DNA from: Streptomyces pseudogriseolus
GTDB lineage: Bacteria; Actinomycetota; Actinomycetes; Streptomycetales; Streptomycetaceae
Direction: 5' to 3'
DNA length: 36,220 bases
Assembly: GCA_002154585.1 (NCBI GenBank)
Contig: MUNG01000039.1
Span: 1 to 36,220, forward strand
Made by a program: the position numbers and the translations under genes. Below are positions 1 through 36,220 of the stretch, piece by piece. Below the pieces are notes generated by a model, which saw nothing but the letters and a program-made list of their open reading frames with translations, was not told the origin of the DNA and did no database searches. Within the stretch, counting starts at the first letter, position 1. Each line of letters opens with the position of its first letter.

Positions 1-420
1 CGGCGACGTTCGGGTACGCCACCCCCTTGGCCACCCGGCCGGAGTACGCGCCCCCGGCCGGCCGGCCGCGCTCCGCGCCGTTTGCCGCGCGAGCGCAGGG
101 CCCCGCAGCTGCCGGCGCTCGCGTGGCACGCGGCGCGGAGCGCGTGGGTGGCCGGGTGCACGTTCCGGGCGGGTGGCCAGGGGCCGCGTGTCACGGCTCG
201 CGCCGGGGGCAGCTGCCGGCGCTCGCGTGGCACGCGGCGCGGAGCGCGTGGGTGGCCGGGTGCACGTTCCGGGCGGGTGGCCAGGGGCCGCGTGTCACGG
301 CTCGCGCCGGGCGGGCGGGGCCCTGCGCTCGCGCGGCAAACGGCGCGGAGCGCGGCCGGCCGGCCGGGGGCGCGTACTCCGGCCGGGTGGCCAAGGGGGT
401 GGCGTACCCGACCGTCGCCG
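1..420. repeat. Inverted repeat with 104-bp arms enclosing a tandem 104-bp duplication
   Basis: Bases 1-104 and 317-420 are reverse complements with one mismatch that I can find (T at 9 against the matching base near 412). Between them lie two head-to-tail copies of a 104-bp unit: 105-207 and 209-311 are identical. The arms contain GGCCGGCCGGCC-type runs and the unit contains GGCGCGGAGCGCG, which also occurs in the right arm. The left arm begins at the first base of the window, so the repeat may extend further out. No plausible protein is encoded: all six frames give Arg/Pro/Ala-rich shadow reading frames. Confidence 0.9.
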
Positions 421-1047
421 GGCGCGTGCTCCGGCCGACGTCGGGTGGATACGCCCCGGCCCTCCCGTGGCCGAAGGCGCGCGTACTCCGGCCGGTGTCG
501 GGCGGGTGTACCGCCGACCGAGGGTGCTGTGCCGGACTCACGCCGGTTGACTGCGGTCGGCGGCGTGCCTGCCAGGCGGCGTTGGGCGGCTCCCGTCTGA
601 TGGCGGTTCGCGGGGCGCTGCAACCCGCGTCCGACGGGAACCCTCGGTCAACATCCGTTGGGCGTGCGCACCCCGGTGGGCTGCGGTCGGCGGCGTGCTC
701 GCCGGTTGGCGGGTCCACTCCAGCAGGCGTCGGGCTGGCGACCGCCGGTCGACACCCGTTGGCCGGGTGCTCGCCGGGTTGGCCGTGGTCGGCGGGGCGC
801 GCGCCGAGAGGTGGGGCGTGCCTCCGGTCGCCGGTGCGGCGTCGCGTCCCCGTGCGTCAGGGACGGGGGCGCGACGCTGTTCCGTGGACCGGGGGTGCGC
901 CCCGTGTGCGAGGGCGCGCCCGGTGCGCCAGGTGTGTGCGGCGCGTGAGCTCCGCGCGGGGAGCTGGGCGTTCCGGGTGCGGGTGCCACGACTGGCGGGC
1001 GGTTTCACCGCCGTCTTCTCGCGCGGGCGCGGGCCCGCGGCGACGAT
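421..1047. other. Non-coding GC-rich stretch with decayed repeats
   Basis: I see no gene here. The stretch holds degenerate copies of short blocks: GCGTACTCCGGCCGG-like units near 368, 421 and 479 (about 55 bp apart), and a CTGCGGTCGGCGGCGTGC block near 551 and again near 682 (about 131 bp apart). Open frames run right through, but their compositions are Arg/Pro/Gly-rich and they overlap one another in all frames. It continues the island that starts at base 1 and supplies whatever promoter drives the gene at 1054. Confidence 0.6.
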
Positions 1048-1053
1048 GTGTGC

Positions 1054-1473
1054 ATGGCCACGCCACCGGTACCGCCCCAGCAGCCACCCGGCCCGCCGCA
1101 CGGCGGAGGCTTCGGCCCGCCCGGCGACGACGGCGGGGGAGGTGGGCCGGGCCGTGGCCCGGGCGGCCGACGCCGGCTCGTGATCCTTCTGCTCGCCGTG
1201 GTCGTGGCGGCCCTGGTCGTCTCGCTCGCCGTGCTCGTCACGTCGGACGAGGACGGCCCGGACACGGAGCCCACCGAGACCGCCACCGGCGGTCCGTCAC
1301 TGGACCTCCCGTCCGAGTTCCCGACCGGGCTACTGCCCTCGGACTTCCCCACGGAGCTGCCCTCCGGCTTCCCGACCGAGCTGCCCAGCGACTGGCCGAG
1401 CGGCCTGCCCACCGCGCTGCCCAGCGGACTGGAGTCGCTGCTCCCGGGGCTCGACGGCGTGGACGCTCCCTGA
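1054..1473 (+). CDS. Single-pass membrane protein with Pro/Gly-rich N-terminus and Pro/Ser repeat stalk
   Basis: A 139-aa protein of unknown function. Residues 1-45 are Pro/Gly-rich (PPQQPPGPPHGGG) and probably cytoplasmic and disordered. An RRR stop is followed by a hydrophobic segment of about 20 residues (LVILLLAVVVAALVVSLAVL), then an acidic linker and an outside region made of imperfect octamers of the form LPSxFPTE (LPSEFPTG, LPSDFPTE, LPSGFPTE, LPSDWPSG, LPTALPSG). The layout is that of a type II anchored protein with a stiff extracellular stalk. I chose the ATG at 1054; a GTG lies two codons upstream, and neither has a good Shine-Dalgarno sequence. It stands alone after the repeat island. 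Third-position GC supports coding. No catalytic motif is visible. Confidence 0.7.
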   Translation: MATPPVPPQQPPGPPHGGGFGPPGDDGGGGGPGRGPGGRRRLVILLLAVVVAALVVSLAVLVTSDEDGPDTEPTETATGGPSLDLPSEFPTGLLPSDFPTELPSGFPTELPSDWPSGLPTALPSGLESLLPGLDGVDAP

Positions 1474-1574
1474 CGTCCGACGCCCGAAGCGTTCCGCGGG
1501 TACCCCTGCGCTGTGAGGTGGGTCACCATGGTGAGGAGGAGGCCGTGGGCCGCTGCGAGACCTTAGGGGGTGCA

Positions 1575-1593
1575 TCTCAGGGACGTCTCAGGG
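1575..1593 (+). promoter_or_regulatory. Direct repeat TCTCAGGG with 11-bp period upstream of the 60-aa gene
   Basis: Two exact copies of TCTCAGGG (1575-1582, 1586-1593) are spaced 11 bp start to start, one helical turn, about 80 bp before the ATG at 1672. Same-face direct repeats of this kind are typical binding sites for OmpR-type response regulators. Which regulator would bind is unknown. Confidence 0.35.
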
Positions 1594-1671
1594 TGGCGGC
1601 CAGGAACCGCCGCCGACGCGGACCCGTTTTCAGGTCAGAGAGCGGCAGTGGCCGCGAAGGAGGCGACGTAC

Positions 1672-1854
1672 ATGTCGAAGAACGCGAAGATCGCCGCGGG
1701 GGGTGTGGCGGTCGGGCTCATCCTGCTCATCTGGCTGCCCTGGTGGGCCTCCCTCCTGATCATCCTGGGAGTCCCGGCGGCCGCCTACCTCACCCTGGAC
1801 CCGTCCCAGCGGCGACGCCTGCGGCGGAACACCCGCAAGCAGCTGGGCCGCTGA
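1672..1854 (+). CDS. Small conserved actinobacterial membrane protein, 60 aa
   Basis: A 60-residue protein of unknown function. A short basic N-terminus (MSKNAKIA) is followed by one long or two short hydrophobic helices spanning about residues 8-42 with a LPWWASLLI core, and the protein ends in a strongly basic tail (SQRRRLRRNTRKQLGR) expected on the cytoplasmic face. The start is fixed by AAGGAGG eight bases upstream of the ATG. Proteins of this size and pattern are familiar in Streptomyces, but I know of no assigned role. An 11-bp-period direct repeat lies about 80 bp upstream and could be its operator. Confidence 0.75.
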   Translation: MSKNAKIAAGGVAVGLILLIWLPWWASLLIILGVPAAAYLTLDPSQRRRLRRNTRKQLGR

Positions 1855-1980
1855 GCCGGGGCACGTGGACCGCACAGAGACGTAGGCGCGTACGGACGCG
1901 CCGGCGGAGAGGCGGGCGCCCGCACGGCACCGGGCGCCCTGGCGTGCGGGCAGACGCGAGCGTCCACCCCGTACCCCGCC

Positions 1981-2823
1981 TCACAGCGGCCGTACGGCCA
2001 TCTCGTCGAGCGCCTTGAGCAGTCCCGGCAGTTCCGGCCCCCGCCCGACCGGAAGGACCTCGCCGGGTTCGTCGTCGAGGAGGACGAAGGCGATGTCGTC
2101 CGTGCGCGCGACCAGCGACCACCCGGGCCCGTCCGCGCGCAGCGTCCGCGCACCGCCCGGTGCGAAGGACGACCGCACCCGCCCCAGCGGCGGCGGCGAG
2201 TCGACGTAGGCGCGCGCCTCGGCCAGCACCCTGCGGATCCCGCCGTGCCCGCCCTCCGACGCGCCCGCGCCCTCACCGCTTCCCGCGCCCTCACCCGCCG
2301 GCGCCGCGTCCGGCGCCGGGAACGCCGAGTCGTCGACCTGCTCCCGCCACGTCGCCCACTGGAGCGCGATCTCGTCGGCCCCCAGACGCCGCTGGGCCGG
2401 CCCCCACACCTCCGCGTCCGGCGGCGTCAGCGGCGGCATGTCCGCCACGTCGGGGGAGGGGTCGTGCGGCGCGGGCACGTTCGGCGCCGCCACGGCCACC
2501 GCGAGGGGCCAGCCGGGCAGCGCGGCGACGACCGTGCGCTCGTCCGGCGACAGATCGTGCTCCATGCCGCAGTCCCAGGACGCGATGGCCACGGCGACCA
2601 GCGAGACGTCGTCGACGACGACGGTCCACCGGGCGCCGGCCCCGTCCTGGCCGAGCACCAGCCCGTAGCCGTCGGCCACGGGCGGAAGACCGAGCGCCGA
2701 GCACGCCTCGGGGTAGTCGTCGCCCAGCACGCTGGGGAACTTCGCGGGCGTCAGCAGCGCCGCCGTCAGCACGTAGAGCGCGTCGTCGTCGGCGGCGACG
2801 GCTTCCTGGTCCGTCCCGGCCAT
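1981..2823 (-). CDS. Conserved hypothetical protein, 280 aa
   Basis: I do not recognise a named domain. The protein is soluble and acidic, with no signal peptide or membrane helix. It has an N-terminal alpha/beta-looking part (about 1-150, including WTVVVDDVSLVAVAI and a run of Pro/Asp residues), a low-complexity Gly/Glu/Ala linker (about 195-210, GEGAGSGEGAGASEGGHGG) and a C-terminal part of about 80 residues (about 205-280) with WSLVARTDDIAFVLLDD and a leucine-rich end. The ATG at 2823 is preferred because GGGGAGG lies five bases upstream; an in-frame start 12 codons earlier has none. It is followed on the same strand by no close gene, and the methyltransferase gene ends 178 bp upstream of it. 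Confidence 0.7.
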   Translation of the reverse strand: MAGTDQEAVAADDDALYVLTAALLTPAKFPSVLGDDYPEACSALGLPPVADGYGLVLGQDGAGARWTVVVDDVSLVAVAIASWDCGMEHDLSPDERTVVAALPGWPLAVAVAAPNVPAPHDPSPDVADMPPLTPPDAEVWGPAQRRLGADEIALQWATWREQVDDSAFPAPDAAPAGEGAGSGEGAGASEGGHGGIRRVLAEARAYVDSPPPLGRVRSSFAPGGARTLRADGPGWSLVARTDDIAFVLLDDEPGEVLPVGRGPELPGLLKALDEMAVRPL

Positions 2824-3001
2824 CCCAGCCTCCCCATCGGTTCGTCCGTCGGCGCGCACCCTATGCCGACCTCGCGCCGCTTGTCACGACCTCGCACCCG
2901 CGCCCGGAGCTGCAGGTTTCCGGCCGGACGGGGCGAAACGACCCTGTGCGCGGACATGTTCGCGGACCCTGCACGAAAGCCCCGCACGGGCACGACACGC
3001 C

Positions 3002-3601
3002 TCAGGCGTCCCGCACCGCCAGCGCCAGGAACCGCGTGTCCTCGTCGACGTACGACGTCATGCGCCAGCCCGCGCCCGTGAGCAGCGCCCGCAGGTTCGG
3101 CTCGGCGCGCAGGTCGTCCGGAGTGAGCCGGCGACCCTGGCGTGCGGCGAGGGCGGCCCGTCCGACCGGGTGGAACAGGGCGAGCACCCCGCCGGGCCGC
3201 ACCACGCGCCGCAGCTCCCGCAGGTTCTCGCCGGGCTGCGGCAGATGCGCGATCAGCCCGGCCGCGAACACGGCGTCCAGCGAGGACGAGCGCAGGGGCA
3301 GCGCCGCCACGTCCGTCAGCAGCAGCGCCCCGTCCCGGTTCCGGCCGGCCCGCGCCGCCTCCCGCAGCATCGCCGGCGTCAGGTCCGCGCCCAGCACCAC
3401 CCCGGACCGGCCCACCGCCGCGCGCAGCGCGGGCAGCGCCCGCCCGGTCCCGCAGCCCGCGTCCAGCACCCGGCCGCCCTCGCGCAGCCCCAGCTCGGCG
3501 ACCGCGGCGGCGTAGGCCGGGCCGTCGTCGGGGAATCGGCGGTCCCAGTCGGCGGCACGGGCGGTGAAGAACTCCTGCACATGTGTGTGGTCGTCGCTCA
3601 T
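3002..3601 (-). CDS. Class I SAM-dependent methyltransferase
   Basis: About 199 aa with the Methyltransf_11/25 fold. Motif I is clear (VLDAGCGTGRALPAL, about residues 45-59), followed by an acidic residue after strand 2 (LGADLTPAML), motif II/III (LPLRSSSLDAVFAAGLIAHL) and the post-motif RVVRPGGVLALFHPVG. It probably transfers a methyl group from SAM to a small molecule; the substrate cannot be read from the sequence. The start is ambiguous: the ATG at 3601 gives MSDDHTHVQEFF, and an in-frame ATG at 3610 has GAGGG three bases upstream. It diverges from the MHYT gene and shows no operon with it. Confidence 0.85.
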   Translation of the reverse strand: MSDDHTHVQEFFTARAADWDRRFPDDGPAYAAAVAELGLREGGRVLDAGCGTGRALPALRAAVGRSGVVLGADLTPAMLREAARAGRNRDGALLLTDVAALPLRSSSLDAVFAAGLIAHLPQPGENLRELRRVVRPGGVLALFHPVGRAALAARQGRRLTPDDLRAEPNLRALLTGAGWRMTSYVDEDTRFLALAVRDA

Positions 3602-3750
3602 GCACCGCATGATCCCTCACCGGAACCGGCGACACCGTGTGCGCACGTTCGAGCATGATGCGGTCGTACCGCGCCACCGGCGCGTCAACTTCGCGCCGCT
3701 TTCGAAACGCGCCCCCTCGATGCGCCCGCGCCCCCTAGCGTCCCCGGGTC

Positions 3751-4524
3751 ATGGGACACCTGGACCACGCCACCCTCGGGTGGCTCACCCCCGTGCTGTC
3801 GTACGCGATGGCCTGCACCGGCGCCGCCCTCGGGCTGCGCTGCACCGTCCGCGCGCTCGCCGCCACCGGCCGCGTGCGGCGCAACTGGCTGCTCACCGCC
3901 GCCTCGGCGATCGCCACCGGCATCTGGACCATGCACTTCACGGCCATGCTCGGCTTCGGCGTGAGCGGCACCGACATCCGCTACGACGTGCCGCTCACCC
4001 TGGCGAGCCTGGTGGTCGCCATGCTGTTCGTCTGCGCGGGGGTGTTCGCCGTGGGCCGTCACCCCGGCCGGGTCCAGGCCCTGCTGCTCGGCGGGCTCAC
4101 CACCGGACTCGGCGTCGCCGGCATGCACTACCTGGGCATGGCGGCGGTCCGGCTGCACGGCGAGGTCAGCTACGACCCGGTGCGCGTCGCGCTGTCCGTC
4201 CTCATCGCCGTCGTCGCCGCCACGGCCGCGCTGTGGGCGGCCCTCGCCATCCGCTCCCCGGCCGCCGTCACCGTCGCCTCCCTGATCATGGGCGCGGCCG
4301 TCAGCAGCATGCACTACACGGGCATGCACGCGGTCGGCGTGCGGGTCACGCCCTCCGGGGAGCCGCTGCCCGGGGCGAGCGCCATGTCGTTCGTCTTCCC
4401 GCTCGCCGTCGGCCTCGGCGCCTACCTCTTCATCACCTCCGCGTTCGTGGCGCTGTCCCCGGCGGCCGGGGAACGCCACGCGTCCGCGTCCGCCCGCCGG
4501 CCGGCCGGGCACCCCGTCCCCTGA
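3751..4524 (+). CDS. MHYT-domain integral membrane sensor
   Basis: A 257-aa membrane protein with seven predicted helices. Three copies of the MHYT signature are present: MHFTAM at 61-66, MHYLGM at 125-130 and MHYTGM at 187-192. In the MHYT family these conserved Met/His residues are proposed to bind a metal such as copper and sense oxygen, CO or NO; that is family knowledge, not shown here. The protein stops after the membrane domain, so it has no output domain of its own. It lies 50 bp upstream of the conservon sensor kinase gene on the same strand, which suggests it passes its signal to that kinase or its partners. There is no Shine-Dalgarno sequence before the ATG, and TAGCGT lies ten bases upstream, so the message may be leaderless. 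Confidence 0.85.
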   Translation: MGHLDHATLGWLTPVLSYAMACTGAALGLRCTVRALAATGRVRRNWLLTAASAIATGIWTMHFTAMLGFGVSGTDIRYDVPLTLASLVVAMLFVCAGVFAVGRHPGRVQALLLGGLTTGLGVAGMHYLGMAAVRLHGEVSYDPVRVALSVLIAVVAATAALWAALAIRSPAAVTVASLIMGAAVSSMHYTGMHAVGVRVTPSGEPLPGASAMSFVFPLAVGLGAYLFITSAFVALSPAAGERHASASARRPAGHPVP

Positions 4525-4574
4525 CCGCCGTCCCCGCGGCCCGCCCGCACGACGCCCCTACGAGCGAGGAGTCC

Positions 4575-7145
4575 ATGCGCACACCCCGGAGGACCCCGAG
4601 CGCCCCCGCCGAGGCACCGTCCCCGCCTCCCGTCCGCGGGCGGCGCGCCCACGCCGGACCGCCCGCCGACGAGGGACCGCTGTCCGCGGCGGACCCGGCG
4701 GGGGCGGGCGCACCGCGCCTGCGCGGCCCGTCCGGGCCCCGCACCGTCCGCGCCAAGATCATCTGCCTGCTGATGGTGCCGGTCGTCTCCCTGCTCGCCC
4801 TCTGGGGCTACGCCACTGTCACCACCGCGCAGGACGTCGCCCGGCTGCGCCAGGTGCAGCGCGCCGACGCCGCCGTCCGCGCCCCGGTCGCCGAGGCCCT
4901 CACCGCGCTCCAGGCCGAGCGCGCCGCCGCCGTGCGCCGCGCGTCCGACACGGCGGCCGTCGGGGACGCGGAACTCACCCGTCTCGCGCGGCGCACCGAC
5001 CGGGCCGTCGCCCGGCTGCGGCTCGGCGAGGACCGTACCGTCGCCGACGGGCAGGCACTGCCCCGCGCGGCCGCCGAGCGGCTCGACGCCTTCGTCACCG
5101 CCGCGGAACGACTGCGTCCGCTGCGCGCGGAGGTCCGCGAGGGCCGGGCGGGCTGGGCCCGGACGTACGAGCGGTACACGGACGCCATCGCCGGGGCCTT
5201 CGGCGTGGGCGGCGCCCTCACCGGCGTCCAGGACGCCGAACTCGGCGCCCACGCGCGCGTGCTGCTCGAGTTCTCCCGCGCGGGGGAGGCCCTCGCCCAG
5301 GAGGACGCGATCCTGGCCGCGGCCCGGCTGCACGGCAGCCTCGCCGGGGACCGCCTGCGCCTGTTCACCGGGGCGGTCGAACTGCGCCGCACGCTCGCCG
5401 CCTCCGCCACGCCCGACCTGCCCGAAGCGGCCCGCACCGCCTGAAGCACGCTCGCCGGCAGCCGTCCCTACGCCGTCCTCTACACGGCCGAGGACAAGAT
5501 CCTCGCCGCCGACCCGGAGTCACGGGCCGCCGAAGCCGTCCCCCGCGGCACCTGGGACGCGGCGCACGCCCGGGTGCGGGACGAGCTGAGCGCCGTCGAA
5601 CGGCGGGCGGCGGAGTCGGTCGCCGGACGCGCCGACCCCGTGGAGCGCGGACTGCTCGGGCCGGCCGGTGCCGCCGTGCTGTTCGGCCTCCTCGCCGCCG
5701 GGGCGTCGCTCGTCATCTCGGTCCGCATCGGACGCGGCCTGGTGATCGAACTGGTCGCCCTGCGCGACGACGCCCTCGACATCGCGCACCGCAAACTCCC
5801 CGCGGCCATGCGGAAACTGCGCGGAGGCGGGGAGATCGACATCCGGGCGGAGGCCCCGCACGGCCCGCCCGCTCAGGACGAGACCGGCCAGGTCGCCGAG
5901 GCCCTCGGCACCGTCCACCGGGCCGCGCTGCGCGCCGCCGTGGAGCGGGCCGAACTGGCCGGCGGGATCAGCGGCGTCTTCGTCAACCTCGCCCGCCGCA
6001 GCCAGGTCCTGGTGCACCGTCAGCTCAGCCTGCTCGACAGCATGGAACGCCGCTCCGACGACCCGGACGAGCTGAGCGACCTCTTCCGCCTCGACCACCT
6101 CACCACCCGCATGCGCCGCCACGCGGAGAGCCTCATCATCCTCTCCGGCGCCGCCCCCGGACGCGCCTGGCGCAAGCCCGTGCCGCTGACCGACGTGGTG
6201 CGCGCAGCCGTCTCCGAGGTGGAGGACTACGCGCGCGTGGAGGTGCGGCAGCTCGCCGAGACGTCCGTCGCGGGCGCGGCCGTCGCCGACCTCACCCACC
6301 TCCTCGCCGAGATCATCGAGAACGCGGCGCAGTTCTCGCCGCCCCACACCCGGGTGCGGGTCACCGGGGAACCCGTCGGCAACGGTTACGCCGTCGAGGT
6401 CGAGGACCGCGGCCTGGGCATGGGCAAGGAGGCTCTCGCCGAGGCCAACCGCCGCATCACCGAGTCCGAGGCGCTCGACCTGTTCGACAGCGACCGGCTC
6501 GGCCTCTTCGTGGTCAGCCGGCTCGCCGCCCGCCACGCGATCAAGGTGCATCTCAAGACCTCCCCCTACGGCGGCACCACCGCGGTCGTCCTGCTCCCCA
6601 CCGTGCTGCTCGGCGAACACGCCGAGCGGGACCGTCCCGGCACGCCACACGCGACACCCGCCGGGGACCACCCGGACCGGCGCGAGCCCGCCCCCGTCCC
6701 GCACACCGGAACAGGTTCCGTCCCGCACAGGCCCAGGGCGGTCGCCGCCCCCGACACCCGGCGTGCCCTGGTGGCCCCCGTCGCCGACCCGCCGCCGGAC
6801 CACCGCACCGAGGAGGCGCACCCCGTGCCGCACGAGGACGCGGACACCGCACCCCGCGGTCCCCAGGGAGCCGCCACCTTGCGCCTGCACCGCCAGGAGG
6901 AGCAGGCCGGCTCCGACGACCTGCCCCGCCGGGTACGCCAGGCCAGCCTGGCGCCCCAGCTCCGCGACGGCCGGCCGGACACGCCCGGGCCCGCACGGGG
7001 CGGCGGCCGGGACGACGACCGCACCCCCGAACTCGTACGGGACCGCATGGCGGCCTACCGCGCCGGCTGGACGCGCGGCGGCGGCCGGCCGCCCGGCGCC
7101 GCCCCCGGCACGGAGAGGCCCAGCACCGAAGGAGACCCCGCATGA
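4575..7145 (+). pseudogene. cvnA: Conservon sensor histidine kinase CvnA, interrupted by an in-frame TGA at 5442-5444
   Basis: Read through, this is an 856-codon CvnA-type kinase with a single stop at codon 290 and no frame change. Before the stop: a Pro-rich N-terminus, a membrane helix (about 60-78, IICLLMVPVVSLLALWGYA) and a helical extracytoplasmic sensor region of the nitrate/nitrite-sensing type. After it: the sensor continues (STLAGSRPYAVLYTAED), then a second helix (LFGLLAAGASLVISV), a HAMP-like linker, a conservon-type dimerisation region (NLARRSQVLVHRQLSLLD) and an HATPase_c domain with N box EIIENAAQFS, G1 box DRGLGMG and G2 box RLGLFVVS, then a long Pro-rich tail. The ATG at 4575 has GAGGAG upstream. 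Its stop overlaps cvnB by ATGA. The coding signal is equally strong on both sides, so the stop is recent, suppressed, or an error. Confidence 0.85.
5574..7145 (+). CDS. Downstream half of CvnA, possible restart product
   Basis: If translation restarts after the TGA at 5442, the first in-frame candidate is the GTG at 5574, 129 bases later. The 523-aa product would keep one membrane helix (about 28-48), the linker, the kinase dimerisation region and the full ATPase domain, but lose most of the sensor domain and its first membrane anchor. No convincing ribosome binding site precedes the GTG, so a made-to-order short kinase is possible but unsupported. It is listed so that the intact 3' reading frame is not overlooked. 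Confidence 0.5.
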   Translation: MRDELSAVERRAAESVAGRADPVERGLLGPAGAAVLFGLLAAGASLVISVRIGRGLVIELVALRDDALDIAHRKLPAAMRKLRGGGEIDIRAEAPHGPPAQDETGQVAEALGTVHRAALRAAVERAELAGGISGVFVNLARRSQVLVHRQLSLLDSMERRSDDPDELSDLFRLDHLTTRMRRHAESLIILSGAAPGRAWRKPVPLTDVVRAAVSEVEDYARVEVRQLAETSVAGAAVADLTHLLAEIIENAAQFSPPHTRVRVTGEPVGNGYAVEVEDRGLGMGKEALAEANRRITESEALDLFDSDRLGLFVVSRLAARHAIKVHLKTSPYGGTTAVVLLPTVLLGEHAERDRPGTPHATPAGDHPDRREPAPVPHTGTGSVPHRPRAVAAPDTRRALVAPVADPPPDHRTEEAHPVPHEDADTAPRGPQGAATLRLHRQEEQAGSDDLPRRVRQASLAPQLRDGRPDTPGPARGGGRDDDRTPELVRDRMAAYRAGWTRGGGRPPGAAPGTERPSTEGDPA

Positions 7146-7576
7146 TCCAGGAACCGCGCACCGGCACAGCCCGGCGCTCCGGCGAACTCGACTGGCTGCT
7201 CGACGACCTGGTGCTCCGCGTCGCCGACGTACGGCACGCCGTGGTGCTGTCCGGCGACGGACTCGCCATGGGCGCCTCCGGCGGCCTCGGCCGCGAGGAC
7301 GCCGAGCACCTCGCCGCCGTCGCCTCCGGTTTCCACAGCCTCGCCAAGGGCGCGGGACGCCACTTCGGGGCCGGCGGCGTACGCCAGACCATGGTCGAGA
7401 TGGACGACGCCTTCCTGTTCGTGGCCGCCGCGGGGGAGGGCTCCTGCCTCGCGGTGCTCACTTCCGTCACCGCCGACATCGGCCTCGTGGCCTACGAGAT
7501 GGCACGGCTCGTCCGGCGCGTGGGCGAGCACCTGGACACCGCGCCGCGCGTCGCCGCCCGGCCGCCGGCCGGATGA
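7142..7576 (+). CDS. cvnB: Roadblock/LC7 protein CvnB
   Basis: A 144-aa member of the roadblock/LC7 family, the second gene of a Streptomyces conservon. It has the typical opening LDWLLDDLVLRVADVRHAVV, the GDGLAMGAS strand-turn, and the HFGAGGVRQTMVEMDDAFLF core. In studied conservons this protein binds the kinase-like CvnA and the GTPase CvnD and is thought to act as a GTPase-activating or scaffold subunit at the membrane. Its ATG overlaps the cvnA stop (ATGA), which implies translational coupling, so loss of cvnA translation at the upstream TGA could also lower cvnB output. A close paralog lies at 9277. Confidence 0.92.
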   Translation: MIQEPRTGTARRSGELDWLLDDLVLRVADVRHAVVLSGDGLAMGASGGLGREDAEHLAAVASGFHSLAKGAGRHFGAGGVRQTMVEMDDAFLFVAAAGEGSCLAVLTSVTADIGLVAYEMARLVRRVGEHLDTAPRVAARPPAG

Positions 7577-7598
7577 GACGAGGAAGCGGTCCCCGCAG

Positions 7599-8009
7599 AT
7601 GACCGACGACACGACCGGCGCCCCGCGCGAACCGGGCGGCCAGTGGTACGACCAGGAGGCAGGCCCGCTGGTCCGGCCCTACGCCGTGACCGGCGGGCGC
7701 ACCGCACCCGGCCCGACCGGCGTGCGCTTCGACCTGATCGCCCTGGTCACCCTGGACCCCGCGGCGCCCGCCGACGACGACCCCGCGCTCGGCCCGGAGC
7801 ACCGCACGCTGATCGACCTGTGCCGCCCGGAGACCCAGTCCGTCGCCGAACTCGCGGCCGGCGCCGACCTGCCCGTCGGCGTCGTCCGGGTCCTCCTCGG
7901 CGACCTGCTGGAACGAGGCCGGGTCACCGTCAGCCGGCCCGTACCACCCGCCCAGCTGCCCGACGAGCGGGTGCTCCGCGAGGTGATCGCGGGCCTGCGG
8001 GCGCTGTAG
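7599..8009 (+). CDS. cvnC: DUF742 protein CvnC
   Basis: A 136-aa DUF742 protein, the third conservon gene. The family signature LVRPYAVTGGRT (about residues 25-36) is present, followed by FDLIALVTL and a winged-helix-like C-terminal half (HRTLIDLCRPETQSVAELAAGADLPVGVVRVLLGDLLERGRV), which resembles a DNA-binding fold. In conservons it is thought to link the membrane complex to output. It lies 22 bp after cvnB; the GAGGAAG sequence is about 12 bases from the ATG, a long spacing. Confidence 0.92.
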   Translation: MTDDTTGAPREPGGQWYDQEAGPLVRPYAVTGGRTAPGPTGVRFDLIALVTLDPAAPADDDPALGPEHRTLIDLCRPETQSVAELAAGADLPVGVVRVLLGDLLERGRVTVSRPVPPAQLPDERVLREVIAGLRAL

Positions 8010-8088
8010 CGGACCACCCACGGCCGACGGCACGACAGCAGCACCTCGACGAAAGAGCGTCGCACTACCCTCACGAAAGAAGCGAACG

Positions 8089-8694
8089 ATGACCCCCGAA
8101 CACCCCGACGCCCCCGCCGGCGAGACGACGGCTCTGGCGCTGAAGATCCTGGTCGCCGGCGGTTTCGGCGTGGGGAAGACCACGCTGGTGGGCGCGGTCA
8201 GCGAGATCCGGCCACTGCGCACCGAGGAGATGCTCAGCGAGGCCGGGCGGACGGTGGACGACACCGACGGCGTCGACCACAAGGTCACCACGACCGTCGC
8301 CATGGACTTCGGCCGCATCACCATCCGCTCCGGGCTCTCCCTGTACCTCTTCGGCACCCCGGGCCAGGACCGCTTCTGGTTCCTGTGGGACGAACTGGCG
8401 CAGGGCGCGCTCGGCGCGGTCGTCCTGGCCGACACCCGGCGGCTGGAGGACTGCTTCCCCGCGGTCGACTACTTCGAGCACCGGAAGATCCCCTTCGTCG
8501 TCGCCGTCAACTGCTTCGCCGGCGCCCGGCGGCACGACACGGGCAGCGTCTGCCGGGCGCTCGACCTCGACCCCGGGACGCCGGTGGTGCTGTGCGACGC
8601 CCGCGAACGCGTGTCGGGCAAGGAGGTGCTCATCCAGCTCGTCGAGTACGCCGGACGCATGCACACCGCCCGGCTGCTCGACTCGGTGGGATGA
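8089..8694 (+). CDS. cvnD: Conservon GTP-binding protein CvnD
   Basis: A 201-aa small GTPase of the conservon/MglA-like type, fourth gene of the cluster. The P-loop is GFGVGKTT (25-32). The G3 region reads LYLFGTPGQDRFWFLWDEL, in which the usual DxxG is replaced by GTPGQ as in this family, and the G4 region is VAVNCF. GTP loading is expected to switch the state of the CvnABC complex. It lies 79 bp after cvnC, with GAAAGAAG before the ATG. No cytochrome P450 gene follows, unlike some conservons; the next gene is convergent. Confidence 0.93.
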   Translation: MTPEHPDAPAGETTALALKILVAGGFGVGKTTLVGAVSEIRPLRTEEMLSEAGRTVDDTDGVDHKVTTTVAMDFGRITIRSGLSLYLFGTPGQDRFWFLWDELAQGALGAVVLADTRRLEDCFPAVDYFEHRKIPFVVAVNCFAGARRHDTGSVCRALDLDPGTPVVLCDARERVSGKEVLIQLVEYAGRMHTARLLDSVG

Positions 8695-8734
8695 CCGCGG
8701 CGGGGAGCGGGCCGACCCGGCGCCCCGCCCGCCG

Positions 8735-9163
8735 TCAGTCCGCCACGCCCTTTTCGGCCAGCACCTTGTCGACACGGACCCGGACCAGCAGCTCCCCCGG
8801 CACGCCGTTGCGGGCGCCGAACTCCTCGGCGCGGTCCTCGCCCATGTAGCGCGCGCCGATCCGGGCGGCCCAGTGCCGCAGCTCCCCGGGATCCTCCGAG
8901 AGTTGCGCCCGGCCCTCCAGGATCACGTACGCGAAAGGCGGCCGGTCGTCGTCCACGCAGAGGGCGATCCGCCCGTCACGGGCCAGGTTGCGTCCCTTCA
9001 CGGTCGCCGCGCCGGTGTTGAACACCACCTCGTCCCCGTCGAGCACGAACCAGACCGGTGCCAGATGCGGACGTCCGTCGGCCCGGACGGTGGCCAGTTT
9101 GCCGGTGCGGGTGCCGTTCGAGACGAACGCCCGCCACTCTTCCTCGGTCATCTTGTGTCCCAT
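8735..9163 (-). CDS. PPOX-class pyridoxamine-phosphate-oxidase-fold protein, probably F420- or flavin-dependent
   Basis: A 142-aa split-barrel protein. The pattern MTEEEWRAFV, TGKLATVRADGRPHLAPVWF, VVFNTGAATVKGRNLARDGR and IALCVDDDRPPFAYVILEG is that of the PPOX F420-dependent enzymes of actinobacteria, which reduce or oxidise small molecules with F420 or bind flavin. The cofactor cannot be settled by eye. I chose the ATG at 9163 because AAGGAAG lies nine bases upstream; a second in-frame ATG three codons earlier is too close to that site. The gene converges with cvnD across 40 bp of G/C-rich sequence that can fold into an imperfect hairpin. Confidence 0.85.
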   Translation of the reverse strand: MGHKMTEEEWRAFVSNGTRTGKLATVRADGRPHLAPVWFVLDGDEVVFNTGAATVKGRNLARDGRIALCVDDDRPPFAYVILEGRAQLSEDPGELRHWAARIGARYMGEDRAEEFGARNGVPGELLVRVRVDKVLAEKGVAD

Positions 9164-9276
9164 GGCTCTCATCTTCCTTGCCCGTCGCCCGGTCGTGGGT
9201 AAGGCTGGCGGAGGGACCCTCCCGACCGGAGGGGACGACACGGGGCACACGGGGACAACAGGGGGAGACACACGAC

Positions 9277-9684
9277 ATGGGGCAGAACCAGGGACTCGAC
9301 TGGCTGCTGGACGACCTGACCCAGCGCGTCGAACACGTACGGCACGCGCTGATCCTCTCGAACGACGGCCTGGTGACGGGGGCGAGCACGGGCCTGCGCC
9401 GCGAGGACGCCGAGCATCTGGCCGCCGTCTCGTCCGGGCTGCACAGCCTCGCCAAGGGCTCGGGGCGGCACTTCGGCGCGGGCGGGGTGCGCCAGACGAT
9501 GATCGAGTTCGACGAGGCGGTGCTCTTCGTCACCGCCGCCGGCAGCGGAAGCTGCCTCTGCGTCCTGAGCGGCGCCGAGGCGGACATCGGACACATCGCC
9601 TACGAGATGACGCTGCTCGTCAACCGGGTCGGCGAACACCTGGACGTCGACACCCGCCGACCGGAACCGGGCGCGGGCGCCTGA
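9277..9684 (+). CDS. Orphan roadblock/LC7 protein, paralog of CvnB
   Basis: A 135-aa roadblock/LC7 protein with no kinase, DUF742 or GTPase gene beside it. It matches the CvnB at 7142 closely along its length: LDWLLDDL, VRHAL, REDAEHLAAV, HSLAKG, GRHFGAGGVRQTM, ADIG, AYEM and GEHLD are all shared. It begins at the ATG at 9277 with GGGGGAG ten bases upstream. Sitting 0.6 kb from the conservon, it probably arose by duplication of cvnB and may compete with or replace CvnB in the complex; that role is inference. It diverges from the PPOX gene, with 113 bp between the start codons for both promoters. Confidence 0.9.
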   Translation: MGQNQGLDWLLDDLTQRVEHVRHALILSNDGLVTGASTGLRREDAEHLAAVSSGLHSLAKGSGRHFGAGGVRQTMIEFDEAVLFVTAAGSGSCLCVLSGAEADIGHIAYEMTLLVNRVGEHLDVDTRRPEPGAGA

Positions 9685-9711
9685 CCAGCGCCTTCGTCGT
9701 TACGGGGCGAG

Positions 9712-9720
9712 TTATCCACA
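9712..9720 (+). promoter_or_regulatory. Perfect DnaA box TTATCCACA
   Basis: The sequence matches the consensus DnaA binding nonamer TTATNCACA exactly. It lies alone, 3 bp upstream of a possible -35 element (TTGGCA, 9724-9729) whose matching -10 would be TACCGT (9749-9754, spacer 19), ahead of the gene at 9812. The position suits control of that promoter by DnaA rather than an origin, because no cluster of boxes is present. Confidence 0.5.
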
Positions 9721-9811
9721 GGGTTGGCACGCTGCGTGACGAAATGGCTACCGTCTTTCCCGGAGCGGGCGCGACCGGCGCCCGCCCTCCGAACGCACGG
9801 GGGAGACGAGC

Positions 9812-10825
9812 ATGTCCCGACAGCAGACGACCACCACCACGACCACCACGCGGCGATCCGTCACGGCCTTCGACACGAGTGTCCGGCCGGTCGTGGCGAC
9901 CGACGACTCCTGGGTGACGACCGGCCGCGCGGCCCGCGAACTCGGCCTGCGACGCATGGAGTTCGACCTGGGCGTACGGCTCGGCCGCATCCGTACGGAG
10001 CCCGGCCGGACGCCGGGGGAGCGGCGGGTCGCGCGGGCCGAGATCGAACGGCTGCGCGCCGGACCGGGGTTCCCCGAGTCGCTGCGCCGCAGCGTGCACG
10101 CCGTGGGGACCGCGGAAGGCGCCGCGCTGCTGGACGTGGCGAAGACGCGGTTCACCCGGCTGGCCAGGCTCGGCCTGCTGGTCCCGGTGGCGTTCCACCT
10201 CAACCGCTACCGTGCCGTGGTCTGGCTCTATCTCGCCGACGAGCTACGGCTGTTCGGCGACGACGCGAAGAGCGCGCCGCTGCTGACCGGGCGTACGCCC
10301 GAGGGACTGCGCGGTCTGCTGGACTCCGGGATCGACCTGCGGCCCCGCAACTGGCGCAGCAGGCACCTCGGTTTCCTGCTCCGGGAGGACGAGGACCCCT
10401 GGGCCCGTGCGGGCGCGGTCGCGTCGTTCCTCGAACCGCTGCACGTGGCGCAGGTGGTGCGGGACCCCTACGACCGGTCCCACCTCAACGGGTTCCGCCG
10501 CCGGCCGCCCGGCGGCGCGAGCCCCGACTCGCCGGGGGCAGGGATCGCGGCGGACCTCATGACGGCGTGCGACCCGGACGAGATCGCCTGGCTGCGGGCC
10601 GACCTGGCCCGCCTCGTGGACGAGGCCCGAGCCCACCGCCCGGCGCCCCGGCCGCCCGCGTCCCGCAGGCCGGTGCTCTCACCGGCGTCGTCCCGGCCCG
10701 CGCCTCCGTCCCGCCCCGACACTCCGGACACCCCGGCCGCCGGCGACCGCGCCAGACGCCGAGGCCTGCTCGCCCGCTGGCGCCACCGAACCGCCCGGAC
10801 CGCCCGGACCGCATCGCGCCCCTGA
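9812..10825 (+). CDS. DUF6397-like conserved Streptomyces protein
   Basis: A 337-aa protein whose body resembles the DUF6397 family of streptomycetes; the family call is from memory of its pattern. A Thr-rich opening (QQTTTTTTTTRR) is followed by a MerR/excisionase-like helix-turn-helix segment (TTGRAARELGLRRMEFDLGVRLGRIRT), then RVARAEIERLRA, a second repeat of the same kind (DVAKTRFTRLARLGLLVP) and the conserved stretch FHLNRYRAVVWLYLADELR. The C-terminal 90 residues are Pro/Arg/Ser-rich and probably disordered. The two HTH-like segments suggest DNA binding, but no function is known. GGGGGAGA lies before the ATG at 9812. A DnaA box lies 92 bp upstream of the start. Confidence 0.75.
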   Translation: MSRQQTTTTTTTTRRSVTAFDTSVRPVVATDDSWVTTGRAARELGLRRMEFDLGVRLGRIRTEPGRTPGERRVARAEIERLRAGPGFPESLRRSVHAVGTAEGAALLDVAKTRFTRLARLGLLVPVAFHLNRYRAVVWLYLADELRLFGDDAKSAPLLTGRTPEGLRGLLDSGIDLRPRNWRSRHLGFLLREDEDPWARAGAVASFLEPLHVAQVVRDPYDRSHLNGFRRRPPGGASPDSPGAGIAADLMTACDPDEIAWLRADLARLVDEARAHRPAPRPPASRRPVLSPASSRPAPPSRPDTPDTPAAGDRARRRGLLARWRHRTARTARTASRP

Positions 10826-10859
10826 GCCGGCGGTGCGCGGTGACGGGCCGCGTCTCACC

Positions 10860-11726
10860 TCACAGCGCCCGGAAGAGACCTTCCTGGACGACCGAGACCA
10901 GCATGCGGCCCTCCCGGTCGTAGATCCGGCCGCGCGCCAGCCCGCGGCCGCCCGTGGCGATGGGCGACTCCTGGTCGTACAGGAACCACTCGTCCGCCCG
11001 GAACGGCCGGTGGAACCACATGGCGTGGTCCAGCGACGCCATGTCGAAGCCACGCGGACCCCACAGCGGCTCCACCGGGATCCGCACCGCGTCCAGCAGC
11101 GTCATGTCGCTGGCGTACGTCAGCGCGCAGGTGTGCACCAGCGGATCGTCGCCCAGCGGCCCGACCGCGCGCATCCACACCGCGCTGCGCGGCTCCGCGC
11201 CCTCGATCTCGTCCGGCTTCCAGCGCAGCCGGTCGACGTAGCGGATGTCGAAGGGCTGGCGGCGCGCCATCCGCTCCAACTGCTCCGGAAGCGCGCCCAG
11301 GTGCTCGCGGATCTCCTCCGCGACCGTCGGCAGCGACTCCGGGTCCGGCACCTCGCGGGCCGGCGGCAGCTGGTGCTCGAAACTCCCCTGTTCAGGCTTG
11401 TGGAAGGAGGCGGTCAGATTGAAGATCGTCCGGCCCTGCTGCACGGCGGTGACCCGGCGGGTCGTGAACGACCTGCCGTCCCGCACACGCTCCACCTGGT
11501 ACACGATCGGCACCCCGGGCCGGCCCGGGCGCAGGAAGTACGCGTGCAGCGAGTGCACCGGGCGGTCGCCCTCCGTGGTGCGGCCGGCCGCGACCAGCGC
11601 CTGGCCCGCGACCTGTCCCCCGAAGACCCGCTGCAGGGACTCCTGCGGGCTGCGGCCGCGGAAGATGTCGACCTCGATCTGCTCCAGGTCGAGCAGATCG
11701 ACGAGGCTCTCGGCCGGGTTCGTCAT
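10860..11726 (-). CDS. tesB: Acyl-CoA thioesterase II (TesB type)
   Basis: A 288-aa double-hotdog acyl-CoA thioesterase, the normal length of TesB. The conserved first hotdog QRVFGGQVAGQALVAAGRT is followed by VHSLHAYFLRPG and VERVRDGRSFTTRRVTAVQQG, and the second hotdog contains ASLDHAMWFHRPFRADEWFLYDQ and GRGLARGRIYDREG. It hydrolyses medium- to long-chain acyl-CoA to free acid and CoA in the cytoplasm. The start ATG at 11726 (MTNPAESL) has GGAGAG eight bases upstream. It begins 19 bp after the helicase stop on the same strand, so the two are probably one transcript. Confidence 0.92.
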   Translation of the reverse strand: MTNPAESLVDLLDLEQIEVDIFRGRSPQESLQRVFGGQVAGQALVAAGRTTEGDRPVHSLHAYFLRPGRPGVPIVYQVERVRDGRSFTTRRVTAVQQGRTIFNLTASFHKPEQGSFEHQLPPAREVPDPESLPTVAEEIREHLGALPEQLERMARRQPFDIRYVDRLRWKPDEIEGAEPRSAVWMRAVGPLGDDPLVHTCALTYASDMTLLDAVRIPVEPLWGPRGFDMASLDHAMWFHRPFRADEWFLYDQESPIATGGRGLARGRIYDREGRMLVSVVQEGLFRAL

Positions 11727-11745
11727 GGGTGCGTCTCTCCTGTGC

Positions 11746-14259
11746 TCAGAGCTGGCCGACGGCGGTGACCCGCACGACGGCACGGCCCTCCGCGTCGGAG
11801 GCGGTCAGGTCGACCTCGGCGCTGATGCCCCAGTCGTGGTCGCCGTTCGGGTCGTCGAAGATCTGGCGGACCCGCCACAGCCCGTTCTCCGGCTGCTCGT
11901 CGAGGATCAGCAGCTTCGGCCCGCGGGCGTCGGGACCGGTGCCGAGTTCCTCGTACTCGTCCCAGTACTTGTCCATCGCCTCGCCCCACGCGTCCGCGTC
12001 CCAGCCGGACTCGCCGTCCAGCTCGCCCAGTTCGTCCACCTGGTCGAGGGCGGCGAGCTCCACCCGCCGGAACATGGCGTTGCGGACCAGGACCCGGAAG
12101 GCGCGCGCGTTCGCCGTGACCGGCTTGACCTGGTCGGCCTTCTCCTGGGCCTCCTCGGCGGTCATCTCCTCCGGGTTGGCGAGCTGCTCCCACTCGTCCA
12201 GCAGGCTGGAGTCGACCTGGCGCACCGTCTCGCCCAGCCAGGCGATCAAATCCTCCAGGTCCTCCGACTTCAGGTCGTCGGGGACGGTGTGCTCCAGCGC
12301 CTTGTAGGCGCTGGCGAGGTAGCGCAGCACGATGCCCTCGGTGCGGGCCAGTTCGTAGTGGGACACCAGCTCCGTGAAGGACAGCGCCCGCTCGTACATG
12401 TCCCGGATCACCGACTTCGGCGACAGCGGATGGTCGCCGACCCACGGGTGGGACTTGCGGTACGTGTTGTACGCGTGGAAGAGCAGCTCCTCCAGCGGCT
12501 TCGGGTAGGTGATGTCCTGGAGGCGCTCCATGCGCTCCTCGTACTCCACCCCGTCGGCCTTCATCGCGGCGACCGCCTCGCCGCGCGCCTTGTTCTGCTG
12601 GGCGGCGAGGATCTGCCGCGGGTCGTCCAGCGTGGACTCCACCACGGACACCATGTCCAGCGCGTACGACGGCGACTCGGGGTCCAGCAGCTCGAACGCG
12701 GCCAGCGCGAACGTGGACAGCGGCTGGTTGAGCGCGAAGTCCTGCTGGAGGTCGACGGTGAGACGCACGATGCGTCCCTCCGCGTCCGGCCGGTCGAGCT
12801 TCTCGACGATGCCGCCGTCCAGCAGCGACCGGTAAATGGCGATCGCCCGCCGGATGTGGCGCAGCTGCTGCTTGCGCGGCTCGTGGTTGTCCTCCAGCAG
12901 CCGGCGCATCGCCTCGAAGGCGTTGCCGGGCCGGGCGATCACCGACAGCAGCATGGTGTGGGTGACGCGGAAGCGGGAGGTCAGCGGCTCCGGCTCGGAC
13001 CCGATGAGCTTCTCGAAGGTCTGCTCGCTCCACGCGACGAAACCCTCGGGAGCCTTCTTGCGCACCACCTTGCGGCGCTTCTTCGGGTCGTCGCCCGCCT
13101 TCGCCAGCGCCTTCTCGTTCTCGACGACGTGCTCCGGCGCCTGGGCGACCACGAAGCCCTCGGTGTCGAAGCCGGCCCGCCCGGCGCGCCCCGCGATCTG
13201 GTGGAACTCCCGAGCCCGCAGCGTGCGCACCCGGTTGCCGTCGTACTTGGTGAGCGCGGTGAACAGCACCGTGCGGATGGGCACGTTGACGCCCACCCCG
13301 AGGGTGTCGGTGCCGCAGATGACCTTCAGCAGGCCCGCCTGCGCCAGCTTCTCCACCAGCCGCCGGTACTTGGGCAGCATGCCGGCGTGGTGCACGCCGA
13401 TGCCGTGCCGCACGTAACGGGACAGGTTGCGGCCGAACTTGGTGGTGAAGCGGAAGTTGCCGATCAGGTCGGCGATCCTGTCCTTCTCCTCCCGCGTGCA
13501 CATGTTGATGCTCATCAGCGCCTGCGCCCGCTCCACCGCCTGTGCCTGGGTGAAGTGCACGATGTACACCGGCGCCTGGCGGGCCTCCAGCAGATCGGTC
13601 AGCGTCTCGGTGAGCGGCGTGTACCGGTACTCGTACGACAGCGGCACCGGCCGGGTCGCCGAGCGGACGACGGCGGTGGGGCGGTTCGTGCGCCGGGTGA
13701 GGTCCTTCTCGAAGAAGGAGACGTCGCCCAGCGTGGCCGACATCAGCACGAACTGCGCCTGCGGCAGCTCCAGCAGCGGAATCTGCCAGGCCCAGCCGCG
13801 GTCCTGCTCCGCGTAGAAGTGGAACTCGTCCATCACGACCTGGCCGACGTCGGCGTCCTTGCCGTCGCGCAGCGCGATCGACGCGAGCACCTCGGCGGTG
13901 CAGCAGATCACCGGGGCGTCGGCGTTCACGGACGCGTCGCCGGTGAGCATGCCGACGTTCTCGGTGCCGAAGATCTTGCACAGCTCGAAGAACTTCTCCG
14001 AGACGAGCGCCTTGATGGGGGCCGTGTAGAAGGTGACCTCGTCGCGCGCCAGCGCCGCGAAGTGGGCGCCCGCGGCGATCATGCTCTTGCCCGAGCCGGT
14101 CGGCGTCGAGACGATCACGTTCGCCCCCGACACCACCTCGATCAGCGCCTCCACCTGGTGCGGATAGAGGGTGAGGCCGCGCTCCTGCGCCCACGACTCG
14201 AAGGCTTCGTACAGGGCGTCGGGGTCTGCGGTCGGCGGCAGCTGATCGATGAGGGTCAC
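11746..14259 (-). CDS. Large DEAD/DEAH-box superfamily 2 helicase
   Basis: About 837 aa, a Ski2/Lhr-like SF2 helicase common in actinobacteria. Motif I is TPTGSGKS (about 52-59), Ia APIKALV, II DEFH (in VVMDEFHFY), III SATLG, and in the second RecA domain HHAGMLPKYR, TDTLGVGVNVP and motif VI QIAGRAGRAG. The C-terminal 400 residues contain a long helical region with DUF3516-like segments (ENDHEPRKQQ-type region, YKALEHTVPDDL) and an acidic end. It unwinds nucleic acid with ATP, and an RNA substrate is likely but unproven. The start is one of two adjacent GTG codons (14259 or 14262) before ACCCTCATCGATCAG; the earlier open frame has poor composition. It diverges from the DUF457 gene. Confidence 0.9.
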   Translation of the reverse strand: MTLIDQLPPTADPDALYEAFESWAQERGLTLYPHQVEALIEVVSGANVIVSTPTGSGKSMIAAGAHFAALARDEVTFYTAPIKALVSEKFFELCKIFGTENVGMLTGDASVNADAPVICCTAEVLASIALRDGKDADVGQVVMDEFHFYAEQDRGWAWQIPLLELPQAQFVLMSATLGDVSFFEKDLTRRTNRPTAVVRSATRPVPLSYEYRYTPLTETLTDLLEARQAPVYIVHFTQAQAVERAQALMSINMCTREEKDRIADLIGNFRFTTKFGRNLSRYVRHGIGVHHAGMLPKYRRLVEKLAQAGLLKVICGTDTLGVGVNVPIRTVLFTALTKYDGNRVRTLRAREFHQIAGRAGRAGFDTEGFVVAQAPEHVVENEKALAKAGDDPKKRRKVVRKKAPEGFVAWSEQTFEKLIGSEPEPLTSRFRVTHTMLLSVIARPGNAFEAMRRLLEDNHEPRKQQLRHIRRAIAIYRSLLDGGIVEKLDRPDAEGRIVRLTVDLQQDFALNQPLSTFALAAFELLDPESPSYALDMVSVVESTLDDPRQILAAQQNKARGEAVAAMKADGVEYEERMERLQDITYPKPLEELLFHAYNTYRKSHPWVGDHPLSPKSVIRDMYERALSFTELVSHYELARTEGIVLRYLASAYKALEHTVPDDLKSEDLEDLIAWLGETVRQVDSSLLDEWEQLANPEEMTAEEAQEKADQVKPVTANARAFRVLVRNAMFRRVELAALDQVDELGELDGESGWDADAWGEAMDKYWDEYEELGTGPDARGPKLLILDEQPENGLWRVRQIFDDPNGDHDWGISAEVDLTASDAEGRAVVRVTAVGQL

Positions 14260-14404
14260 CACCCCATCTTGCCTGCCCGCACACCCGATGCGGGAATCGG
14301 CTGTCGGCTCGAAGATCGCTACCGCTACGCTGTGTCGCCGGCGCAGCGTCAACGTCCCCGGTCAACCGGGCGGCGGTGAAAGAGGAATGGGGCGGGCACA
14401 GGCC

Positions 14405-15199
14405 ATGATGGGACCAGCACACTCACTGTCGGGCGCCGCGGCCTGGCTGGGGGTGGGGGCGGCGACGGCCGCGGCCGGACGCCCCATGCCCTGGCCGGTG
14501 CTGCTGGCCGGCGCGCTGATCTGCGCGGGCGCCGCGCTCGCCCCGGACCTGGACCACAAAGCCGCCACCATCTCGCGGTCCTTCGGCCCCGTCTCCCGCT
14601 GGCTGTGCGAGATCGTCGACAAGCTGTCCTACGCGGTCTACAAGGCGACGAAGAAGCCGGGCGACCCCCGTCGCTCGGGCGGTCACCGCACCCTCACCCA
14701 CACCTGGCTGTGGGCGGTCGCCATCGGCGCCGGCACCTCCGCCCTGGCGATCACCGGCGGCCGCTGGGCGGTCCTGTTCATCCTCTTCGTGCACATGGTG
14801 CTGGCCATCGAGGGCCTGCTGTGGCGGGCGACGCGCGGCTCCAGCAGCGACGTGCTGGTGTGGCTGCTGGCGGCGACCAGCGCCTGGATCATCGCGGACA
14901 TCCTCGACCAGCCCGGCAACGGCGCCGGATGGTTGTTCACCGAGCCGGGCCAGGAGTACTTGTGGCTCGGCCTGCCGATCGTCCTGGGCGCCCTGGTGCA
15001 CGACATCGGGGACGCGCTGACCGTCTCCGGCTGCCCGGTCCTGTGGCCCATACCCGTGGGCCGCAAGCGCTGGTACCCGGTCGGCCCGCCGAAGGCGCTG
15101 CGGTTCCGCGCCGGCAGCTGGGTGGAGCTGAAGGTGCTGATGCCGGTGTTCATGGTGCTGGGCGGGGTGGGCTGCGCGGCGGCGCTCAACGTCATATAG
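14405..15199 (+). CDS. DUF457 (YdjM-type) membrane-bound metal-dependent hydrolase
   Basis: A 264-aa membrane protein of the DUF457/LexA-induced YdjM family, annotated as a metal-dependent hydrolase. The family's putative metal ligands are visible: the acidic LAPDLDHKAA, the HRTLTHTWLW motif (H95-H100 region) and a later VHDIGDALT. Four or five hydrophobic helices alternate with these loops. Substrate and biological role are unknown. The start is uncertain: ATG at 14387, 14405 and 14408 are all in frame, and GAGGA is directly adjacent to the first, too close to serve it well. Confidence 0.85.
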   Translation: MMGPAHSLSGAAAWLGVGAATAAAGRPMPWPVLLAGALICAGAALAPDLDHKAATISRSFGPVSRWLCEIVDKLSYAVYKATKKPGDPRRSGGHRTLTHTWLWAVAIGAGTSALAITGGRWAVLFILFVHMVLAIEGLLWRATRGSSSDVLVWLLAATSAWIIADILDQPGNGAGWLFTEPGQEYLWLGLPIVLGALVHDIGDALTVSGCPVLWPIPVGRKRWYPVGPPKALRFRAGSWVELKVLMPVFMVLGGVGCAAALNVI

Positions 15200-15258
15200 C
15201 CGCGTACAGCGGCGGCGCCCCTGTGCGACGGCGGACGCGCGGAACGGGCGGCCGCCGG

Positions 15259-15513
15259 TCAGCCGCCGCCCTCACCGCCGTAGCGGCGCTCGAACCGGGC
15301 GATTCGGCCTTCGGTGTCCACGGTCCTGGCCTTGCCCGTGTAGAACGGGTGGCTCTCCGAGGAGATCTCCACGTCCACCACCGGGTAGGTCTCGCCGTCG
15401 TCCCACTCGATGGTCTGCCCGCTGGACGCGGTGGACCGGGTGAGGAAGGCGTATCCGGCGGCCCGGTCCCGGAAGACGACCGGGTGGTACTCGGGGTGCT
15501 TGTCCTTCTGCAT
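15259..15513 (-). CDS. rpmE2: 50S ribosomal protein L31 type B
   Basis: An 84-aa L31 of the zinc-independent (C-) type. It opens with [16 protein letters not shown] and has the [21 protein letters not shown] core; the CxxC pairs of the zinc-binding form are absent. It sits in the large ribosomal subunit near the central bridge. In many bacteria this form replaces the zinc form during zinc starvation under Zur control, but I see no Zur-box-like palindrome in the 44 bp before it. GAGGAG lies seven bases upstream of the ATG. It follows the DUF5709 gene on the same strand and may be co-transcribed. Confidence 0.95.
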
Positions 15514-15557
15514 GGGTGCTCCTCGGGCGGCTGGGTTCCGCGGCCGGGTAGGCGGGT

Positions 15558-16028
15558 TCAGCCCGGCAGGCTGTCCTCGTCCACGATGTGCACGGCGGCC
15601 TCCTCGGCGGAGGCGGCGGCGCCGTCGATGCCGACGTCGCCGGCGACCAGCGCCTCCTCCTCGTCCTCGTGCGCCCCTTCGTCGGGGGCGACGAGCCGGC
15701 CGGAGCGTGCCGCACCGACCTCGTTGTCCAGGAGTTCCCCGTCGGTGCCGGTGGAATCCCCGAGGTCGTCGCCGTCCGGCACGGGGAGGTCGGGCAGCTC
15801 CTCGGCCAGCCGCTGGTCCAGGGTCTCGCCCTCGTGCTGCTCGGCGGCGGTCACACCGTAGTGCTCCACCGCCCAGGGCCGCTCCGGAGGGGACCAGCCC
15901 CGGTCGAGGGGGTCGGCGACACCGTCGGTCTCCAGCGTGTCCTCGGCGTCCAGCAGACCGGCGTCGTCCTGGATCTCGGACGCGTCGGGCTGGTAGACGT
16001 CGTCTCCCCAACCGTCACCGCTGTTCAC
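15558..16028 (-). CDS. DUF5709 family protein
   Basis: A 156-aa, strongly acidic, probably disordered protein. The opening [20 protein letters not shown], the middle [20 protein letters not shown] and [16 protein letters not shown] are the hallmarks of DUF5709, an actinobacterial family without known function. The start is a GTG at 16028 with GGAGG five bases upstream; another GTG two codons earlier would overlap that site. It precedes rpmE2 by 44 bp. Confidence 0.85.
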
Positions 16029-16670
16029 GGACACCTCCAGGGGGTGGGGCGGGCCGCGTCGCCCGCCGTGGCCCGCACGGGCCGTCTCCACGGGCACCGA
16101 GCCCGTTCGGACCCGCTCCGCTACCCGGACGCTCCCCGGGCCGATGCCTGCCTCCAGCCTTCCACCGGATCTCCCGACCCCGCAACGCCACAGGCCGTAA
16201 CCGGCAAACGCCGGCCCGCTGTCCTGGCCGGTGGGCGGTGGCCGGCGCGCCGACGGGCCGCGGCGCCTGTGGTGTGGCCGCGCGGCGCGTGCGAGCGGAC
16301 CCGGGGGCGCCACGGGGACGCATCGGACGCGCATCCGGCTGGGCGGCAGGCGGCGCCTGCGACGCAAGGCGTTGCCTGGGCGGTGGGCGGCGGGCCGGTA
16401 CACCGCCGCGCGTAGGTACGCGCCGCCTGCGACGAGAGCCCTCGCCTGGCGTGCTGTGCGGCACGCCGGCCCCGCACGGGTGCGGGCGCGCCAGGCGCGA
16501 GCCGCGTCGGGCGCGCCAGGCACCCCCACGCAAGGCGCCACACCGCCGCGCGCGGGCGCACCGGCCTACCCAACAGACGGGCGCGGCCGGTGCCGGACAT
16601 CCCGCCTCGGGGATACCGCGGGTACCGGGGATACCGGGAATGACCCCCGACCCCCAGCGGCAGCGTCCCC
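16029..16670. other. Non-coding GC-rich island with small palindromes and repeats
   Basis: I find no believable gene in these 642 bases. They contain perfect 7-bp stems (GGCGTGC/GCACGCC near 16448 and CCCGCAC/GTGCGGG near 16473), two copies of CGGGCGCGCCAGGC near 16485 and 16508, two GCCTGCGACG blocks near 16358 and 16427, and a short tandem of GGATACC-like units at 16609-16638. The DUF5709 promoter should lie in the first 100 bases. The tandem at 16609-16638 lies just past the stop of the ABC gene at 16671 and may form its 3' end. The character resembles the island at 1-1047. Confidence 0.6.
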
Positions 16671-18452
16671 TCAGCCGTGCCAGCTGCGCCACAGCGCCGC
16701 GTAGGCCCCGTCCGCCGCGACCAGGTCGTCGTGGCTGCCCAGTTCGCTGATGCGGCCGTTCTCGACGACGGCGATGACGTCCGCGTCGTGGGCGGTGTGG
16801 AGACGGTGGGCGATGGCGACGACGGTGCGGCCGTCGAGGACGCGGGCCAGGGAGCGCTCCAGGTGACGAGCGGCGCGCGGGTCGAGCAGCGAGGTCGCCT
16901 CGTCGAGGACCAGCGTGTGCGGGTCGGCCAGCACCAGCCGGGCCAGGGCGATCTGCTGCGCCTGTGCGGGAGTGAGCGCGAAGCCGCCCGAGCCGACCTC
17001 CGTGTCCAGGCCGTCCTCCAGCGCCCGCGCCCAGCCGTCCGCGTCGACCGCGCCGAGCGCCGCCCACAGCTCGGCGTCCTCCGCGTCGGTGCGGGCGAGC
17101 CGCAGGTTGTCGCGGAGGGAGCCGACGAAGACGTGGTGCTCCTGGTTGACGAGGGCGACGTGGGAGCGGACCCGTTCCGCGGTCATGCGGGACAGTTCCG
17201 CTTCGCCGAGGGTGACGCGTCCCTCCCGGGGCGCGTAGATCCCCGCGAGCAGCCGGCCCAGCGTGGACTTGCCCGCACCCGAGGGGCCGACCAGGGCCAT
17301 CCGGGTCCCCGGCGGCACCTCCAGGGACACCTCGCGCAGGACGTCGACGCCCTCCAGGTAGCCGAAGCGCACGGTGTCCGCCCGCACCCGCCGTCCCTCG
17401 GGCGTGACCGCCGGGTCCCCGGCGTCGGGCTCGATGTCCCGCACGCCGACCAGCCGGGCCAGCGACACCTGCGCGACCTGGAGCTCGTCGTACCAGCGCA
17501 GGATCAGCCCGACCGGGTCCACCAGCATCTGCGCGATCAGCGCGGCCGTGGTGAGCTGGCCGACGCCGATCCACCCCCGCAGCACGAACACCCCGCCGAT
17601 CATCAGGACGGAGCCGAGGACCGTGACGTGGGTCATGTTGATCACGGGGAACAGCACCGAGCGCAGCCACAGCGTGTAGCGCTCCCAGGCCGTCCACTCC
17701 CGGACCCGCTGGTCCGTCAGCGCCACGCGGCGTGGGCCGAGGCGGTGCGCCTCCACCGTCCGCCCGGCGTCCACGGTCTCGGTGAGCGCGGCGGCCACCG
17801 CCGCGTATCCGGCCGCCTCCGAGCGGTACGCGCGCGGCGCCCGCCGGAAGTACCAGCGGCACCCGGCCACCAGCAGCGGCACCGCGACCAGCACCGCCGG
17901 CGCCAGCTCCGGCGCGGTGACGACCAGTCCGCCGAGCAGCAGGGCCGCCCACACCACGCCGATCGCCAGCTGGGGCACGGCCTCGCGCATGGCGTTGCCG
18001 AGCCGGTCGATGTCGGTGGTGATGCGGGACAGCAGGTCACCGGTGCCGGCCCGTTCCAGCACGCCCGGCGGCAGTCCCACCGACCGCACCAGGAAGTCCT
18101 CGCGCAGGTCCGCCAGCATCCGCTCGCCGAGCATCGCGCCGCGCAGCCGTACCTGCCGCACGAACCCGGCCTGGACCATCAGCGCGGCCACGAACAGGGC
18201 CGCCGTGACTTCCAGGTGCAGCTCCCGATCCCCGGACGACACCCGCTCCACGAGCCCGCCCAGCAGGTACGGGCCCACCATCGAGGCGATCACGGCCACC
18301 GTGTTGACGGCGACCAGCAGGAGGAAGGCCCGCCGGTGCCGGCGGAGCAGCTCGGCCACGTACGCGCGTACGGTCGCGGGCGCGCCCACCGGCAGCGTGC
18401 TGGCCGCTGTCGGGGCCGCCGGGTCGTAGGCCGGTGGCGCGACGCCGATCAT
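16671..18452 (-). CDS. ABC exporter half-transporter, subunit with intact Walker A and degenerate signature
   Basis: A 593-aa fused permease-ATPase. The membrane domain (about 30-320, six helices) is followed by an ATPase domain with Walker A GPSGAGKST (389-397), Q-loop LVNQEH, Walker B TLVLDE (513-518) and H-loop IAHR (H549). The ABC signature, normally LSGGQ, reads LTPAQ (493-497). Its start overlaps the stop of the partner gene by four bases (ATGA), so the two are translationally coupled and form a heterodimer. Together they should move a lipid, drug or peptide out of the cell, but the substrate is unknown. In the dimer its Walker A pairs with the good signature of the partner. Confidence 0.9.
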   Translation of the reverse strand: MIGVAPPAYDPAAPTAASTLPVGAPATVRAYVAELLRRHRRAFLLLVAVNTVAVIASMVGPYLLGGLVERVSSGDRELHLEVTAALFVAALMVQAGFVRQVRLRGAMLGERMLADLREDFLVRSVGLPPGVLERAGTGDLLSRITTDIDRLGNAMREAVPQLAIGVVWAALLLGGLVVTAPELAPAVLVAVPLLVAGCRWYFRRAPRAYRSEAAGYAAVAAALTETVDAGRTVEAHRLGPRRVALTDQRVREWTAWERYTLWLRSVLFPVINMTHVTVLGSVLMIGGVFVLRGWIGVGQLTTAALIAQMLVDPVGLILRWYDELQVAQVSLARLVGVRDIEPDAGDPAVTPEGRRVRADTVRFGYLEGVDVLREVSLEVPPGTRMALVGPSGAGKSTLGRLLAGIYAPREGRVTLGEAELSRMTAERVRSHVALVNQEHHVFVGSLRDNLRLARTDAEDAELWAALGAVDADGWARALEDGLDTEVGSGGFALTPAQAQQIALARLVLADPHTLVLDEATSLLDPRAARHLERSLARVLDGRTVVAIAHRLHTAHDADVIAVVENGRISELGSHDDLVAADGAYAALWRSWHG

Positions 18453-20293
18453 GCCTTCTCCTCGATCTCTTCGAGCTCTTCCAGTTCCTCCAGGCCGTCC
18501 GGGACCTCACCCGTGGGCCGCGCTCCGTCGTCGGCGTGGAGCGCGACGGCCGGCGCCGTCTCCTCCTCGGTCTCGCGAGTCACCACGGCCCGGTAGCGGG
18601 GCTCGGTGCGCACCAGCTCCCGGTGACCGCCCACCGCGACGACCGTGCCCTCGTGGAGGAACACCACCCGGTCGGCGCGGTCCAGCAGCAGCGGGGACGA
18701 GGTGAACACCACCGTGGTCCGCCCGGACCGCAGGCCGCGCACGCCTTGGGCGATGCGCGCCTCGGTGTGCGAGTCGACGGCCGAGGTCGGTTCGTCCAGC
18801 ACCAGCACCTCCGGGTCCGTGACCAGCGACCGGGCGAGCGCGAGCCGCTGGCGCTGCCCGCCCGACAGCGACCGCCCGCGTTCGGTGATGCGGGCGTCCA
18901 TCGGGTCCTCGGCGCCCAGCGACCCCTGCACCAGCGCGGCCAGCACGTCCTGGCACTGCGCGGCCTCCAGCGCCGCCCCCGGGTCGACCGCGCCGGACGC
19001 GGGCACGTCCAGCAGCTCCCGCAGCGTGCCGGAGAGCAGCACCGGGTCCTTGTCCTGCACCAGCACGGCCGTACGGGCGCTGTCCAGCGGCAGTTCGTCC
19101 AGGGGCACCCCGCCGAGCAGCACGGAGGTGCCGTCCTGCGCGGCGTGCCCGCCGAGCCGTTCGGCCAGCCGTCCCGCCGCGTCCGGGTCCCCGCACACCA
19201 CGGCGGTGAGCAGCCCGAACGGGGCGCACAGCCCCGTCTCCGGGTCGTACAGGTCGCCGGCCGGGGTCTCGGCGGCACGCGTGCCGTCGGTGTCCGTGGC
19301 CCGCTCCAGCGCCAGCACCCGCGCGGCCCGCCTGGCCGAGGGGCGCGAGAAGGAGTAGGCCATCGCGATCTCCTCGAAATGGCGCAGAGGAAACGTAAGG
19401 AGCATCACCGAGCTGTAGACGGTGACCAGTTCACCGACGTCGATCCGGCCGTCGCGGGCCAGACGGACGCCGTACCAGACCACCGTGATCAGCAGCAGGC
19501 CCGGCAGCAGCACCTGGACGGCCGCGATCAGCGACCACATGCGGGCGCTGCGCACGGCCGCGTGGCGCACCTCCTGCGAGGCGCGTCGGTAGCGGTCGAG
19601 GAACAGGTCCTCGCCGCCGATGCCGCGCAGCACCCGCAGTCCCGCGACGGTGTCCGAGGCCAGCTCGGTGGCCCGTCCGGCCTTCTCCCGCTGGACGTCC
19701 GCGCGCCGGGTGGCCGGGGGCAGCAGCGGCAGCACCGCGAGCGCCAGCACGGGCAGTCCCACGGCGACGACGGCACCCAGAGCGGGCTGGTAGACGAGGA
19801 GGCCGACGGTGACGGCGACGATGGTGACCGCGGCGGCGGTGAAGCGCGACAGTGCCTCCACGAACCAGCCGATCTTTTCCACGTCACCGGTGGAGACGGC
19901 GACGACCTCGCCCGCGGCCACCCGCCGGGTCAGCACGGAGCCCAGCACGGCGGCCTTGCGGCCCAGCAGCTGCTGCACCCGGGCGGCCGCGGTGATCCAG
20001 TTGGTTACGGCGGCGCGGTGCAGGAAGGTGTCGCCGACCGCGACGCCCGCGCCTGCCAGCGCCATCAGCCCGCCCGCCAGGGCGAGCCGCCCGCCGGAGC
20101 GGTCGACCGCGGCCTGGACGGCGACACCGACGCAGAACGGCAGCGAGGCCACGGACCCGAAGTGCAGCAGGCCCCAGGCCAGTGACTTCAGCTGTCCGCC
20201 CAGCTGGTTGCGGAAGAGCCACCACAGGAATCGAGGACCCGAGCGGGCGTCGGGCACGCCCGGATCGGGGTACGGAAGGTCGTGAATCTGCAT
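18449..20293 (-). CDS. ABC exporter half-transporter, subunit with degenerate Walker A and intact signature
   Basis: About 614 aa; six membrane helices (about 35-300) and an ATPase domain that is partly dead. Where Walker A should be, the sequence reads VVCGDPDAAGRLAE (about 365-378), without the GK(S/T). The H-loop histidine is also lost (VVFTSSPLLL). The signature LSGGQ (476-480) and Walker B VLVLDEP (495-501) are intact. The protein ends in an unusual acidic tail of repeated LEE units. The ATG at 20293 (MQIHDLPYPDPG) gives the best protein start, although its ribosome site is weak; an in-frame TTG lies at 20347. It lies 146 bp downstream of marR on the same strand. Confidence 0.88.
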   Translation of the reverse strand: MQIHDLPYPDPGVPDARSGPRFLWWLFRNQLGGQLKSLAWGLLHFGSVASLPFCVGVAVQAAVDRSGGRLALAGGLMALAGAGVAVGDTFLHRAAVTNWITAAARVQQLLGRKAAVLGSVLTRRVAAGEVVAVSTGDVEKIGWFVEALSRFTAAAVTIVAVTVGLLVYQPALGAVVAVGLPVLALAVLPLLPPATRRADVQREKAGRATELASDTVAGLRVLRGIGGEDLFLDRYRRASQEVRHAAVRSARMWSLIAAVQVLLPGLLLITVVWYGVRLARDGRIDVGELVTVYSSVMLLTFPLRHFEEIAMAYSFSRPSARRAARVLALERATDTDGTRAAETPAGDLYDPETGLCAPFGLLTAVVCGDPDAAGRLAERLGGHAAQDGTSVLLGGVPLDELPLDSARTAVLVQDKDPVLLSGTLRELLDVPASGAVDPGAALEAAQCQDVLAALVQGSLGAEDPMDARITERGRSLSGGQRQRLALARSLVTDPEVLVLDEPTSAVDSHTEARIAQGVRGLRSGRTTVVFTSSPLLLDRADRVVFLHEGTVVAVGGHRELVRTEPRYRAVVTRETEEETAPAVALHADDGARPTGEVPDGLEELEELEEIEEKA

Positions 20294-20439
20294 GATGTCC
20301 CAGTGGCTCGGAGCAGGGGCCGCGACGCCCACGGACGGCGGCAGCAAACCGTGACAGGTTGGCTCCGTGACGCATCCCCGGGCAACCGGTTTTTCCCGGC
20401 CACGGCCCGTGTGCCGGACGCGTGTGTCCGGGGCCGGTG

Positions 20440-20937
20440 TCAGCCCTCGCCGTCGCGCGCCCGCCCGGTCGCCCCCTCCTCGCAGGGCGGCACCTGCGGA
20501 CCGTCGACCAGGGTGTTCAGCAGCTCACCGAGCTGCTCCCGCTCCCGTTCCCCCAGCGGGGCGAGGATCTCCGCCGCGGCCGCCCGCCGTGCGGCGCGCA
20601 GTTCGCGGAGCGTCTCGCGGCCCGCGTCGGTCAGCTCGATGCGGATGACGCGCCGGTTGGCCGGATCCGGGACCCGGCGCACCTTGCCGTGCGCCTCCAG
20701 CCCGTCGACCAGCGTGGTCACCGCGCGAGGTACCACTTCGAGCCGCTCCGCGAGGTCGGCCATGCGGGGCGGCGAGGCGTAGTGCGCGAGGGTGCGCAGC
20801 AGCCGGGACTGGGCAGGAGTGATGCCGAGCTCTCGCCGCTCCAGATGGCGTTTCTGGATGCGGTGCACCCGGCGGGTGAGCCGGAGCAGCTGTTCGGCCA
20901 GCAGGCCGTCGGGGTCGGAGGCGGGCGCGGCGGTCAT
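20440..20937 (-). CDS. MarR family transcriptional regulator
   Basis: A 165-aa winged-helix regulator. The MarR pattern is complete: helix 1 QLLRLTRRVHRIQKR, recognition region LGITPAQSRLLRTLAHY and MADLAERLEVVPRAVTTLVDGLE, wing DPANRRVIRIELTDAGRETL, and C-terminal dimer helices. It probably represses its own gene and the divergent exporter at 21044 until a ligand binds; the heterodimeric exporter downstream may also belong to its regulon. There is no ribosome binding site before the ATG. GATAAT ends eight bases upstream of it, which suggests a leaderless transcript. Confidence 0.92.
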   Translation of the reverse strand: MTAAPASDPDGLLAEQLLRLTRRVHRIQKRHLERRELGITPAQSRLLRTLAHYASPPRMADLAERLEVVPRAVTTLVDGLEAHGKVRRVPDPANRRVIRIELTDAGRETLRELRAARRAAAAEILAPLGEREREQLGELLNTLVDGPQVPPCEEGATGRARDGEG

Positions 20938-20945
20938 ACGGGAAC

Positions 20946-20951
20946 ATTATC
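20946..20951 (-). promoter_or_regulatory. Probable -10 element of a leaderless marR transcript
   Basis: On the minus strand GATAAT ends eight bases before the marR ATG, placing the transcription start at or next to the A of the start codon. No Shine-Dalgarno sequence lies between. The possible -35 about 17-18 bases further upstream falls inside the palindrome at 20958-20990, so a bound repressor would cover it. Confidence 0.45.
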
Positions 20952-20957
20952 AGGATG

Positions 20958-20990
20958 ACGTTCATTGTGAATACAGGTAACAATGAATGT
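20958..20990. promoter_or_regulatory. Palindromic operator between marR and the divergent ABC exporter gene
   Basis: Arms ACGTTCATTGT (20958-20968) and ACAATGAATGT (20980-20990) are inverted copies with one mismatch, and the inner eight bases TTCATTGT/ACAATGAA are exact. The centre-to-centre geometry suits a MarR dimer. The site is AT-rich against its surroundings and lies between the two divergent start codons, so one dimer could control both promoters. Confidence 0.65.
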
Positions 20991-21043
20991 CGATCACCGA
21001 CGTCCGTACCCCGTACCCGGTACCCGGAACCCCGAAGGAGACC

Positions 21044-22864
21044 ATGCACCCCGATCACGCCCCCGCATGGACGCCGCCCGCCGAGGCCGAGCAGGAACCC
21101 CGGCAGGTGCGGCGCATCCTGCGCCTCTTCCGTCCCTACCGCGGCCGCCTCGCGATCGTCGGGCTGCTCGTCGGGGCGTCGTCGCTCGTCTCGGTCGCCT
21201 CGCCGTTCCTGCTGAAGGCGATCCTCGACGTCGCCCTGCCCGAGGGCCGCACCGGCCTGCTCAGCCTGCTGGCGCTGGGCATGATCCTCAGCGCCGTGCT
21301 CACCAGCGTCTTCGGCGTGCTGCAGACGCTGATCTCCACCACCGTGGGCCAGCGCGTCATGCACGACCTGCGCGCCGCCGTCTACGGGCGTCTCCAGCGC
21401 ATGTCGCTCGCCTTCTTCACCCGGACCCGCACCGGCGAGGTGCAGTCCCGCATCGCCAACGACATCGGCGGCATGCAGGCCACGGTGACCTCCACGGCGA
21501 CCTCCCTGGTCTCCAACCTCACCAGCGTGGTCGCGACGATCGTGGCGATGCTCGCGCTCGACTGGCGGCTGACGGTCGTCTCGCTGGCGCTGCTGCCGGT
21601 CTTCGTCTGGATCAGCCGCCGCGTCGGCAACGAACGCAGGAAGATCACCACCCGGCGGCAGAAGCAGATGGCCGCGATGGCGGCCACGGTCACCGAGTCG
21701 CTGTCGGTCAGCGGCATCCTGCTGGGCCGCACCATGGGCCGCTCCGACTCGCTGACCGCCGCCTTCGCCGAGGAGTCCGAGCGTCTGGTCGACCTGGAGG
21801 TGCGGTCCAACATGGCGGGCCGCTGGCGGATGGCGGTCATCACGATCGTCATGGCCGCCATGCCGGCGGTCATCTACTGGACGGCCGGCCTCGCCGTGCA
21901 CTCGGGCGGCCCGGGGGTGTCCCTCGGCACCGTCGTCGCGTTCGTCTCGCTCCAGCAGGGCCTGTTCCGCCCGGCGGTGAGCCTGCTCTCCACCGGCGTG
22001 CAGATCCAGACCTCGCTCGCCCTCTTCCAGCGCATCTTCGAGTACCTCGACCTGCCGGTCGACATCACCGAGCGCGAGGATCCGGTGCGCCTGGAGCGCG
22101 TGAAGGGCGAGGTCCGCTTCGAGAACGTCACGTTCGGCTACGACGGCAAGGGCGGCCCCGTCCTTGACGGCATCGACATCACCGTCCCGCCGGGCGGCAG
22201 CCTCGCCGTGGTCGGACCGACCGGCGCGGGCAAGTCCACGCTCGGTCACCTGGTGCCCCGGCTGTACGACGTCACGGGCGGGCGGGTCACCCTGGACGGG
22301 GTGGACGTGCGCGACCTCGACTTCGACACCCTGGCCCGCGCGGTGGGCGTCGTCTCGCAGGAGACGTACCTCTTCCACGCGTCGGTCGCGGACAACCTGC
22401 GCTTCGCCAAGCCCGACGCCACCGACGAGGAGCTGCACGCGGCGGCGAAGGCCGCGCAGATCCACGACCACATCGCGGCGCTGCCGGACGGGTACGACAC
22501 CGTGGTCGGAGAACGCGGTCACCGCTTCTCCGGCGGGGAGAAGCAGCGGCTGGCGATCGCCCGCACCATTCTGCGCGACCCTCCGGTGCTCGTCCTCGAC
22601 GAGGCGACCAGCGCGCTGGACACCCGTACCGAGGCAGCCGTGCAGGCCGCGATCGACGCGCTGTCGGCCGACCGCACCACCCTCACCATCGCCCACCGGC
22701 TGTCCACCGTCCGCGGCGCCGACCAGATCGTGGTGCTGGACTCCGGACGCGTGGTGGAGCGCGGCACCCACGAGGAGCTGCTGGAGCGCGAGGGGCGGTA
22801 CGCGGCCCTCGTGCGACGGGACGCCCGGCTGGAGCCGAACCCCCGACTGGAGCCGACTAGCTGA
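21044..22864 (+). CDS. Homodimer-type ABC exporter (permease-ATPase fusion)
   Basis: A 606-aa exporter half-transporter with all ATPase motifs intact: Walker A GPTGAGKST, Q-loop VVSQETYLF, signature FSGGEKQ, Walker B VLVLDEATSALD and H-loop IAHRLS. The N-terminal 300 residues hold six helices in the MsbA/LmrA style. It is therefore expected to work as a homodimer that expels a hydrophobic compound or lipid. I chose the ATG at 21044, with GAAGGAG three bases upstream. An in-frame ATG at 20987 would fall inside the operator palindrome and lacks a ribosome site. The interval 21005-21035 is a run of GTACCC-like units. It is divergent from marR, which probably represses it. Confidence 0.92.
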   Translation: MHPDHAPAWTPPAEAEQEPRQVRRILRLFRPYRGRLAIVGLLVGASSLVSVASPFLLKAILDVALPEGRTGLLSLLALGMILSAVLTSVFGVLQTLISTTVGQRVMHDLRAAVYGRLQRMSLAFFTRTRTGEVQSRIANDIGGMQATVTSTATSLVSNLTSVVATIVAMLALDWRLTVVSLALLPVFVWISRRVGNERRKITTRRQKQMAAMAATVTESLSVSGILLGRTMGRSDSLTAAFAEESERLVDLEVRSNMAGRWRMAVITIVMAAMPAVIYWTAGLAVHSGGPGVSLGTVVAFVSLQQGLFRPAVSLLSTGVQIQTSLALFQRIFEYLDLPVDITEREDPVRLERVKGEVRFENVTFGYDGKGGPVLDGIDITVPPGGSLAVVGPTGAGKSTLGHLVPRLYDVTGGRVTLDGVDVRDLDFDTLARAVGVVSQETYLFHASVADNLRFAKPDATDEELHAAAKAAQIHDHIAALPDGYDTVVGERGHRFSGGEKQRLAIARTILRDPPVLVLDEATSALDTRTEAAVQAAIDALSADRTTLTIAHRLSTVRGADQIVVLDSGRVVERGTHEELLEREGRYAALVRRDARLEPNPRLEPTS

Positions 22865-22907
22865 AAATATGCCGGGTTTGTGACGATATGCGGGTTACCG
22901 TGCCCGC

Positions 22908-23765
22908 ATGCAGACGAACACTCCGTCACGGAACTCGATCCGACTGACGCGCCGCGGCCGCTTCGCCCTGGCGACGCTCGGGGCCGTCGTGGCCGGCACC
23001 GCCGTGGCGGTGCCGCTGCTGATCATGGGCGACGACGAGGAGCCCCGTCCCGAGACCCTGGTCGTCCCCGCGGGATGGCGGGCCGCCCAGGTCTACGCCG
23101 CCATCGACGAGTCCCTCGACCTGCCCGCCGGCACCACCAGGAAGTCCCTCGCCAAGGCCGCCCTGAAGCTGCCGAACGAGGCCGGCGGCAACCCCGAGGG
23201 CTACCTCTTCCCGGCCACGTATCCGCTCCCGGAGAACGCCACCCCGCAGAAGATGCTGGCCCGTATGGTCGACACGGCCAACGAGAAGTTCAACGGCGCC
23301 CCCGTCGCCGCCGGCGCGCAGCGCAACGCGATGAACGTCTACCAGGCGGTCACCGTCGCCAGCATCGTCCAGGCCGAGGCCGCCACCAAGGCCGACATGG
23401 GCAAGGTGGCCCGGGTGATCTTCAACCGGCTGGAGCGCGGCATGCCGCTGCAGATGGACTCCACCGTCGACTACGCCCTCAACCGCACGAAGGCGCGCAC
23501 CACCCCCGCCGACACCGAGGCCGACAGCCCGTACAACTCGTACCGGCGCATGGGGCTGCCGCCCACCCCGATCGACAACCCCGGGGAGGACGCCGTGCGC
23601 GCCGCGATCAACCCCGCCCCGGGCGACTGGCTCTACTTCGTCACGGTCCGGCCGGGGGAGACCCGCTTCACCGCGGACCTCGCGGAGCACCAGCGCAACG
23701 TGGCGGAGGCGGAGGCCGAACGGAAGAAGGCCACGGAGAAGTCCGCGCAGCCGTCCGCGACATGA
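22908..23765 (+). CDS. MltG/YceG-like endolytic murein transglycosylase, short form
   Basis: A 285-aa protein with one N-terminal membrane anchor (about 20-40) and an extracytoplasmic YceG domain. The family motifs GYLFPATY (98-105), ASIVQAEA with the expected catalytic Glu at 157, NRLERGMPLQMDSTVDYAL, SPYNSYRRMGLPPTPIDNPG and YFVTVRPGETRF are all present. MltG cuts nascent glycan strands within the chain and sets their length. It is much shorter than the actinobacterial MltG that carries a long cytoplasmic N-terminus, so it is probably a second copy away from the usual ruvX-aroE locus. There is no Shine-Dalgarno sequence before the ATG; TACCGT lies six bases upstream, which suggests a leaderless message. 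Confidence 0.88.
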   Translation: MQTNTPSRNSIRLTRRGRFALATLGAVVAGTAVAVPLLIMGDDEEPRPETLVVPAGWRAAQVYAAIDESLDLPAGTTRKSLAKAALKLPNEAGGNPEGYLFPATYPLPENATPQKMLARMVDTANEKFNGAPVAAGAQRNAMNVYQAVTVASIVQAEAATKADMGKVARVIFNRLERGMPLQMDSTVDYALNRTKARTTPADTEADSPYNSYRRMGLPPTPIDNPGEDAVRAAINPAPGDWLYFVTVRPGETRFTADLAEHQRNVAEAEAERKKATEKSAQPSAT

Positions 23766-23772
23766 CCGCCGT

Positions 23773-24849
23773 TCAGGCCGCGGCGGGCTCCTCGGCCAGC
23801 AGCCGCCGGATGTCCCGCACCGCGGCCCGCCCGGCCCGGTTGGCGCCGATCGTGCTCGCCGAGGGACCGTAGCCGACCAGGTGGATCCGCGGGTCGGTGA
23901 CCGCCCGGGTGCCCTCCACGCGGATCCCGCCGCCCGGCTCCCGCAGCCGCAGCGGCGCGAGATGGTCGATCACCAGCCGGAACCCGGTCGCCCACAAAAT
24001 CACGTCCGCCGCGACCCGGCGCCCGTCGTCCCACACCACACCCTCGGGCTCGATCCGGTCGAACATCGGCAGACGGTCGAGCACCCCGTCCGCCAGTCCC
24101 CGCCGGATCGCGTCGTTCAGCGGCAGCCCCGTCACGGAGACCACGCTGCGCGGCGGCAGCCCCTGCCGGACGCGCTCCTCGACCAGGGCCACGGCCGCAC
24201 GGCCCGCGTTCTCGTCGAAGGGCTCCTCCCGCCACACGGGCGGCCGCCGGGTCACCCACGTGGTGGCCGCCGCGTACGGCGCGATCTCCAGGAGGTGTTG
24301 GGTGCCGGACGCGCCGCCGCCCACCACGACCACCCGCAGCCCGGCGAACGCCTCCGGACCGGGGTAGTGCGCGGTGTGCACCTGCCGTCCCCGGAAGGTC
24401 TCCTGACCCGGGTAGCGGGGCCAGAAGGGGCGGTCCCAGGTGCCGGTCGCGTTGATCAGCGCGCGGGTCGCCCAGGTGCCGTGCGAGGTCTCCACCAGCA
24501 GCCGGCCGCCGGGCCCCTCCCGTACCGCGTGCACGTCCACCGGACGGCGCACCCGCAGGTCGAACGTCCGTTCGTAGCGGTCGAAGTACGCGCTGATCAC
24601 CTCGGAGGACGGCCGCAGCGGATCGGCGTCCGTCAGCTCCATCCCGGGCAGCGCGTGCATCCCGTGCACCTTGCCGTACGTCAGCGAGGGCCAGCGGAAC
24701 TGCCAGGCGCCGCCGGGCCCGGGGGAACGGTCCAGGACCACGACGTCACGGTCCGGCGCGAAGCCGCTGCGCCGCAGGTGATAGGCGCTCGACAGTCCTG
24801 CCTGCCCGGCGCCCACGACGACCACCTCGACCTCGCGCACATCGTTCAC
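23773..24849 (-). CDS. FMO-like FAD/NAD(P)-binding oxidoreductase
   Basis: A 358-aa flavoprotein of the flavin-containing monooxygenase/thioredoxin-reductase-like class. The FAD-binding GxGxxG is VGAGQAG (12-18), and the NAD(P)-binding one is VVGGGASGTQHLLE in the middle. The ATGF motif (ILWATGFR) near the C-terminus is typical of FMO and Baeyer-Villiger relatives. The reaction is probably NADPH-dependent hydroxylation or oxygenation of a small substrate that cannot be named. The GTG at 24849 has GGTGGAAG just upstream and is preferred to the in-frame GTG at 24867. It converges with mltG, 7 bp apart. Confidence 0.88.
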   Translation of the reverse strand: MNDVREVEVVVVGAGQAGLSSAYHLRRSGFAPDRDVVVLDRSPGPGGAWQFRWPSLTYGKVHGMHALPGMELTDADPLRPSSEVISAYFDRYERTFDLRVRRPVDVHAVREGPGGRLLVETSHGTWATRALINATGTWDRPFWPRYPGQETFRGRQVHTAHYPGPEAFAGLRVVVVGGGASGTQHLLEIAPYAAATTWVTRRPPVWREEPFDENAGRAAVALVEERVRQGLPPRSVVSVTGLPLNDAIRRGLADGVLDRLPMFDRIEPEGVVWDDGRRVAADVILWATGFRLVIDHLAPLRLREPGGGIRVEGTRAVTDPRIHLVGYGPSASTIGANRAGRAAVRDIRRLLAEEPAAA

Positions 24850-24931
24850 GCTTCCACCAACACGCACGGTGGGGTGGATCTTCCCGCTGGGGCTCCTCCG
24901 GGAAGCACGCCGTGTGCGTCAGGATGGGCGC

Positions 24932-25354
24932 ATGTCCGACGCCTTCACCACCCGAGTCCTGACCCTCACCACCGGCTCCGCCGAGCGGATCGTCGACCTC
25001 ACCGGCGACTGCGAGGCCTTCCTGCGGGAGACGGCGGCCGGCCGGGACGGCCTGCTCAACGTGTTCGTGCCGCACGCCACCGCCGGCATCGCGGTCATCG
25101 AGACCGGCGCCGGCAGCGACGACGACCTGTTGTCCGCGCTGCACACCCTGCTGCCCGCCGACGACCGCTGGCAGCACCGGCACGGCAGCCCTGGCCACGG
25201 CCGCGACCACGTCCTGCCCGCCTTCGTCCCGCCGCACGCCACGCTCCCGGTGATCGACGGCCGCCTGGAACTGGGCACCTGGCAGTCGGTCTGCCTGGTC
25301 GACACCAACCGCGACAACCCCGACCGCAGGGTGCGCCTGAGCTTCCTCGGCTGA
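24932..25354 (+). CDS. YjbQ family (UPF0047) protein
   Basis: A 140-aa protein of the YjbQ/UPF0047 family, some members of which have weak thiamine-phosphate synthase activity. The conserved NVFVPHATAGIAVIETGAGSD, HRHGSPGHGRDHVLPAFVPP and LGTWQSVCLVDTNRD carry the family's His/Asp/Glu metal-site residues. Length and domain are complete. AGGA lies seven bases before the ATG at 24932. It diverges from the FMO-like gene across 82 bp and converges on the stress protein. Confidence 0.9.
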   Translation: MSDAFTTRVLTLTTGSAERIVDLTGDCEAFLRETAAGRDGLLNVFVPHATAGIAVIETGAGSDDDLLSALHTLLPADDRWQHRHGSPGHGRDHVLPAFVPPHATLPVIDGRLELGTWQSVCLVDTNRDNPDRRVRLSFLG

Positions 25355-25391
25355 GGCGGACGCCCGCGAGCGCTGCAGCCGCCCCTCAGCC
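25349..25391. terminator. Bidirectional hairpin terminator containing both stop codons
   Basis: GGCTGAGGCGG (25349-25359) pairs with CCGCCCCTCAGCC (25379-25391), leaving two bulged C's. The stop of the YjbQ gene (TGA 25352-25354) lies in one arm and the stop of the convergent universal stress gene in the other. There is no T-run, as is usual in Streptomyces. Confidence 0.55.
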
Positions 25392-26222
25392 GAGCGTCCG
25401 CACCACCGTGACCGGGCAGTCCGCGTGGTGCAGCAGCGCCTGGCTCACCGAACCGAGCAGCATCCCGGCGACCCCGCCATGGCCGCGCGCCCCCGCCACC
25501 ACCAGCTGCGCCTCCCGCGTCGCCGCCAGCAGCGTCTGCCGCACCCGGCCCCGCTCGACGCGCTGCTGGACGGCGACCCCCTGGTGCGCGGTCGCCCACG
25601 GCTGGATCACGCCCTCCAGCAGGTTCCGGTGGCGCTGTTCGAGCTGATCGAGGTCCACCACCACGCTCAGCGGGTCACCGGGGTCCTCGTACGGAGTGGA
25701 CTCGCTCCAGGTGTTCCAGACGTGCATGGCCGTCAGCGGCGCCCCGCGCAGTTCCGCCTCCCTGAAAGCGAAGGACGCGGCGGCGTTACCCGCGGGCGAG
25801 CCGTCCGCGGCCAGCAGTACGGGACCGTGCGGGTCGGGCCGCCCGCGCACCACCATGAGCGGCCCGTGTCCGTGCGCCGCCAGCTGCATGCTCGTCGAGC
25901 CCAGCAGCAGGTCGCCGAAGAGACTCCGGCCGCGCCGCCCCAGCACCGTCAGCACCGCGTGCCGCGACTCGGTCCGCAGCACGGTCAGGGCGTCGCCGGA
26001 CACCACGCTGCGGGTGACGTCGAGTCCCGGGACGCGCTCGTGGATCCGCTGCTCTGTCTCGGCCAGCACCCCGTGGATCATCGGATCCAGGTCCGCCGGG
26101 CGGGCGAACGCGTGCACGATACGCAGCCGGGCCCCGCGCAGCCGCGCCTCCTCGGCCGCCACGTCGGCGGCGGCGAGGCTGGAGGGCGAGCCGTCCACGC
26201 CGACGATCACCGTGTCGTCCAC
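25386..26222 (-). CDS. Tandem universal stress protein (UspA)
   Basis: A 278-aa protein with two Usp domains. Each carries the ATP-binding pattern G-2x-G-9x-G-S: GRRGRSLFGDLLLGS in the first and GARGHGGVAGMLLGS in the second, so both are expected to bind ATP. The N-terminus VIVGVDGSPSSLAAADVA and the second LLAADGSPAGNAAA start the two repeats. Such proteins respond to hypoxia, dormancy and other stress in actinobacteria. The start is a GTG at 26222 six bases after GGGAG; the GTG at 26225 is also possible. It is divergent from the antiporter operon. Confidence 0.92.
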   Translation of the reverse strand: MDDTVIVGVDGSPSSLAAADVAAEEARLRGARLRIVHAFARPADLDPMIHGVLAETEQRIHERVPGLDVTRSVVSGDALTVLRTESRHAVLTVLGRRGRSLFGDLLLGSTSMQLAAHGHGPLMVVRGRPDPHGPVLLAADGSPAGNAAASFAFREAELRGAPLTAMHVWNTWSESTPYEDPGDPLSVVVDLDQLEQRHRNLLEGVIQPWATAHQGVAVQQRVERGRVRQTLLAATREAQLVVAGARGHGGVAGMLLGSVSQALLHHADCPVTVVRTLG

Positions 26223-26510
26223 CACACACTCCCGTCCCCGGAAGGTGCCACCGAGTACCCACGCCGCCGGTCCGCTACGCGCCCGATCCCCCCCTTTGTC
26301 CGGCGCACCTCTCTGACCTGCGGCGACACGGAGTCCCCGGAGATCCTTGCCGCGATCGCGGCGGCTGTCCATCCGTGACAACACCCATGTTCCGGCCGAA
26401 TGGCGGGATGGCACCATTGCGGCGGTGGGGGTCGCGACCCGGTGCGGTGCGCCGGTCCGTCCGGCCCCGCACATCGGACGACATGAGAAGAAGACGGAAG
26501 GGGACGGGCT

Positions 26511-26996
26511 GTGCCTGCTCCACGGATGAGCGCGACACCGCTGCCGGGCATCGGTGTGAAATACGACCTCACCACGCGTGAGCACGAGCACCTGTCCGTC
26601 ATCGCGCACCGCGACGGCGCCCGGACGGTCAACGTCTACCGCTCCGACGACCCCGACGCCTGCGCCCGCTCGCTGCGGCTCAGCGTCGCCGAGTCGGCCG
26701 CGCTCATCGACGCGCTGATGCCCGCCCACCACAGCCCGAACCTGCTGCACACCACCGACCTGGGTCTGGTCGCCGAGCGCATCGAACTGTCCTCGGTCTC
26801 CCACTGGAACGGACGGCTGCTCGGCGAGACCCGCATGCGCACCGACACCGGGGCGTCGATCGTCGCCGTCCTGCGCCGCGCGGAGGCGATCCCGTCACCC
26901 GCGCCGGATTTCCGGCTCGCCGGCGGGGACACACTGATCGTCATCGGCACCCGCGAGGGCATCGACGCCGCCGCCGAGATCCTCGGGCGGGAGTGA
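26511..26996 (+). CDS. RCK_C (TrkA-C) regulatory subunit of a cation/proton antiporter, KhtT type
   Basis: A 161-aa cytoplasmic protein. The N-terminal half (GIGVKYDLTTREHEHLSVIAHRDGARTV) matches the KhtT N-terminal domain, and residues from about 83 on form an RCK_C domain ending RLAGGDTLIVIGTREGIDAAAEIL. RCK_C domains of this type bind cyclic di-AMP in Bacillus KhtT and Streptomyces CpeA, which is family knowledge. The GTG at 26511 has AAGGGGA six bases upstream. The stop lies four bases before the antiporter start, so the pair is coupled. Confidence 0.88.
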   Translation: MPAPRMSATPLPGIGVKYDLTTREHEHLSVIAHRDGARTVNVYRSDDPDACARSLRLSVAESAALIDALMPAHHSPNLLHTTDLGLVAERIELSSVSHWNGRLLGETRMRTDTGASIVAVLRRAEAIPSPAPDFRLAGGDTLIVIGTREGIDAAAEILGRE

Positions 26997-27000
26997 CCGC

Positions 27001-28248
27001 GTGCACTCTTCCGCCATCTTCCTCATCGAGTTCGGCGCCATCATCCTCGGGCTCGGTCTCCTCGGCCGCCTCGCCGGACGCCTCCAGTTCTCGCCCATCC
27101 CCCTCTACCTGCTGGCCGGCCTCGCGTTCGGCGAGGGCGGCCTGCTGCCGCTCGGCGCCAGCGAGGAGTTCGTCGCCATCGGCGCCGAGATCGGCGTGAT
27201 CCTGCTGCTCCTCATGCTCGGCCTCGAGTACACGGCCAGCGACCTCGTCTCCAACCTCAAGACGCAGTACCCCGCCGGTCTCGTCGACATGACGCTCAAC
27301 GCCCTGCCCGGCGCCGCCCTCGCCCTGCTCATGGGCTGGGGCCCGGTCGCCGCCGTGGTGCTCGCGGGCGTCACCTGGATCTCCTCCTCCGGCGTCATCG
27401 CCAAGGTCCTCGGCGACCTCGGCCGCCTCGGCAACAGGGAGACCCCGGTCATCCTCAGCATCCTCGTCCTCGAGGACCTGGCGATGGCCGTCTACCTGCC
27501 GATCATCACGGCCCTGCTGGCGGGCGTCAGCCTCGCCGCGGGCAGCGTCACCCTCGCCATCGCGCTGGGCGTCGCCGGCCTCGTGCTCTTCGTCGCCGTC
27601 CGCTACGGCCGCGTGATCTCCCGCTTCGTCTCCAGCGACGACCCGGAGAAGCTGCTGCTCGTCGTGCTCGGACTGACCCTGCTGGTCGCCGGCCTCGCCC
27701 AGCAGCTCCAGGTGTCGGCCGCCGTGGGCGCGTTCCTCGTCGGCATCGCCCTCTCGGGCGAGGTCGCGGAAGGCGCGCACAACCTGCTCGCCCCGCTGCG
27801 CGACCTGTTCGCCGCGGTGTTCTTCGTCTTCTTCGGCCTGCACACCGACCCCGAGTCCATCCCGCCGGTCATCCTCCCGGCGCTCGGCCTGGCCGTCGTC
27901 ACCGCCCTGACGAAGATCGCCACCGGCTGGTGGGCGGCCCGCCGGGCCGGGATCTCCGTCAAGGGCCGCTGGCGCGCGGGCGGCACCCTGGTGGCGCGCG
28001 GCGAGTTCTCCATCGTCATCGCCGGACTCGCGGTCACCGCCGGCATCGAGCCCCAGCTCGGCCCGCTGGCCACCGCGTACGTCCTGGTCCTGGTGGTGCT
28101 CGGACCGCTCACCGCCCGCTACACGGAGCCGATCGCGATGCGCCTGGCCGGACGCGTGAAGCCCGCGCCCGACAGCGCGTCGGCCCAGCTCGCCACGCCC
28201 GCCGCGGAGACGCTGGAGCCGGTGGAGGACGGCGGCCGCGACCGCTGA
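27001..28248 (+). CDS. CPA2 cation/proton antiporter, KhtU/Kef type
   Basis: A 415-aa membrane protein with 12 or 13 hydrophobic helices. The family-typical LAGLAFGEGGLLPL, ISSSGVIAKVLGDLGRLGNRETPVILSILVLEDLAM and FFVFFGLHTDP are present. The ED pair in VLEDL lies at the usual ion-binding position of CPA2 transporters. It should exchange K+ or Na+ for H+ across the membrane under control of the RCK_C subunit encoded just before it. The GTG at 27001 follows the upstream stop by four bases. The C-terminal 35 residues are hydrophilic and no RCK_N domain is attached, consistent with a separate regulator. Confidence 0.92.
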   Translation: MHSSAIFLIEFGAIILGLGLLGRLAGRLQFSPIPLYLLAGLAFGEGGLLPLGASEEFVAIGAEIGVILLLLMLGLEYTASDLVSNLKTQYPAGLVDMTLNALPGAALALLMGWGPVAAVVLAGVTWISSSGVIAKVLGDLGRLGNRETPVILSILVLEDLAMAVYLPIITALLAGVSLAAGSVTLAIALGVAGLVLFVAVRYGRVISRFVSSDDPEKLLLVVLGLTLLVAGLAQQLQVSAAVGAFLVGIALSGEVAEGAHNLLAPLRDLFAAVFFVFFGLHTDPESIPPVILPALGLAVVTALTKIATGWWAARRAGISVKGRWRAGGTLVARGEFSIVIAGLAVTAGIEPQLGPLATAYVLVLVVLGPLTARYTEPIAMRLAGRVKPAPDSASAQLATPAAETLEPVEDGGRDR

Positions 28249-28267
28249 CTTCCACCGCCCCGTGCGT

Positions 28268-28306
28268 ACGGCCCGGACAGCCCCGCGAGGGAGCCGCCCG
28301 GGCCGT
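28268..28306. terminator. Bidirectional hairpin between convergent genes
   Basis: ACGGCCCGG (28268-28276) and CCGGGCCGT (28298-28306) form a perfect 9-bp stem with a 21-base loop, 20 bp from each of the two convergent stop codons. There is no T-run. Confidence 0.6.
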
Positions 28307-28325
28307 CGTGCGTCCGGGACGCGCC

Positions 28326-29402
28326 TCAGTCGGTCAGCCGCACCGGCATCAGCAGCGAGAACGTGTGCTCGTCGTCGGGCCGGCGGAGCACGAGCGGCGC
28401 CGTGGGCGCGCCGAACTCCAGTACGAGCCGGTCACCGCCCGCCGCGGCGAGCGCGTCCAGCAGGAACGCCCGGTTCACCGCGACGAGGTCTTGGCCGTCG
28501 GCGCCCTCCGGGACGGGGACGGCCCGGCCGTCCTCCGTCACCTCCAGCACCGTCAACTCGTACCCCGTCCCGCCGTCCTCGTGCAGCCGCACCGGACCCG
28601 TGCGCACCGCCTCCGTGAACGCCGCCACGTCCACCTCGGCACGGCGTCCGGCGGGCAGCCGCACCAGCCGCCGGTAGTCCGGGAAGTCCTGCTCCAGACA
28701 CCGGCCGCCGGTCTGCCGGTCACCGGCCTCCAGGGTCACGCGGCCGTCGTCCACGACGAGGCGCACCTCGTCCGCTCCGTCCAGCAGCGCCCGCATCGCG
28801 TCCGCGAGCGGCAGCGGCACGGTCGCCTGCACACGGCCGCCGCCCCCGTGCCCGCCGGCGGCGGTGCGCGCCACCGCCATCCGGTAGCGGTCGGTGGCCA
28901 CGGCGTGCAGCGTGTCGCCCTCGGCGTCGAGATGGACGCCGGCGAGCACCGGAAGCTCCGGGTCGGTCCCGGCCGCGAAACGGACCGCGTCCAGCGCGGC
29001 GGCCAGACCGGGACCGGACACGGACAGCCGCGCGGCGGTGCGGGGTGTGGTCATGAGGGGGTACTCCCTGTCGTCGAGAAGGTCCACAAGCGCGGAGAAC
29101 TCGGCACGGGCGGCCGACAGCCCCTCCTCCAGCCGGCGCAGATGCGCCCGGAGGAGCCCGCGTACGAGATCGGTGTCGGCGGCCGTCCAGCCGGCCAGGA
29201 CCAGCCGGACGTCCGCCAGCGGCATGCCGGCGCGGCGCAGCCGGGACAGCACCCGGGCCTCGCCGAGCTGCTCCGGCGCGTACCAGCGGTAGCCCGTGAC
29301 CGGGTCGACCTGGTCGGGGACCAGGACACCGGCACGGTCGTAGAACCGCAGGGCGCTGACGCCCAGCCCGCTCGCGCGGGCCATCTCACCAATGCTGCGC
29401 AT
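28326..29402 (-). CDS. MerR regulator fused to DNA polymerase III beta-clamp domains II and III
   Basis: A 358-aa two-part protein. Residues 1-70 are a MerR winged helix (SIGEMARASGLGVSALRFYD, GYRWYAPEQLGEARVL) followed by a dimerising helix to about 115. Residues 120-358 are the middle and C-terminal domains of a DnaN sliding clamp: LPVLAGVHLDAEGDTLHAVA, ATDRYRMAV (169-177), DFPDYRRLV (239-247), the domain III helix NRAFLLDALAA, GAPTAPLVLR and the clamp C-terminus LMPVRL (351-356). Clamp domain I is absent and the MerR unit sits in its place. The ATG at 29402 has GGAG upstream. It may be a DNA-bound regulator whose sensor is a clamp fold, or one that competes for clamp partners; both are inference. 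Confidence 0.9.
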   Translation of the reverse strand: MRSIGEMARASGLGVSALRFYDRAGVLVPDQVDPVTGYRWYAPEQLGEARVLSRLRRAGMPLADVRLVLAGWTAADTDLVRGLLRAHLRRLEEGLSAARAEFSALVDLLDDREYPLMTTPRTAARLSVSGPGLAAALDAVRFAAGTDPELPVLAGVHLDAEGDTLHAVATDRYRMAVARTAAGGHGGGGRVQATVPLPLADAMRALLDGADEVRLVVDDGRVTLEAGDRQTGGRCLEQDFPDYRRLVRLPAGRRAEVDVAAFTEAVRTGPVRLHEDGGTGYELTVLEVTEDGRAVPVPEGADGQDLVAVNRAFLLDALAAAGGDRLVLEFGAPTAPLVLRRPDDEHTFSLLMPVRLTD

Positions 29403-29640
29403 CTCGCTCTCCACACCTCGGACCCTGCCGCCTCGACCAGGTCGAGGGTCAAACCCCGCCTCTCCGACGCGTACGGCCGACCGGGTGACGATGTCACCCC
29501 CGCGGGCGGAGCTGGAGCCCACGGCGTACCACCGGCGCGCGGCGGCGCGTTGCTCCGGCATGGACAGCACTGGGACGGCGCGGCGCCTTCTCGGGCACGG
29601 CGCCGTGAGCGGGCCGTACGCGCGACTGACCGGCGGGCAT

Positions 29641-29985
29641 GTGGCGAACACACCGATCTACGCGGAACTCGTCGCGGAGTGGCGGGCGAAGGGCCACACC
29701 GTACCGGGGCATCCGGACGGGCTGTGGGCGTCCTTCGCCGTCGTGACCGCGAGCGACCGCGGCCCGGCGCCCCACGTGCCGTTCCGCGTGCCCGTTCCCC
29801 TGCTGGGACCCGCGACGTCCTCCGCGAGGGCGGTGTGGGCGCCCGAGGCGAGGGCCGCGGAGGCGCCCGAGGCGGGGGTCGCGGAGGCGCCCTCGGCGGG
29901 GGCCGGTGAGGTGTCCTCGGAGACGTCCGAGGAGGCGCCCGAGCCGGACCTCACCAGCAGTCCGGACCCCCCTGATCCGCGCTGA
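29641..29985 (+). CDS. Small hypothetical protein with Ala/Glu/Pro repeat tail
   Basis: About 114 aa from the GTG at 29641. The first 40 residues (NTPIYAELVAEWRAKGHTVP, DGLWASF) look like a folded segment found in short Streptomyces proteins, and third codon positions are almost all G or C. From residue 60 it becomes a low-complexity run of AEAPEAG-like units encoded by a short DNA repeat, then Pro/Asp-rich. No function can be given. An in-frame ATG at 29560 is a possible earlier start. Its end overlaps the end of the convergent gene by 35 bp. Confidence 0.45.
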   Translation: MANTPIYAELVAEWRAKGHTVPGHPDGLWASFAVVTASDRGPAPHVPFRVPVPLLGPATSSARAVWAPEARAAEAPEAGVAEAPSAGAGEVSSETSEEAPEPDLTSSPDPPDPR

Positions 29986-30439
29986 CCGGCGCGAGCACCG
30001 CGAGCGTGCCGGTCGCCCGGCGCAGCGCCCGTTCCAGCGGCTCCGCCGCGTGCAGGGTGCCGGAGCCGTCCGGCGGGACCAGCCACTCCAGCCGCCCGGA
30101 GGGACGGTACGGCGGCGGCACCGCGACCCAGGACCCGCGCCCCACGTGCCGTACCCCGAAGCCCACCCACTCGCTGCCCGGGTCGGGCGGCAGGAAGAAG
30201 CCCACCCGGCGGGCCATGACGTCCACCAGCGTCGGTCCCGGCAGTTCGAGCGGATCGCTCCACAGCAGGTCCAGGGCCAGCAGCCCGAGCCGGTCGGGCA
30301 CGCTCAGCACGTCCCAGTACCGGCCCGCCGCGAGCAGGGCCGTCCCCTCACCGTGATCCCACTGGCGTTTGCACTCCTGCGGGTCGAGGGCCGCGGCGGC
30401 CAGCCATTCGACGGCCTGTTTCCACCTCATGTCGTGCAT
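29951..30439 (-). CDS. Conserved hypothetical Streptomyces protein
   Basis: About 162 aa. I recognise the pattern EWLAAAALDPQECKRQW, GRYWDVLSVPDRLGL, GPTLVDVMARRVGFFLPP, GSWVAVPPPYR and LEWLVPPDGSGTLH as recurring in streptomycete hypothetical proteins, but no function is assigned. It is soluble and Trp-rich. The start is uncertain: ATG 30439 has GGGTGGGA just before it; the longer frame from ATG 30496 adds 19 Arg-rich residues, has no ribosome site but follows a GATATA sequence that could drive a leaderless message. Confidence 0.65.
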   Translation of the reverse strand: MHDMRWKQAVEWLAAAALDPQECKRQWDHGEGTALLAAGRYWDVLSVPDRLGLLALDLLWSDPLELPGPTLVDVMARRVGFFLPPDPGSEWVGFGVRHVGRGSWVAVPPPYRPSGRLEWLVPPDGSGTLHAAEPLERALRRATGTLAVLAPVSADQGGPDCW

Positions 30440-30571
30440 GTCCCACCCCGGGCACGGTCGGGCGCGCCGCTGCGGACGCGTGCGATAGCGCCACATGGTG
30501 GTGCATATATCTGTTCTCCGGAAGGGGTGGGGCGGGTACCGCTTTCCGGTGCGGGAGGGACCGGACGCGGA

Positions 30572-30604
30572 ACACCCCCGGACCGGGGACCCGGCCGGGG
30601 GTGT
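30572..30604. terminator. Hairpin downstream of the DUF5997 gene
   Basis: ACACCCCCGG (30572-30581) and CCGGGGGTGT (30595-30604) form a perfect 10-bp stem with a 13-base loop. It lies 43 bases past the stop of the minus-strand gene ending at 30648 and upstream of the next minus-strand gene, so it should end the first transcript. Confidence 0.6.
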
Positions 30605-30647
30605 CTGTGCCGTCGGAGGGGGACCTCACCTCGCCGGTCCCGCGCAC

Positions 30648-31040
30648 TCAGTCGCCGCTTCCGCCGCTCTCACGCTCCCGCTTCTTCAGCCGGGCCGCCT
30701 CCTTGCGGACCTCGGCCTGCGTGGCGCGCTCCCGCTCCAGCCACTCGGGGCGCTCCTCCTTCAGCGCCTCGATCTGCTCGGTGGTGAGCGGCTCGGTCAC
30801 CCCGCCACGGGCCAGACCGGAGATCGAGACGCCCAGCTTGGCCGCGACCACAGGGCGCGGGTGCGGGCCGTCGCGCCGCAGGTCTCGCAGCCACTGCGGG
30901 GGATCGGTCTGGAGCGCGTTCAGTTCCGCGCGCGAGACCACGCCCTCCCGGAACTCGGCGGGGGTGGCCTCGAGGTACACACCCAGCTTCTTCGCCGCGG
31001 TCGCGGGCTTCATCGTCTGGGTGCTCTGGTGCTGCGTCAT
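30648..31040 (-). CDS. DUF5997 family protein
   Basis: A 130-aa actinobacterial protein. TMKPATAAKKLGVYLEATPA, VVSRAELNALQTDPP, WLRDLRRDGPHPRPVVAAKL and LARGGVTEPLTTEQIEAL are the conserved blocks of DUF5997; the C-terminal 35 residues are a charged helix (QAEVRKEAARLKKRERE). The role is unknown; the repeated short helix patterns suggest a nucleic-acid-binding domain but this is weak. The start is the ATG at 31040. It is divergent from the LysR-like gene with only 58 bp between start codons. Confidence 0.88.
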   Translation of the reverse strand: MTQHQSTQTMKPATAAKKLGVYLEATPAEFREGVVSRAELNALQTDPPQWLRDLRRDGPHPRPVVAAKLGVSISGLARGGVTEPLTTEQIEALKEERPEWLERERATQAEVRKEAARLKKRERESGGSGD

Positions 31041-31098
31041 GGCGTCCAGGGTATCGAGCGCGTGCACGGCCGCCGACCACGGCCGGTAACCTGGCCAG

Positions 31099-31923
31099 GT
31101 GACCGGCCCGGAAGTGTCCCCCTCGTTCCGCCTCGTGTACGTCCCCGGTGTGATGCCCGACAAGTGGGTGCGCGTCTGGAACGAGCGGCAGCCCGACGTC
31201 CCGCTGACCCTCACCCAGGCGCCCGCGGAACCGGCGCACCGGATGCTGCTGGACGGCGAGGCCGACGCGGGCCTCGTCCGGCTCCCCGTCGACCGGACGG
31301 TGCTCAGCGCCATCCCCCTCTACACCGAGCAGACGGTCGTCGTGGTCCCCAAGGACCACCTGGTCACCGCCGCTGACTCGGTGACCGTCGAGGACCTCGC
31401 GGACGACATCGTGCTGCACCCCCTCGACGACGTGCTCGGCTGGGAGTCCCTGCCCGGTCGCCCCGCCCTGGAACGCCCGGCCACGACCGCCGACGCGATC
31501 GAGCTGGTGGCCGCCGGGATCGGCGTGCTCGTGGCGCCGCTGTCCCTGGCCCGGCTGCACCACCGCAAGGACCTCACCCACCGCCCGCTGGAGGACGGGC
31601 CCGCCTCGAGCGTGGGCCTGGCCTGGCCGGAGGCGGCGACCACGGACCTGGTCGAGGACTTCATCGGCATCGTGCGCGGCCGGACCGTCAACAGCACCCG
31701 TGGCCGTCGGCCGCAGCCCGCACAGGACAAGCACGAGAAGCCGGACAAGCAGGAGAAGCGGAAGAAGGACGGCGCCACGCAGGGCGACGCCGGACGCCGC
31801 CGGCAGCCCTCCGCCGGGGCCGCGGGCCGCACCAGGCGGACAACCGGCGGCAGGACCGGCGGGAAACCCGGCGCCGGAACGGCGAAGAACCCGCGACGGG
31901 GCAAACCCCGCCGCAGGTCCTGA
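31099..31923 (+). CDS. LysR substrate-binding domain protein without HTH, with long basic tail
   Basis: A 274-aa protein. Residues 8-200 match the two-lobe effector domain of LysR regulators (FRLVYVPGVMPDKW, LLDGEADAGLVRLPV, VVVVPKDHLV, AIELVAAGIGVLVAPLSLAR). The N-terminal winged helix that normally precedes it is absent: upstream is non-coding. Instead, residues 200-274 are a Lys/Arg/Gly/Ala-rich tail (KHEKPDKQEKRKKDG, RRTTGGRTGGKPGAG) that could bind DNA or RNA non-specifically. The GTG at 31099 has no ribosome site; TAACCT lies six bases upstream, so the message may be leaderless. It shares a 58-bp divergent promoter region with the DUF5997 gene. Confidence 0.85.
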   Translation: MTGPEVSPSFRLVYVPGVMPDKWVRVWNERQPDVPLTLTQAPAEPAHRMLLDGEADAGLVRLPVDRTVLSAIPLYTEQTVVVVPKDHLVTAADSVTVEDLADDIVLHPLDDVLGWESLPGRPALERPATTADAIELVAAGIGVLVAPLSLARLHHRKDLTHRPLEDGPASSVGLAWPEAATTDLVEDFIGIVRGRTVNSTRGRRPQPAQDKHEKPDKQEKRKKDGATQGDAGRRRQPSAGAAGRTRRTTGGRTGGKPGAGTAKNPRRGKPRRRS

Positions 31924-31942
31924 ACCGCGGGCCGCGGACGCG

Positions 31943-32692
31943 TCAGCGCACCGTGCCGGAGGGCGACGGCGCCGGGGAGGCCGTGTTGAGGTCCTCCAGC
32001 TCCTTCGGGATCGGCAGGGCGAGCACCGGCGCGCCCGCCTGCGGCGCCGGCGGCGTCACCTGCTCGTTCGGCAGCTTCGGCGGGCTGGTCTGCTGGAAGT
32101 TCACCTGCTCCTGATTGACCAGACCGGTCTTCTCCAGCACCGTGATGTGGTCGAGCACCGTGTCGTTCGCCTGGTCCGCCAGCTGCCGGACCAGCGTGTT
32201 GCGGGTGTTCGCCCGGATCTTGGCGATCACGGGGAAGATCTGCCCGTGCGTGATGCGCATGATGTTCACGGCCGTGGAGTCGAACTCCTTGCCGCTGGTG
32301 GCCTTCACCGTCTCCACGAACCCCTGCTGCTGCGGCGACGCCTGGTTCGGCAGCGTGATGCCGAGCTCCAGGGAGATCTTGCGGCAGCTGGCGTCCAGCC
32401 GGCCGTGTCCGACCACCAGGTGCTCGCCCGCCTCCTTCATCTCGGGCGTCGTACCCCGCTCCATCGCCAGCAGCCCCAGCGGGTGCTCCCACAGTCCGGC
32501 CGCGCGCACCTTGACCACGAAGTCACGGTCCGCCTCGGTCAGCGGGCCGTAGTTCGTGTTGGCCACCACCCGGTCCTGCTTGGTGGATGTGGTCTGTACG
32601 CCCAGCATGGTGGGATAGGCGAGCGCGGTGAGGGTCAGAATCATGGCTCCGCCCACGAACGCGGTTCCTGCCGTGCTGCGCGAGATGCGCAT
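31943..32692 (-). CDS. DUF4142 exported or membrane-anchored protein
   Basis: A 249-aa protein with an N-terminal signal anchor (STAGTAFVGGAMILTLTALAYP) and a DUF4142 helical bundle: LTEADRDFVVKVRAAGLWE, GHGRLDASCRKIS, GKEFDSTAVNIMRITHGQIF and LADQANDTVLDHITVLEKTGL. DUF4142 is a ferritin-like helical domain without an agreed function. The C-terminal 50 residues are Pro-rich. AGGAGG lies four bases before the ATG at 32692, a strong site. The promoter region contains an exceptional AT run at 32766-32775. It converges with the LysR-like gene across a CCGCGGGCCGCGG palindrome. Confidence 0.88.
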   Translation of the reverse strand: MRISRSTAGTAFVGGAMILTLTALAYPTMLGVQTTSTKQDRVVANTNYGPLTEADRDFVVKVRAAGLWEHPLGLLAMERGTTPEMKEAGEHLVVGHGRLDASCRKISLELGITLPNQASPQQQGFVETVKATSGKEFDSTAVNIMRITHGQIFPVIAKIRANTRNTLVRQLADQANDTVLDHITVLEKTGLVNQEQVNFQQTSPPKLPNEQVTPPAPQAGAPVLALPIPKELEDLNTASPAPSPSGTVR

Positions 32693-32905
32693 CGTGCCTC
32701 CTGGGTTGAGAACGGCCCAACACCAGGGAGTACGGACGGAGAGCGCGTAACAATCACCGTTCGGGAAAAAATTTTGGGCCGCTTCGGGACGCGTGCCTCG
32801 CGTGCCGCGTCCGCCGCGTGTCGGGCCGGTGCCGGTCGGCTCCGGCGGGCGGTCCTGGTCGGGCACGGCGGGGTGGTTGCGGTCAGCCCCGGAGGGCGGT
32901 TCCGG

Positions 32906-33601
32906 TCAGGCCCGACGGGCCGCTTCGGCCAGCCACTCCCGGGCCGCGTGCGCCGTGAACTCCGCCTGGCCGCCGCCCAGCAGCAGGTCGGCCGTGGCGA
33001 ACTCCGGCGCGTCGGCCTGCGCGGCGACGTAGGGGACGGCGATGCAACGCATACCGGCCGCGTGCGCGGCGGCCGCGCCCGGCGCCGCGTCCTCGACCAC
33101 CACGCAGTCCGCCGGGTCCGCGCCCAGCCGCCGCGCCGCCTCCAGGAACACGTCGGGGGCCGGCTTGCCGTGGGCGACCTCGTCGGCCGACACGACGGTA
33201 CGCAGATACGCGTCCAGGCCGGTGCCCGCGAGGATCGCCCCGATCGCCTCGGCCGAGGAGCCCGACGCCACGGCCGTCGGGACGCCCTCGTCCGCCAGCC
33301 GCTCCACGAAGGCGCGCATCTCGGGGAACACCGTCGTCCTCGTCCGGGCCAGCTCCAGGTAGTGGCGGTTCTTGACCGCGACCAACTCGTCCACCGACGC
33401 CGACAGGCCGAACCGGCGGCGCCAGTCGGCGACCGTCTCGCGGGTGCTGATGCCGACGTACCGCTCGTGCTCCGCCCAGCTGAAGTCCGGGACGCCGTAC
33501 GCGTCGAGCGTGCGGCGGCCCGCCTCGTAGTAGTTCGGCTCGCTGTCCACGAGTGTTCCGTCGAGATCGAAGACGACCGAGAGACTGCCGAGTGCGCGCA
33601 T
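32906..33601 (-). CDS. HAD family hydrolase, beta-phosphoglucomutase-like
   Basis: A 231-aa HAD phosphatase of subfamily IA. Motif I is VFDLDGTLVDSE with the nucleophile Asp12 and the second Asp14, motif II is AVASGS, motif III HGKPAPDVF and motif IV CVVVEDAAPG. The cap is the helical C1 type (YYEAGRRTLDAYGVPD). It should dephosphorylate, or transfer phosphate on, a small sugar or similar phosphate; the exact substrate is not readable. The ATG at 33601 is chosen; 18 more in-frame codons upstream are Pro/Cys-rich and unlikely. It lies 50 bp downstream of the lrp gene on the same strand. Confidence 0.9.
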   Translation of the reverse strand: MRALGSLSVVFDLDGTLVDSEPNYYEAGRRTLDAYGVPDFSWAEHERYVGISTRETVADWRRRFGLSASVDELVAVKNRHYLELARTRTTVFPEMRAFVERLADEGVPTAVASGSSAEAIGAILAGTGLDAYLRTVVSADEVAHGKPAPDVFLEAARRLGADPADCVVVEDAAPGAAAAHAAGMRCIAVPYVAAQADAPEFATADLLLGGGQAEFTAHAAREWLAEAARRA

Positions 33602-33651
33602 GCGTCCAGCATCGCAGGGGCTCGGTGGGCCGTCCGGCCCGCACACCCGGG

Positions 33652-34128
33652 TCATCCCCGCGCCGACCGGCCGATCGACTCCACCAGCGGCAGCAGCCGG
33701 TGCGGCACGCGCTCCCGCAGCGCCACCTCGGTACGGGTGCGGACCACGCCCGGCATCCCGATCAGCTTCTGGATCACGTCCTCCAGGTGGGCGTTGTCCC
33801 GGGCCACCACCCGGGTCAGCAGGTCGCCGCCGCCCGTGATGGAGAACGCCTCGACGATCTCCGGTACCGCGGCCAGCGCGTCCCCCACCTCGTCGAGGTG
33901 CCCCTGGGTCACCTCGACGTGCACGAACGCCAGCACGGGATGGCCCAGTGCGGCGGGGGAGAGGGCGGGGGCGGTGCCGGTGATCACGCCCTCGCGCTCC
34001 ATGCGGTCGAGCCGTGCCTGGAGCGTGCCGCGCGCCACGCCGAGGATCCGCGCGTACTCACGGACGCTGGTGCGCGGCTGCTCCAGCAGCAGCCGCAGGA
34101 TGCGGGTGTCGAGTTCGTCCACGGCCAC
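33652..34128 (-). CDS. Lrp/AsnC family transcriptional regulator
   Basis: A 158-aa regulator. The helix-turn-helix is in DELDTRILRLLLEQPRTSVREYARILGVARGTLQARLDRME (about 4-44), and the RAM ligand domain follows (AFVHVEVTQGHLDEV, VEAFSITGGGDLLTRVVA, LIGMPGVVRTRTEVAL). It forms octamers that wrap DNA and usually senses an amino acid. The start is a GTG at 34128 with GGAG ten bases upstream; the GTG at 34122 is an alternative. It is divergent from the FUSC transporter gene, which it probably controls through the half-site array between them. Confidence 0.9.
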   Translation of the reverse strand: MAVDELDTRILRLLLEQPRTSVREYARILGVARGTLQARLDRMEREGVITGTAPALSPAALGHPVLAFVHVEVTQGHLDEVGDALAAVPEIVEAFSITGGGDLLTRVVARDNAHLEDVIQKLIGMPGVVRTRTEVALRERVPHRLLPLVESIGRSARG

Positions 34129-34149
34129 GAGGTCGTCGCTCCGGAGTCG

Positions 34150-34232
34150 GCCATTGGCATGGAGATGGCCCAAGGGATGCCGCGAGAACAGTACCAATGG
34201 CTCACTCCACGGAGGCTCGGTTGAGCCACTGG
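34150..34232. promoter_or_regulatory. Array of Lrp-like half-sites between the regulator and FUSC genes
   Basis: Three related blocks lie between the divergent starts: GCCATTGG (34150-34157), its inverse with extension CCAATGGCTCA (34194-34204), and TGAGCCACTGG (34222-34232). The last two are 11-bp inverted copies with one mismatch, and the first two are exact 8-bp inverted copies. Multiple spaced sites are what an Lrp octamer needs. Confidence 0.5.
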
Positions 34233-34260
34233 TGGCGAAGATGCTGATATGGGTGTGTCG

Positions 34261-34341
34261 ATGGCGCTGCGGAACCGCGGCGCCTTTTTCATGCCACGAC
34301 ACATCACGACACACGTCGTACGAGACGCCAGGGGGCGGTAG
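34261..34341 (+). CDS. 26-codon upstream reading frame abutting the FUSC start
   Basis: ATG at 34261 to TAG at 34339-34341; the next base starts the FUSC GTG, so the two frames touch without overlap. The peptide starts MALRNRGAFF and is basic and His/Arg-rich, with HITTHVV in its second half. The first eight codons form the hairpin described separately. It could be a leader peptide controlling the transporter by coupling or attenuation; conservation has not been tested. Confidence 0.35.
   Translation: MALRNRGAFFMPRHITTHVVRDARGR
34263..34289 (+). terminator. Terminator-like hairpin with T-run in the FUSC leader
   Basis: GGCGCTGCGG (34263-34272) pairs with CCGCGGCGCC (34275-34284) with one mismatch and a 2-base AA loop core, followed at once by TTTTT (34285-34289). 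True T-runs are rare in this sequence. It points toward the FUSC gene 53 bases downstream and no plus-strand gene ends just upstream, so it looks like an attenuator rather than a 3' end. Confidence 0.5.
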
Positions 34342-35832
34342 GTGCTGAAGAAGGTGTTCATGGCGCCGGATCCCGGACGGATCCGGCTGCGGTTCGCGAC
34401 GCGGGCCGTGTTCGGCATCGGGGCGGCCGTCGTCGCCTGCGGACTCGCCGGGCACTCCCTCACCGGCGCGATCACCGGCGGACTCGCCGCGCTCCTCGCC
34501 CTGTTCACCGTCACCGACGCCACCGTCCGCGGGCAGGCCGTCACCACGGCCCTCCTGCCCGCCGTGGGCCTGCCCGTGCTGGCCGCCGCCACGGTCCTCC
34601 AGGACCACCCCGTGGCCCGCGACGCGGCCTTCCTCGCCGTGGTCGGGCTCGGCGTGTACGCCAGGCGCTGGGGACCCCGCGGACACGCCCTCGGCGTCTT
34701 CGCCTTCATGACCTACTTCGCGGCGCAGTTCCTGCACCCCAGGACCGGGCAGCTCGCCGAGCTGTCCGCCTCCGTACTGCTGTCCGTGGCGATCGCGGCC
34801 GCGGTGCGCTTCGGACTGTGGTGCTACGAGCGGCGGCTGCCTCCGGCGGCCGTGCCCGCACCGCCCGGCGGCACCGGGCTCGCCCGCGTCACCACCCGCC
34901 AGGCCGTCCAGGCGACGGCCGGCGCGGGCTTCGCCCTGCTCGTCGGCCAGCTGGTGTCGGGGGAGCGGTGGTACTGGGCCGTCGGCGCGACCTGGTGGGT
35001 GTTCGTCAACACCACCTCGCGCGGCGAGACCCTGGTGCGCGGCTTCCGCCGCGTCCTCGGCACGGTCATCGGCGCCGGGCTCGCCCTGTTCGTCGCCGTC
35101 CCGGCACACGGCGACGCGACCCTCACCGCGCTGGTCGTCGCCGCCGCCGTCTTCGGCATCTTCTACACGGCGGCCGTCTCGTACACCTGGATGATGCTCT
35201 GGGTGACGGTCCTCGCCGCCATGCTGTACGGCCTGCTCGGCGTGCTCACCCCGTCCCTGCTGGCCCTGCGCATGGCGGAGACCGGTGTCGGCGCGCTCGG
35301 CGCGGTGCTGGCGGTGGTGTTCCTGCTGCCCGTGTCCACGCACAGCGTCACCGACGCCTGGATCCAGCGGGCGCTGCGCTGCGTGCACGCCTGCACGGCG
35401 CAGACGGCCGCGCGGCTGGCCGGCGACCCGGACGCGGACCCGGCGCCCACGGTCGTGGAGCTGGAGCAGCTGCTCGCCCGGGTGCGCCTGTCGGTGGCGC
35501 CTCTCGTGCACCCGCTGAACCCGATGCTCGGCCGCAAGCGGCGGGCCCGCCAGGTGCTCGCGCTGCTCGACGACTGCGCCCGCGAGATCCGCGGCCTGGT
35601 CGCCGTCGCCGCCGACCCGGAGGCCTCGCACGACGCCCGCCTGGCCGCTGCCTGCTGGCGCGTGGAGGCGGCGGTCGAGGCCCTCACGACGGGCCGCGAC
35701 ATCGAACCGCGCACGCCCCCCGCCACGACGGAACCGGCCGCCCTCGCCCACCTCCACACCCTGGAACGCACCCTCGCGGAGCTGTCGACACCACTGCGGA
35801 CACCGCCGGGCTCACCCCTGGTCGGCGCGTGA
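34342..35832 (+). CDS. FUSC family membrane transporter (aromatic acid exporter-like)
   Basis: A 496-aa membrane protein of the FUSC/YccS/AaeB family. It has two blocks of helices (about 15-150 and 190-330, the second with ERWYWAVGATWWVFVNTTSRGETLVRG, the FUSC signature region) and a cytoplasmic helical C-terminal part (about 345-496). Relatives export aromatic acids or are of unknown function. GTG 34342 directly follows the TAG of a small upstream frame; ATG 34360 with AAGAAGG five bases upstream is an equally good start. It is divergent from the Lrp regulator, which suggests an amino-acid or related effector. Confidence 0.85.
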   Translation: MLKKVFMAPDPGRIRLRFATRAVFGIGAAVVACGLAGHSLTGAITGGLAALLALFTVTDATVRGQAVTTALLPAVGLPVLAAATVLQDHPVARDAAFLAVVGLGVYARRWGPRGHALGVFAFMTYFAAQFLHPRTGQLAELSASVLLSVAIAAAVRFGLWCYERRLPPAAVPAPPGGTGLARVTTRQAVQATAGAGFALLVGQLVSGERWYWAVGATWWVFVNTTSRGETLVRGFRRVLGTVIGAGLALFVAVPAHGDATLTALVVAAAVFGIFYTAAVSYTWMMLWVTVLAAMLYGLLGVLTPSLLALRMAETGVGALGAVLAVVFLLPVSTHSVTDAWIQRALRCVHACTAQTAARLAGDPDADPAPTVVELEQLLARVRLSVAPLVHPLNPMLGRKRRARQVLALLDDCAREIRGLVAVAADPEASHDARLAAACWRVEAAVEALTTGRDIEPRTPPATTEPAALAHLHTLERTLAELSTPLRTPPGSPLVGA

Positions 35833-35857
35833 CGGCCTGCGCGGCCGACGGTTGACA

Positions 35858-35879
35858 GGCGACCCGGACGCGGGTCGCC
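35858..35879 (+). terminator. Hairpin after the FUSC gene
   Basis: GGCGACCC (35858-35865) and GGGTCGCC (35872-35879) form a perfect 8-bp stem with a 6-base loop, 25 bases after the FUSC stop. There is no T-run. Confidence 0.5.
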
Positions 35880-36123
35880 CCCGTCCGGGGAGCTGTCGGA
35901 CGCGGCTGCTGGGCAGCGCCTTCAGCGGGGCGCGTGGTCGCGCCGCATGCAGGCGGGTGCCCCATCCGCAGGGGCACGTCACTGGTGTGTGCCCATCGCC
36001 CTGTCACGGGGTCGCTCCGCCCCCGAGGGGCACGTCACCGATGGCCGCCCGTGGCCCGGCCGCGCGCATCGGCCCACCCGCCACAGCCGCTCGGTGAACC
36101 CGCGCCGACGCCCTTCGCCGCCA
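35880..36123. other. Non-coding stretch with repeated GGGGCACGTCAC
   Basis: No believable gene. GGGGCACGTCAC occurs at about 35970 and again at about 36028, the first inside a TGCCCC/GGGGCA stem. GGGCAGCGCC near 35911 recurs in the palindrome that follows. Confidence 0.5.
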
Positions 36124-36220
36124 CATGTCACGTCGCGCCCGGGCAGCGCCCTCACCGGCCGGGGCCGCCGGCGGACCGCACCCGGCCGGTGACGGCGCCG
36201 CCCGGGCGCGACGTGACATG
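36124..36220. repeat. Palindrome with 40-bp arms at the right edge
   Basis: 36124-36163 and 36181-36220 are inverted copies, 38 of 40 positions matching, around a 17-base loop. The outer end is CATGTCACGTCGCGCCCGGG and its complement. The second arm ends on the last base of the window, so more symmetry may follow. It is far larger than a terminator. Confidence 0.85.

What the first reader, a model, noticed from the sequence alone, without database searches (positions are those of the whole stretch)
28326..29402. MerR regulator with a sliding-clamp (DnaN) body
The sequence shows a MerR winged helix where clamp domain I would be, joined through a helix to recognisable clamp domains II and III, including ATDRYRMAV, DFPDYRRLV and the LMPVRL end. 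A MerR dimer would bring together two two-thirds clamps, four clamp domains instead of six, so a closed ring around DNA is doubtful. The clamp part may act as a ligand or protein sensor, or may bind clamp-binding motifs of replication and repair proteins and so tie transcription to replication status.
Basis: partly seen in the sequence, partly recalled or inferred. Interest (0 to 1): 0.75.

Follow-up and report, generated by a model that had tools for sequence, protein, structure and literature searches.

The report
Self-regulated decoy sliding-clamp trap
A Streptomyces gene joins a drug-sensor type of gene switch to two thirds of the DNA-replication sliding clamp, appears to switch itself on, and carries a conserved second start that would also make the clamp piece alone, which suggests a self-induced decoy that senses and soaks up something aimed at the cell's real clamp.

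Summary
The fusion is real: a MerR winged helix and long helix followed by sliding-clamp (DnaN) domains II and III. It is accessory: 77 of 295 Streptomyces genomes match, 70 of them near full length. (1) The clamp's partner/antibiotic pocket is kept: 82% identity to host-type DnaN at 18 pocket positions versus 24% elsewhere, while ring-interface residues are lost. (2) Upstream lies a MerR-type promoter-operator, TTGACC-N19-CAGNGT with a dyad in the spacer, in 59 of 60 relatives; in 30 genomes searched the best site is a fusion promoter in 29. That suggests autoregulation. (3) At the linker, 57 of 57 relatives plus 20 of 20 further genes carry a Shine-Dalgarno-like pair (usually the rare codon AGG, then GAG) and an in-frame start that would release the two-domain clamp alone. 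This is the layout of the TipA and AlbA antibiotic-trapping regulators, with a severed drug target as the trap. Best reading: an autoinduced sensor-plus-decoy for clamp-pocket ligands, most likely griselimycin/mycoplanecin-type antibiotics. The sequence architecture is well supported; ligand, binding and protection are inferred.

The parts
29422..29452 (-). MerR-type promoter-operator TTGACC(-35)-19 bp-CAGGGT(-10), holding the dyad CCTCGACC T GGTCGAGG
   Evidence: 59 of 60 subfamily A upstream regions have TTGACCCT, 56 of them exactly 50 nt before the ATG; near-invariant motif against a poorly conserved flank; position checked
29412..29414 (-). probable start codon (GTG) of the long form, 7 nt after the -10 hexamer, so probably leaderless (inferred)
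   Evidence: GTG/ATG at this place in 57 of 60 relatives; the downstream ATG is lost in 3 of 60 and in further genes such as L226 and L220; position
28326..29414 (-). long form, MerR-clamp fusion protein (362 aa from GTG; 358 aa from ATG 29402)
29181..29402 (-). MerR winged helix-turn-helix domain, residues 1-74
   Evidence: Pfam MerR_1 at 3-70; high-confidence helices in the model
29064..29174 (-). long helix, residues 77-113, expected dimerisation coiled coil
   Evidence: one long helix in the model; dimer role by MerR-family analogy, not tested
29064..29069 (-). internal Shine-Dalgarno-like AGGGAG (codons AGG GAG, residues 112-113)
   Evidence: such a pair + start in 57 of 57 relatives; AGG at 46 of 51 Arg codons here versus 53 of 2283 other Arg codons in the same genes; 20 of 20 further genes
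28326..29054 (-). predicted short form: clamp-only ORF from internal ATG (residue 117), 242 aa
   Evidence: the start lies in the low-confidence linker (pLDDT <50 at 115-120) just before clamp domain II
28656..29033 (-). clamp domain II-like, residues 124-249; carries pocket positions L150 L153 T170 R172 Y173 R174 M175 P241 R245 L246
   Evidence: Pfam, model, pocket alignment
28329..28646 (-). clamp domain III-like, residues 253-358; carries pocket positions N310 F313 T334 L350 M352 P353 V354 R355; ring-interface residues not conserved
   Evidence: Pfam, model, alignment

Best explanation
An autoregulated sensor-and-trap of the TipA/AlbA layout whose ligand domain is a severed sliding clamp. 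Proposed working: (1) a dimeric long form (MerR + clamp II-III) sits on the 19-bp-spacer operator of its own promoter [operator shown by comparative sequence; binding and dimer inferred]. (2) A ligand that fits the clamp's partner pocket between domains II and III docks on it [pocket conservation shown; ligand inferred]. (3) The MerR part then distorts the promoter and switches it on [family knowledge]. (4) The one mRNA gives the long form and, from a conserved internal Shine-Dalgarno-like pair plus start, a two-domain clamp-only short form [signals shown; translation not shown]. (5) The short form cannot close a ring but keeps the pocket, so it soaks the ligand away from the essential DnaN [inferred]. 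Most likely ligand: actinomycete peptide antibiotics of the griselimycin/mycoplanecin kind, which bind this pocket of DnaN (PMC10817943, passages read).
For: Fusion and fold. Pocket: identity to host-type DnaN (10 rows) 0.82 at 18 pocket columns versus 0.24 at 217 others over 57 family rows, 0 of 20000 permutations; with DnaN-invariant columns only, 0.92 (16) versus 0.28 (150). The full-length paralog DnaN2 (6 rows) is closer to DnaN elsewhere (0.46) but keeps less of the pocket (0.63). Ring interface not kept: Ile272/Leu273 columns 0.00 and 0.04 identity; columns 301, 303, 304 gapped in 93%. Operator in 59 of 60; in 30 genomes the best site is a fusion promoter in 29. Internal pair + start in 57 of 57, AGG 46 of 51 versus 2.3% background; 20 of 20 further genes, kept where the amino acids differ (GAG GAG in L224; AAG AAG GAG after an altered linker in L220). 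Precedents in passages I read: TipA is called a minimal autoregulated system and makes TipAL/TipAS from alternative starts (PMC7762955); AlbA is assumed by its authors to make two products in analogy, a shorter AlbAS is described, and its promoter is shown beside MerR promoters with 19-bp spacers (PMC6078987, PMC10189885). Patchy distribution with plasmid copies; neighbours differ between lineages.
Against: No ligand is shown and no expression data were seen. Apart from 49 kb around the Embleya copy (no ORF above 1054 aa) I did not look for biosynthetic clusters, so there is no genomic link to a clamp antibiotic. The short form would also bind the cell's own clamp-binding proteins unless expression is tight or the pocket is selective (the window protein differs from host-type DnaN at two pocket positions, M175 for Phe and R245 for Thr). 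Subfamily B keeps less of the pocket (0.58), has mostly lost the N320/F323/T344 equivalents and shows no internal start, so the full scheme holds for subfamily A only. The relatives are not independent, so p-values and counts overstate. Foldseek rmsd to whole clamps is high (5.5-9.5 A in the 50 rows shown), so relative placement of parts is unsure. Duplex energy does not favour the internal start over the upstream ones. 41 weaker operator-like matches in 30 genomes exceed the 14 of the reversed-pattern control; only 10 of them were read.
Confidence: 0.5

Rival explanations
1. Sensor/titrator of the cell's own clamp-binding proteins: polymerases or repair factors dock on the MerR-clamp, and the induced short form competes for them, acting as a replication or mutagenesis brake.
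For: The known partner motifs use this pocket (PMC11139829, passage read), and both subsites are kept in subfamily A. A clamp fragment without a ring could titrate partners.
Against: Accessory in Streptomyces (77 of 295); the operator was recognised only at fusion promoters, although the weaker matches were not annotated; a constant supply of partners would be poor input for a switch (inference).
Confidence: 0.22
2. Anti-phage sensor/decoy: a phage protein that attacks or recruits the clamp through the pocket is detected, and the short form titrates it.
For: Phage proteins that target the clamp exist (Twort Gp168, in the review passage) and phages encode clamps. Patchy distribution and occurrence on large plasmids.
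Against: Gp168 is said to bind the DNA channel, not the pocket. Defence-gene context was not tested (padloc not run).
Confidence: 0.12
3. The clamp body is only a scaffold: the ligand binds elsewhere and the pocket is kept for structural reasons.
For: Several pocket residues are conserved in clamps in general, and positions 175 and 245 differ from host-type DnaN.
Against: Pocket columns stay far above other DnaN-invariant columns (0.92 versus 0.28), and DnaN2, matching the same three clamp domains, changes the pocket tail to MSVK.
Confidence: 0.1

Closest known systems
TipA (TipAL/TipAS), Streptomyces lividans, thiopeptide sensor and trap (PMC7762955, abstract and passages read)
   Same: MerR DNA-binding part + coiled coil + C-terminal ligand domain; autoregulated; two in-frame products, the short one being the ligand domain alone
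   Different: The ligand domain is the helical TipAS fold (PF07739), not a sliding clamp; no PF07739 match was listed here. Products and trapping are described for TipA, only predicted here.
AlbA (AlbAL/AlbAS), Klebsiella, albicidin trap (PMC6078987, PMC10189885, passages read)
   Same: MerR-like regulator that binds a palindromic MerR-type promoter and activates transcription with the drug; a shorter product without the DNA-binding domain that traps a peptide antibiotic
   Different: Tandem TipAS-like domains, not a copy of the drug's target
DnaN, bacterial beta sliding clamp
   Same: Domains II and III by profile and fold; conserved partner/griselimycin pocket
   Different: Domain I absent, ring-interface residues lost, Lys198 in a gap; below the DnaN equivalog cut-off
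GriR/MypR, resistance copies of DnaN in griselimycin/mycoplanecin clusters (PMC10817943, passages read)
   Same: An extra clamp gene thought to protect against clamp antibiotics
   Different: Described as DnaN-encoding genes at biosynthetic clusters; the word MerR does not occur in that paper's main text. Their sequences were not compared here.

Membership tests
MerR transcription regulators | N-terminal MerR winged helix | tested here: met
   Pfam MerR_1 8.4e-12, MerR 3.9e-10, both over cut-off
MerR transcription regulators | long dimerisation helix after the winged helix | tested here: met
   helix 77-113 in the predicted model; dimerisation itself not tested
MerR transcription regulators | dyad operator in a 19-20 bp -35/-10 spacer | tested here: met
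   TTGACC-N19-CAGNGT with dyad; TTGACCCT in 59 of 60; spacer rule from PMC9909328 (passages read)
MerR transcription regulators | ligand-dependent activation by DNA distortion | not testable with these tools
   needs in vitro transcription or a reporter
TipA class | TipAS ligand domain PF07739 | tested here: not met
   no PF07739 match listed at E<=1; clamp domains instead
TipA class | short in-frame product of the ligand domain alone | tested here: inconclusive
   Shine-Dalgarno-like pair + start in 57 of 57 and in 20 of 20 further genes; protein product not shown
TipA class | binds and sequesters an antibiotic | not testable with these tools
   no binding data
DnaN sliding clamp | three clamp domains | tested here: not met
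   domains II and III only; MerR in place of I
DnaN sliding clamp | head-to-tail ring interface (Ile272, Leu273, acidic residues of domain III) | tested here: not met
   columns 272/273 0.00/0.04 identity; 301, 303, 304 gapped in 93%; residue list from PMC11139829 (section part read)
DnaN sliding clamp | partner-binding pocket | tested here: met
   0.82 identity at 18 pocket positions versus 0.24 elsewhere

The most novel reading that the evidence does not exclude
Streptomycetes carry a self-inducing immunity gene that uses a severed copy of an essential drug target (the sliding clamp) both as sensor and, through a second start codon, as a free decoy that mops up clamp-targeting antibiotics: target mimicry built into a MerR switch. 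The ligand domain would thereby report on unknown clamp-binding natural products.
Probability: 0.42. Interest if true: 0.85.

Novelty: new variant of a known kind. Interest (0 to 1): 0.72.

Why it matters
If right, bacteria have turned a replication clamp into a regulated antibiotic decoy. That would give a natural resistance route to griselimycin-class drug leads other than extra DnaN copies, a ready-made biosensor for clamp-binding compounds (promoter plus MerR-clamp), and a case where an essential drug target was recruited as the ligand domain of a transcription factor. If the ligand is instead a host or phage protein, it would still be a direct link between the clamp's partner pocket and transcription. 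All parts are testable with one small gene.

Tried and rejected
Operon/guilt by association: neighbours of subfamily A are shared mainly among close relatives of the window (15 of 57 loci, window included, have the antiporter cluster) and differ elsewhere, so no function was read from them. A wider regulon: operator search with up to 3 mismatches in the own genome (3 hits, one of them its own promoter) and in 30 genomes (76 matches, reversed-pattern control 14). The best match is the known fusion's promoter in 28 of 30 genomes, a second fusion copy in G070 (L097), and unrelated in G058, whose own promoter has 4 mismatches or more. A script confirmed a fusion start right after the site in 28 of the 30 loci; of the two it did not, L115 carries the exact site of L055 and L110 is the unrelated one. 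Six matches are reverse readings of the same dyads; 41 remain, more than the control. I read 10 of these 41 plus the 2 in the own genome: all 12 match the -10 at 3 of 6 positions or fewer (the free N counted), and all lie in stop-free frames of 190-300 codons, which in such GC-rich DNA is weak evidence by itself. The other 31 were not read, and weaker sites are not excluded. Viral origin: 56 clamp relatives in viral contigs, no MerR-like motif in any of the 56 loci by one regular expression; no phage record covers 80% of the protein. A biosynthetic cluster beside the Embleya copy: no ORF above 1054 aa in 49 kb. Single origin of subfamilies A and B: each is a strong group (100/99, 100/98), but the branch that parts them from DnaN is weak (87/51). 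DnaN2 as source of the clamp part: it groups with DnaN, not with the fusions. Internal start by free energy alone: the window's internal site (-8.3) is not better than the stretches before the ATG (-9.8) or GTG (-9.3); the case rests on conservation. Dimer modelling could not be done.

Full report
OBSERVATION. The minus-strand ORF at 28326-29402 encodes 358 aa with the three quoted motifs. Pfam finds MerR_1 at 3-70, clamp domain II at 133-242 and clamp domain III at 303-355; the DnaN profile TIGR00663 aligns 108-356 to its positions 109-367, so domain I is what is missing. Of the 60 PDB sequence hits shown (86 in all), those that match the C-terminal part are beta clamps, best 9.9e-18. An AlphaFold2 model built on 63 family members has mean pLDDT 90.6, pTM 0.66: winged helix within 1-74, one long helix 77-113, a low-confidence joint at 115-120, then two clamp-like domains. 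The 50 Foldseek hits shown are all bacterial clamps, some in complex with natural products; rmsd over whole chains is high (5.5-9.5 A), so only the fold, not the placement of parts, is claimed. The host is a Streptomyces close to S. cellulosae/albogriseolus/werraensis (89-90% protein identity), and its genome also holds a complete DnaN.

DISTRIBUTION. Subfamily A (E <= 1e-45) matches in 77 of 295 Streptomyces genomes, the own genome included: 70 in one near-full-length match, 2 in two pieces, 5 over part of the protein. In a phylum sample 10 of 396 genomes match at E <= 1e-27, in 4 of 236 genera; these include a more distant set at 31-39% identity, which belongs to a second subfamily B. Seven plasmid records hold a place covering at least 80% of the query; five of these are annotated simply 'MerR family transcriptional regulator', two show no annotation there. 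In a tree of 45 clamp parts A (17 rows) and B (10 rows) are each one side of a strong branch (100/99, 100/98); whether they share one fusion event is not settled, the branch parting them from DnaN being 87/51.

THE POCKET IS KEPT, THE RING IS NOT. Using the pocket residues listed in PMC11139829 (passage read), the window protein has the host-type DnaN residue at 16 of 18 positions: L150 L153 T170 R172 Y173 R174 P241 L246 L350 M352 N310 F313 T334 P353 V354 R355, differing at M175 and R245. Across 57 subfamily A rows identity to the DnaN majority (10 rows: the own genome and nine relatives) is 0.82 at 18 pocket columns and 0.24 at the other 217 (0 of 20000 permutations); restricted to DnaN-invariant columns it is 0.92 (16) versus 0.28 (150). 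By contrast Ile272/Leu273 and the acidic residues of the ring interface are not kept, and Lys198 falls in a gap in all 57. DnaN2, a full-length Streptomyces paralog (6 rows), shows the opposite trend: closer to DnaN elsewhere (0.46) but with a changed pocket tail (MSVK; pocket 0.63). Griselimycin and mycoplanecin A occupy this pocket, and Arg365 of E. coli DnaN (R355 here) is a hydrogen-bond partner of mycoplanecin A (PMC10817943, passages read).

OPERATOR AND AUTOREGULATION. Upstream of the gene lies TTGACC-CTCGACCTGGTCGAGGCGG-CAGGGT: a 19-bp spacer with an 8+1+8 dyad (29452-29422). Of 60 subfamily A upstream regions (of 66 printed; the other six are subfamily B and L078) 59 have TTGACCCT, 56 of them exactly 50 nt before the ATG, with an almost invariant motif against a poorly conserved flank. 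The exception, L077, has a second fusion copy with the operator elsewhere in its genome. Subfamily B carries a variant, TTGACCTTC..., at the corresponding place. MerR promoters typically have such 19-20 bp spacers (PMC9909328, passages read). Searched with up to 3 mismatches, the best site is a fusion promoter in 29 of 30 other genomes. Weaker matches (41 in those genomes, control 14) remain; the 12 I read, 10 of these and 2 in the own genome, lack a fitting -10 and lie in stop-free frames. So the only promoters recognised with the full element are those of fusion genes; a wider regulon through weaker sites is not excluded. A GTG or ATG 12 nt upstream of the ATG at 29402 is kept in 57 of 60, while the ATG is replaced in 3 of 60 and in further genes such as L226 and L220; since the GTG falls 7 nt after the -10 box, the long form is probably leaderless (inference).

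A SECOND START. At the end of the coiled coil, just before and in the joint that the model leaves unsure, the DNA reads AGG GAG ... ATG. All 57 subfamily A genes examined (of 60; three near-copies left out) have an AGG (46), CGG (5), AAG (5) or CAG (1) codon before GAG, followed at 6-9 nt by an in-frame ATG (53) or GTG (4); the script scored one of them, L073, at a TTG 3 nt away, but its ATG is at 6 nt. Where the codon is Arg it is AGG in 46 of 51 cases, against 53 of 2283 other Arg codons in the same genes. As a further test I took 23 loci not examined before; three proved identical to discovery genes over the 600 bases compared. Of the remaining 20, 17 were parsed by script and 3 read by eye: all 20 have the Shine-Dalgarno-like pair and start, and all 20 have the operator (16 by exact string; in L217 the printed stretch begins inside it; 3 by eye). 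In L224 the codons are GAG GAG and in L220 AAG AAG GAG after an altered linker: the amino acids change but the ribosome-binding signal stays. This is hard to explain by selection on a flexible linker and easy to explain by translation of a clamp-only product of 242 aa. Duplex energy alone does not single the site out. These genes are related, so the counts are not independent events.

MECHANISM AND COMPARISON. Own-promoter MerR operator, C-terminal ligand domain and a second in-frame product that is the ligand domain alone are the layout of TipA (PMC7762955) and, by its authors' analogy, AlbA (PMC6078987, PMC10189885), which sense and trap peptide antibiotics. Here the trap is not a TipAS domain (no PF07739 match listed) but two thirds of the target of another antibiotic class. 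I therefore propose an autoinduced sensor plus decoy for clamp-pocket ligands, and name griselimycin/mycoplanecin-type peptides as the likeliest ligands. Shown: fusion, predicted fold, pocket conservation, operator conservation, internal start signals, patchy distribution. Inferred: DNA binding, dimer, ligand, activation, translation of the short form, protection. Subfamily B shares fusion and operator type but shows no internal start, and keeps mainly the subsite I side and the C-terminal part of the pocket; in 6 of the 10 subfamily B loci compared it is followed by a small gene with weak, below-cut-off TPR matches in the two scanned, so it may work differently.

LITERATURE. Searches combining MerR with sliding clamp, DnaN, DNA polymerase III beta, fusion, Streptomyces and domain names listed no paper that I recognised as describing this fusion; two searches returned no paper. 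Most listed papers were seen only as titles and abstract beginnings, and subscription journals are largely not held.

Noticed in passing
L118-L123 (Streptomyces genomes): Streptomyces carry a full three-domain DnaN paralog (DnaN2) whose C-terminus reads MSVKPLV or alike instead of MPVRL, so the partner pocket is altered.
   Followed up: partly
L146-L154, L156; L159: Subfamily B MerR-clamp fusions (mostly MPIGVFARRTGL-like) have their own TTGACCTTC-type operator, no internal start seen, and in 6 of 10 loci a small TPR-like gene directly downstream; a B-like copy (30% to the window protein) lies between transposase genes on a Streptomyces plasmid (L159).
   Followed up: partly
L079, L126, L128, L129: A similar MerR head is fused in Streptomyces and relatives to PP2C-type phosphatase domains and to TPR repeats (Pfam run on L079 and L129; L126 and L128 judged by eye).
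   Followed up: no
L238 (Embleya sp. NBC_00896, 3.1-Mb replicon, record 1424035 and 1445878): A MerR-clamp fusion lies about 21 kb from a second full-length dnaN (48.6% to the Streptomyces one). A paper on Embleya (PMC13152386, passages read) remarks on a dnaN copy on a large replicon of another strain. No NRPS-sized ORF lies in the 49 kb fetched.
   Followed up: partly
L077 and L097/L132 (S. stelliscabiei genome): Two fusion copies in one genome; one has the operator, the other lacks it at the usual place.
   Followed up: partly
window 26511-28248 (+): TrkA_C-domain protein followed by a cation/proton antiporter, convergent with the fusion gene; shared mainly with close relatives. It resembles the KhtT/KhtU pair (recalled).
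   Followed up: no
window 29392-29985 (+): An ORF of 197 aa overlaps the promoter and start of the fusion gene on the other strand; it was not tested for being real.
   Followed up: no
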